Positions 1-49,806 of a stretch of 49,806 nucleotides of DNA are shown in pieces; within the stretch, counting starts at the first letter, position 1; the number at the start of each line of letters is the position of its first letter. A model generated the notes under the pieces. The model made no database searches. It was given only the letters and a program-made list of their open reading frames with translations, and was not told where the DNA came from. A program made the position numbers and the translations under genes. Origin of the DNA: an uncultured Clostridia bacterium (GTDB taxonomy: Bacteria; Bacillota; Clostridia; Christensenellales; Aristaeellaceae); NCBI GenBank assembly GCA_947166705.1, contig CAMVFE010000017.1:1-49806 (forward strand), given 5' to 3'.

Positions 1-129
1 GGATTTTGAACACCCCTCCGGGCAGGGGAGAAGAATGTATCGTTCGGAAATCATCTGTTTTTTGATGTGAACGGCGTGATGGATTCCGTTCATTTCGGCT
101 CACCAAAATGAACACATCGGCTTCCTGAG

Positions 130-170
130 AAAATGAAAAACCCTCGAAAACGTAGTGTTTTCAAGGGTTT
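130..170 (-). terminator. Rho-independent terminator of the tRNA-Val unit
   Basis: Inverted repeat with arms at 139-151 and 157-169 (13 bases with one mismatch, 5-base loop). On the minus strand the stem is followed by a T-rich tract. It lies 1-2 bases beyond the encoded CCA of the tRNA. Confidence 0.8.
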
Positions 171-171
171 G

Positions 172-247
172 TGGTGGTCGCAACAGGACTCGAACCTGTG
201 ACCCCATCGATGTGAACGATGTGCTCTACCAACTGAGCCATGCGACC
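172..247 (-). tRNA. tRNA-Val (anticodon CAC), CCA encoded
   Basis: On the minus strand the 76-base sequence starts GGTCGCA and ends TGCGACC-A-CCA, so the acceptor stem closes perfectly. The D-arm (GCTCAGTTGGTAGAGC), the T-arm (CAGGTTCGAGTCCTG) and an anticodon stem CATCG/CGATG with loop TTCACAT are all present, giving anticodon CAC (valine, GTG codons). The 3' CCA is encoded, unlike in the tRNA-Leu at 34982. It follows a long leader that contains a tRNA-like fragment. Confidence 0.95.
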
Positions 248-273
248 TTATTCCGAACTTTTTAGCCCTTTCC

Positions 274-360
274 GCTGAAATCGTTCGGTCATTTCAGCTT
301 CCTGCGCATGTCGGTCTTGTCTACCAGTGGGCCGGTCACTTGAGATACTCATGAACCGGC
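274..360 (-). other. Structured leader upstream of tRNA-Val: two inverted repeats
   Basis: Between the tRNA-like fragment and tRNA-Val are two stem-loops: GCTGAAAT/ATTTCAGC (274-281 and 291-298), and a longer imperfect one around 331-360 closed by GCCGGT and ACCGGC. A 9-base word (CCACTGGT plus flank) occurs on both sides of the longer hairpin. The 248-630 stretch holds no protein gene that I can support. Confidence 0.5.
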
Positions 361-375
361 AGTTTGATAACTTGA

Positions 376-407
376 CCAGTGGGTTCTACCGACTGAGCCA
401 TGCCACC
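376..407 (-). pseudogene. 5' half of a tRNA-like gene (remnant)
   Basis: Reading the minus strand from 407, the first 28 bases match the 5' half of the neighbouring tRNA-Val at 24 positions (acceptor strand GGTGGCA, D-loop AGTCGGTAGA). The match then stops: no anticodon arm, T-arm or complementary TGCCACC follows before tRNA-Val. It is most simply a truncated tRNA copy that stays inside the tRNA-Val transcript. A mere chance match is unlikely given the colinear spacing. Confidence 0.6.
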
Positions 408-453
408 ATGCAGTCCCATAAAAGCAATCAACGTGTTCTTTCGAACATAGAAG

Positions 454-482
454 AATATAACATATTATTATGATAGAGTCAA
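454..482 (-). promoter_or_regulatory. Sigma-A type promoter for the tRNA-Val unit
   Basis: Minus strand TTGACT (477-482), 17-base spacer, TATATT (454-459). Very A/T-rich spacer. Transcription would start about 40 bases before the tRNA-like remnant, giving a leader of roughly 200 bases to tRNA-Val. Confidence 0.75.
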
Positions 483-629
483 GTATTTTCTAAAAACAAA
501 GCTTTGGCTCTGTGAATTTCTTTCTGTATATACCGGCCTTCTACGAATAAAAGGCTTTTGTTACTGGTTATTCGGTTTTGCAATTTGAAGGGAATAAAAC
601 CATAAAGCATTTCGTTTTTCTGTTTGAAA

Positions 630-1709
<1,080 letters not shown>

Positions 1710-1786
1710 TCACTCCTTCTGTTTCTGCTTATTCCCGTCTTTGGCGGCTATTAAAGCGTTGCTTTCCGAAATCAAAAAGCTCTGAT

Positions 1787-3856
1787 TCAGGAATAATCCG
1801 AATCGTCCTTCGCACTGGTAGCTGCCGGATAAATCAGAGTATTATCACCCGGTTTCAGCCGGATGCTTGTCAATCCCTGATTCAATGACGGACAGGTACA
1901 TACTCCATCATCCCTGTAAAACGCGTATTCAGCTTCTTTTTCCAGCCATCCCAGTGCTGTAAGGCTGCTGTCATCCAACTCATCCGTGCTCTCCGCGCCT
2001 TTTCCCAGAAGGATAAAGCTGTTCTTCCGAACAAAGAGCGGAAACTCGTGCAGCCTGAGTCTGATATAGTGGTCTCCCTTCTCCATTCTCTCCAGGTCGT
2101 AATCCTCCGCGCTTCGGAAGCGGATCATCAGCATATCCTCGGGAAGATAAACATACCGTCCTTCCGCATTGGCCTCATATACCGGAGCAATCATGCAGTT
2201 CTCTCCGAGCATCAGCTGATCCTCTGTATGAACAGCCCGATCATCCTCCGGATAATCAAAAGCCAGAGGCCTGAAATACATTTCATCACGAAGCGCCGCT
2301 TTCATAAATTCACTGTAAAGATACGGCAGCAGCGCATAGCGAACCTGGACTGTGCCCCGCATGGCCTCCCATGTTTCGAACCGATAGATTTCCTGTTCTC
2401 TGGTGTGAAGCGCAGAATGGTTTCTCATCAGCGGAGTAAAGACACCGAGCTGAAGGAACCTGGCCAGCAGATCCTCCGTCGTGTTCTGTCCAAATCCGCC
2501 AAGATCGCAGCCGCAGAAAAGGAATCCGCACATATTAAGCCCGGGCAGCATCTGAAGTGCAAGCCGGATATGCGACCACCAGGAAAAATTGTCTCCCTGC
2601 CATATTCCTCCGTCCCGATGCGCTCCGATGAATGACGATCTGGAGAACAGCAAATACCTCCGATCCGGCATGAATCTGCGAATTCCGTCCGCAGTTGCCT
2701 TTGTCATATATGCGCCATAGAGATTATGCACATAATCATGGCGAATCGTTCCCTGCTCCGTCCGATGATAAAAACTCTGATAGTCTTTAGGGTTGTTGGC
2801 CATGCTGCCAAATGCGCTGCCGAGGGCCCACATTCCCTCGTAGTCATCCTCCCTTTCCTTCTGCCTTTCCACCAGCGATAATGCTTCCTCCATGGATTCC
2901 TTTGTGAAGAAAAGGGCAGGCTCATTCATGTCGTTCCAGAATCCTTCGATGCCTTCCTCAAGAAGGGGCCGATAAAGATCTCCAAACCAGTCCCGGGCAT
3001 CCTTATTCAGAAAGTCAGGGAAGCAGCAGTTTCCCGGCCAGACAGAAGCCGTGAAGTAATCCCCGCTTTCTTTCCTGCAGAAAGCATCCTTCTCCAGTCC
3101 CGATTCATAAGGTGAATATCCTTCCCTTACGCGGATTCCTGCATCGATGATCGGGACCAGATGAATGTGCTCGTCCTTCATGCGCTGATTAAACTTCTTC
3201 CAGTCCGGAAAAGCCTCTTTTTTCCAGGTGAAATTCTGATAGTCCACCATGTAGTCGATATCAAGGCATACGCCGTCCAGCGGAATATGCCTCTCCCGAT
3301 GCTTTTCAACGACGGACGCCACCTCTTCCTCTCCCGCGTATCCCCATCGGCTCTGCAGATAACCGAAAGCCCAGCGGGGCGGAAGGTAGCTCCTGCCGAT
3401 CATTTCTCTGAATTCATGAACAATATCCTTCAGTTGACCGCCTTCCAGCAGGTACACATCCAGATTCCCATTCTCAGATGTAATGACTGCTTCGCTGCGT
3501 TTTGTATATCCCAGGTCAAAGATGACCCTGCCCGAATCGTCCAGATACAGCCCGATCAGGCGGTCCCGGCGAAAGAATATCAGAAAATTATGGGAGGAAT
3601 ACAGGCTTTTACGGTCTTCTGAATGGTTGAAAATATCCGTGTTCCATGATTCATAAAGATGCCCTCGTTTATTGATTCCCCGAACCGTTTCACCGAGCCC
3701 GAAGATAATCTCCTCGGGAGTCAGGTCCAGAGAAAAGGAGACGGATGTGCCTTCTCTCCTGATCCGGAAAAAAGGCATGGGCTTCCGGGACGGTTCAATC
3801 GTCCGCACAACAGCGCCGGTAGGAAATGGCTTCCCGTAGGAAAATCTGGAAATCAT
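1787..3856 (-). CDS. Glycoside hydrolase family 31 (alpha-glucosidase/alpha-xylosidase type)
   Basis: 689 residues. Catalytic nucleophile motif WNDMNEP at 307-313 (Asp309) and acid/base motif HRDGGIWQGDN at 413-423 (Asp422), followed by the typical WWSHI and DLGGFGQN segments; the C-terminal beta domains end at residue 689. GH31 enzymes cleave alpha-linked glucose or xylose from oligosaccharides with retention. No signal peptide, so it acts on imported sugars. ATG start with AAGGAG about 10 bases upstream. It lies between a secreted protein gene (107 bases upstream) and the esterase gene. The N-terminal part is short for the family, so the exact specificity (maltose, isomaltose or xyloside) cannot be read. 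Confidence 0.93.
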   Translation of the reverse strand: MISRFSYGKPFPTGAVVRTIEPSRKPMPFFRIRREGTSVSFSLDLTPEEIIFGLGETVRGINKRGHLYESWNTDIFNHSEDRKSLYSSHNFLIFFRRDRLIGLYLDDSGRVIFDLGYTKRSEAVITSENGNLDVYLLEGGQLKDIVHEFREMIGRSYLPPRWAFGYLQSRWGYAGEEEVASVVEKHRERHIPLDGVCLDIDYMVDYQNFTWKKEAFPDWKKFNQRMKDEHIHLVPIIDAGIRVREGYSPYESGLEKDAFCRKESGDYFTASVWPGNCCFPDFLNKDARDWFGDLYRPLLEEGIEGFWNDMNEPALFFTKESMEEALSLVERQKEREDDYEGMWALGSAFGSMANNPKDYQSFYHRTEQGTIRHDYVHNLYGAYMTKATADGIRRFMPDRRYLLFSRSSFIGAHRDGGIWQGDNFSWWSHIRLALQMLPGLNMCGFLFCGCDLGGFGQNTTEDLLARFLQLGVFTPLMRNHSALHTREQEIYRFETWEAMRGTVQVRYALLPYLYSEFMKAALRDEMYFRPLAFDYPEDDRAVHTEDQLMLGENCMIAPVYEANAEGRYVYLPEDMLMIRFRSAEDYDLERMEKGDHYIRLRLHEFPLFVRKNSFILLGKGAESTDELDDSSLTALGWLEKEAEYAFYRDDGVCTCPSLNQGLTSIRLKPGDNTLIYPAATSAKDDSDYS

Positions 3857-3963
3857 CTCTTCTCGCTCCTTCCCTGTCCTGTCTTTCCTGTTTTTCTCCG
3901 GTCACCCTATCGTGTCCCTCATTTTCACGGTGTCGCGATACGGTTCCGGGATTCATCCCGATT

Positions 3964-4488
3964 TTATTGAAATCTTTCCAGCGCTTCCTCCCGGGTCAGA
4001 AGCTCGAGCAGCAGCTGATGCGGAAGACACACCACCGCGTTTCCAAGGATCCGCTCATCCCTGTTCTGCATGGTGACCATTCCTTCCCGAACGCAGTCAT
4101 TTCCCCTGCAGTTTGCTTCCTCCATGCAGAATCCTTCAGGTGTCAGATGCAGGATGTTAATCCACTCGGTTCCGTCTTCCCGGTTCTGTCTGATCGTTTC
4201 CGTGCGTTCACCCTCCAGCGGCAGCGGAAGCAGATCAATCGGTTCTGGCCCGCTCACCAGCACAAAAGCAATGACCGCATCATTTTCCGAAAGCATCAGG
4301 ACTTTCTTCGCCCGATCCGGGCCTTCAGGCTCTTCCCCTTCCGGATTATATCCGGTTTCCGTTTCGGCATAATTCCCTGCCGCGGCTTCGTCTTTCGTCC
4401 CGGCCGCATGCGCGGTAAAACGGAATCCACCCAGGAAAATGAACATCGCTGTCAGGAATAAAAGCGTTCCTGTCCTGTATCCTTTCAC
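3964..4488 (-). CDS. Secreted protein of unknown function
   Basis: 174 residues, not recognised. Residues 1-28 form a signal peptide (MKGYRTG, hydrophobic LLFLTAMFIFLGGF, cleavage likely after AHA). The next part is acidic and rich in Glu/Gly/Ala (28-60), then a compact domain with two cysteines in ANCRGNDC. Start codon is GTG, chosen because AAGGAG lies 10 bases upstream and the signal peptide begins there. It is the first gene after a good promoter (4552-4580) and precedes the GH31 gene, so it may serve the same sugar-use operon, but nothing in it shows this directly. Confidence 0.7.
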   Translation of the reverse strand: MKGYRTGTLLFLTAMFIFLGGFRFTAHAAGTKDEAAAGNYAETETGYNPEGEEPEGPDRAKKVLMLSENDAVIAFVLVSGPEPIDLLPLPLEGERTETIRQNREDGTEWINILHLTPEGFCMEEANCRGNDCVREGMVTMQNRDERILGNAVVCLPHQLLLELLTREEALERFQ

Positions 4489-4551
4489 GGATTCTTCTCT
4501 CCTTATGTTTTCCCTTTCCTGAATTCAGTCTCTTCTCTCTCATACGGAAGT

Positions 4552-4580
4552 ATTATATCGTGTTTCTTCCTGCCGGGCAA
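4552..4580 (-). promoter_or_regulatory. Promoter for the secreted protein-GH31-esterase unit
   Basis: Minus strand TTGCCC (4575-4580), 17-base spacer, TATAAT (4552-4557). Leader of about 55 bases contains the 10-base palindrome CTGAATTCAG (4529-4538), a possible operator. Confidence 0.7.
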
Positions 4581-4600
4581 TAAAGCAGTGATATTCGGGC

Positions 4601-4633
4601 AAAAAAAGAGAGCACCCGCAAAAAGATGCTCTC
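4601..4633 (-). terminator. Terminator after kdgK
   Basis: GAGAGCA (4608-4614) pairs with TGCTCTC (4627-4633); on the minus strand the stem runs into a stretch of seven T. It ends the aldolase-kinase unit and isolates it from the GH31 operon promoter. Confidence 0.85.
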
Positions 4634-4656
4634 CGTTTTCTGATGATGAAGTTCCG

Positions 4657-5691
4657 TTAACGCTGTACGCGCCCGGTGCCGGACCCTTTCATCAGGGATT
4701 CGACCTCCGCCGCGCTGACACGGTTGTAGTCTCCGGGAATCGTATGTTTCAGGCAGGAAGCTGCCACGGCGAATTCCAGGGCATCCTTTTCGTTCTCATA
4801 GGTGTTCAGGCCGTAGATCAGTCCGCCGCCGAAGCTGTCGCCGCCTCCGACGCGGTCAACGATATCTGTGATGCTGTACTTTCTGCTCAGGAAAAAGTCC
4901 TTCCCGTTATACAGGCACGCGCTCCAGTCATTATGGTTTGCGCTTTTGCTTTCCCGCAGCGTAATGGCGACGCGCTTGATATTCGGATATTTGGCCATGG
5001 CGCCAGAGGCAATCTTCCTGTAAAGCTCCACGTCAATCTGTCCTTCTTCCACCGCTGAAGACGATTCCGCACTCAGGCCCAGGGATTTCTGGAAGTCCTC
5101 CTCATTGGCGATGACCGTATCAACGTACTTCACCAGCTCGGTCATCACTTCGTCCGCACGCTTGCCGTACTTCCACAGATTCTTGCGGTAGTTCAGATCG
5201 CAGGAAACGTGAATGCCCAGCTTTTGCGCGGTCTTCACAGCCTCCAGGCTCAGATCCGCCGCTCCCTGGGAAATGGCGGGCGTGATGCCGGTCAGATGGA
5301 ACCACGTCGCACCTTCGAAGACCTTATTCCAGTCAATGTCCCCGATTTTTGCCTCAGCGATGGCAGAACCGGCCCGGTCGTAAACAACCTTGGAGGGGCG
5401 CTGAACGGCGCCGGTTTCCAGATAGTAGATGCCAAGGCGTCCTTCCTTGCGGACAATTTTGCCTGTATCCACGCCGAACCCGCGCAGTTCCCGGATGCAT
5501 GCTTCAGCGATATCATTCTTTGGCAGCACGGTCACGAACGCGGTATCCATGCCATAATTCGCAAGGCTGACTGCAACATTCGCCTCGCCGCCGCCGAAGG
5601 TTGCCTCCAGCACAGGGCTCTGAAAAAAACGTTCGTATGCGGGGCTCTTCAGTCTCAGCATAATTTCTCCGAAGGTAATCACTTTGGCCAT
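4657..5691 (-). CDS. kdgK: 2-dehydro-3-deoxygluconokinase (PfkB family)
   Basis: 344 residues. Phosphorylates 2-keto-3-deoxygluconate (KDG) to KDPG with ATP. PfkB signature 1 is seen near residues 33-45 ([15 protein letters not shown]) and signature 2 with the catalytic Asp in [11 protein letters not shown] near 283. N-terminal start [11 protein letters not shown] is typical of KDG kinases. ATG start with AAGGAGG upstream. The aldolase that consumes KDPG is encoded 33 bases upstream, so the pair performs the final steps of hexuronate or gluconate breakdown. A related sugar kinase (fructokinase) is the alternative, but the aldolase neighbour argues for KDG. Confidence 0.92.
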
Positions 5692-5724
5692 GGAATTTTT
5701 CCTCCTTTTCTTCAGCGCCCAGTA

Positions 5725-6684
5725 TTATTTTTGAAGCAGATGAACCGCGTATCCGGCAATTTCATTCTTCAGATAGATCGCTGTCATTTTCCCGTTCTTA
5801 TAGCTCGCTTCGCTCTCATCCACAAACTCAAACCCTCTGCGTTCCAGATGCCATTTGGCCCTGGCGAGGAAGTTGGTCGCGATGCAGATATGCCCATGTG
5901 TTCCTTTGAACGGCTTTTTCATCAGTTCGATTCCATTGCCCACGAACATCGAGGAGTTGCCATCCCTGATCTCCCAGCCGAGCAGCTTCGCAAACAGTTT
6001 CGCATCCTCCAGCGCCTTTTCGGGGCTGCCGCTGTTCACGCCTACATGGCGGAGCTCCAGGCCCAGCATCTTATTGACCGCGGAGCGGGTCAGCTCCGTA
6101 ATTCTGCCCCAGTCGCACGCCTCGACGGCATCCTTCGGAACCATCCAGCTGCCTCCGCAGCACAGAATTTTCGGGAAGGACAGATAATCCAGCATGTTGT
6201 TCTCATTGATCCCGCCGGTGGGCATAAATTTAACATCGCCGTAGGGAGCCGCCATGCTCTTGATCAGTTTGATGCCTCCGACTGCCTCCGCCGGGAAAAC
6301 CTTAACAGCCTTCAGGCCGAAGCTCAGAGCAGTCTCAATGTCTGAAGGGCTGCTTGTTCCGGGACAGACAGGAATTCCCCTGTCCACACAGTGTTTCACG
6401 ACGACAGGATTCAAACCGGGGCTTACGATCGCGGCAGCGCCTGCCTTCACAGCCCGGTCCGCCTGATCCGTGGTCAGCACCGTACCGGCGCAGAGCAGCA
6501 CATCCGGAAGCTCCTCATGTACGCGGCGAATGGCCTCCTCTGCCGCGGCGGTCCTGAATGTGATTTCCGCTACGGGAAGTCCGCCTTCAGCCAGCGCCCT
6601 GCACAGAGGAACGGCATCCTCCGCATTATTGATCGCAATCACGGGAACCAGTCCTGCCAGAGACAGTTTATCCAGAAACTCCAT
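5725..6684 (-). CDS. eda: KDPG/KHG aldolase fused to a C-terminal VOC (glyoxalase-like) domain
   Basis: 319 residues, about 105 longer than the usual aldolase. Residues 1-208 are a class I KDPG aldolase: Glu40 in AEITFRT, phosphate/substrate segment PTGGINENN, and the Schiff-base Lys128 in KVFPAE. It splits KDPG into pyruvate and glyceraldehyde 3-phosphate. Residues about 211-317 read as a single VOC-fold domain (LELRHVGVNSGSPEKALEDAKLFAKLLGW, then GTHGHICIATN and a beta-rich end). Whether the VOC part binds metal or substrate, or only joins subunits, is not evident. ATG start with AAGGAG. First gene of a two-gene unit with kdgK. Confidence 0.93.
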   Translation of the reverse strand: MEFLDKLSLAGLVPVIAINNAEDAVPLCRALAEGGLPVAEITFRTAAAEEAIRRVHEELPDVLLCAGTVLTTDQADRAVKAGAAAIVSPGLNPVVVKHCVDRGIPVCPGTSSPSDIETALSFGLKAVKVFPAEAVGGIKLIKSMAAPYGDVKFMPTGGINENNMLDYLSFPKILCCGGSWMVPKDAVEACDWGRITELTRSAVNKMLGLELRHVGVNSGSPEKALEDAKLFAKLLGWEIRDGNSSMFVGNGIELMKKPFKGTHGHICIATNFLARAKWHLERRGFEFVDESEASYKNGKMTAIYLKNEIAGYAVHLLQK

Positions 6685-6745
6685 GAGTCCGCACTCCTTT
6701 CCTCACCTGTAAGAAAAGCCCGTCAGGCTGTTCTCTGTGCCAAAG

Positions 6746-6774
6746 AGGATAGCACAAACAGAGAATCTGGTCAA
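6746..6774 (-). promoter_or_regulatory. Promoter for eda-kdgK, overlapping the end of icd
   Basis: Minus strand TTGACC (6769-6774), 17-base spacer, TATCCT (6746-6751). The -35 box overlaps the stop region of the upstream icd gene. An imperfect inverted repeat (CTCTG...GTGC with GCACAGAG, 6733-6764) spans the -10 region and could bind a uronate-responsive regulator. Confidence 0.65.
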
Positions 6775-7988
6775 TGCAGATTTTGCGCGGTGTTCTTCAG
6801 TATTTGTGCGATGCTTTCGAGAAACTGCCGGCTGTTCACGCCGTTTACTTCGCCCTCATGAAGCAGGGCCAGATCCTTCGTCATGATGCCGCTTTCGATG
6901 GTATCCAGCGTCGCCTTTTCCATGCATCCGGCAAATACCTGAAGGTCCTTCAGGCCATCCAGCTCTCCTCTTTTCCGGAGCGCACCGCTCCAGGCAAAGA
7001 TGGTCGCGACCGGATTCGTGCTGGTTTCCTCTCCTTTCAGGTACCGGTAATAATGCCGGGTAACCGTCCCGTGAGCTGCTTCATATTCAAACTGTCCCGT
7101 GGGGCTGACCAGCACGCTGGTCATCATGGCCAGGCTGCCGAAAGCCGTGGCGATCATGTCGCTCATGACATCCCCGTCATAATTCTTGCAGGCCCAGATG
7201 AAGCCCCCCCTGCTTCGGATGACCCGGGCTACGGCATCATCAATCAGTGTATAGAAATAGGTGATTCCGGCTTCCTCGAACTGTTTCCGGTAATAATCTT
7301 CAAAAATCTCCGAAAAGATATCCTTGAAACGGTGGTCGTAGGTTTTACTGATGGTGTCCTTCGTGGAAAACCACAGATCCTGTTTCACGCTCAGGGCATA
7401 GCGGAAGCACGCGTGCGCGAAGGAGGAGATGCTGCTGTCAAGGTTGTGAATTCCCTGAACCACTCCGGGACCCTTGAATTCGAAAACAGGCTGCCGGATC
7501 TCCTGCCCGTCCTCCGATGTGAATAAAATCTCTGCCTTTCCGGCTCCGGGAATCCGTATCTCGGAATTTCTGTAAACATCTCCGTAGGCGTGGCGAGCGA
7601 TGGTAATCGGAGCTTCCCATGTCCGTACAGTCGGCCGGACTCCCCGGACCAGAATCGGGGCCCGGAAAACCGTGCCGTCCAGCATAGCCCGAATCGTACC
7701 GTTCGGGCTCTTCCACATCTGTTTCAGATGATATTCCTCCACGCGTTGCGCGTTGGGCGTAATCGTGGCGCATTTAACAGCCACGCCGTATTTCAGCGTG
7801 GCCCTGGCGCTGTCGATGGTGACCTGATCCTCCGTTTCGTCCCGGTGCTTCAGCCCCAGGTCATAATAATCTGTCTTCAGTTCCACGAAGGGTGCGATCA
7901 GAAGCTCCTTAATTTCCTTCCAGAGGACGCGGGTCATCTCATCTCCGTCCATTTCCACAAGCGGGGTCTTCATCCGGATTTTATCCAT
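6771..7988 (-). CDS. icd: NADP-dependent isocitrate dehydrogenase (homodimeric, eukaryotic-like type)
   Basis: 405 residues. Oxidises isocitrate to 2-oxoglutarate and CO2 with NADP. The sequence has the features of the eukaryotic-like subfamily: N-terminal [30 protein letters not shown], substrate loop [20 protein letters not shown], and C-terminal [29 protein letters not shown], where NADP-contacting residues sit. ATG start with AAGGAG 8 bases upstream. It stands alone: a strong terminator of the preceding gene lies just upstream, and the eda promoter overlaps its end. It likely supplies 2-oxoglutarate for glutamate and NADPH. Confidence 0.95.
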
Positions 7989-8010
7989 GGGTATACTCCT
8001 TCAGCGCATA

Positions 8011-8062
8011 AAAATAAAAAGGATTCCACCTGCCGGATATTGTATCCGGGAAGGTGGAATCC
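8011..8062 (-). terminator. Strong terminator with a ~19-bp stem
   Basis: GGATTCCACC...CCGGATA (8021-8039) pairs with TATCCGG...GGTGGAATCC (8043-8062); on the minus strand it runs into TTTTTATTTTT. It ends the cytidylate kinase-like/secreted protein unit. Confidence 0.88.
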
Positions 8063-8113
8063 ATCAACCCTTTTCAGGGAAATACAACACAGAAACAACA
8101 GCCGGTTTCCCGA

Positions 8114-8860
8114 TTAAGGCTGCCTGAAATCAAGTTCCGCGGCGGCCGAATCCGGCTCCGGCGTCGCTGTCAAAAAGACCTCGTAGTGAACGTAGTCATC
8201 CTTCGATTCATACCCTTCGTAGTCGGAGCTGTGGTCAGAATAAGTATCCGGGCCGCGGGTCGTCTCCGTTCCGGTAATCAGCTGTCCGACATCTCCGTAA
8301 CCTTCCAGAGGAAAAACGATCGTCATCTGGAGCCAGTTGACTCCATCGCTGTACTGGTCGGGGAAATATCCATAGTAAATATACGGTACGGTACCGTTCA
8401 GGCTCTCGACCTGATCCTCAAAGGAAGTGTCCGGAGCTCCTGCGGCGCGCTGCATCCGTTTCATCGGTTCCTTCAGGGCGTCCTCCCTGGTGATGTTCCG
8501 GGGCGAAAGCGCCTGGATAAAGGATGCCGCGATTCTCGGAAAACGTGCCGGATTGCTGACGCGGAGCTCCAGGCTGTTGATGGTATTCCTGAAAAGCCGC
8601 GCGGTGATCTCAACTTCCTCCGGCACTTCCGCGCCGGGCTGATCCGTAATTCCAAACACTTCAAAGCCAGTATACGCTTCAAAGAGGCTGTTAACGCCCG
8701 GCTCCCCCTGCTCAATCAGATAGGTATTCACCGTCTCCATGTAGCTCTTCAGCTGGCGCTGCGCATCCGTGCTCTCAGGCCAGGCAACATCGGCGGAGCC
8801 CATGCGCACAGCCAGGCAGATCAGCAGGAGCGCGGCAGCTGAAACCCATTTTTTTACCAT
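8114..8860 (-). CDS. Secreted protein of unknown function
   Basis: 248 residues, not recognised. Residues 1-24 are a signal peptide (MVKKW, then AALLLICLAVRMGSA). The mature part is acidic, with a helix-rich first half and a beta-rich second half carrying a DTYSDHSSDYEGY segment. The in-frame region upstream of this ATG is arginine-rich and overlaps the kinase-like gene, so I place the start at MVKKW; the ATG overlaps the last 7 coding bases of the preceding gene, which suggests translational coupling. No lipobox is seen (the residue before Cys is Ile). Confidence 0.75.
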   Translation of the reverse strand: MVKKWVSAAALLLICLAVRMGSADVAWPESTDAQRQLKSYMETVNTYLIEQGEPGVNSLFEAYTGFEVFGITDQPGAEVPEEVEITARLFRNTINSLELRVSNPARFPRIAASFIQALSPRNITREDALKEPMKRMQRAAGAPDTSFEDQVESLNGTVPYIYYGYFPDQYSDGVNWLQMTIVFPLEGYGDVGQLITGTETTRGPDTYSDHSSDYEGYESKDDYVHYEVFLTATPEPDSAAAELDFRQP

Positions 8861-9504
8861 GCTTCCGGTTCCTTCTGGTCCGCCTTTTTCTCCATCAGCT
8901 CCGCGCAGTCGGCAATCAGCTCCACCGCGCCGGAAATACCCAGCGCGCCGGTATCGACGCACAGGTCGTAGTTGTTGACATCTCCCCATACGCCTGTCGC
9001 GTAATAATTGTAGTAGGAGGCCCGCTGTTTGTCAGCCTTCTTCAGCTGCTCCTCCGCCTTCAGCGGATCCACGCCATAGTATTCCACCATACGGCGGATC
9101 CTCTCGTCCTTGTCCGCCTTGATGAATACGTTCAGAACGTTTTCCTGATCGCGCAGCACATAGTCCGCGCACCGTCCGACAATCACGCAGGGTCCCTGGC
9201 TTGCGATCCTGCGGATGGTATCAAACTGTGCCAGGAAAATGCGGTGATTCATCGGCATGTCCATATACATGGCGCCGGAATCGCCCAAGGGCGCTGTGCC
9301 GCTCATCATGGAAAACAGGAAGCTCCTGGTGTTCTTCTCGTCATTTTGCTCGAGCAGCTCCCGGCAAATGCCGCTGTCCTTTGAAACCTCCGTCAGCAGT
9401 TCCTTGTCATAAAAAGGAATATTCAGTTTTTCCGCCAGCAGCCTGGCCACGTAGCGGCCTCCGGACCCGTACTGACGCCCCACCGTAATAATCATTTTTG
9501 ACAT
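8854..9504 (-). CDS. Cytidylate kinase-like family protein
   Basis: 216 residues. P-loop near the N-terminus with the unusual form GRQYGSGGRYVARLLAEKL and the downstream segment IPFYDKELL, as in the cytidylate kinase-like family (PF13189 type) common in Clostridia. Tyr/Asn-rich stretch RASYYNYYATGVWGDVNNYDLCVDTG follows. Family members resemble CMP kinase, but their substrate is not established, so cmk is not assigned. ATG start. Transcribed from a good promoter and overlapping the secreted protein gene downstream. Confidence 0.85.
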   Translation of the reverse strand: MSKMIITVGRQYGSGGRYVARLLAEKLNIPFYDKELLTEVSKDSGICRELLEQNDEKNTRSFLFSMMSGTAPLGDSGAMYMDMPMNHRIFLAQFDTIRRIASQGPCVIVGRCADYVLRDQENVLNVFIKADKDERIRRMVEYYGVDPLKAEEQLKKADKQRASYYNYYATGVWGDVNNYDLCVDTGALGISGAVELIADCAELMEKKADQKEPEAW

Positions 9505-9561
9505 TTCGAACTCCTCCCCTATGAACTTTTACGTCGGTTCAAGCACATTCCGCTCAGCTGT

Positions 9562-9591
9562 ATTGTAGCATATTTTGCCGTCCCCCGTCAA
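9562..9591 (-). promoter_or_regulatory. Promoter for the cytidylate kinase-like gene
   Basis: Minus strand TTGACG (9586-9591), 18-base spacer, TACAAT (9562-9567). It is back to back with the plus-strand promoter at 9597. Confidence 0.7.
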
Positions 9592-9596
9592 TCACC

Positions 9597-9625
9597 TTGC
9601 CTTTTGTCGTCTTTTCTGCTAAACT
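9597..9625 (+). promoter_or_regulatory. Promoter for the anchored protein at 9700
   Basis: TTGCCT (9597-9602), 17-base spacer, TAAACT (9620-9625). Its -35 lies 5 bases from the -35 of the divergent promoter, so the two units may be co-regulated. Confidence 0.55.
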
Positions 9626-9699
9626 TTTTTTGCTGTCCGGCGCCCGGCTTCCGTGCGGTGTCCGCCGCTGACAATCATCTGAAACAGAGGTTTCTGCCC

Positions 9700-10359
9700 A
9701 TGAAGACTCCCGTGAATGGTCAGATCCTGCGGAATCATCTGACCTATTCCTGGTGGAAATACGCATTGATTATTGTTCTCAGTTTCCTGGCTACCAGGCT
9801 CTATTTCGACACCTCCGTCTATCAGTCTCCTCCGGAAAAGCGAATTGATCTCTACATCTCCGGTGTTGGGGATGAATCGGCGCTGCATGATTATCTGGAA
9901 GGTATTCGTGCTTCCATGCTTCCCGATCAGGAGGTGCTGGATGCCGTCATGCTGACCACGGACGGCACCTATGGCGCGATGCAGCTTTCTGCCTATGTGG
10001 CTGCCGGGGACGGCGATGTTTATATTCTGCCGCGCGATCAGTTTGTTTCCATGGCCTCGAGCGGCGCCTGGCTGCCTCTCGAGGAGGACGAGGAGCTGAT
10101 TTCGCTCTTCACGGAACGCGGCAGCAGCCTGCAGACCGGCTGGCGCCGGCTCTCTGATTCCACGGAAAGCCATCTGTACGGTATTCCCCTCTCCCAGCTT
10201 CCCGGTCTGAGCCGCTACCTGTATGTGGACAACGGTTATCTCTGCGTCCTGGTTACCAATGGAAATGATGAGAATGTGATGAAGTTTCTGCGCATCCTTT
10301 GCCGGGATATGCTGGATCCTCCGCCGGAAGCTCCGGCAGGGGAAACTTCCGGCCACTAA
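9700..10359 (+). CDS. Membrane-anchored extracytoplasmic protein of unknown function
   Basis: 219 residues. One N-terminal membrane segment (KYALIIVLSFLATRLYF, about 19-35), then an outside domain. The pattern DGDVYILPRDQFVSMASSGAWLPLEED recalls solute-binding proteins of sugar ABC systems, where a similar hinge segment occurs, but the protein is much shorter than those. I chose the ATG at MKTPVNG, with CAGAGG about 8 bases upstream; an upstream in-frame start would place the -10 box inside the gene. A terminator follows. Function unknown. Confidence 0.7.
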   Translation: MKTPVNGQILRNHLTYSWWKYALIIVLSFLATRLYFDTSVYQSPPEKRIDLYISGVGDESALHDYLEGIRASMLPDQEVLDAVMLTTDGTYGAMQLSAYVAAGDGDVYILPRDQFVSMASSGAWLPLEEDEELISLFTERGSSLQTGWRRLSDSTESHLYGIPLSQLPGLSRYLYVDNGYLCVLVTNGNDENVMKFLRILCRDMLDPPPEAPAGETSGH

Positions 10360-10367
10360 AATGGAAA

Positions 10368-10397
10368 GGCCCTCTCCCGAAGGAGAGAGCCGTTTTT

Positions 10398-10399
<2 letters not shown>
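10368..10399 (+). terminator. Terminator between convergent genes
   Basis: GGCCCTCTCC/GGAGAGAGCC stem (one mismatch) with CGAA loop, followed by seven T on the plus strand. On the minus strand it lies directly after the guaB stop, followed by TTTCCATTTT, so it may serve both genes. Confidence 0.85.
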
Positions 10400-12027
<1,628 letters not shown>

Positions 12028-12036
12028 CAGTCTCGC

Positions 12037-13539
12037 TCATTCTTCCGTATTCCTGCCGTCCAGGGACTTCATTGTCGGGAAAAGCAGCACATCCCGGATC
12101 GCGGCACTGTCAGTCAGCAGCATGCACATCCGGTCGATGCCGTATCCGATGCCCCCGGTCGGCGGCATGCCGATTTCCAGCGCGTTCAGGAAATCCTCAT
12201 CCGTGTGGTTGGCTTCCTCATCACCCTGCGCGAACTGTTCCTCCTGCGCGGCGAAGCGGGCGCGCTGATCAATGGGATCGTTCAGCTCAGAGTAGGCGTT
12301 GGCCATTTCCCAGCCGTTCATAAAAAACTCAAACCGTTCCACATAGTCCGGATCCTCGGGCTTCCGCTTGGTCAGAGGCGAAATCTCCACCGGGTGATCC
12401 ATGACAAAGGTGGGCTGGATCAGGTGCTCCTCCGCGAAGGCTTCAAAGAACAGATTCAGAATGTCGCCCTTCTTGTGGCGCGCTTCAAACTCAACGCCGT
12501 GCTCCTTGGCCGCCGCCCGGGCTTCCTCCAGCGTATGAATCTGATCAAAATCCACGCCGGAATACATTCTGACCGCTTCCTTCATGGTGATGCGGGCAAA
12601 AGGCTTCCCGAGATCCATCTCCACGCCGTTGTATACGATGGTCGTTGTTCCGAGCACTTCCTGGGCCACGTAGCGGTACATGCTCTCCGTCAGATCCATC
12701 ATGCCGTGGTAGTCCGTGTAGGCCTGGTAAAGCTCCATCAGCGTGAATTCCGGATTATGGCGGGTATCCAGGCCTTCGTTCCTGAATACACGGCCGATTT
12801 CATAGACGCGCTCCAGCCCGCCGACGATCAGCCTCTTCAGGTAAAGCTCCAGGCTGATTCTGAGTTTGAAGTCCTCGTCCAGGGCGTTGAAATGCGTCTC
12901 GAAGGGGCGGGCCGCCGCGCCGCCCGCGTTGGCGACCAGCATCGGTGTTTCAACTTCCATGAAACCCTTTTCATCCAGGAACCGCCGGATCGCGCTGATG
13001 ATCCTTGACCTCTTGATAAAGGTATCCTTGCTTTCCGTATTCATGATCAGGTCAAGATACCTCTGGCGGTAGCGGAGATCCACATTGGTCAGCCCGTGGA
13101 ACTTCTCCGGCAGGGGCTGCAGGCTCTTGGAGAGCAGGATGAAGGAACTGGCGTGAACGGAAACTTCTCCGGTCTTCGTCCTGAAAACAGTTCCCCGGAC
13201 GCCGACAATGTCGCCGATATCGTCCTTCTTGAAATCCGCGTAGGCTTCCTCGCCGACGGCATCCCTGGCCGCGTAAACCTGAATTTCCCCCTGCAGATCC
13301 TGAACGTGGCAGAAGGATGCCTTGCCCATAATCCGCCGGGTCATCATTCTCCCGGCTACGGAGACCTCCTGTCCTTCCAGCTCGTCAAAATGCTCCTTGA
13401 TCTCGGCGGAATGATGCGTCACCTCAAACTTGCGGATCTGAAAGGGATCCTTGCCCGCTTCCTGCAGGGCTCTCAGCTTCTCCCGGCGGATCTGCTCCTG
13501 CTCGCTCAGATCCTGCGCCTGATTTCTGTTCTCTGCCAT
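12037..13539 (-). CDS. lysS: Lysyl-tRNA synthetase, class II
   Basis: 500 residues. Attaches lysine to tRNA-Lys. OB-fold anticodon-binding domain at about 60-165 (VAGRMMTRRIMGKASFCHVQDL), class II motif 1 around FLDEKGFMEVETPML, motif 2 RVFRNEGLDTRHNPEFTLMELY, motif 3 GIGYGIDRMCML near the C-terminus. ATG start with AAGGAG. It lies 137 bases after greA with a symmetric terminator between, so it may be partly read through from the strong greA promoter. No T-box is seen upstream. Confidence 0.97.
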   Translation of the reverse strand: MAENRNQAQDLSEQEQIRREKLRALQEAGKDPFQIRKFEVTHHSAEIKEHFDELEGQEVSVAGRMMTRRIMGKASFCHVQDLQGEIQVYAARDAVGEEAYADFKKDDIGDIVGVRGTVFRTKTGEVSVHASSFILLSKSLQPLPEKFHGLTNVDLRYRQRYLDLIMNTESKDTFIKRSRIISAIRRFLDEKGFMEVETPMLVANAGGAAARPFETHFNALDEDFKLRISLELYLKRLIVGGLERVYEIGRVFRNEGLDTRHNPEFTLMELYQAYTDYHGMMDLTESMYRYVAQEVLGTTTIVYNGVEMDLGKPFARITMKEAVRMYSGVDFDQIHTLEEARAAAKEHGVEFEARHKKGDILNLFFEAFAEEHLIQPTFVMDHPVEISPLTKRKPEDPDYVERFEFFMNGWEMANAYSELNDPIDQRARFAAQEEQFAQGDEEANHTDEDFLNALEIGMPPTGGIGYGIDRMCMLLTDSAAIRDVLLFPTMKSLDGRNTEE

Positions 13540-13580
13540 TTCTGCTCCTTACTTCGTCCTGATAGATCGAATAAAATGGG

Positions 13581-13612
13581 AAAAGCGTTTCCTGAACCAT
13601 GAAAACGCTTTT
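13581..13612 (-). terminator. Symmetric hairpin between greA and lysS
   Basis: Perfect 10-base inverted repeat AAAAGCGTTT/AAACGCTTTT with a 12-base loop; on the minus strand the stem ends in CTTTTCCCATTTT. It probably gives partial termination after greA. Confidence 0.7.
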
Positions 13613-13676
13613 CTGCCCCGGTGCTCCGGGCACCTCTTCTCCGCGGACGGAAGAGTCCTCCTCCAGCCGGAAAGAA

Positions 13677-14159
13677 TTACAGTTTGCGGATGCTCAGGAT
13701 CTTGTACCTCAGGGCTCCCGCGGGAATGTTGATGGTCACCGTCTGATTCCGCTTGTGTCCGACCAGTCCTTCCCCTACCGGGCTCTCAATGGAAATCTTG
13801 TCATTGAAGGGATCCGCTTCATTGGCTCCGACGATGGCGTATTCATAGGTCTCGCCGTCGTCCAGATCCTTGACCTTCACGACGGTGCCGATGGAAACCT
13901 GGTCCGTCGTAATCTCATCGTCCCCGACTACCGTCGCGGTGCGGATGGTGGCCTGCAGGCGGGTGATCTCCGCCTCTACCTTGGCCTGTTCCTTCTTGGC
14001 TTCGTCATATTCCGCGTTCTCGCTCAGATCGCCGAATCCGCGGGCGATGGCAATCTGCTCGCTGATTTCATTGCGCCTGACGCTGATCAGATAATCCAGC
14101 TGCTCCTGCAGCTTTTTCATGCCGCTCTCGGTCAGAATCGTCGTCTTTTCTTCCGCCAT
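13677..14159 (-). CDS. greA: Transcription elongation factor GreA
   Basis: 160 residues. Stimulates RNA cleavage in backtracked RNA polymerase. N-terminal coiled coil (about 10-75) with the loop motif GDLSENAEYDEAK carrying the acidic tip, then an FKBP-like C-terminal domain ending in SPVGEGLVGHK and VTINIPAG. I use the ATG at MAEEK with GGAG 9 bases upstream rather than the adjacent TTG. Transcribed from a perfect consensus promoter with a structured leader. Confidence 0.97.
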   Translation of the reverse strand: MAEEKTTILTESGMKKLQEQLDYLISVRRNEISEQIAIARGFGDLSENAEYDEAKKEQAKVEAEITRLQATIRTATVVGDDEITTDQVSIGTVVKVKDLDDGETYEYAIVGANEADPFNDKISIESPVGEGLVGHKRNQTVTINIPAGALRYKILSIRKL

Positions 14160-14187
14160 CAATAATCAACTCCGTTTCATAATCAAT

Positions 14188-14221
14188 GCGCACCCCGGGC
14201 CGGTCAGGTCCTCGGGTGCGC
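14188..14221 (-). other. Stem-loop in the greA leader
   Basis: GCGCACCC (14188-14195) pairs with GGGTGCGC (14214-14221). On the minus strand it lies in the 5' leader of greA and is not followed by a T tract, so it is not a classical terminator. Confidence 0.6.
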
Positions 14222-14248
14222 TCAGATCCTCCTATTCGGATGGGTTGC

Positions 14249-14277
14249 ATTATACGCATCGGAGCGAGGTCTGTCAA
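14249..14277 (-). promoter_or_regulatory. Perfect-consensus sigma-A promoter for greA
   Basis: Minus strand TTGACA (14272-14277), 17-base spacer, TATAAT (14249-14254). Both hexamers match the consensus at all six positions. It begins 5 bases beyond the metI stop. Confidence 0.9.
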
Positions 14278-14282
14278 GCTTC

Positions 14283-14999
14283 CTACTGATTTTTCAGCCG
14301 CTTGTCGCATTTCCTGGCCAGCCACGTGCCGAAGGTCTGGAGAATCTGGACGAGCAGTACCAGGATGACCAGCGCCGCCAGCAGCACCGCGTGGTTGGAC
14401 CGCTGCTGCCCCTGGGCAATCGCAAGATTTCCCAGCCCGCCTCCGCCGACCGCGCCGCTCATGGCCGTATAGCCCAGAATCGTGGTAATGGCAGTGGTAA
14501 ATGAAGTAATCAGGGAAGGTACGCTTTCCGGAAGCATGACATGGATCACAGTCTGCAGGGTATTCGCACCGGAGGACTGGGCCATCTCAATGATATTCGG
14601 ATTCAGCTCCCGCAGGGAACCCTCCACGAGTCTGGCGACAAACGGGAAAGCCGCGATCACCAGCGGCACGATCACGCCTCCGTCTCCGACGGCAGAGCCG
14701 AGCATCATCCGCGTGAAAGGCATCAGCAGAACGATCAGAATAATGAACGGAGCGGAACGGAGGAGATTGATCATCCAGTTCAGAAAAGACATCAGCCAGC
14801 GGGGCAGAGGGCGGATCCCCTTCGCGTCGCCCGTAACCAGAATGATGCCGAGCGGCAGGCCGATCAGGATCGCGAACAGCGTGGACATCAGGGTGATATA
14901 GAGCGTGGAGAGCGTCGCGGATACAAAATCCTCCTGGATCAGCACCCACGCGTCCGCCATTTTCTTCTCGCTGAAGTATCTGGTCAGGTAAGCCTCCAT
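14283..14999 (-). CDS. metI: Methionine ABC transporter permease MetI
   Basis: 238 residues. Membrane subunit of the D/L-methionine importer. Five hydrophobic segments are visible, from TLYITLMSTLFAILIGLPLG to the C-terminal VLLAALVILVLLVQIL. The EAA-type loop that contacts the ATPase reads ELNPNIIEMAQSSGANTLQTV. Start ATG overlaps the metN stop (TGATG), so translation is coupled. Last gene of the met unit. Confidence 0.93.
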   Translation of the reverse strand: MEAYLTRYFSEKKMADAWVLIQEDFVSATLSTLYITLMSTLFAILIGLPLGIILVTGDAKGIRPLPRWLMSFLNWMINLLRSAPFIILIVLLMPFTRMMLGSAVGDGGVIVPLVIAAFPFVARLVEGSLRELNPNIIEMAQSSGANTLQTVIHVMLPESVPSLITSFTTAITTILGYTAMSGAVGGGGLGNLAIAQGQQRSNHAVLLAALVILVLLVQILQTFGTWLARKCDKRLKNQ

Positions 15000-16063
15000 C
15001 AGTGTTCTCCCCCTTCCTGCCGCTCCGCGTCCGCATTCACGCCTTCCGTGTTGGCATATTCGCTTTCCACCTGAATCCGCAGATCCGGCGTTTCGCTCAG
15101 GTACTGTACCGCCCTCGCCAGTTCATCGGGGCCTCCGGGAATATTGATGAGCATGGTTCCATATACCTTTCCGTCCAGCGTGCGGGTAGTCGCGGAAAGG
15201 ATATTTGCCGGTATCCGGCATTCCATCGCCATCGAGGCCAGCAGAGGCCTGGTCGCCGCTTCCGCTCCCTGGAAAACCAGCCTGATCATCTGATGGTGCG
15301 GAGCGCCCAGATTTTCGATGCCGGCCGACATGTCCGGGTATACCAGGCGTTTGGTCGCCCGGGCCCTGGGATTGGAAAAGACCTCGCTGACCTCCCCTTC
15401 CTCGACCACGGAGCCGTTTTCCAGAATCGCGACCCGGTTGCAGATCTCCTGAACGACGCTCATCTGATGCGTGATCACGATCACCGTGATCCGCATCTTC
15501 TGATTGATCTCCTGAATCAGGGACAAAATGTCGTGCGTGGTCTTGGGATCCAGCGCGGACGTCGCCTCATCGCACAGGAGCACCTTGGGATCCGTTGCGA
15601 GAGCCCGGGCGATGGCAATCCGCTGCTGCTGTCCTCCGGAAAGCTGGGCGGGAAATGCCTGAGCCTTGTCCTCCATGCCGACCGTCTTCAGCAGTTCGCC
15701 CGCCCTTTTTTCCGCCTGCTCGCGGGGCATATGGATCAGTTTCAGCGGCAGCATGATATTCTGCAGGCAGTTCCTCTGCATCAGCAGATTGAAGCTTTGG
15801 AAGATCATGGTCACGTGATGGCGCATTTCCTGCATCCGGTGCTTGTTCAGCATGCCCAGATCCACGCCGTCCAGTTTGACGGTTCCTTCCGTCGGGCGTT
15901 CCAGCATGTTGATGCACCGGACAAGCGTACTTTTACCCGCGCCGCTCATGCCGATAATCCCGTAGATATCTCCGTCCCGGATGGTCAGATTGACATTGCG
16001 GAGGGCATCCACGGTTCCCCCCGCCGTCACAAAGCTCTTGGAAAGATTGCAGATTTCAATCAT
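14999..16063 (-). CDS. metN: Methionine ABC transporter ATP-binding protein MetN
   Basis: 354 residues. Walker [10 protein letters not shown] near 37-45, signature [15 protein letters not shown], Walker [15 protein letters not shown]-loop VITHQMSVV, and a C-terminal NIL/ACT-like domain (about 255-345) that in this family binds methionine and inhibits transport. Start chosen at [11 protein letters not shown] with GGAGG 7 bases upstream; the in-frame codons before it run into the intergenic hairpin. It is separated from metQ by 73 bases with a strong stem-loop. Confidence 0.95.
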
Positions 16064-16090
16064 GCGTTTGCCTCCGATAGACACCAAAAT

Positions 16091-16118
16091 GACACCGGCC
16101 GGATGAACGGCCGGTGTC
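16091..16118 (-). other. Strong intercistronic hairpin between metQ and metN
   Basis: GACACCGGCCG/CGGCCGGTGTC, perfect 11-base stem with a 6-base loop, followed on the minus strand by ATTTTGG. The T tract is weak, so it may act as a partial terminator or as a 3' end protecting metQ mRNA. Confidence 0.75.
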
Positions 16119-16136
16119 GGATTCAATCCTTCTTTC

Positions 16137-16994
16137 TTACTTCGCGGTGGTCAGCACGCTCAGGTCCGTCGTCTGTCCGCCGTAAATCGCCATCGGTTCA
16201 ACGTGGATCGGAGCGACGATCGCGATATGCGTCCCGTTATCCCGGTTGAAGGCTTCCTGATACGGAATGTGGGCGAAGAAGTTCGCGTACACGTCTCCGG
16301 CTTCCACAAAGTCGTTGGGCGTCACATAGTCCGTGACTTCCTTCACATCCAGGGTGATTCCCTTTTCCGCCAGGATTTCCTTGGCGATGTTGGCCATCAG
16401 CTCATGCGGAACGGGCGTCACGGCGATGCTGATGGTCTGGCCCTTCAGCGCTTCGTAATCGACGCTGGCGTCATAGCCGTCCGTCGGTTCGCCGACAACG
16501 GAAACCACGGAACCGTCCGCATAATTCTCCGCGATGAAATCAACGATCTTCTGGGAAGAGAAAGCGGCAACCAGGGCCTTGGTCAGATCGCTGTCCTCAT
16601 TTCCTTCCTTCACGCAGATCACATTGCTGTAGGGAGAATCCGCGCTTTCGATGGCCAGGCCGTCCTTGGAGGGATTGAGGCCGTTATCAAGCGCGTAGTT
16701 GTTATTGATGACGGCAAAGTCTACATCCTGCAGCACGTTCGGAACGTTGGCCGCCTGAACGGGAATCAGCTCGATTTCAGCCACCGTGGAGGCCACATCC
16801 TTGTCCGTCGCTTCGATGCCGGCATCCTCTTTCAGCGTCAGCGCTCCGATGGACTGCAGCAGCAGCAGGGCGCGGCCTTCGTTGGTAGCATCGTCCGGAA
16901 TCGCGATCTTATAGGCGTCCGCCATGGCGAAGGAACAGGTCGCGGTAATCAGCAGCGCAGCGGCGCAGAGCAGCAGAATCAACTTTTTCATCAT
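16137..16994 (-). CDS. metQ: MetQ/NlpA-type methionine-binding protein with circularly permuted lobes
   Basis: 285 residues. Signal peptide 1-25 (LILLLCAAALLITA, cleavage likely after FAMA); no good lipobox is present although MetQ is usually a lipoprotein. Residues 28-160 (YKIAIPDDATNEGRALLLL, AVINNNYALDNGLNPSKD, DSPYSNVICVKEG) match the part that normally forms the C-terminal half of MetQ. Residues 187-283 (TISIAVTPVPHELMANIAKE, VTDYVTPNDFVEAGDVYANFF, HIPYQEAFN, HVEPMAIYG) match what is normally the N-terminal half. The order is thus swapped, joined by a linker at about 163-185, with total length as usual. First gene of metQ-metN-metI. The function as methionine-binding protein is inferred from metNI. 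Confidence 0.9.
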   Translation of the reverse strand: MMKKLILLLCAAALLITATCSFAMADAYKIAIPDDATNEGRALLLLQSIGALTLKEDAGIEATDKDVASTVAEIELIPVQAANVPNVLQDVDFAVINNNYALDNGLNPSKDGLAIESADSPYSNVICVKEGNEDSDLTKALVAAFSSQKIVDFIAENYADGSVVSVVGEPTDGYDASVDYEALKGQTISIAVTPVPHELMANIAKEILAEKGITLDVKEVTDYVTPNDFVEAGDVYANFFAHIPYQEAFNRDNGTHIAIVAPIHVEPMAIYGGQTTDLSVLTTAK

Positions 16995-17074
16995 TCATTT
17001 CCCCTTTCTTTTTCCTGTCCGGTTCTTTGGCCCGGAGCGTTTCCTCAGGAATGAGCTCCCCCCCGGACTCAGCG

Positions 17075-17105
17075 CATGTTAACATGTCCATCCGCTTTTG
17101 TCCAA
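17075..17105 (-). promoter_or_regulatory. Promoter of metQNI with a 12-base palindrome at the -10
   Basis: Minus strand TTGGAC (17100-17105), 18-base spacer, TAACAT (17076-17081). The perfect palindrome CATGTTAACATG (17075-17086) covers the -10 box and may be an operator. The leader of about 75 bases shows no SAM riboswitch core. Confidence 0.5.
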
Positions 17106-17159
17106 TATGAAAAGCTGATGAAATCTCATAGGCAAAATCTATGACTTCGAGAAAAGTTC

Positions 17160-17318
17160 TTACTTTTTCAGCAGCTTCAGCGCGGTCTCGAACAGATCCC
17201 CGACGGTTCTGGATTTCCGCAGAACGGCCTTGATGGCTTCCTTCTCCAGAAAATTCAGTTCATGATCCCGGTTCTTCTCAAACCATTCCACCATCAGCTG
17301 GACGTCTTCCTTTTCCAT
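17160..17318 (-). CDS. Small protein, 52 residues, unknown
   Basis: Begins MEKEDVQLMVEWFEKN and ends ALKLLKK; the whole protein is charged and predicted helical, no cysteines, no membrane segment. ATG start with AAGGAG 10 bases upstream. It starts 22 bases after the phosphoesterase stop in the same direction, so it is probably the last gene of the rnz-uvrB unit. A 6-base inverted repeat (TCATAG/CTATGA, 17126-17144) follows it. Function not recognised. Confidence 0.7.
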   Translation of the reverse strand: MEKEDVQLMVEWFEKNRDHELNFLEKEAIKAVLRKSRTVGDLFETALKLLKK

Positions 17319-17339
17319 TCGGCTCTTCTCCTTCCCGAT

Positions 17340-18098
17340 TCAGGGCATTTCCTGCAGGCCGGCGTTCTTCCCGCCTGCGGGTTCCGGGTTTCCGGGTTCC
17401 AGCCGCAGCAGGATCAGCTCGCAGGGATCGTTGATCCTCGGCAGCCAGGTTCCGTTGGTCATTCCCCGGGAGATCATCATCCGTCCGCCGTCATGCAGCC
17501 CGTGGGTCAGCCGGGGAAACAGCCCCTGTCCGGGTGCATACAGCCCGCGGCCGCCGATCTGGACCTGGCCGCCGTGAGCGTGCCCGCAGACGGTAAAGTC
17601 AATCTTTCTTCCGCGGACCTGATCCCGCCACATCTCCGGATGGTGGCACATCAGTAGGATAAATTCGTCCTGCCGTTCCAGTTCATCCAGAAAAGCGGGA
17701 TTGGCTTCACCCTTCGGACGGCTGGAAAGCCCGGCAATCCGGATTCCCCGGAAGACCGTACTCGCGTCATCCAGCCAGACGGCGCGGCTTCGCCTCACAA
17801 TCTCCATCCATTCATCATGATAGGGGCAGCGCCGTTCATGGTTTCCCATGGAGTAAAACACGGGCGCCGCCTCCGGGGCTTCGCGCAGGAAGCGCGCGGC
17901 CCCTTCATAGCTTTTCCGGTGGCGGTTGACCAGGTCTCCGGGAACCAGGATCGCATCCGCGGCCCGGAAATCCTCCATCACATCGTCAAAATCCCCGCAA
18001 TGAAGGTCCGCGGCGACCGCCAGCGTCAGCGGCTGAGTGATCTTGGGGCTTCGGATTGTATGCCGAACCCGCACTCTTCTATTTGGCATATTTCGCAT
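17340..18098 (-). CDS. Metallophosphoesterase (YkuE-like)
   Basis: 252 residues. All motifs of calcineurin-like phosphoesterases are present: DLHCGD (about 32-37), GDLVNRH (54-60), GNHE (85-88), CHHPE and CGHAHGGQ (171-178) for two metal ions. The N-terminal arrangement VRHTIRSPKIT..LTLAVAADLHCG resembles YkuE-type enzymes, but there is no clear signal peptide or membrane segment. Start at MRNMPNRRV; a second ATG three codons on is also possible. It overlaps the end of the upstream membrane gene by about 20 bases. Substrate not known. Confidence 0.88.
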   Translation of the reverse strand: MRNMPNRRVRVRHTIRSPKITQPLTLAVAADLHCGDFDDVMEDFRAADAILVPGDLVNRHRKSYEGAARFLREAPEAAPVFYSMGNHERRCPYHDEWMEIVRRSRAVWLDDASTVFRGIRIAGLSSRPKGEANPAFLDELERQDEFILLMCHHPEMWRDQVRGRKIDFTVCGHAHGGQVQIGGRGLYAPGQGLFPRLTHGLHDGGRMMISRGMTNGTWLPRINDPCELILLRLEPGNPEPAGGKNAGLQEMP

Positions 18099-18966
18099 AT
18101 TCCTTTCGGGCCGGAACCATCATCGCCGCGCCAAGCAGCAGAAGGACTGCCGCCGTCCCGAAAACCTCCAGGTTCAGCCGGCCCCTGAGATGCGCCGTCT
18201 GCAGGCTCAGGGCCAGGGAAGCTTCAGCAATCATGCCCTGCAGGTTCAGGCTTCGAACCAGGATCCACAGCAGGATGCACAGCAGTCCCGCCGCGGCAAA
18301 GGCACCCCCGATATACTGCCCCGCCGTCAGAATTCTTCTGCTCATCAGCAGAGCGATCACTCCCGCCGCGAGCACGCAGCTCATCGCGCCGGCGAGCGGA
18401 ACCCTCTTCAGCGCGTCCATGATCTGCGACAGGCTGATATGATCCCGGACGCGTTTTAGCCCAGCCTCCACCAGCGTATCCCGATACTGTACGGCGCTGC
18501 CCCTGATGGCCGTCTGCGCGTCCCTCACGATCCTGTCCGCGGTGATGCTGATCGTCATCTCGTCAAGCTCGGAGAGAAATGCCTGATCCGCCAGCAGGGC
18601 ATCCCTGGCGCCCCGCAGATCAAATTCCGGCCTTTCGGCCATGCGGCCCTTCTCCAGCGCGTCCATCCACCAGCCCACCATCTCCCGGTCCAGCTGCTCA
18701 ACCTTTTCCCGGGTCACCAGCGGGAGAATATCCTCGGGGCTGAAATGATCCTTTTCCGCCAGTCCGCCGATCTTTTCCCGGATCGTCTCCATCTGAAGAT
18801 CCACGACATCGTCGGCCAGCGCGGCCTGCTCGTGCAGGTCCCGCGAGGTAAGAATCTGTACGCCGAGCAGGCTGGCCAGCGTCCCCGTCAGGCAGGCCGT
18901 CAGGATCAGCGCGCAAACGGCCGCGAAAAATCTCGCGCCCGCGGAGGGCATCTTTATCTTCTTCAT
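18079..18966 (-). CDS. Membrane protein of unknown function
   Basis: 295 residues, not recognised. TM1 at about 14-36 (FFAAVCALILTACLTGTLASLLGV), a large outside helical domain (40-185, with conserved-looking MVGWWMDALEKG), then three C-terminal segments (LAGAMSCVLAAGVIALLM, YIGGAFAAAGLLCILLWILV, FGTAAVLLLLGAAMMVPA). Start chosen at MKKIKMPS, whose ATG overlaps the stop of the preceding small gene (ATGA). It sits between uvrB/small protein and the phosphoesterase. Confidence 0.75.
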   Translation of the reverse strand: MKKIKMPSAGARFFAAVCALILTACLTGTLASLLGVQILTSRDLHEQAALADDVVDLQMETIREKIGGLAEKDHFSPEDILPLVTREKVEQLDREMVGWWMDALEKGRMAERPEFDLRGARDALLADQAFLSELDEMTISITADRIVRDAQTAIRGSAVQYRDTLVEAGLKRVRDHISLSQIMDALKRVPLAGAMSCVLAAGVIALLMSRRILTAGQYIGGAFAAAGLLCILLWILVRSLNLQGMIAEASLALSLQTAHLRGRLNLEVFGTAAVLLLLGAAMMVPARKEYAKYAK

Positions 18967-19088
18967 TTTGTCACCACCAGCTTTATTGCCACCTGAATCA
19001 GGTTCTGAATTCTTCCGCCGTACCGCGCCACCGCGTATCCAACCGCCGCCGCAAAGGGCAGCGCGAGCAGCACGGGCGTCAGCCACAT
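18963..19088 (-). CDS. Small membrane protein, 41 residues
   Basis: Sequence begins MWLTPVLLALPFAAAVGYAVA: one membrane segment, then an amphipathic basic tail (RIQNLIQVAIKLVVTK). ATG start 14 bases after the uvrB stop, AGGA upstream; a GTG eight codons earlier (19112), overlapping the end of uvrB, is the alternative. Its stop overlaps the next ATG. Position between uvrB and a membrane protein gene with overlap supports it being real; function unknown. Confidence 0.6.
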   Translation of the reverse strand: MWLTPVLLALPFAAAVGYAVARYGGRIQNLIQVAIKLVVTK

Positions 19089-19101
19089 CCATTTTCCGTT
19101 C

Positions 19102-21123
<2,022 letters not shown>

Positions 21124-21146
21124 CGTTTCCGTCCGTTCTTCCCCTG

Positions 21147-22127
21147 TCATTCCTCCGGGATTCCCTCTGCGCGGTTCCAGTCTTCCTTCCGGGAAAAAAC
21201 CGCTTCCGCGGGCTCCTGATCCTTCGGATAGTTCAGGCGGATTGTCATGCCGTCCTGCCCGGCCCGGGTCTCCGGGAACACCTCCGCCGCGGCTCCGACG
21301 GCAGTCTCCGGATCCTCCAGGCTGGTGCTGAAATGGGTCAGAACCAGCCGGGAGACCCCGCCCGCCCTCGCGATTTCCGCAGCTTCCCGAAACAGCATGT
21401 GATGGTTCTTCAGTGCCAGGGGCATTTTCCCCTCATCCGCGTACATGCCTTCCAGAATCGCCAGATCCGCGCCGGCCGCGTATCGGCTCAGCGTCTCGCA
21501 GGGCCTCGTGTCCGTGGAAAAGACAAGGGAAATACCCTTTCTGGCCGGTCCCATCACATCCTCCGGCCGGATCTTCCGCAGTCCCGTCCGGACCGATTCT
21601 CCCGCCTGCAGGGTTTTCCATGCTTCGACAGGAACGCGAAGCGCCTGGGCGCGCGCCGGATTAAAGGCGCCCTTCCGTTCCAGCTCCATCCTGTAGCCGT
21701 AACAGGGAATTCCGTGATTCACGGGAAAAGCCCGGATCTTCAGCCCGATCATTTCGAAGCTCCTGCCTTCCGGAGGATATTCATGGAGCCGTACGGCATA
21801 GCTCAGCTTCGGCACGATCACGCAAAGGCCCTCGATCACCCTTTTCAGCCCCGCGGGGCCGTAAATATCGAAGGGTTCATCCCGGCCGGCCTTTTCCAGG
21901 CTCAGCAGCAGCCCGGGAATACCCGTGCAGTGATCCCCGTGGAAATGGGTCAGCACCAGCCCTTCCAGACACCGGAATCCCCAGCCGAGGCGGCGGATGC
22001 CGACCTGAGTCCCCTCGCCGCAGTCCGCAAGCATAGCGCGGCCGTTCACACGGATATACAGAGAGGAAAGCGCCCTGTCCGCCAGCGGCAGCGTTCCACC
22101 CGTACCCAGCAGGCAAAGCTCAACCAA
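21147..22127 (-). CDS. rnz: Ribonuclease Z (tRNase Z, metallo-beta-lactamase fold)
   Basis: 326 residues. Matures tRNA 3' ends by endonucleolytic cut. N-terminus [20 protein letters not shown], metal motif HFHGDH (about 62-67), [19 protein letters not shown] and the C-terminal LTHFS motif are all present. Start is TTG: AAGGAGGGG lies just upstream and the family N-terminus begins there, while the in-frame region before it is unlike the family. uvrB follows with a 4-base overlap of its upstream ATG. One tRNA in this window lacks encoded CCA, which fits a need for this enzyme. Confidence 0.93.
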
Positions 22128-22350
22128 GCGGTTCTCCCCTCCTTTCGGACTTCTTTCTATTTTATTTGCTTTTCCGGAGAAAGTCAAACATTGGAAAGGG
22201 CTTGTTCCGCCGCACAGGGAAGGTTTATTCCGCGTTGTCGGCAAGGGCTTTTTCCATGTCCGCGCGACAGGAAAAGCAGTCTTTTCTCTCCCCGCAGGCA
22301 ATCCTTCCCCGGTCCTTTTCTCCGTATGTCTGCCGTCAGCGCCTCGCCAT

Positions 22351-22378
22351 TATGCATAATAATTGCATATTCATGCAT
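22351..22378. promoter_or_regulatory. Cluster of TGCAT/ATGCA half-sites, possible ArgR operator
   Basis: In the rnz-argG gap: TATGCA-TAATAAT-TGCATA (22351-22369) is a perfect inverted repeat, and a third ATGCAT follows at 22373-22378. The A/T-rich symmetric form resembles ARG boxes. It lies about 100 bases upstream of the argG promoter. The rest of 22128-22470 holds nothing I recognise. Confidence 0.4.
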
Positions 22379-22478
22379 TTCTTCAAAAGTCGGAGAACCT
22401 GCGGCCCGCTGGAAACGTGCTTCCCCTTTCCTCAATATTTAACATTTACTCCTTCGGTTTTCTTTTTTTGTTTTTCCC

Positions 22479-22507
22479 TTGACAAGCGTGCATAACGGGT
22501 GTATATT
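22479..22507 (+). promoter_or_regulatory. Promoter for argG
   Basis: TTGACA (22479-22484), 17-base spacer, TATATT (22502-22507). Leader about 30 bases to the ATG, with AGAAGGAGG as ribosome site. Confidence 0.85.
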
Positions 22508-22543
22508 TCCACGCGTACCGAATTTAGAAGGAGGGTTTCCCGT

Positions 22544-23764
22544 ATGAACAAGGCTGATATCAAAAAAGTAGTTCTCGCCTACTCCGGCGGCCTGGATACA
22601 TCCATCATCATCCCCTGGCTGAAGGAAAACTACAATAATCCGGAGATCATTGCGGTTTCCGGCAACGTCGGGCAGGCGGACGAGCTGGAGGGTCTGGAGG
22701 AAAAGGCGCTGAAGACCGGGGCGTCCAAGCTGTATATTCTGGATCTGACCAATGAATATGTGGATGAATACATTATTCCCACCATGAAGGCCGGTGCCGT
22801 CTACGAGGATTATCTGCTGGGCACGAGCCATGCGCGCCCCTGCATCGCCAAGGGGCTGGTGGAAATCGCGCTGAAGGAGGGTGCCGACGCGATCTGTCAC
22901 GGCTGCACAGGCAAGGGAAACGATCAGGTCCGCTTTGAGCTGGCGGTCAAGCATTTCGCGCCCAACATGCCCATCATCGCCCCCTGGCGGGAGTGGAGCA
23001 TCCAGAGCCGGGATGAGGAAATTGATTACGCCGAGGCGCACAACATCCCGCTGAAGATCACCCGGGAAACCAATTATTCCAAGGATAAGAACCTCTGGCA
23101 TCTGAGCCATGAAGGCCTCGACCTGGAGGATACGGGCAATGAGCCGCAGTATGAGAAGCCCGGCTTCCTGGAGATGGGCGTCTCCCCGATCGACGCGCCC
23201 GACGAACCCACGTACATCACGTTGGACTTTGAAAAGGGCGTTCCTGTTGCGCTGAATGACGAAAAACTCTCCGCCCGGGATATCATCCTGAAGCTGAACG
23301 AGCTGGGCGGAAAGAACGGTATCGGGATCATCGACATCGTCGAGAACCGGCTGGTCGGCATGAAATGCCGCGGCGTCTATGAGACTCCCGGCGGCACGAT
23401 TCTTTACAAGGCTCACGAGACGCTGGAGTCCATCACCCTGGACAAGCTCACCATGCATGAGAAGCAGAAGCTTTCCATCACCTTTGCGGAGCTGGTATAC
23501 AACGGCCTGTGGTTCTCACCCCTTCGGGAGGCGCTCTCCGCCTTTGTGGACAAGACTCAGGAGCATGTCACCGGAAAGGTGCGGCTGAAGCTGTACAAGG
23601 GGAACATCATCAAGGCCGGCGTCTGGAGCGATTATTCCCTTTATTCCGAGGATATCGCCACCTTCGGCGCAAGCGATTACAACCAGAAGGATTCCGCCGG
23701 GTTTATTACCCTCTTCGGTCTTCCCACCAAAGTGCAGGCCATGGTGGATGCGGCGCACAAATAA
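22544..23764 (+). CDS. argG: Argininosuccinate synthase
   Basis: 406 residues. Joins citrulline and aspartate using ATP in arginine synthesis. P-loop AYSGGLDTS (about 11-19), citrulline-binding [29 protein letters not shown] (ATP/aspartate), and [21 protein letters not shown] are all visible. ATG start after AGAAGGAGG. argH is not adjacent: a terminator follows and the next gene is convergent. Confidence 0.97.
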
Positions 23765-23784
23765 TTACGCATGCACGCAAAACG

Positions 23785-23817
23785 CGCGTTCCGGTTTTCC
23801 GGAACGCGTCTTTTTTT
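23785..23817 (+). terminator. Terminator after argG
   Basis: CGCGTTCCGG-TTTT-CCGGAACGCG, perfect 10-base stem, followed by TC and seven T. Confidence 0.92.
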
Positions 23818-23822
23818 CCCTT

Positions 23823-25199
23823 TCAGGGAAGGGTAACGATAAACGCCGCGTTTTTCCCGGGCGTGCTTTCCGCCCTGATTTTCCCGTGATGGATCTCCGT
23901 AATGCTTCTTGCGATGGCCAGTCCCAGGCCTTCTCCTCCTGTTTCGCTGTTCCGGGAGGCGTCCGTCCTGTAAAACCGGTCAAAAATCCGGTCCAGATCC
24001 TCCTGCGCGATCCCCTTTCCAGTATTCTCCACCCTCAGCTCGGCGCCGCGTCCCTTTTTCTCAAGCCGCACGCTGATTTTCCCGCCTTCGTCCGAGTATT
24101 TCAGCGCGTTGGACAGCAGGATGACCGTCAGCTGCTGAATCATCGCTTCGTTGGCCCTGCAGCGTACGTTCTCCCGGATCTCCGTCTCGAGGGTCTTTCC
24201 CGCTTCGAAAACGGTGCTTTCAAAAGGAAGCAGGACGCCCGTCACCGCCTCGCTCAGATTCGTCTCCCTCATTTCCCCGTCCATCGTTCCCCGGTCCATT
24301 CGGGCCAGGGTCAGCAGGTTCCTGACGAGGCTGTCCGTCCGCCGGACCTCGGACCGGATATATCCGAGATATTCATTTTCCCCGATTTCCTTCGCCAGGA
24401 CGTCCGCGTTCGCGGAGATGACAGCGAGCGGGGTTTTCAGTTCATGGCTTGCGTCCCGTACAAACTGCTGCTGCTTCTCGAAGGTCTCCTCGACCGGCCG
24501 GATCATTCGCCTGATCAGGAACCACGCTCCGAGGCTCAGCGCGAGGCAGGCAATGGCAGCCACCAGCGCCGTTACCCGGAGAACGCGCTGCCCGGCGGCC
24601 ATCTCCAGCCGTGCGTCCAGGACGACCAGCAGTCTCGTGCCGTCCTCCTGGTCCATCAGCTGATAGAATTGATCTCCGATTCTGCCGGAAGTGCTTCCTT
24701 CCTGAAGCACCCTGTCCGCAAACGCCTGAAGCGTTTCCTGGCTGTAAAGCTCCGCCCGGTCGCTGTCCCAGCTCCGGATCTGCCCCGATTCGTCAAGAGT
24801 CATGGTGTAGTAATTGGACAGGCTTGCAACTTCTGCCCCGGACAGGATCCGCTCCCGCCGGAACCTTTCACCGCCGCGGCCGTCCGGCGCCCTGCCGTTC
24901 GCGCTTTCATTCCGGAAGCCGTCCGCGTTTTCGTCCTCCGCCGTTCCGTCCGGTTTCGGCGGAGGGGTATGCTGATTCCCGCCGCCCCGGATTCCGTCCT
25001 CCATAGCGTGGTCATCCGGCCTCATCGGCAGGGCCGGCCGGATGCCCCGGTTTTCGGTGAGGACCTCCAGCGCGGATTCCACCTGGCGGATGATGTTCTG
25101 ATTATTGAACGCGTAAATGGAGAGCACGATGCCGACGGAAACGAGGATCAGCACGCCGGTCACCAGCAGGCTGATTCTCCGCTGAAGTCTTCTGATCAT
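23823..25199 (-). CDS. Sensor histidine kinase (two-component system)
   Basis: 458 residues. TM1 about 9-31, an outside segment 32-207 with a long polar, probably disordered stretch (about 60-118, rich in Gly/Asp/Arg/Pro), TM2 about 209-229. The phosphoacceptor is His252 in DASHELKTPL; N-box SNALKYSDEGG, DRIFDRFYR and GGEGLGLAIA form the ATPase domain. Its ATG overlaps the stop of the response regulator gene (ATGA). The signal is unknown; the neighbouring flavin-protein genes suggest that the pair senses a redox or envelope state (inference). Confidence 0.95.
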   Translation of the reverse strand: MIRRLQRRISLLVTGVLILVSVGIVLSIYAFNNQNIIRQVESALEVLTENRGIRPALPMRPDDHAMEDGIRGGGNQHTPPPKPDGTAEDENADGFRNESANGRAPDGRGGERFRRERILSGAEVASLSNYYTMTLDESGQIRSWDSDRAELYSQETLQAFADRVLQEGSTSGRIGDQFYQLMDQEDGTRLLVVLDARLEMAAGQRVLRVTALVAAIACLALSLGAWFLIRRMIRPVEETFEKQQQFVRDASHELKTPLAVISANADVLAKEIGENEYLGYIRSEVRRTDSLVRNLLTLARMDRGTMDGEMRETNLSEAVTGVLLPFESTVFEAGKTLETEIRENVRCRANEAMIQQLTVILLSNALKYSDEGGKISVRLEKKGRGAELRVENTGKGIAQEDLDRIFDRFYRTDASRNSETGGEGLGLAIARSITEIHHGKIRAESTPGKNAAFIVTLP

Positions 25200-25876
25200 G
25201 CCTCCACCTCCAGGGAATATCCCAGGCCCCTTGCCGCCTTCAGCTTCACCCCGGAGCCCAGGAATGTCAGTTTCTTCCTCAGGAAGGAAACATAGACCTC
25301 GAGGCTGTTGTATTCCGCTTCGCTGTCATATCCCCAGACCCGTTCCTGGATGGTTTCCCGGGGCAGGATCTGTCCGGGGTTCCGCAGAAACAGCTCCATC
25401 AGCTGGTATTCCCTCGCGCCGAGGCGGATTTCCTTGCCGGTCGCCGTGCATCGAAGCTTCGCGTCCTCTTCGCTCAGCTCCACGTCCCCCGCCGCGAGGC
25501 TCATCCGCGGCGCCGCGTCCCCCCGGCGGGTGATGGCCTTCAGGCAGGCCATCAGTTCCGGCGTTTCAAAGGGTTTGGGAAGATAGTAATCCGCTCCTCC
25601 GGTCAGCCCCCGCACCCGGTCCTCAAGCCCGCCCCGGGCGGTCAGCATCAGCACCGGCGTGCCGACCTTCTGCTCCCGCATCCTCCTGAGCACCTCGAAT
25701 CCATCCATTCCGGGAAGCATCACGTCCAGAATCACAGCGTCGTAATTCTGGGTCAGCGCGTAATCCAGGCCATCCGGCCCGGTACCGACCGCGTCCGTTT
25801 CATACCTTTCCTGCTGCAGCAGCTTCTGCAGCGCGGCGGAAAGCTTTTTCTCGTCCTCGACAATCAGAATTCTCAT
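25196..25876 (-). CDS. Response regulator, OmpR/PhoB family
   Basis: 226 residues. Receiver domain with acidic pocket E7/D8, phosphoacceptor Asp51 in VILDVMLPGMDG and Lys in LPKPF (about 101), then a winged-helix DNA-binding domain (REYQLMELFLRNPGQILPRETI, VYVSFLRKKL). Start at MRILIVEDE; the upstream in-frame codons overlap the promoter. Partner kinase follows directly. Family members bind direct repeats with 11-base period; such a repeat lies upstream of the neighbouring secreted protein gene (26969-26990). Confidence 0.95.
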   Translation of the reverse strand: MRILIVEDEKKLSAALQKLLQQERYETDAVGTGPDGLDYALTQNYDAVILDVMLPGMDGFEVLRRMREQKVGTPVLMLTARGGLEDRVRGLTGGADYYLPKPFETPELMACLKAITRRGDAAPRMSLAAGDVELSEEDAKLRCTATGKEIRLGAREYQLMELFLRNPGQILPRETIQERVWGYDSEAEYNSLEVYVSFLRKKLTFLGSGVKLKAARGLGYSLEVEA

Positions 25877-25932
25877 CCGGTCCCGCTCCTCTGTTTCCCG
25901 ATACCCTGTGCTGTAAAGTTTCTTTCCCGAAT

Positions 25933-25961
25933 GATAGGCAGATTTCACGGAAAAGTCAACC
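25933..25961 (-). promoter_or_regulatory. Promoter for the two-component pair
   Basis: Minus strand TTGACT (25956-25961), 17-base spacer, TATCAT (25933-25938). Confidence 0.72.
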
Positions 25962-26000
25962 GCGCTTCAGGCGGCCAGGTCCTCTTTCCCTCACCGCAAT

Positions 26001-26029
26001 TCAGCCCGGGCTCCAGAAGCCCGGGCTGA
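26001..26029 (-). terminator. 12-bp GC-rich stem after the secreted repeat protein
   Basis: TCAGCCCGGGCT/AGCCCGGGCTGA, perfect 12-base arms and a 5-base loop, 8 bases after the stop of the secreted protein gene. A T tract is clear only on the plus strand side, so termination on the minus strand rests on stem strength. Confidence 0.6.
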
Positions 26030-26036
26030 AAGTCTT

Positions 26037-26873
26037 TTATCCGTCGATGGCACCGCTCTCATCCGCCGGCATTTCACCGCCGCCGAGCACCGCGTTCACG
26101 GCGTCCGCCTGTTCCTGGGTCAGGACTCCCGCTTCGACAAGTCCGGCCAGCGGATCGCTGCCGGCGGTGCCGCTTCCCCCTTCCGGAGCCGCGGCGCCCT
26201 CAGGCAGTTCCGTCGGCGGATTGCCCTGCGGGTCTCCGGGAACCGGCGCGCCCTCCGCGGGGGCCTGTCCGTCCTGCGGCTGTGAAGCATCTCCGGCGGT
26301 GTTCTGGTTGCTTTTCGGATCCGCCGGCATGTTCTGCTTCAGGTACTCCGCGATCTTGTCGGCGGTCTCCTGGTCGATGACATTTTTCTCCACCAGGCTC
26401 TTCAGCTGGAGCTCGGTCTTTTCCTGGATCTTTGCCGTTCCCCGGCCGCCTCTGCCGTTCCTCCTGCCAGGCTGTCCTCCGGTGATGGTGTTTCCCCCGG
26501 CGCCCTGCGCATTCTGTCCGGACTCAGCAGTCCCCTGCTCCGGCGTCTGCTGCTGGTCAGGGCTGGTACCGTTTTCCGCGGGAGCCTGCGCCCCCGGCCG
26601 GAGCTGGTTTCTGCCTCCGGGCATCTGGCCCTGTCCGTTATTCCGGTTTCCGTCTCCGGGCATCTGGGGCTGTCCGTTATTCCGGTTCCCGCCTCCGGGC
26701 ATCTGGCCCTGCCGGGTGTTCCGGTTTCCACCGTCTCTCCCCGGGCCGCCCTTTGCGGCTGTCACGGCGGAGCCCGCCTCGGGACCTTCCGCCAGGGCCG
26801 GTACAGCTGCAGCCGCCAGCAGCAGGCTGAGACTCAGGATTCCCGCGATAATCTTTTTCTTATTCGTTTTCAT
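26037..26873 (-). CDS. Secreted Gly/Asn/Gln/Pro-rich repeat protein
   Basis: 278 residues. Signal peptide 1-28 (KKIIAGILSLSLLLAAAAVPALA). Residues 50-92 hold three copies of a ~13-residue repeat of the form GQMPGGGNRNN. The sequence up to 145 is Gly/Arg/Gln/Asn-rich with no cysteine. Two similar helical motifs follow: LKSLVEKNVIDQETADKIAEYL (158-178, given in part) and LAGLVEAGVLTQEQADAVNAVL (242-263), separated by a Pro/Gly/Ala-rich linker. It is an extracellular flexible protein; function unknown. ATG with AAAGGAGG. It lies between the two-component genes and the FMN-binding gene and has an 11-base direct repeat upstream. Confidence 0.8.
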   Translation of the reverse strand: MKTNKKKIIAGILSLSLLLAAAAVPALAEGPEAGSAVTAAKGGPGRDGGNRNTRQGQMPGGGNRNNGQPQMPGDGNRNNGQGQMPGGRNQLRPGAQAPAENGTSPDQQQTPEQGTAESGQNAQGAGGNTITGGQPGRRNGRGGRGTAKIQEKTELQLKSLVEKNVIDQETADKIAEYLKQNMPADPKSNQNTAGDASQPQDGQAPAEGAPVPGDPQGNPPTELPEGAAAPEGGSGTAGSDPLAGLVEAGVLTQEQADAVNAVLGGGEMPADESGAIDG

Positions 26874-26934
26874 GATTTTTTCCTCCTTTTCTTTTCGGTT
26901 CTGTTTCGTCCCGTTCCGGGGGATCTGTCATCGG

Positions 26935-26962
26935 CGCCTCTCTTGATGACAGGTACAGCTTA
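26935..26962 (-). other. Inverted repeat in the leader of the secreted repeat protein
   Basis: CTGTCATC (26935-26942) and GATGACAG (26955-26962), perfect 8-base arms with a 12-base loop, 60-90 bases upstream of the ATG. Could be an mRNA hairpin or an operator. Confidence 0.5.
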
Positions 26963-26968
26963 ACCGCC

Positions 26969-26990
26969 CTTCCTTAAAGCAACCTTGAAG
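26969..26990 (-). promoter_or_regulatory. Candidate response-regulator site: two 11-base direct repeats
   Basis: Minus strand CTTCAAGGTTG followed directly by CTTTAAGGAAG (8 of 11 identical). An 11-base period with TTNAAGG cores is the usual layout for OmpR/PhoB-type regulators, and such a regulator is encoded about 1.1 kb downstream. Confidence 0.5.
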
Positions 26991-27045
26991 AAAAAAAGAT
27001 TAACGCATCTGCTTTCTTCCCTGCTCACGCGCGCGGAATTTCCAT

Positions 27046-27073
27046 GAAAAAAGGGAAGCCGGCGTGGCTTCCC
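27046..27073 (-). terminator. Terminator after the FMN-binding protein gene
   Basis: GGGAAGCC (27053-27060) pairs with GGCTTCCC (27066-27073), 5-base loop; on the minus strand it is followed by TTTTTT. Confidence 0.88.
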
Positions 27074-27102
27074 TGCGGGGTTTCTTCCGTTCTGGCGCTC
27101 CG

Positions 27103-27987
27103 TCATTTTTCCGCGATCGGAGCATCCGCGAGGCCTTTGTCGAGTCCGTCATTCACCATATTGATCGCTTCCAGTACCGCGTTCGTGGTAATCGTCGCGC
27201 CCGAGAGCGCGTCGATATCCCCGATGGCCAGCGGAAGCGTCTTCCCGATGAACTGCCGCTGGAAATCCGGCTCCAGCGCCCTTTCCCCGAGATATTCCGT
27301 CTCGTTGAAGCTGTTGTCGCCGATCTCAATGGCGGTGATGGTACGGTTTTCATCCAGCGTCAGGAAGACCTTGACCGGTCCGCCGAATCCCTGCGCGGTC
27401 GCGGCATATTTCCCTTCTCCCAGATGCTCCGCGGTGCTTGTGCTCTCCACGGTGAAGCCGGCCTTCTCCGCCAGCTCCTCCATCGCCTGGTTCACGCCCT
27501 TGATGACGGCGCGGCTGGTGATGGTGGCTCCGGACAGGGCGTCCACTTCGCCGCCGTCCTTCGTCAGCGCAACGGGAGCAGTCTTTCCGGCGAACTGGCT
27601 CTGGAATTCAGGTTCCTTGGCCCTGGCCCCGAGGCCGGCTGTTTCCGCGAAATTGGCGCCTCCGACGCTGATGCCGCTGATGGTTCCGTCCGGCAGCGCG
27701 GCCACGGTGGTCTCGATCTCCCCGCCGAATCCCGTTGTCGCGGCGGTCGTGGCATACCCGACAGCATTCCCGGCGTCATCCCTGCCGATGACCATCGTCT
27801 TCCCGTCCTCCGTCGATTCCTCGAATTTCCGGGCGTCCGGCAGAAGCCTGCTGAGCGTTTCATACTTTTCGCGGTTCGCGTTTTCCTGAATGATATCCCT
27901 GGTCATCAGGTTGGTCGCGGCCAGCAGAACCGCCGCCACAACGCAGATGGCCGTCAGAATCAGCCATGCCGGAATCCTGTTCTTCAT
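27103..27987 (-). CDS. Membrane-anchored protein with two FMN-binding (RnfG-like) domains
   Basis: 294 residues. One N-terminal membrane anchor (about 7-26, WLILTAICVVAAVLLAA) followed by two FMN_bind domains: 75-170 and 192-280. Each carries the ApbE target motif D-x2-SGAT: DALSGAT at 149-155 and 259-265, so Thr155 and Thr265 are the expected covalent FMN sites. The N-terminus (TRDIIQENANREKYETLSRLLPDA) resembles RnfG. It would hold two flavins on the outer face of the membrane and pass electrons. ATG with AGAGGA. It follows the apbE gene by 61 bases. Confidence 0.92.
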   Translation of the reverse strand: MKNRIPAWLILTAICVVAAVLLAATNLMTRDIIQENANREKYETLSRLLPDARKFEESTEDGKTMVIGRDDAGNAVGYATTAATTGFGGEIETTVAALPDGTISGISVGGANFAETAGLGARAKEPEFQSQFAGKTAPVALTKDGGEVDALSGATITSRAVIKGVNQAMEELAEKAGFTVESTSTAEHLGEGKYAATAQGFGGPVKVFLTLDENRTITAIEIGDNSFNETEYLGERALEPDFQRQFIGKTLPLAIGDIDALSGATITTNAVLEAINMVNDGLDKGLADAPIAEK

Positions 27988-28048
27988 CGTGAATCCTCTT
28001 CCTCATCCCGGTCAATGCCCGGGTTTCTTTTCTCCTGCGCGGGATTGC

Positions 28049-29074
28049 TCAGGGCCGTATATAGGCCCCGTATCCCTCGCTGAAAAACTGTTTCCCGTCC
28101 TTCCGAATCCACAACGCCTCCGCGCCGTATTTCTCCAGCAGTTTCCGTCCATCCTCCAGTCCGGTCAGAAAAAGCGTCGTGCTCAGTGCGTCGGCCATTC
28201 CGGAATCCTCCATGATCACCGTCACAGCCCGCCACAGCGTTCCCGGAAAAAGGGTTTCCGGATCGATCAGATGGTGGTAGTAGACCCCGTCCACAAGGTA
28301 CCGCCGCTGGTAATCGCCGCTGGTCACAACCGCTCCGCGGCTCAGGCTGATCCTGTGAAGGTAGGTGTCCCCCGGGCCGTCGGGATCCTGAATCCCCACC
28401 GTCCACGGGGTTCCGTCAGGCTTGGGCCCTGTGGCCGCCACGTTTCCGCCCACGGACAGCAGGTAACCCTCGGGAAGCGTCTCGCATACGCGCTGAACTG
28501 CATATCCCTTGGCCAGGGCGCCGACGTCAAGGCTGGCTTCCGGATCCGTCAGCCGGACGGTTCCGGCCTCCGGATCCAGCTCCAGGAAACGGAATCCTGT
28601 ATGTTCAGCCGCCTGCCTCAGCTTTTCCAGCTCCGGAAGCGCCGCGTTTTCAGGATCGTTGATTCCCTCCTCCCGGGCCTCATGCCAGATCCGGAGCACG
28701 GCTCCGAGCATGGCATCCGTCCGGTGTCCGGAGATTTCGTCCACCTCCCGGGCCAGCAGCAGCAGATCCATGATCTTCGGATCCACACGGAAGGTCTCCC
28801 CGGGATGGCGGTTAATCGTGCACAGGTTAATAATGTCCGGATATTCCTGATAAATATCGTACAGATGGTCATAGGCTTCCATCTCGTCGTGAATCATCCG
28901 GGCGCGTTCGGCGAAAGCATCCCGGTTCTCCTCGTATCCCACAATGGTCGTGACCGTATCGAAGAGCTGGAGATAGCTCGCCTGGTATCTCGTCCTTCCA
29001 TCCGCCCGTGCCGCGGGAATCAGGCACAGCGCCGTCAGGGCCGCGCAGATCCGGGCGAAACGTCCTTTACTCAA
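28049..29074 (-). CDS. apbE: FAD:protein FMN transferase (ApbE family)
   Basis: 341 residues. Transfers FMN from FAD onto Thr of SGAT-type motifs outside the cytoplasm. Motifs: LDVGALAKGYAVQ (about 172-184), SVGGNVAATG, VVTSGDYQRRYLVDG, HHLIDPETLFPG, and metal-binding DSGMADALSTTLFLTG. A short signal peptide (1-24, ARAD cleavage) is present with no good lipobox. Start is TTG with GGAGG 7 bases upstream. It lies between two genes for likely flavoproteins, its evident targets. Confidence 0.95.
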   Translation of the reverse strand: MSKGRFARICAALTALCLIPAARADGRTRYQASYLQLFDTVTTIVGYEENRDAFAERARMIHDEMEAYDHLYDIYQEYPDIINLCTINRHPGETFRVDPKIMDLLLLAREVDEISGHRTDAMLGAVLRIWHEAREEGINDPENAALPELEKLRQAAEHTGFRFLELDPEAGTVRLTDPEASLDVGALAKGYAVQRVCETLPEGYLLSVGGNVAATGPKPDGTPWTVGIQDPDGPGDTYLHRISLSRGAVVTSGDYQRRYLVDGVYYHHLIDPETLFPGTLWRAVTVIMEDSGMADALSTTLFLTGLEDGRKLLEKYGAEALWIRKDGKQFFSEGYGAYIRP

Positions 29075-29094
29075 TCCGCTTCCTCCCCGGTGAA

Positions 29095-29121
29095 GCCCGG
29101 GCGGGTTTTCCCCGCCCGGGC
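29095..29121 (-). other. GC-rich hairpin between the two-repeat protein gene and apbE
   Basis: GCCCGGGCGGG/CCCGCCCGGGC, perfect 11-base arms, 5-base loop, no T tract on the minus strand. It may reduce read-through into apbE or stabilise the upstream mRNA. Its core AGCCCGGGC is shared with the stem at 26001. Confidence 0.65.
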
Positions 29122-29139
29122 CGGTCCCGGTTTCTGGTC

Positions 29140-30114
29140 TTACTCAGCTGCCTTGGAAATCAGCTCCAGGAATTCGCCGATTCCGATGGTCGTCGTGGCC
29201 GCCAGGTCGGCGTCCGTGGTCTTTCCGTCCTCGCCCACGGCAATCCCCGCCGCCTCGGCAAGGGTCTTTCCCGTCACGTAGGCACAGAAGCCCGCGACCT
29301 GCGTGTACCATTCGCCCTTCGGCGCCACGCCGTTCATGCCGTAGGCATCGCCCTTCTCAAGCTTGCTCAGCACTTTCTCGCCCGTATCGCCGGTTACTTT
29401 GCCCTCGGCGCTGAAAGTCGTCTTGGGCTGCACCGCGTCGATGACAATGCTGGTGATCTTGTCGCCGTTCAGCGTGATGGCCGCGTAATCCGCGTCCAGC
29501 TGTGCGGTTCCGTCCTTGTTCTCGGTGGCGGCCTTGCTGGAGGCGATGGAGGCCCGCGCGGTCAGCTTCAGGGTGTCTCCTGCCTGAGCGCCGTGATCCT
29601 CCGCCTTCTCCACGGCCAGCGCCACCGCCTCGACGAAGCTGCCGATGCTCATGGTGGTGGTCGCGGTGATTGCCTCGTCCGTCGCCTTTCCATCCGTCAG
29701 CGCGATACCGCGGATTTCCTCCACGGTTTTGCCGACGCAGTACTTCGCGAAGCCTTCCGCCTGAACATTCCACTCGCCCTTGGGCGCGGCCGCGTTCATG
29801 CCGTAGGCGTCGCCCATCTCATTCTTGGTCGGGATTGCCGCGGCCGTATCCGAGGTCAGCTCGCCCTTCGCGCTGAAGTTGATGTCCGCGCGGTAGGCGT
29901 CAATCTTGCAGTCAGCGATCACGCCGTTCTCGTCCACTGTCACCGCGGCCACGGTCACTTCGTTGCGTACCCGGCCGTCCTTGTTCTCCGTTGCATCCGC
30001 TGGGGTCCGTTCCACGACGGCCGCCAGCCCGGTCTTCAGTCCGCCTTCCGCGGACGCGGGAATCATCGCTGCCGCCATCATCAGGCAGAGCATGAGCGCG
30101 AACAGTTTTCTCAT
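29140..30114 (-). CDS. Secreted two-repeat protein, FMN-binding-like, with altered attachment motif
   Basis: 324 residues. Signal peptide 1-22 (LFALMLCLMMAAAMIPASA). Two homologous repeats of about 145 residues (26-170, 183-322): each has AAVTVDENG/AAITLNGDK, GDAYGMN..APKGEW, AGF.AYV.GKT and D-x4-AT followed by IG-x-F. Where FMN_bind proteins have D-x2-SGAT, these have DEAITAT (146-152) and DADLAAT (301-307): Asp, Ala and Thr are kept, the Ser-Gly pair is not. It may be a divergent flavin-binding protein or one that has lost the flavin. First gene of the likely unit with apbE and the FMN-binding gene. ATG with GAGGAGG. Confidence 0.75.
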   Translation of the reverse strand: MRKLFALMLCLMMAAAMIPASAEGGLKTGLAAVVERTPADATENKDGRVRNEVTVAAVTVDENGVIADCKIDAYRADINFSAKGELTSDTAAAIPTKNEMGDAYGMNAAAPKGEWNVQAEGFAKYCVGKTVEEIRGIALTDGKATDEAITATTTMSIGSFVEAVALAVEKAEDHGAQAGDTLKLTARASIASSKAATENKDGTAQLDADYAAITLNGDKITSIVIDAVQPKTTFSAEGKVTGDTGEKVLSKLEKGDAYGMNGVAPKGEWYTQVAGFCAYVTGKTLAEAAGIAVGEDGKTTDADLAATTTIGIGEFLELISKAAE

Positions 30115-30134
30115 GATTGTTTCCTCCTCAATAT

Positions 30135-30164
30135 ATAATATCTATGCGGATCCGTGTCTACCAA
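30135..30164 (-). promoter_or_regulatory. Promoter for the flavoprotein-apbE unit
   Basis: Minus strand TTGGTA (30159-30164), 18-base spacer, TATTAT (30135-30140). The -10 is only about 20 bases from the ATG, so the leader is very short. Confidence 0.6.
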
Positions 30165-30211
30165 TTCACGGTTCAGCATTCCGACCCATTTTCCTCAGGG
30201 CAGTTCTGTCC

Positions 30212-30655
30212 TCATCTGAACAGCAGCGCGCATCCGATACCCCACAGCGCGCCGACCAGCACCTCCAGGGGGCTGTGGCCCATTCTTTCCTTCAGGTCCT
30301 TTCCGTCGTCCTCCGCCGCGTTCTCCTGGAAGAACCAGTCCATCAGCAGGTTGATGGCGCTTCCCTGGCGCCCTGTTTCCCTCCTGACGCCGATCGCGTC
30401 CGTCATGACGATGAAGCACAGCACAAAGCAGAACGCGAAACTCAGGGAGTCAAATCCCTCCTGCATCCCCGCGCAGGCGGCCAGCGCCGCGACAAAAGCG
30501 GTGTGAGAGGACGGCATACCGCCCGATCCGAAGAGCAGATGCTCCAGGCTCCAGCCGCGGTGCCGCAGTCCGTCGATCAGATATTTCACGATCTGTGCGG
30601 AAAACCATGCTGCCAGGCAGCAGATCAGTGTCCGGTTTTCCAGTACGCTCTTCAA
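30212..30655 (-). CDS. Divergent PAP2 family protein (DUF212, YuiD-like)
   Basis: 147 residues from a TTG start. Small membrane protein of the DUF212 family, related to acid phosphatase/vanadium haloperoxidase fold. Signature motifs are intact: GGMPSSHTA, DAIGVRRETGRQ, and LKERMGHSPLEVLVGALWG near the C-terminus; three to four membrane segments. I reject an upstream in-frame TTG at 30706 because that codon is the -35 box of a good promoter; AAGGGGGG stands 8 bases before the TTG used here. Function in lipid or cell wall metabolism is suspected but not shown. Confidence 0.88.
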   Translation of the reverse strand: MKSVLENRTLICCLAAWFSAQIVKYLIDGLRHRGWSLEHLLFGSGGMPSSHTAFVAALAACAGMQEGFDSLSFAFCFVLCFIVMTDAIGVRRETGRQGSAINLLMDWFFQENAAEDDGKDLKERMGHSPLEVLVGALWGIGCALLFR

Positions 30656-30677
30656 TCCTTTCGCCCCCCTTACCCGG

Positions 30678-30706
30678 ATTTTATCATTCCGCGCCCGGTT
30701 TGACAA
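30678..30706 (-). promoter_or_regulatory. Promoter for the DUF212 gene
   Basis: Minus strand TTGTCA (30701-30706), 17-base spacer, TAAAAT (30678-30683) with a TG one base before the -10 (extended -10). Confidence 0.75.
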
Positions 30707-30753
30707 TACAAAGCTTTTATTCGGGAAAACACGGTGTTGTTTTTCTGTATTTT

Positions 30754-31659
30754 CTATATTCCCAGGTACTCCCGGATGGCTTTTTCCCGGTCCAGGCCGT
30801 CCTGATATCCCAGCCAGTAAAGGTCTCCGAGCTTTTCCATATCCCTTTCCAGCCTGCTGACCTTCACCTCCCGGGAGGGCGCGATCCGCAGGATCCTGCC
30901 CTCCGCGTGCAGCTGCTCGACCTCCTCGAATTCGCGGTTAGCCTCCAGGTTCATGCACCGGATTTTTTCCATGATTTTCGGATATCTGTGGTATACCTTT
31001 TCCGCCAGCGGATCCTCGCGGTTCTTCTTGCGGAATTCGATCTCCCTCGTCCGGATCACGAGAATCCTTTCGAATCCCTCGTCCAGGGCCCACCGGTATG
31101 GGATCTTGCACGCGCATCCGCCGTCCAGGTAGGGCGTTCCGTCGATTTTCACCATGGGCGCCAGATAGGGCAGCGTGGCCGAAGCGCGGACAGCGAGCAG
31201 GATATCCCCGCACTTTCCCTTTTCGAAGGCTTCCGCCTCTCCCGTCAGACAGTTGGTGGCAACCGCCAGAAAGCGCTGCTCCGTGCGGTCGAACCTTTCC
31301 CGGTCCAACGGCTCGTAGATTCCCCGCTCTTCCGTCAGGAAACCTACGTCCACGATGCTCCTGCTGTTCCGGAGCGCCTTCAGTCCCACGTATCGCGGAT
31401 CATGCCGGTAGGTCAGCGCGATCCGGGCCGAGCGGCCGATCTGTCCGGAAACGTAGTTGATTCCCGCCAGTGCGCCGGCGGAAACTCCGATCACGCACTG
31501 CAGGTTCAGGTCCCGCGTCATCATCGCGTCCAGAAACCCCTGGGTGTAAAGTCCTTTGAACGCGCCTCCCTCGAGAACCAGGCATCCCGGAACCAGCTTC
31601 TCCGAAGCCTTTCCCTGCGGAATCCGGTCTAATCCAGAATAAATCTTTTCCTGCTGCAT
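30754..31659 (-). CDS. Patatin-like phospholipase
   Basis: 301 residues. Oxyanion motif LEGGAFKGLYTQG (about 28-40), nucleophile elbow GVSAG with the catalytic Ser near 59, and DGG (YLDGGCACKIP, Asp near 188) form the Ser-Asp dyad of patatins. No signal peptide or membrane segment. Probably acts on membrane phospholipids or other acyl esters in the cytoplasm. Start at MQQEKIYSG; an in-frame TTG 21 codons upstream with GGAGG is an alternative. The DUF212 gene follows by 98 bases but has its own promoter. Confidence 0.92.
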   Translation of the reverse strand: MQQEKIYSGLDRIPQGKASEKLVPGCLVLEGGAFKGLYTQGFLDAMMTRDLNLQCVIGVSAGALAGINYVSGQIGRSARIALTYRHDPRYVGLKALRNSRSIVDVGFLTEERGIYEPLDRERFDRTEQRFLAVATNCLTGEAEAFEKGKCGDILLAVRASATLPYLAPMVKIDGTPYLDGGCACKIPYRWALDEGFERILVIRTREIEFRKKNREDPLAEKVYHRYPKIMEKIRCMNLEANREFEEVEQLHAEGRILRIAPSREVKVSRLERDMEKLGDLYWLGYQDGLDREKAIREYLGI

Positions 31660-31779
31660 CCTTCTGTGCTTCCTTCCGCCTGATGCGGCGGCCCCGCGGA
31701 TTCCGTAACCTCCCGGTCGCAAGGTCCTCCGCTCCGCCCTCTTTCCGCCGCCTCAGGTCCCGCGCGGCGCTCACTGCAA

Positions 31780-31808
31780 ATTATACCACGGCGGAAGGCT
31801 GAATTCAA
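31780..31808 (-). promoter_or_regulatory. Promoter for the patatin gene
   Basis: Minus strand TTGAAT (31803-31808), 17-base spacer, TATAAT (31780-31785). Leader of about 113 bases with no obvious fold. Confidence 0.75.
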
Positions 31809-31814
31809 ACCGCG

Positions 31815-31858
31815 GCGGAAGCAGACATTCGTCCTTGCGGAAGCAGACATTCGTCCTT
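31815..31858 (+). repeat. Perfect tandem repeat, 2 x 22 bases
   Basis: The unit GCGGAAGCAGACATTCGTCC plus TT occurs twice head to tail (31815-31836, 31837-31858). It lies between divergent promoters; its end forms part of the -35 box of the plus-strand promoter. Confidence 0.9.
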
Positions 31859-31885
31859 GCGCCGATGCGCGAAATGTGCTACATT
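31857..31885 (+). promoter_or_regulatory. Promoter for the secreted zinc-ribbon protein
   Basis: TTGCGC (31857-31862), 17-base spacer, TACATT (31880-31885). Leader about 80 bases. Confidence 0.55.
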
Positions 31886-31971
31886 AAAGGCAGAAAGAAT
31901 CGTTCCATACCGGCGTGCGTGTTCTGCCGGCTTCCCATCCTGTCTTTATTTCATGAAAGGAGTTCCCTGTG

Positions 31972-32871
31972 ATGAAAAAGTATTTGTCGTTCCTGCTCGG
32001 CCTGGTCCTCCTGGTCTCCTGCCTGTTCAGCGTCGCTTCCGCGGAAGGCTGGACCTGCCCGTCGTGCGGCACGTCGGCTTCGGGCAATTTCTGTTCCAAC
32101 TGCGGCGCGGCAAAGCCCTCGGATAATTCCGCCTGGACCTGCGCGGTCTGCGGCCACCAGAGCACCGGGAAGTTCTGTTCCAACTGCGGCGCGGCCAAGG
32201 CCTCCGCGTCTTCCTCCGCGTCTTCCTCTTCCGCCCCGTCCTCTTCCCGATCCGGAGCCATCACCAATGTATCCTGTTCCTCGCGGGACGGGGTTACGAC
32301 CATCTCCTGGGAGGATTCCGGGAACAGCGGCCCCTATGAAGTCGTTTTCACCACTTCCCAGTGGAACAACGCGGTGAATTATAACCAGACTTCCATTTCC
32401 AGGCAGCAGACCCAGGTCTCCTGCCTGATTCCCGGCGTAACCTACGAGATCACGGTCCGCAGCTCCACCGCAAGCAGCCAGACCGTGACCTACAAGGTTC
32501 CCAAATCCACCTTCACGGAGTTCACGAAGAAGGACGGCCTGACCATCAAGCCCACCTATTTCGATCTTACCGGTGATAATTACTATTCCACCTTCCGGTT
32601 CGATCTGAATTATCCGCGCCTGGCCAAAACCCGGGATTACAACTGGGTCCTGGCCCTCAGGACGCCCCTGGGCTACACAAGCTATGTGCATTACGACAAG
32701 CTGACGCTGGACAGGCAGTACTCCGGATATTACTGGGACTTTGCGATCAGCGACCATATGGATGCGGTCAAGGCAAACTTCGGGGAAATCCCCAACGGCG
32801 ACTACGTCTTTGAAGGTTATTTCAACGGATGCTATTACGGTTCCGTCACCTTCAAGGTCTATATGAGATAA
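31972..32871 (+). CDS. Secreted protein with two zinc ribbons and a fibronectin-III-like domain
   Basis: 299 residues. Signal peptide 1-25 (LSFLLGLVLLVSCLFSVASA). Then two short zinc ribbons, each C-x2-C-x10-C-x2-C (WTCPSCGTSASGNFCSNCG and WTCAVCGHQSTGKFCSNCG), a Ser/Ala-rich linker, a beta-sandwich segment similar to Fn3 (about 95-175, GVTTISWEDSG..YEVVFTT..), and a C-terminal beta-rich domain (to 299) not recognised. Zinc ribbons of this type are usual in cytoplasmic or membrane proteins; two behind a signal peptide are unusual. ATG with AAAGGAG; a GTG one codon earlier is possible. No co-directional partner is seen. Confidence 0.85.
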   Translation: MKKYLSFLLGLVLLVSCLFSVASAEGWTCPSCGTSASGNFCSNCGAAKPSDNSAWTCAVCGHQSTGKFCSNCGAAKASASSSASSSSAPSSSRSGAITNVSCSSRDGVTTISWEDSGNSGPYEVVFTTSQWNNAVNYNQTSISRQQTQVSCLIPGVTYEITVRSSTASSQTVTYKVPKSTFTEFTKKDGLTIKPTYFDLTGDNYYSTFRFDLNYPRLAKTRDYNWVLALRTPLGYTSYVHYDKLTLDRQYSGYYWDFAISDHMDAVKANFGEIPNGDYVFEGYFNGCYYGSVTFKVYMR

Positions 32872-32952
32872 ATATCCCGGTGCAATCCCCGGCCTTGGCC
32901 GATCCCTGTCTCATAGGAAAAGCTGGATTCCCTGTCGCGCTCTTCGGGCGGC

Positions 32953-34710
32953 TCAGGGAATCTCCTTTTTTTCGTCCATCTGCATCAGCATGGGGTAGGT
33001 CACGCCGTATTTTTCCGCGATATCCTTCGCGTAGGATGACCCCTCCGGCGGCGCGGTCTCGATCCGGAAGGATCGTTTTTCCCCTTCGCTCCGGACAATC
33101 AGGGACCAGGGCTTTCCCGTTCCGCTCTCCGCCTCCCCTTCCGTCAGTTCCCGGGCCAGCTTATGCATGTGGGTATTGTAGATCACGAGGGTACCCCGGC
33201 TGAGCAGGGCCTTCACCGCGTCCGCGGCGATATAGCATCCTTCCTCAAAGGATGTCGTGGAGAAGGTTTCGTTGAGCAGCAGCAGGCTCCGCTCCGTACA
33301 TTGCGCGAACAGTTCGCGGAATCTCCGGCATTCCTCGCCCAGCCGGCCCAGATCCAGCGTTTTGTCCTCGTCGGCCGGGAAATGGGTGTATACTCCGTCC
33401 GCCGGCGTAAACTCGAACGCCTCCGCCGGCACATAGATGCCTCCCTGCGCCAGCAGGAAGAGCTGGCCCGCAGCCTGGGTTACCGTAGTTTTCCCGCCGC
33501 GGTTTGCGCCCGTCAGCATATAGACCCGGTGTTCTCCGTCAAACGTCAGATCGTTCCGGACCGTCGTCTCCGGCTTTTCGACCAGCGTCAGCTTCAGGTT
33601 GTAGAATCCCCGCGCTTTCATGCCTGTCTGCCCGGCCTCCGCCGCGGGCCTGCAGCAGCGCCAGCCTGCCTTCTGCAGCTTCTCCCAGTACTCCGCCCAG
33701 CGCACATAGTACATCAGCTCCGGAATCAGGTCCGAAACCTCCCGGATGCTGACGGCCGCGTATTTGTTCTGCACCTCCCGGAGCCGGCGGACAAGCCCGG
33801 ACAGCAGATGGGTCAGCGCGGAATCCATGGTGCGGGTGATTTCCCTTCCTCCGCCGCTCTCCGGGACGGGCGCCATGGTCATCGCAAGCAGCGGATTCCG
33901 CATCGCGGCAAAGGATTTCGTCATCCTTTCGAACTCCGCCCCCTGCCTGGCCGCGTAATCATCCGCGGGATGCCAGGTCATGGCTCCGTTCCAGTCGTTC
34001 TCCGTTTCGATGCGGTCGCCCCGGGACAGGGACTCGGCGAAATGCTGCAGGAGGCCTGACCGGGTAAACGGCTTGCTGTTTACCGAAACCAGCCCCGCCT
34101 GCACCGGTTCATACCGTTCATTCAGGTTCAGGCCGACCGTGACGCTCCGCACGCTGTCCGTCGTGGCCCTGAGCCCGGCAATGTCCTTCTTCAGTCCGTC
34201 GAAGCCGCTTGTTTCCCAGATCCCGTGGATTCCCTCCCGCAGCTTCCGCAGCCCGTCGGAGTGAAGGTCGGCGTCCCGCAGGCAGGCCTCCATGGCCTCC
34301 ACGGTCTCGATATAATCCCGCAGCTCGTCGAGCCGGTGAATCAGGTCCCAGACTCCGATTCCCTCGTCCGAGGCACGCCGGACCGCGCCGAAGTCATTCA
34401 GGAACTTGACATGGTCGAGCAGCTTCATCAGCCGCTCCCGGACCTCCGGATGGTGATAGAGGTCATCAAAAACCTCCGCGCGGAAACGCGCCGTCTCCGG
34501 ATCCGACGTCACGCTGCGGAGTACCTGCAGGATCATGGCCTGTTCCTTCGGATTGGCGGAAACCTCCCGGCAGATCGTGTCCAGCCCCAGGTCATGCAGC
34601 GTTTCATCGCTCAGGCTCCTATAGACGACCCTGTCCTGGAATGGAAACAGGATGGTCAGCTTCTCCCGCTCCCCGGCGGGGAAGCTCAGCGTCTTCTGCG
34701 TCTTTTCCAT
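32953..34710 (-). CDS. MutS-related ATPase (C-terminal MutS-like domain)
   Basis: 585 residues. Residues 20-390 form a helical lever/clamp-like region with no N-terminal mismatch-reading domain. The ATPase follows: Walker A TGANRGGKTT (400-409), Walker B-like LLLLNETFSTTS (476-487) where most MutS proteins have DE, and YNTHMHKL (511-518). It belongs with MutS-like proteins of unknown role, not with MutS1 or MutS2 (no Smr domain). Own promoter upstream; ATG with AAAGGAG. Role in DNA metabolism is inferred from family only. Confidence 0.88.
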   Translation of the reverse strand: MEKTQKTLSFPAGEREKLTILFPFQDRVVYRSLSDETLHDLGLDTICREVSANPKEQAMILQVLRSVTSDPETARFRAEVFDDLYHHPEVRERLMKLLDHVKFLNDFGAVRRASDEGIGVWDLIHRLDELRDYIETVEAMEACLRDADLHSDGLRKLREGIHGIWETSGFDGLKKDIAGLRATTDSVRSVTVGLNLNERYEPVQAGLVSVNSKPFTRSGLLQHFAESLSRGDRIETENDWNGAMTWHPADDYAARQGAEFERMTKSFAAMRNPLLAMTMAPVPESGGGREITRTMDSALTHLLSGLVRRLREVQNKYAAVSIREVSDLIPELMYYVRWAEYWEKLQKAGWRCCRPAAEAGQTGMKARGFYNLKLTLVEKPETTVRNDLTFDGEHRVYMLTGANRGGKTTVTQAAGQLFLLAQGGIYVPAEAFEFTPADGVYTHFPADEDKTLDLGRLGEECRRFRELFAQCTERSLLLLNETFSTTSFEEGCYIAADAVKALLSRGTLVIYNTHMHKLARELTEGEAESGTGKPWSLIVRSEGEKRSFRIETAPPEGSSYAKDIAEKYGVTYPMLMQMDEKKEIP

Positions 34711-34807
34711 GCTTTGCTCCTTTGGACAGGGTCAGGCTGTTCCGTCCGGGAATCCCCGCCCCGTCTTTTCCGCTGATCCGGATGCTGTTCCTGCCCCGTT
34801 TTCCCTG

Positions 34808-34836
34808 ATTATAATGCATCCCTGGCCCGTCATCAA
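34808..34836 (-). promoter_or_regulatory. Promoter for the MutS-like gene
   Basis: Minus strand TTGATG (34831-34836), 17-base spacer, TATAAT (34808-34813). Leader about 95 bases. Confidence 0.8.
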
Positions 34837-34948
34837 ATTGTTTTTCATCATGCGCTTCCCGCTGCCGTTGTTTCCGAAGCAAAATAAGTCCCGGAATAAA
34901 CCCCAAAGCCCGCTAAAGGGGCTTCTTCATGCTCAGTTATAAGCAATG

Positions 34949-34978
34949 AAAAAGCCCTGAAACGCTGTGTTTCAGGGC
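34949..34978 (-). terminator. Terminator of tRNA-Leu
   Basis: GCCCTGAAAC/GTTTCAGGGC (34954-34963, 34969-34978), perfect 10-base stem with a 5-base loop; on the minus strand followed by TTTTT. Confidence 0.92.
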
Positions 34979-34981
34979 AAG

Positions 34982-35064
<83 letters not shown>

Positions 35065-35075
35065 CGGCGGGGGCG

Positions 35076-35104
35076 ATTATACCATAATCGTCCAGCCCGC
35101 GCAA
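35076..35104 (-). promoter_or_regulatory. Promoter for tRNA-Leu, inside an inverted repeat
   Basis: Minus strand TTGCGC (35099-35104), 17-base spacer, TATAAT (35076-35081). CGATTAT-GGT-ATAATCG is a perfect inverted repeat overlapping the -10. Confidence 0.75.
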
Positions 35105-35107
35105 GGC

Positions 35108-36913
35108 TTAATTGGTGATGGGGTTGTACTCGATGGTCTCCTGATACGCCCTGTAGGTGGAGGTGAAAAGCAGCTCCCGCCGGAGCTCAATCTCCCCTTG
35201 GCGCCAGATCTTCCATGTCTCGACGACATACCCCTTCCGCCCGGTGACCGTCCGCTTGCTCTCCCCGGGCTTCAGCGCCGTATTGATCTCGTATTTGACG
35301 CCCTCCGGCTGCGGAATGGTTTTGGTGGTCACGCTCTCCAGTTCGATGCTGGTATCCACCCCCAGGCTCATACCGTAAACACTGACGGATACCTTTCGGT
35401 CCGCGTAGGAAGCGATGATGAAAACGGGCCACTCGGTATTGTTTTTAAATTTGAAATCCAGGTCAGGCCAGTTGACCGTCGCGTCAAAGCCCTTTTCGAC
35501 ATAGCTGGACGGCCAGGCGTGCGGGCTCCTGTCCACGATCTCCAGGTTGGCCCTGGCCACCGCGTTGAACAGGGTGGAGCTCGTCTGGCATACGCCGCCG
35601 CCGATCTCGTCCCGGCTCTGTCCGCCGGAGATTGCGGCGGCGGGCAGGTAGCCCTTCTCCGCGGTGCGCTCGCCCGTGGCGGCGTTGAAGCTGAAAACCT
35701 CCCCGGGAAGCACGGTGGTGCCGTTGATTGCCCGCGCGCTCAGCTGGATGTTCTTGTTGCGGTTCTTGTTGTCCGTCGTTTTGGTTGTGTAGCTGGAAAT
35801 CAGCCCGAAGCTGTTCATCAGCTCCGTCCGGGTCACGTCCGCGATGCGCTTTTCGGGGGTCATGAAGACGGCGCTGAAATAGTCCCCCTGATCCAGCAGC
35901 GCCGCTATCCTTCCGTACAGCTCGTCGGGATCGAGCGAGGCGCCCGGCCTGTCCTCGGTGAAGGTGAAGGCCTTTGTGCCGAAGTCAAAGGAGGCAACCA
36001 TGCTGTTGACTGGATCCCGGTTGACATAGTTCACGATTCCCTGGCACAGCTCCTTCAGCGCCGCGTGGTCATAGCTTTTTTCGGTCCTCAGGCTGGCTGG
36101 AAAGCTCCTGAGGTCGGATGCCCGTTCAACCCTTTCCTGAAAAGGGGTCCTTCCGGTCCCTCTGAGTCCGGGGGTGTTGCCCCTTCCGAGCGCCCAGGCC
36201 TTCTCCACCGTCTCGCTGATATTTCTGCTCACCGGCACCCGTTCCGGAGTTACATGCCAGCTCTGGTTTCCCACGGTCACGGTGATATCAAAATCAGTTC
36301 CGCTCATATCCGCGCGCGCCGTCAGGGCTTCCGCCGCCTGTTCCCGGGTCATGCCGCCCACCTGAAGGTCGTCGATGTACACGCCCGGGTAGATGGCGTC
36401 CGTAAAGATTTCTTCAACGCAGGCGTCGTGCAGCCGGTCCGTTTCCTCCCGGTAAAGCAGAATGTTTCCGTTCGCGAAGGCCGCGTTGGGCAGGAAGCGG
36501 AACCGGCTTCCCGTGATCTGCGGAAGGATCAGCCATCCGCAGATCAGAATGCCCAGAAGGGAGATCACGGCGCAGGCGTTCCAGGCGCCCCGGTGCCGGA
36601 TTTGCTTCCTTCCCGGGTGCTTCGCAAACCCGGGAACCGGGCTCCCGAAGCGGTCAAAATCGTCGAACACGGAATCCGGCGCGTCCGGGAGGCCGTCCTC
36701 CTCATTCTCCGGGAAGTACCTTCTCCTTCGTTCGTTCCGCTGTTCAGCCGCGCGTGCGGCCTCGTCCCTCTCCCGCAGTTCCGGATCCCTTCCAAGCGGC
36801 TGCTTTCCGGGAAGCGCCTGCTTTTCGGGAAGCGCCCGGTTTCCGGACCAGTCCTCCTTCCCGATGATTTCCCCGTCGCCCTCGTAGAGATCGTACTTCT
36901 GTATCCTTGCCAT
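35108..36913 (-). CDS. VanW family protein with YoaR-like peptidoglycan-binding region
   Basis: 601 residues. Long charged cytoplasmic N-terminus (1-85), one membrane segment (about 88-108, NACAVISLLGILICGWLIL), then a YoaR-like putative peptidoglycan-binding domain (about 155-280, YPGVYIDDLQVGGMTREQAAEAL) and a VanW domain (about 370-500, LPGEVFSFNAATGERTAEKGY and GGGVCQTSSTLFNA). A G5-like end is not clear. Start at MARIQKYDLYEG with an AGGA site; upstream in-frame codons overlap an intergenic hairpin. Acts at the cell envelope; the exact role of VanW is unknown. Confidence 0.9.
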   Translation of the reverse strand: MARIQKYDLYEGDGEIIGKEDWSGNRALPEKQALPGKQPLGRDPELRERDEAARAAEQRNERRRRYFPENEEDGLPDAPDSVFDDFDRFGSPVPGFAKHPGRKQIRHRGAWNACAVISLLGILICGWLILPQITGSRFRFLPNAAFANGNILLYREETDRLHDACVEEIFTDAIYPGVYIDDLQVGGMTREQAAEALTARADMSGTDFDITVTVGNQSWHVTPERVPVSRNISETVEKAWALGRGNTPGLRGTGRTPFQERVERASDLRSFPASLRTEKSYDHAALKELCQGIVNYVNRDPVNSMVASFDFGTKAFTFTEDRPGASLDPDELYGRIAALLDQGDYFSAVFMTPEKRIADVTRTELMNSFGLISSYTTKTTDNKNRNKNIQLSARAINGTTVLPGEVFSFNAATGERTAEKGYLPAAAISGGQSRDEIGGGVCQTSSTLFNAVARANLEIVDRSPHAWPSSYVEKGFDATVNWPDLDFKFKNNTEWPVFIIASYADRKVSVSVYGMSLGVDTSIELESVTTKTIPQPEGVKYEINTALKPGESKRTVTGRKGYVVETWKIWRQGEIELRRELLFTSTYRAYQETIEYNPITN

Positions 36914-36959
36914 TTCCCGTTCCTGTCCTCCGGCATTTCCTTCGGGACAAAATGGATTC

Positions 36960-36981
36960 GGACGGGAACTGCTTCCCGTCC
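36960..36981 (-). terminator. Hairpin between rex and the VanW gene
   Basis: GGACGGGAA/TTCCCGTCC, perfect 9-base stem with a 4-base loop, followed on the minus strand by GAATCCATTTTG. Probably a weak terminator. Confidence 0.55.
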
Positions 36982-36996
36982 TTGCATTCATCCTTT

Positions 36997-37629
36997 TTAT
37001 TCTTCCTGCTGGCGCTTCATCTGGTAGCTCAGGATCTGCAGCAGATCGCTCAGATGCACGTTCACAACCGCCATATCCGGCGGATAGTGCAGATCCACGG
37101 GAGAAAAATTCCAGATCGCCCGGATGCCGGATCTGTAAAGCCTGTCCAGCGTATCCTGCGCCGCCTCCGGAGGAAGCGCCAGCACGCCGATGACGGCGTG
37201 AAGCTCCTTCAGCCGTTCCTCCAGCTCGTCGGCGTGGTAGACGGGCATCTCCGCCGTCCCCATCCGGATCTTGGCGGGATCGATATCAAACAGTGCCTCT
37301 GTGAAAAAGCCCTGCCGTGGAAATCCCGTGTAATTCGCGATCGCCTGGCCCATCCGTCCCGCCCCGATGATCACCATCCGGTGTTCCTGGTCCAGGCCCA
37401 TAATATGCCGGATGTGCTGCCGCAGCTCTTTTACCTGGTAACCGTAGCCCTGGCGGCCGAAACCGCCGAAGCTGTTGATATCCTGCCTGATCTGGGAGGG
37501 TGTCAGCCCCATCCGATCTCCCAGCTCCTGGGAGGAAATCTGAAGGATGCCTTCCTCCTCCAGCTCCCTCAGATGCCGGTTGTAGGCCGGGAGTCTTCGG
37601 ATCACGGCGTCTGAAACGTAACCTGCCAT
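36997..37629 (-). CDS. rex: Redox-sensing transcriptional repressor Rex
   Basis: 210 residues. N-terminal winged helix (1-80, with SSQELGDRMGLTPSQIRQDINSFG) and a Rossmann domain with GAGRMGQAIANY (about 89-100) that binds NADH/NAD. Rex blocks fermentation and redox genes when NADH is low and leaves DNA when it is high. Start ATG at MAGYVSDAV; the codon before is TTG. No full Rex operator (TTGTTAA-N4-TTAACAA) is visible in this window, so its targets lie elsewhere. Confidence 0.95.
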   Translation of the reverse strand: MAGYVSDAVIRRLPAYNRHLRELEEEGILQISSQELGDRMGLTPSQIRQDINSFGGFGRQGYGYQVKELRQHIRHIMGLDQEHRMVIIGAGRMGQAIANYTGFPRQGFFTEALFDIDPAKIRMGTAEMPVYHADELEERLKELHAVIGVLALPPEAAQDTLDRLYRSGIRAIWNFSPVDLHYPPDMAVVNVHLSDLLQILSYQMKRQQEE

Positions 37630-37705
37630 CAAGCGCTCTCTCCTTCCGCCCCTGGTCTGAATGATAACTTTATTCTATCACGGATTTACCTTTTTCACAA
37701 TGTTT

Positions 37706-38890
37706 TCATGGAATGCCCCTGCTTTCGTCATACTGTTTCCACAGCGGCGAAAAGATCGCGACGGCCTGCTCGTGCTCCGCCAGCGTCCGGGAGAAATAAA
37801 GCTCTCCGCTGCCCGGTTTCTTCGCGCAGAAGAACAGATAGTTCTCCGCCGTATACGCGGCGTCCGGATACAGGGCGGCACGGATCGCCGCGGGGGACGG
37901 GCTGCAGATGGGGCCGGCCGGAAGGCCGGAAACCACATAGGTGTTGTAGGGGTTCTGGATACTCAGGTCCTGCTTCTCCAGCGCCATTTTCAGCACGCCG
38001 GTCACATAATGCACCGTCACGTCGCTCTCCAGCTTCATCTTCGCCTTCAGCCGGTTATGAAAAACCGCGCTGACTCTGGCGAAGTCGGATTCCCCGGCTT
38101 CTTTTTCAATGATGCTGGCCAGCGTCAGCGTCTGGTCCATCGTCATCCCCATCTCGGCCATCCGTTCCTGGAGCTCCGGCGTGAAGACAGCTTCCGTCTG
38201 GCTCAGCAGCTTCCGGATGATGTCGTCCTCGGTCGCCGTCGTGTAGACCTCGTAGGTGTTCGGAGCCAGATAGCCCTCCAGTACATATTTCCGCTGCGCG
38301 GAATTTCCCCCGCTGAGCACGTCGGAGATGTAGTAATAATCTTTGTAGGCCTCTCCGGTCCTGCATCTGTCCAGGAAGGCGTCCGAGGATCCCAGCACGC
38401 CCTCCTGGACAAGCTTCGCCGCAAATTCCTCGATGGTCTGCCCGGGGATCAGGGTAATGTTCCGCACGAGGGGATTGCCGTCCCCGGTGGTCAGCTGTTC
38501 GGCGATCTCCGTCATGCTCATGGATTTTTTCAGGCTGTACTGGCCGATCTGAAGCTTCTGGCCCATCCCGGCAAAATCGCAGTAATACTTGAAGACCGTC
38601 CTGCTGTGGATCAGCCCTGCCGTCTCCAGCGCGTTGGCGACGCGCGTCAGGCTCTGGCCGCTTTCGATGGCGAAGGGGATCTCGCTGTCATCCTGCGGAT
38701 CCATCGGTCCCGCGTAGTCGTTGTACAGCTTTCCGCCGAGGCTCATGCCCAGTCCCAGGATGATGACCGCCACCGTCAGCCCGACCAGCACCGGGCGGAG
38801 GATCCGCCACAGCCCGCTGTACCAGTATCCGCCGTATTCCCGTTCCCGGTGAATGCTGCGGTAAGTTACGTCTTCCTCGTTTCTTTTCAA
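37706..38890 (-). CDS. mltG: Endolytic murein transglycosylase MltG (YceG-like)
   Basis: 394 residues. Cytoplasmic basic N-terminus, one membrane segment (about 32-52, VLVGLTVAVIILGLGMSL), a LysM-like subdomain, and the YceG catalytic domain: LASIIEKEAG with the catalytic Glu, and NPYNTYVVSGLPAGPICSPS. It cuts nascent glycan strands and so sets their length. TTG start with GAGGAG 6 bases upstream. It follows the YlbF gene by 10 bases and precedes rex. Confidence 0.95.
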   Translation of the reverse strand: MKRNEEDVTYRSIHREREYGGYWYSGLWRILRPVLVGLTVAVIILGLGMSLGGKLYNDYAGPMDPQDDSEIPFAIESGQSLTRVANALETAGLIHSRTVFKYYCDFAGMGQKLQIGQYSLKKSMSMTEIAEQLTTGDGNPLVRNITLIPGQTIEEFAAKLVQEGVLGSSDAFLDRCRTGEAYKDYYYISDVLSGGNSAQRKYVLEGYLAPNTYEVYTTATEDDIIRKLLSQTEAVFTPELQERMAEMGMTMDQTLTLASIIEKEAGESDFARVSAVFHNRLKAKMKLESDVTVHYVTGVLKMALEKQDLSIQNPYNTYVVSGLPAGPICSPSPAAIRAALYPDAAYTAENYLFFCAKKPGSGELYFSRTLAEHEQAVAIFSPLWKQYDESRGIP

Positions 38891-38900
38891 TCCAGACTCC

Positions 38901-39242
38901 TCACCCCGGCAGCTGAAGCTCGAGCCCAGCCGCGTCCGTCACGATCTTCATAATGTCCGCCATGGCCTGCTGGAGGCGCATCTCCGCCAGCAGGAACTGG
39001 CTGACCTCCTGCTTGGCGAACAGCAGCCCGCTCAGCGCGGAGAAGCGCTGCACTTCCTCCGGGTCGTTCTCTTTTCCGGCCATCACGTTCATTTGCAGGC
39101 TGATCTGCATTTTCCGGTATTCGCGGATCAGGGCCGCGACTGTCTCGTCACCCATGACGCTTTCCTTCAGCGCGTGATAGGTCCGGTATTCTTCGCTGGC
39201 GCGGATCTCATCCGCCAGGCGGTATGCCGCGGAATATTCCAT
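38901..39242 (-). CDS. YlbF/YmcA family protein
   Basis: 113 residues, all helical: ALKESVMGDETVAALIREYRKMQ and a C-terminal helix pair. YlbF and YmcA form part of the Y-complex that modulates RNase Y and cell fate in Bacillus. ATG start at MEYSAAYRLADE with AAAGGA. It lies between the RNase J and mltG genes. Which of the YlbF/YmcA paralogues it represents is not clear. Confidence 0.85.
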   Translation of the reverse strand: MEYSAAYRLADEIRASEEYRTYHALKESVMGDETVAALIREYRKMQISLQMNVMAGKENDPEEVQRFSALSGLLFAKQEVSQFLLAEMRLQQAMADIMKIVTDAAGLELQLPG

Positions 39243-39291
39243 GCTTCCGTATCCTTTCCGCAAAAAGCCGGTCTGTCTCTTACGACAGGCA

Positions 39292-39325
39292 GAAACAAAA
39301 TCGGAGGAGGTGTTCCCCTCCTCCG
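39292..39325 (-). terminator. Terminator after the RNase J gene
   Basis: CGGAGGAGG/CCTCCTCCG (39302-39310, 39317-39325) with T-rich tail ATTTTGTTT on the minus strand. Confidence 0.8.
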
Positions 39326-39344
39326 GATCATATCATCTTTCGCT

Positions 39345-41021
39345 TCAAACATCAAGGATGATGGGCAGAATCATCGGGTTCCGCTTGATCTTCTCGAAAA
39401 TGTAGTTATGTACCTCGTCCTTGATGATGTTCTTCAGGTTGGCCCAGTTCTCTCCGGCCAGGCTGTTGCTGCTAAGAATTTCGCGGACCAGTTCCTCGGT
39501 ATTGTCGATGATGTCCTCATTCTCCCGGATGTAGATAAAGCCGCGGCTGACGATGTCCGGGCCGCTGAGAAGCTTTTCCTCGTCCCTGTCAATCACGATG
39601 ACGATCGCCAGCAGCCCTTCCTGGCTCAGATGCTTACGGTCCCGCAGCACGACGTTCCCCACGTCCCCGACGCCCAGGCCGTCGACCAGAATCCCGCCGG
39701 TCGGGACCTGTTCGCCCAGGGCCAGGGTGTCCATGTTCATCTCGATGACCTGGCCCATCTCGGGAATCACGATATTCTGGCTGTCCATCCCCATGCTTTC
39801 CGCCATGACGGCGTGCTGCCAGAGCATGCGGTATTCGCCGTGGACCGGAATGAAATATTTCGGCCGCACAAGCGCATGCATCAGCTTCAGTTCCTCCTGG
39901 CAGGCATGTCCGGAAACATGCACGTCCGCCAGCGTGCTGTAGACAACCTGCGCACCCAGCCTGTAGAGCTGGTTGATGACCCGGGAGATGAATTTTTCGT
40001 TCCCGGGAATCGGTGTCGCGGAGATGATCACCATGTCGCTCTGCCGGATCTGCAGCTTCCGATGCTCGGCGTAGGCCATGCGTGTCAGGCCGGCCATAGG
40101 CTCTCCCTGGCTGCCGGTGGTCAGCACGAGGACCTCATTGTCCGGGAACTGATCCAGCACATCCATGTCAATCAGCCAGCCCTCCGGAATCCGCAGCTCG
40201 CCGATGCTCATGGCCACGCGGCTGACGTTCACCATGCTTCGCCCGATGAAGCAGATTCTCCGGCCGTAACGGATCGCGTTGTCGATGACCATCTGCATCC
40301 GGTGAATATTGCTGGCGAACATGGCCACGATCACGCGGCCCTCAGCCTGGGCGAACATCCGCTCGAAGGTTTCACCGATTTTCATCTCGCTCATGGTGTA
40401 GCCGGACCGCTCCACGTTGGTGGATTCGCACAGCATCGCCATCACGCCCCGCTCGCCGTAGTGAGCCAGCGTCTGAAGGTCCGTCACGTGCCCGTCGATG
40501 GGCGTATAGTCGATTTTAAAGTCCCCGCTGACGATCACCGTCCCGGCGGGGCAGGTAATCGCGATGGCGCAGGCGCCGGCAATGGAGTGGCTCACATGGA
40601 TAAATTCGCAGGTAAAGCATCCCAGTTGAACCACGTCCCTTGGCTTCACCACGTGGATCGGCACATGCTCCACCCGGTATTCCTTCAGCTTCAGATCCAC
40701 CAGTGCCATGGTCAGCTTGGTGCCGTAAATATGGGAAGGAATCTGTTTCAGGATGTAAGGCGTTCCGCCGATATGGTCCTCATGTCCGTGGGTGAACAGA
40801 TAACCCCGGATATGGTCCTTTTTGCCCAGCAGATAGGTGATATCCGGAATGACCAGATCCACCCCCAGCATGTCCTCCTTGGGGAACACGCTGCCGCAGT
40901 CCACGATGATAATATCGTCTTCATACTCAAAGACGGTCATGTTTTTTCCGATTTCGTCCACGCCGCCCAGTGAAATAATCCGCAGCTTGCCGATTTCATG
41001 ATGATTAACAGATGATGACAC
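39345..41021 (-). CDS. rnj: Ribonuclease J
   Basis: 558 residues. Beta-lactamase/beta-CASP RNase with 5'-3' exonuclease and endonuclease activity in mRNA decay and rRNA maturation. Motifs: HGHEDHIGG (about 79-87) for the metal ions, SGDFKIDYTP, the beta-CASP segment TGSQGEPMAGLTRMA, PVHGEYR, and a C-terminal dimerisation domain. GTG start with AAAGGGGG 6 bases upstream. RNase J and YlbF are adjacent, joining two parts of RNA turnover. Confidence 0.96.
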   Translation of the reverse strand: MSSSVNHHEIGKLRIISLGGVDEIGKNMTVFEYEDDIIIVDCGSVFPKEDMLGVDLVIPDITYLLGKKDHIRGYLFTHGHEDHIGGTPYILKQIPSHIYGTKLTMALVDLKLKEYRVEHVPIHVVKPRDVVQLGCFTCEFIHVSHSIAGACAIAITCPAGTVIVSGDFKIDYTPIDGHVTDLQTLAHYGERGVMAMLCESTNVERSGYTMSEMKIGETFERMFAQAEGRVIVAMFASNIHRMQMVIDNAIRYGRRICFIGRSMVNVSRVAMSIGELRIPEGWLIDMDVLDQFPDNEVLVLTTGSQGEPMAGLTRMAYAEHRKLQIRQSDMVIISATPIPGNEKFISRVINQLYRLGAQVVYSTLADVHVSGHACQEELKLMHALVRPKYFIPVHGEYRMLWQHAVMAESMGMDSQNIVIPEMGQVIEMNMDTLALGEQVPTGGILVDGLGVGDVGNVVLRDRKHLSQEGLLAIVIVIDRDEEKLLSGPDIVSRGFIYIRENEDIIDNTEELVREILSSNSLAGENWANLKNIIKDEVHNYIFEKIKRNPMILPIILDV

Positions 41022-41090
41022 GATGAACCCCCTTTCTCCCGGAATGTCATGTATGGAAAAGGTTGACGTCGTTGTGTTCAGCCTTCAAAA

Positions 41091-41116
41091 ACCGTATATG
41101 GAATTCAACATACAGT
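41091..41116 (-). other. Hairpin at the predicted 5' end of the rnj mRNA
   Basis: Quasi-palindrome centred on GAATTC. As RNA on the minus strand it forms a 9-pair stem (with three G-U pairs) around the AAUU loop region. It begins about 6 bases after the predicted start site. Confidence 0.5.
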
Positions 41117-41128
41117 TCTCATGCTTGT

Positions 41129-41137
41129 ATTTTATCA
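41129..41137 (-). promoter_or_regulatory. Extended -10 promoter of rnj
   Basis: Minus strand TGATAAAAT: TG, one base, then TAAAAT. No good -35 is seen at 17 bases. The leader to the GTG is about 100 bases. The rest of 41140-41335 shows no gene. Confidence 0.5.
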
Positions 41138-41337
41138 TGCCTGTTAATCGGAATCCATATCATATCTGGGCGTTTTTTGTGCTTTTTTGCTAGAAATTCG
41201 CTTTGGCCCGGCTTTTTCCCGGTTGAATCCGCTCCGCTGCCGCCTCTCAGCCGTCCCGTCATCCGCGTTCTGTTATTCTCTTGCGTTCATTGGCCGAAGT
41301 TGCCGGCTTCCTGCTGCTCCTTCGCTTCTGCGCACAT

Positions 41338-41368
41338 GAAAAACCCCGGCTCCATCCTGAGCCGGGGT
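41338..41368 (-). terminator. Terminator after glyA
   Basis: ACCCCGGCTC/GAGCCGGGGT (41343-41352, 41359-41368), perfect 10-base stem; on the minus strand followed by TTTTT. Confidence 0.92.
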
Positions 41369-41422
41369 AACCGTGCCTGCCCGGAATCTGCTCCCGGACG
41401 GGCTGTTATTCTGCATTTCTTC

Positions 41423-42658
41423 TTACATGTAGAGCGGATAGCGGCTCATCAGCGCCTCGACCTGCGTGCGGACCTCCGCCACGGCGCTTTCGCCCTCCCG
41501 CAGGATCCGGGCGATCCACGCCGCCACCTGCTTCATCTCCGGCTCCTTCAGCCCGCGGCTGGTCGCCGCCGGCGTCCCGACCCGCAGTCCGCTGGTCACG
41601 AAGGGGCTCCTGGTCTCGTTCGGCACCGTGTTCTTGTTGGTGGTGATGTTGGCTTCCTCCAGCAGTGTTTCCATCTGCTTGCCGGTGACCTCCGTCCCGG
41701 TGAAATCCAGCAGCAGCAGATGGTTGTCCGTCCCTCCGGAAACCATGCGGATGTTTTCCGCCCGGAAAGCTTCCTCCATGGCCTTCGCGTTAAGGATGAT
41801 CTGATGCTGGTAGGCGCGGAACTCAGGCTTCAGCGCCTCTCCGAAGCAGACGGCCTTGGCGGCGATGACATGCTCCAGCGGGCCGCCCTGCGTGCCGGGG
41901 AAAATGGCCTTGTCAATGGCTTTCGCGTACTGTTCCCGGCACAGGATCATGCCGCCCCGGGGTCCGCGCAGCGTCTTGTGGGTGGTGGTGGTCACAAAAT
42001 CGGCGTAGGGCACGGGGCTCGGATGCTCGCCCGCCGCCACCAGGCCGGCGATGTGCGCCATATCGATCATCAGCAGGGCGCCGACCTCGTCCGCGATCTC
42101 CCGCAGCCGCGGGAAATCAATAATCCGGGGATAGGCGCTCGCGCCGGAAACGATCATGGCCGGACGGCATTCGAGCGCGATCCGGCGGACCTCGTCATAG
42201 TCGATGGTCTCCGTTTCAGTATTCACGCCGTAGGGTACGAAGTGATAGTAGGCGCCGCTCATGTTCACCGGGCTGCCGTGGGTCAGATGGCCGCCGTTGG
42301 AAAGGCTCAGCCCCATGACCGTATCTCCGGGCTTCAGCATGGCGAAATAAACCGCCATATTGGCCTGCGCGCCGCTGTGCGGCTGGACGTTGGCGTGCTC
42401 CGCGCCGAAGAGCTTTTTGGCGCGGTCCCTGGCCAGGTTTTCCACGATATCCACATACTGGCATCCGCCGTAGTAGCGTTTTCCCGGATAGCCTTCCGCG
42501 TATTTGTTGGTCAGGCATGTTCCCATGGCCGCCATGACCGCGGGCGAAACGAAGTTCTCGCTGGCGATCAGCTCGATATGGGTTCTCTGCCGGTTCAGCT
42601 CCAGTTCAATGGCCTCCGTAACCTCGGGATCCGCGCTGCGGATGATGTCCAGTTCCAT
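41423..42658 (-). CDS. glyA: Serine hydroxymethyltransferase
   Basis: 411 residues. PLP enzyme that interconverts serine and glycine with tetrahydrofolate, the main source of one-carbon units. N-terminal [14 protein letters not shown], the PLP lysine in [14 protein letters not shown] (about 225-238), and the C-terminal [13 protein letters not shown] are visible. ATG start with AGGAGG. Lies alone between its terminator and the SRP RNA gene. Confidence 0.97.
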
Positions 42659-42769
42659 GCTGTGTCCTCCTGCTCTGTCTTTTGGAGCGCGCCGGCCTTC
42701 TCCTTCTTCCGGCGAAATCCGTCAGTCAGTATAGCATAACAATCCGCCCCGGCGGAAGAAAAACACAAA

Positions 42770-42901
42770 AAAAACCGCCAGCGCTCAGGCCGGGCAGCCC
42801 CGCAGCACACGCTTCCAATGCTTACTGCTGCTTCCGTCAGGACCTGACAGGGTTCACACCGAAGAATCGCACAGGACCCGGCCTTCATCGCGCTTGCGGC
42901 A
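42770..42901 (-). ncRNA. ffs: Signal recognition particle RNA (small bacterial type)
   Basis: The minus strand carries the SRP helix 8 core TGTCAGGTCCTGACGGAAGCAGCA (around 42825-42850; GGTC and the GGAAGCAG loop are diagnostic). The flanking AGGCCGGG/CCCGGCCT and CCGC..GCGC/GCGC..GCGG segments pair into a long rod. A run of eight T (42767-42774) ends the transcript. Promoter lies immediately upstream. Ends are approximate. Confidence 0.93.
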
Positions 42902-42907
42902 GGGCAA

Positions 42908-42936
42908 AGTATACTGTGTTTTCGTCCAAAAAGCAA
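42908..42936 (-). promoter_or_regulatory. Promoter for SRP RNA
   Basis: Minus strand TTGCTT (42931-42936), 17-base spacer, TATACT (42908-42913). Confidence 0.82.
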
Positions 42937-42950
42937 GAGAAAATCTCTTG
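42934..42950. promoter_or_regulatory. Inverted repeat linking two divergent -35 boxes
   Basis: CAAGAGA-AAA-TCTCTTG is a perfect 7-base inverted repeat. Its left arm overlaps the -35 box of the SRP RNA promoter, its right arm the -35 box of the DUF1846 promoter. Confidence 0.65.
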
Positions 42951-42976
42951 ACCCTTTTCTCTTCTCCGCATAGAAT
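42948..42976 (+). promoter_or_regulatory. Promoter for the DUF1846 unit
   Basis: TTGACC (42948-42953), 17-base spacer, TAGAAT (42971-42976). Confidence 0.8.
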
Positions 42977-43023
42977 GATATCTGTTGAGTTTTGTTTCAA
43001 GGACCCGCAGCAGGGAGGAACGC

Positions 43024-44505
43024 ATGAAGATCGGGTTTGACCACGACAAATATACCCGGATGCAGTCGGAGCATATTCTTGAACGGATTGACAAATTCGG
43101 CGGCAAGCTCTATCTGGAGCTCGGCGGCAAGCTGTTTGACGATTATCACGCCAGCCGCGTGCTTCCCGGCTTCCGGCCGGACAGCAAGATGCAGATGCTG
43201 CTTCGCCTGAAGGATCAGGAGGAAATCGTCATCGTCCTGAACGCGGACGACATTGAAAAAAGCAAGGTCCGCGGGGACCTGGGCATCACCTATGACGCGG
43301 ATACGCTCCGCCTGATCGACGCCTTCCGCGGCATCGGGCTTCTGGTGGGATCCGTGGTGCTGACGCGCTACGCTTCCCAGCCGGCCGCCGTCGCCTTCGA
43401 GCAGCGGCTGAATTCCCTGGGCATCCGGACCTTCCGGCATTATACCATCGAGGGCTATCCCTCGGATGTGGACCACATCGTTTCCGACGAGGGCTTCGGC
43501 CGCAACGAGTATGTGGAGACCTCGCGTCCCCTGATCCTGGTGACCGCGCCCGGCCCCGGCTCCGGCAAGATGGCCACCTGCCTGTCCCAGGTTTATCAGG
43601 AAAACCGCCGCGGCATCCGGGCGGGCTACGCCAAGTTTGAAACCTTCCCGATCTGGAATCTTCCCCTCCGCCATCCGGTCAACGTTGCCTATGAGGCTGC
43701 CACGGCCGATCTGAGCGATGTCAACATGATCGATCCGTACCATCTGGAGGCCTATGGGGAAACCACGGTGAACTACAACCGGGATATCGAGATTTTCCCC
43801 GTCCTGAACGCGCTTTTCGAGCGCGTCTGGGGGTATTCCCCCTACCGCAGTCCCACGGACATGGGCGTCAACATGGCCGGCTTCTGCATCTCGGATGATG
43901 AGGCCTGCCGCGAGGCGGCCAGACGGGAGATCCTCCGCCGCTACTACGCGGCGCGCTGCTCCTTTCTGCAGGGACATGCCGCGAAGGAGGAAGGGGAAAA
44001 GATCCTCCTGCTCATGAAGAATAACAGCATCGGCGATGAAATGCGTCCTGTCATCGCCGCGGCCCGCGCCAAGGCAGAGCAGACGGGTCAGCCCGCCCTG
44101 GCCGTTGAACTGCCGGACGGACAGATCGTCACCGGGAAGACGACGGATCTGCTGGGCCCGTCCGCCGCGGTGGTGCTCAACGCGGTCAAGCGCCTCGGCG
44201 GCATTGACAAGCAGACCCTGCTGCTCTCCCGCAATGTCATCGAGCCCGTGCAGGAGCTGAAATGCAGGTATCTGGGAAACCATAATCCCCGCCTGCATTC
44301 CGATGAGGTGCTGGTGGCCCTGTCGGTTTCCGCAGCCATGAATCCCACGGCAGCCAAGGCCCTGTCGATGCTTCCCCTGCTCAAGGGGTGCGAAGCGCAT
44401 TCGACGGTCATCCTTCCGGCGGTGGATGACAACACCTTCCGCCGGCTTGGTCTGAATCTGACCTGTGATCCCGCCTATCAGACCCATCGCCTGTATCATA
44501 AATGA
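43024..44505 (+). CDS. DUF1846 family protein
   Basis: 493 residues from MKIGFDHDKYTRMQSEHI, with GGGAGG 6 bases upstream. N-terminal FGGKLYLELGGKLFDDYHASRVLPGF, then VRGDLGITYDADTLRLIDAFRG, and an ATPase/P-loop-like region LILVTAPGPGSGKMATCLSQ (about 172-191). This is the hallmark of DUF1846 (PF08903). The protein is cytoplasmic. Its function is unknown in general; a nucleotide-dependent role is suggested by the GPGSGK motif. A nucleotidyltransferase gene follows by 37 bases. Confidence 0.92.
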   Translation: MKIGFDHDKYTRMQSEHILERIDKFGGKLYLELGGKLFDDYHASRVLPGFRPDSKMQMLLRLKDQEEIVIVLNADDIEKSKVRGDLGITYDADTLRLIDAFRGIGLLVGSVVLTRYASQPAAVAFEQRLNSLGIRTFRHYTIEGYPSDVDHIVSDEGFGRNEYVETSRPLILVTAPGPGSGKMATCLSQVYQENRRGIRAGYAKFETFPIWNLPLRHPVNVAYEAATADLSDVNMIDPYHLEAYGETTVNYNRDIEIFPVLNALFERVWGYSPYRSPTDMGVNMAGFCISDDEACREAARREILRRYYAARCSFLQGHAAKEEGEKILLLMKNNSIGDEMRPVIAAARAKAEQTGQPALAVELPDGQIVTGKTTDLLGPSAAVVLNAVKRLGGIDKQTLLLSRNVIEPVQELKCRYLGNHNPRLHSDEVLVALSVSAAMNPTAAKALSMLPLLKGCEAHSTVILPAVDDNTFRRLGLNLTCDPAYQTHRLYHK

Positions 44506-44542
44506 TACGGGATTCAATCTGAAGTGAGAAAGGACTCGAACG

Positions 44543-45463
44543 ATGTCAAAGGAACCGATTCTGGTCATCATGGCCGCCGGCATGGGCAGCCGCTACGGCG
44601 GCCTGAAGCAGATGGACCCCGTCGGCCCCGGGGGGGAGACGATTCTGGATTACAGCGCCTTTGACGCCCGTCGGGCAGGATTCCGGAGGGTCGTCTTTCT
44701 GATCAAGCACGCCATTGAGGAGGATTTCCGCCGTCTGGTCGGAGATCGGATCAGCCGGCATATGCAGGTATCCTACGCCTTTCAGGAGCTGGACAGCCTG
44801 CCGGAAGGCTTTTCCGTTCCGGAGGGGCGTACGAAGCCCTTCGGCACGGGGCATGCCGTCCTATGCTGCCGCTCGCTGATCGACGCGCCCTTCGCCGTGA
44901 TCAACGCGGACGACTATTACGGTCCCGGCGCTTTCCGGCTGGCCTTTGAGGCGCTTTCCGGGCTGGAGGACGACGAAAAGCTGCGGTACATGATGGTCGC
45001 CTATCATCTGAAGAACACCCTGACGGAGAACGGCTATGTATCCCGGGGAGTCTGCGAGGTCTCAGGGGACGGCCTGCTCCTGGGCATTCAGGAGCGGACG
45101 CATATCATTTCCAGCTGCGACGGCCCCCTCTTCACGGAGGACGGCCGGACCTACACGCTCCTCTCCCCGGACGTCCCCGTTTCCATGAATATGTGGGGCT
45201 TCACGCCCTCCCTCCTCCGGGAGCTGGAGGCGCGCTTCCCTCTCTTCCTGAACGGCGCCCTGCGGGAAAATCCGCTGAAGGCGGAGTTCTTCCTGCCCTC
45301 GGTGGTCAACAGCCTCCTGGCGGAGGGCCGGGCTTCGGTTCGCGTGGCCCGGAGCGGCGACCGCTGGTGGGGAGTCACCTATCAGGATGACCGGCCGCAG
45401 GTGAAGGCTGCGCTGCAGGATCTGACCTCCGGGGGGCTGTATCCGGCGCCCCTCTGGGGCTGA
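44543..45463 (+). CDS. Sugar-nucleotidyltransferase family protein
   Basis: 306 residues. N-terminal ILVIMAAGMGSRYGGLKQMDPV is the nucleotide-binding motif of NTP transferases (GxGTRxxxxxxK form, here GMGSRYGGLKQ); VINADDYYG near 118-126 is the metal/sugar-phosphate site. No hexapeptide repeat domain. Might activate a sugar phosphate, but substrate unknown. ATG with AAAGGA. Middle gene of a likely three-gene unit. Confidence 0.88.
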   Translation: MSKEPILVIMAAGMGSRYGGLKQMDPVGPGGETILDYSAFDARRAGFRRVVFLIKHAIEEDFRRLVGDRISRHMQVSYAFQELDSLPEGFSVPEGRTKPFGTGHAVLCCRSLIDAPFAVINADDYYGPGAFRLAFEALSGLEDDEKLRYMMVAYHLKNTLTENGYVSRGVCEVSGDGLLLGIQERTHIISSCDGPLFTEDGRTYTLLSPDVPVSMNMWGFTPSLLRELEARFPLFLNGALRENPLKAEFFLPSVVNSLLAEGRASVRVARSGDRWWGVTYQDDRPQVKAALQDLTSGGLYPAPLWG

Positions 45464-45520
45464 ATCGGCCCGCCGGGTTTCGTCCGGAGGATTTCAGTCT
45501 GAAGCGGGGAGGCGTTTCAC

Positions 45521-46246
45521 TTGGCTTATGAAGAGCTGAAGCAGATGATTCAGGACAGTAGCCGCATCGTGTTTTTCGGCGGCGCGGGTGTATCCACGGA
45601 GAGCGGCATTCCCGACTTCCGCGGGGTGGACGGGCTCTACCGCATGAAGTATGACGTCCCTCCCGAAACGATGCTCTCGCATACGTATTTTGAGCGATAT
45701 CCGGAAAAGTTCTTCCGCTTTTACCGGGATAAGATGCTGGTCACCGATGTGCAGCCCAACGCTGCGCACCGGGCTCTTGCCCGCCTGGAGCGGGAGGGAA
45801 AGCTGATCGCGGTGGTCACGCAGAATATCGACGGTCTGCATCAGGCGGCGGGCTCCGAAAAGGTCTTTGAACTGCACGGCAGCATTCACAGAAATTACTG
45901 TCTCTCCTGCGGGAAGCGTTACACCGCCTCCGATATCCAGGCCATCGGCTCAGTGGTTCCGCGCTGCGCCTGCGGCGGCATTATCCGTCCGGATGTGGTG
46001 CTTTACGAAGAGGGGCTGGATCAGCCGACCCTGGAGGGCGCCGTCCGGGCCATCCGCTCCGCCGATCTGATGATCGTGGCCGGCACAAGCCTGACCGTCT
46101 ATCCGGCTGCGGGGCTGGTCACCTATTTCCACGGGAAGCATCTGGTGCTGATCAACCGGGACGCCACGCCCATGGATGACAGCTGCGATCTGGTGATCCG
46201 TGATCCTGTCGGAAAGGTGCTCCGGGAGACTGTCGGGGAGGGCTGA
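45521..46246 (+). CDS. cobB: NAD-dependent protein deacylase (sirtuin)
   Basis: 241 residues. Removes acyl groups from lysine using NAD. GAGVSTESGIPDFRG (21-35), QNIDGLH (101-107), catalytic His119 in ELHGS, and four zinc Cys (Cys127, 130, 149, 151). The spacing C-x2-C and C-x-C is as usual. TTG start with GGGGAGG 8 bases upstream; no ATG nearby. Followed by a strong terminator. Symbol by family only. Confidence 0.93.
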   Translation: MAYEELKQMIQDSSRIVFFGGAGVSTESGIPDFRGVDGLYRMKYDVPPETMLSHTYFERYPEKFFRFYRDKMLVTDVQPNAAHRALARLEREGKLIAVVTQNIDGLHQAAGSEKVFELHGSIHRNYCLSCGKRYTASDIQAIGSVVPRCACGGIIRPDVVLYEEGLDQPTLEGAVRAIRSADLMIVAGTSLTVYPAAGLVTYFHGKHLVLINRDATPMDDSCDLVIRDPVGKVLRETVGEG

Positions 46247-46292
46247 TCTCCTTTCGGCTGCGGAGGTGGGATTTTCCGCGCATCAGAAAGCA

Positions 46293-46329
46293 AACAGGGC
46301 GGTTCATACTGAACTCCGCCCTGTTTTTT
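46293..46329 (+). terminator. Terminator after the sirtuin gene
   Basis: AACAGGGCGG...CCGCCCTGTT with an inner GTTCA-TAC-TGAAC stem, followed by TTTTTT. Convergent with the ABC ATPase gene on the minus strand and may serve it too. Confidence 0.92.
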
Positions 46330-46376
46330 GGCTCGTTTTACATCTTCCTCTGCGTTTTCCCTTTATATCCCTCGTT

Positions 46377-47315
46377 TTATCCCTGGGAGACCGCCTCCAG
46401 GAAGACGGCCTCCAGGTCGTCCCGCTCCGGCGCCATCCGGCGGATCGGCGCGTCCATGGCCGCCATCAGGTGAAACAGCTGGTCGGTCATCCTTCCGCGC
46501 TCATCCTGCTTCCGTCCCGTTACGCGGATCTCCGCCGTGCCGGGTTCCTCCTCCGGCAGGATCTCCGTTTTCTCGACGCATCCGATGCTTCGGATGGCGG
46601 CCTCCAGATCCTTCGCCCTTCCCGCCGCGCTGATTTTCAGCCTGATCCGGTTCTCCTTCTCCTGCCCGTGGAGGTCAAAGCTGCGGATCAGCCTCCCCTC
46701 ATGGAGAATCAGCGCCCGGTCGCAGAGCTGCTGAACTTCGGACAGAATATGGCTGGAAAAGATCAGCGTATGTTCCTTTCCCAGCATGCGGATCAGCTCC
46801 CGGATCTCGACGACCTGGAGGGGATCCAGCCCGACGGTGGGCTCGTCAAGGATCAGCACCTCCGGGTTGCCGCAAAGGGCCTGGGCAATCGCCGTCCGCT
46901 GCCGGTATCCGCGGCTCAGATGGCCGATCACCCTGTTCCGGACGCTGCCGAGGGCACAGATCTCCAGGATCTCATCCACGTGCTTCTGTCGGCTCCTCGG
47001 CAGCACCTCCCGCAGGTCACACACGAATTTCAGGTAGTCCGTCACCGTCATTTCGTCGTAAAGCGGCGGTTTCTCCGGCAGGTATCCGATTTTCCGTTTG
47101 CATTCCCGGGGTTTCAGCATCATGTCCATGCCGTCCACCAGCACCCGTCCCTCGTTGGGCGGCAGGTACCCCGTCATCAGGTTCAGCGCCGTGGTCTTTC
47201 CCGCGCCGTTCCGTCCGAGCAGCCCGGTGATCAGGCCACGCTCCGCCTCCAGGGAAACATCCTTCAGGGCGGTGATCCGCCCGTATCTTCTGGTCACATG
47301 CTCCAGGGCAATCAA
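46377..47315 (-). CDS. ABC transporter ATP-binding protein (GldA/ABC-2 type)
   Basis: 312 residues. Walker A GRNGAGKTT (about 34-42), Q-loop YLPEKPPLYDEMTV, signature LSRGYRQRTAIAQAL, Walker B VLILDEPTVGLDP, H-loop FSSHILSEV. A C-terminal extension of about 90 residues is typical of GldA/multidrug-type ATPases. TTG start with AAAGGAGG. No permease gene lies downstream (a terminator follows) and dnaE lies upstream, so its membrane partner is elsewhere. Confidence 0.92.
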   Translation of the reverse strand: MIALEHVTRRYGRITALKDVSLEAERGLITGLLGRNGAGKTTALNLMTGYLPPNEGRVLVDGMDMMLKPRECKRKIGYLPEKPPLYDEMTVTDYLKFVCDLREVLPRSRQKHVDEILEICALGSVRNRVIGHLSRGYRQRTAIAQALCGNPEVLILDEPTVGLDPLQVVEIRELIRMLGKEHTLIFSSHILSEVQQLCDRALILHEGRLIRSFDLHGQEKENRIRLKISAAGRAKDLEAAIRSIGCVEKTEILPEEEPGTAEIRVTGRKQDERGRMTDQLFHLMAAMDAPIRRMAPERDDLEAVFLEAVSQG

Positions 47316-47407
47316 ATGTCCCGCCTCCTTTGCCGGCTTTCCCCTTCCGGGACTGCCGGCTTCAGTATATCAGCTTCTGCTCTTCCGCGGCGTGAACATT
47401 CCGTAAA

Positions 47408-49806
47408 TCATTTCAGAACCACGTTCGGCTCTCCCAACGCGTCCCGCAGGCGCCTCAGGCAGCTTTCGCCGCCGTTGCACCAGGCTTCGCGCGGGCACAG
47501 CAGGGTGATCTTCTCCTCCGGCAGGTGCATGTACACGGGGACATCCCCGGCTTCCAGCGCCAGCATCGCGGTCACGCGGTCCATATCCTTCCGTTCCATG
47601 CGCAGGAAAAGCTTCCGCTTCGCCTCCGCGGCCTCCCGCGCATCGCTTCGGGAGCCGGTCCGGTCTTCCCTGCCGCGGGCGGGGCGCTTCTCCGCCCCGT
47701 GCCAGTCCTCCATGCGGGTGATGGTTTCCACGATCAGCTTCGGGTCCTCCTCCTCCCGGACGGACAGCCGGCCGCTCATCACGACCGCCGTATCCGCCTG
47801 CAGCAGGGCCTGATAGCGTTCATACACCTTCGGAAACACGAGCCCCTCGATCTGCCCGGTCATGTCCTCCAGCGTGACGAAGGCCATATAGTCGCCCTTT
47901 CGGGTGGCCTTGCCGTTCACCGCCGTCATGATTCCGCCCATCTCGACCTGGCGCCCGTCCTGGCCCAAGCCCTGATCGGGGGCTTCCGCCAGCTCCGCCG
48001 CCTGTGCCGAGGAGAAGCTCATCTGCTTCATCTGCTTCTGCCAGGCATCCAGCGGATGCCCGGTCATATAGACTCCGGTTGCCTCCTTTTCCATCTGGAG
48101 CTTCATGTTTGCGGGACAGTCCGGCACGTCCGGCCAGCTCATGGCACTCTCGAACAGCGGCTCCTCCTGCCCGTCGCCGAACATGTCGAACAGGCTCACC
48201 TGGCCGCTCACGTTCTTCTTTTTCCGGTTCTGGTTGGCATCCAGCGCGCGCTCGTACATGATCAGCATCTGAGGCCGGTTTGCCCCCAGCCCGTCGAAGG
48301 CTCCGGCGCGGATCAGGCTTTCCACGGCGCGCTTGTTGCATTCCGCCGTATCGATGCGTTCGCAGAAATCAAACAGATCCCGGTAGCTCTTCCGCTCACG
48401 TTCCCGAACGATCGCCCGCACGGCGTTCTCACCCACGGCCTTGATCGCGCCCAGCCCGAAGCGGATGGAAGCCCTGCCCGTCTCATCCGCGTCCACGGTG
48501 AATTTCCATCGGCTTCGGTTAATGTCCGGGGGCAGCACGGGAATGCCGCGCCCCCGGCAGTACTGGATATATCCCGCGATCTTCCCGGCGTTCCCGTAAA
48601 CGCTGTTGAGCATCGCCGCCATGAACTGTACCGGCCAGTACCGCTTCAGCCAGGCGGTCTGCATGGCGACGACGCTGTAGGCCGCGGCGTGGGATTTGTT
48701 GAAAGCGTAGCTTGCGAAGGAGATCATCTCGTCGTAGATCTCGTTCGCGGTCTTTTCCGGCACGCCGTTCCGGACGCACCCGGGCACCCTGACCGTGCCG
48801 TCCGGATCCGTCAGTCCGTGGACGAAAATTTCCCGCTCCTCGTCCATGACCTTATGCTTCTTCTTGGCCATCGCGCGGCGCACGAGGTCGCTCCGGCCGT
48901 AGCTGTACCCCGCCAGATCGCGCACGATCTGCATCACCTGCTCCTGGTACACCATGCACCCGTAGGTTACATCCAGGATCGGGCGAAGCTTTTCGGTTCT
49001 GTACTGTACGGAGGAGGGATCGTGCTTCCCGGCGATGTACCGGGGAATCGAATCCATGGGGCCGGGACGGTAGAGGGAGATCGCGGCGATGATATCCTCA
49101 AAGCAGCTGGGCTTCATATTGGTGAGGAAGGATGTCATGCCGCTTCCTTCCAGCTGGAAGACGCCCTCCGTGTCCCCGCGGCAGATCATCGCGTAAACCT
49201 CCGGGTCATCCAGCGGGATATCCTCGGCCCGCATTTCCGTGCCGGTCTCCCGCATCAGGTCCAGCGTGTCGCGGATCACCGTCAGCGTCCGCAGTCCGAG
49301 AAAGTCCATCTTCAGCAGCCCCAGCCGCTCGATGGTTCCCATGGGATACTGGGTCGTGATGACCTCGTCGTTGCGCTGCAGGGGCACAAATTCAACCACC
49401 GGCTTTCCGGTGATCAGCACGCCCGCCGCGTGGGTAGACGCGTGCCGCGGCATGCCCTCAAGGGTCATCGCGGTCTCAATCAGCCGGCGGACCTTCGGGT
49501 TTTCCTCCGTCATCTGCCGCAGCATGGGGCTGATCGCCATGGCCTTCTGCAGCGTCATGTTCAGCTCAAAGGGGATCGCCTTGGCCACGGCGTCCGTTTC
49601 CTGGTAGCTCATGCCCAGTACGCGCCCTACGTCCCGTACCACGCCCCTCGCGGCCATGGTGCCGAAGGTGATGATCTGGCTCACATGGTCGGCGCCGTAC
49701 TTGCGCGCCACGTAGTCGATCACCTCCTGCCGCCTCTCGTAGCAGAAGTCGACGTCGATATCCGGCATGGTCACCCGCTCCGGGTTCAGGAAGCGTTCAA
49801 AGAGCA
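47408..49806 (-). CDS. dnaE: DNA polymerase III alpha subunit DnaE, C-terminal part (5' end beyond window)
   Basis: About 799 residues are in the window; the reading frame is open to the edge. Catalytic PDIDVDF motif, then polymerase fingers/palm segments, a helix-hairpin-helix region (residues around GLGAIKAVGENAV), the beta-binding region and the OB-fold (MGGIMTAVNGKATRKGDYMAFVTLED). The PHP and early palm domains are outside the window. Together with an ABC ATPase gene downstream (92-base gap). A DnaE1-type rather than PolC enzyme, judged by motif order. Confidence 0.94.
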   Translation of the reverse strand, partial: LFERFLNPERVTMPDIDVDFCYERRQEVIDYVARKYGADHVSQIITFGTMAARGVVRDVGRVLGMSYQETDAVAKAIPFELNMTLQKAMAISPMLRQMTEENPKVRRLIETAMTLEGMPRHASTHAAGVLITGKPVVEFVPLQRNDEVITTQYPMGTIERLGLLKMDFLGLRTLTVIRDTLDLMRETGTEMRAEDIPLDDPEVYAMICRGDTEGVFQLEGSGMTSFLTNMKPSCFEDIIAAISLYRPGPMDSIPRYIAGKHDPSSVQYRTEKLRPILDVTYGCMVYQEQVMQIVRDLAGYSYGRSDLVRRAMAKKKHKVMDEEREIFVHGLTDPDGTVRVPGCVRNGVPEKTANEIYDEMISFASYAFNKSHAAAYSVVAMQTAWLKRYWPVQFMAAMLNSVYGNAGKIAGYIQYCRGRGIPVLPPDINRSRWKFTVDADETGRASIRFGLGAIKAVGENAVRAIVRERERKSYRDLFDFCERIDTAECNKRAVESLIRAGAFDGLGANRPQMLIMYERALDANQNRKKKNVSGQVSLFDMFGDGQEEPLFESAMSWPDVPDCPANMKLQMEKEATGVYMTGHPLDAWQKQMKQMSFSSAQAAELAEAPDQGLGQDGRQVEMGGIMTAVNGKATRKGDYMAFVTLEDMTGQIEGLVFPKVYERYQALLQADTAVVMSGRLSVREEEDPKLIVETITRMEDWHGAEKRPARGREDRTGSRSDAREAAEAKRKLFLRMERKDMDRVTAMLALEAGDVPVYMHLPEEKITLLCPREAWCNGGESCLRRLRDALGEPNVVLK

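Follow-up and report, generated by a model that had tools for sequence, protein, structure and literature searches.

Does the metQ gene of this locus encode a methionine receptor whose two halves stand in reverse order, and if so, is the product a working protein? The window, a 49,806-nucleotide stretch of DNA from an uncultured Clostridia bacterium, carries an open reading frame that reads YKIAIPDDATNEGRALLLLQ directly after its signal peptide, a stretch found in the middle of ordinary MetQ proteins. The earlier note, made from the sequence alone, proposed that the halves of the MetQ/NlpA fold are swapped in a protein of normal total length, that the break falls between the SLDEL-like and VAVPNDPTN-like segments, and that intact metN and metI lie downstream. 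The length (285 residues) is indeed normal, and the open reading frames and Pfam matches bear out the two neighbors (Table 1). The junction sequences also place the break where it was proposed. The canonical junction SLDELxDGA/xIAVPND, with the slash marking the cut, is represented in the window protein by a C-terminus ending in TDLSVLTTAK and by an N-terminus in which the signal peptide is followed by YKIAIPDD.

Table 1. Features of the permuted metQ gene and its operon, in window coordinates.
Feature	Position	Strand	Basis or remark
Circularly permuted metQ	16137..16994	-	285 aa, ATG start; PF03180 halves swapped
Signal peptide, residues 1-25, ending in AMA, no lipobox	16920..16994	-	Sequence; presumed cleavage site
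Residues 26-166, canonical C-terminal segment with pocket R41, N97, N124	16497..16919	-	
Residues 167-185, new 19-residue linker from canonical C-terminus to canonical N-terminus	16440..16496	-	
Residues 186-279, canonical N-terminal segment with pocket Y223, F240, H242, Y245	16158..16439	-	
Residues 280-285, new C-terminus at the canonical SLDEL loop position	16140..16157	-	
Hairpin of 11 perfectly paired bp separating metQ from metN; resembles a terminator with a weak T tail	16091..16118	-	Fold z-score -3.7
metN, ABC ATPase with C-terminal NIL domain	14999..16126	-	Likely start ATG at 16063
metI, permease subunit, PF00528	14283..14999	-	ORFs, Pfam

The swapped order was recovered by Pfam, by the sequences of solved chains and by a rotation test, so that the central proposal, a C-terminal part lying directly behind the signal peptide, stands. 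Pfam finds only PF03180 in the frame (E 2.5e-64; 217.1 bits with a curated cut-off of 27), and the match comes in two stretches, with residues 26-164 falling on profile positions 96-233 of 236. A single collinear match to PF03180 in canonical order is absent from the unrotated protein. The solved MetQ-family chain 4k3f_A (E 3.6e-55) is covered in the same manner, residues 186-279 matching its positions 3-96 and residues 29-164 its positions 103-237. Against a canonical profile of 240 positions, built from 63 canonical relatives with four canonical rows left out, the unrotated protein gives two swapped matches of 159.1 bits (profile 99-238) and 100.5 bits (profile 1-96). Rotating it at the junction yields one match of 271.6 bits over positions 1-238, and the best single match among 200 shuffles reaches 3.9 bits. 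In a panel of 125 sequences, rotation raises the best single match for 58/58 permuted proteins (median +124 bits) and for 0/67 canonical ones, the canonical side being a consistency check and not an independent control because 63 of the 67 rows also built the profile. Since its segment order is swapped, we file the protein in a permuted branch of MetQ/NlpA and not among the ordinary members. The NCBIfam MetQ models score it below their cut-offs (NF008285, 147.4 of 374 bits; TIGR00363, 138.8 of 228.85 bits). The AlphaFold2 model is confident (pLDDT 95.6, pTM 0.88), and solved MetQ chains align to about 140 of its 260 residues with TMq of at most 0.46. Such coverage is expected of methods that preserve chain order, and it places each part on its own and not both parts at once. 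Taken at the level of sequence, the window protein is a real circular permutation of a MetQ/NlpA protein.

The window genome is a draft in 73 contigs, and a frameshift, a chimeric assembly or the joining of two gene pieces might in principle have created such an order. This explanation is extremely improbable, because the junction is read without a stop in 115 genomes of the family, including the single-contig G003 and G034, and in other families as well. Of the 308 genomes in the window's family, 278 show some match and 115 a contiguous one of the same permuted type, here called group A (E 2.1e-61 or better); in the 43 of these that were read, the order is swapped in every one. A check for the same order in related genomes, which the earlier note had proposed, thus finds it in 115/308 family genomes and in 11 other families, and an origin by frameshift or assembly join is ruled out. 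In the window's own genus, 37 of 45 genomes carry the group-A form. Junction-spanning matches occur in families f31, f34, f37, f40, f42, f48, f61, f76, f82, f97 and f153. A second permuted type, group B, accounts for at least 28 further family rows at 29-34% identity to the window protein, and the C-terminal part came first in all 20 group-B rows fetched, 18 of which were aligned. At the order level, at least five of 396 genomes are permuted (two A-like, two B-like, one divergent), a count that leaves out the own-family genomes present in the sample. At the class level there are at least 18 among 391 (17 A-like and one B-like, G936), and among 348 genomes at the phylum level at least one, G1081, is permuted. 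Outside the family, one-part matches, which are the canonical pattern, far outnumber permuted ones among the matches listed. Among 23 named loci, six are permuted; they come from uncultured Clostridia, and two carry the labels sheep rumen and roe deer omasum. The swapped MetQ is therefore common to many Clostridia, rumen species among them.

In the window protein, the cut lies in the loop that directly precedes the strand opening the canonical C-terminal segment, and a conserved linker of 19 residues bridges the old termini. Linker residues D172, G173, V178, D179, Y180, L183 and G185 are invariant in 34 own-family sequences. Based on the order of secondary-structure elements and on the general build of type II receptors, both hinge crossings would be kept and the lobes would exchange roles, lobe 1 becoming contiguous and lobe 2 split. 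Both termini, together with the membrane anchor in lipidated relatives, would thereby shift to lobe 2. A permuted form with a single surviving hinge crossing was also considered and discarded, as the element order of the AlphaFold2 model speaks otherwise.

The residues expected to hold the ligand are retained. In Neisseria meningitidis MetQ, according to an excerpt of PMC6739813, methionine is held by R156, N213, N238, Y81, F98, H100 and Y103. Transferred by motif to E. coli MetQ numbering, these are R144, N202, N229, Y69, F86, H88 and Y91, and the pocket residues of the window protein (Table 1) align to them in that order. Each of the seven is unchanged across the 43 permuted rows of group A, among them the window protein itself. 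All 14 group-B rows share six of these residues, and at the seventh position 12 have tyrosine and two have phenylalanine. N124 is the counterpart of E. coli N229, whose replacement by alanine lowers the affinity for L-methionine more than 10^5-fold, as stated in the available portion of PMC12357092. The gene has a dN/dS of 0.14-0.20 against six congeners. In the window genome (G000, 71% complete) the permuted metQ is the sole match, and a single match, of the permuted type, is found in eight of nine congeners that are at least 95% complete. The gene thus very probably encodes a genuine, working permutant of MetQ that serves as the receptor of a MetNI methionine importer. The protein would be exported, bind L-methionine in the cleft between the lobes through the usual seven residues, and hand it to the MetI and MetN proteins encoded downstream.

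Belonging to the family does not by itself determine the ligand, and a permuted MetQ-fold receptor could have turned to another sulfur or amino acid compound. The N-lobe of group B has diverged far, to 25-27% identity to that of the window protein where BLAST found it. Separately, no Rfam family matches near the window operon or at 15 loci carrying group-A genes, so a regulatory sign of methionine is absent there; 12 loci with group-B genes likewise give no Rfam match. Against a changed ligand stand the methionine-contact positions, invariant throughout group A, and the NIL domain of MetN, and we regard such a change as improbable. Methionine remains the ligand that we favor.

The earlier note also described the lipobox as apparently lost. 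It is absent from the window protein, whose N-terminus reads TATC followed by an AMA site of the signal-peptidase-I type, but its absence is not tied to the permutation. In the 125-row panel, the lipobox pattern is present in all 15 group-A rows from outside the window's family. Within the family it occurs in five of 28 group-A rows (some perhaps by chance), in 0 of 12 group-B rows and in 0 of seven canonical rows. The window genome encodes Lgt, and by our reading the 18 SBP_bac_1 loci above the cut-off comprise 13 with AxA-type signal peptides, two with clear lipoboxes and three that are unclear. These panel counts and signal peptides rule out a loss caused by the permutation. Since canonical MetQ proteins of the family also do without the lipobox and the SBP_bac_1 receptors mostly have AxA sites, the missing lipobox is a trait of the lineage. 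Where group A has the pattern (20 rows), 4-8 residues separate the cysteine from the first strand (median 6); the corresponding spacing in 53 canonical rows is 5-41 residues (median 13). For Neisseria, lipidated MetQ is reported in an excerpt of PMC8416018 to be necessary for interaction with MetNI.

The permutation is accompanied by a different gene order. Of 96 distinct permuted genes, 84 have metN next after them, three come after metI and nine have no such neighbor in the fetched stretch, whereas among 85 canonical metQ genes 63 follow metI and five precede metN. The group-B members of family f31 (L109, L110) retain the order metN-metI-metQ, which suggests that in group B the permutation probably came first and the change of operon order later. 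Loci L055, L070 and L072 have the arrangement metN-metI-metQ-metQ-metN-metI, in which the first metQ is canonical and divergent and the second, directly behind it, is of group B (4041-5000, 4022-4930 and 4007-4915, respectively). Canonical-order MetQ paralogues on a very long branch (SKSQGPYTELFE) adjoin group-B permuted genes at L055 5004-5861 and L057 3017-3868. In the window operon, the hairpin between metQ and metN may favor expression of the receptor over that of the transporter. Between metI and greA, a promoter-like site (14249-14277, minus strand) has the full sigma-70 consensus (12/12) with a 17-nt spacer, the scan having returned two sites where 1.8 are expected by chance at a looser threshold. 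Elsewhere in the window, the frames at 18079-19092 (337 aa) and 26037-26873 (278 aa) have no Pfam match at E 1e-5.

Did the permutation arise once or more than once? For the trees, the lobes were put into a common order, and removal of duplicates and of sequences more than 85% identical reduced 175 rows to 125. The careful tree holds 102 rows, leaving out L113, L077, L055_5004, L057_3017 and 19 near permuted rows. In it, the 29 group-A rows form one clade (100/100) amid canonical MetQ, and the nine group-B rows form a separate clade (100/100) that is sister to the canonical L172/L176 (100/96). Groups A and B probably represent two independent permutations at one loop. Alternatively, both may descend from a single ancient permuted ancestor, in which case the trees are wrong or some canonical forms have reverted. 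The cut loop is identical in the two groups, and on a tree alone one gain followed by reversion looks like two gains. Under LG+C20+F+G4 (PMSF), the AU test does not reject one permuted clade (p 0.122), with lnL 50 lower; the test under LG+F+G4 with fast searches rejects it (p 0.011). None of 200 bootstrap trees unites A and B, whether with both lobes together, with the N-lobe alone or with the C-lobe alone. The single-lobe trees keep the groups apart each time and set B beside L172/L176, which speaks against an origin as chimeras of unrelated copies, but the N-lobe tree has two canonical rows nested in group A. The linkers differ in sequence and in length (about 19-22 compared with 27-29 residues). 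Taken with the sister position of group B to canonical proteins, these observations make a single origin unlikely. Two origins are therefore probable but not proven, because the AU tests are split.

L113 (G491, 4196-5134) is a highly divergent, permuted MetQ-like protein with its own lipobox, encoded after metN-metI and seen in one of 40 genomes of its family. It has a long branch. Its N-lobe groups with five canonical rows (98/96), the test does not reject its union with group A (p 0.35), and a third permutation is possible. The permutation seen in the window protein would most likely have come about by tandem duplication of metQ, with fusion of the C-terminal part of the first copy to the N-terminal part of the second and loss of the outer parts. 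Tandem canonical metQ genes, three in L144 and two in L158, would be raw material for this route. Among 204 ORFs, no fused intermediate of the form N-C-N-C or C-N-C was found. Four frames of 476-600 aa, counted from stop to stop, carry a canonical MetQ as their C-terminal portion (L125 2928-4727, L145 3949-5688, L126 4188-5708, L195 963-2390) and may be fusions to another gene.

Compared with canonical MetQ/NlpA proteins such as E. coli MetQ, N. meningitidis GNA1946 and T. pallidum Tp32, the window protein is alike in the sequence of both parts, in the seven ligand residues and in the partnership with metN and metI. It differs in the order of the parts, in the new linker and in the position of the termini in the fold. 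A permutation of the same kind exists in a sister receptor family, the type II glycine betaine receptors, in which Bacillus subtilis OpuAC is permuted relative to E. coli ProX (the pieces individually match weakly, at 2-17 bits). That relation was reportedly noted by Kempf and Bremer in 1995 and by Horn et al. in 2006. It concerns a different ligand family at about 14% identity and is a separate event. The excerpted text of a paper on L. lactis OpuA makes no mention of it (PMC2861598). Another natural circular permutant among the receptors of ABC importers is Treponema pallidum Tp0684 (MglB-2), assigned to type Ic or cluster Bc. As an excerpt of PMC4990184 describes it, Tp0684 still binds its ligand; unlike permuted MetQ, it is a type I sugar receptor of another fold class, with permuted strands in the N lobe and a required fourth crossover. 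Natural permutation of ABC receptors was thus already known from Tp0684 and OpuAC/ProX, and what appears to be new is the MetQ case. No report of a permuted MetQ is found among the literature matches listed from open-licence PMC, in agreement with the earlier note, which knew of no natural permutation in this family.

To our knowledge, natural circular permutations have been described mostly as lone cases. Our data suggest, with reasonable though not high confidence, that type II receptors have evolved repeatedly by permutation at the loop preceding lobe 2, with at least two independent MetQ events in Clostridia, those of group A and group B, and perhaps a third in L113, in parallel to OpuAC/ProX. 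Within the genus of the window, canonical MetQ would largely have given way to the permuted form, alongside a change of the operon from metN-metI-metQ to metQ-metN-metI. As family models that depend on segment order score the permuted proteins below their cut-offs, such proteins may be misannotated. The junction of permuted MetQ would also point to a position at which receptors used as sensors tolerate a cut. Many permuted and canonical MetQ sequences occur together in one receptor family and share their transporter partners, so that it can be asked directly how moving the termini and the membrane anchor affects receptor opening, affinity for the ligand and docking to MetNI.
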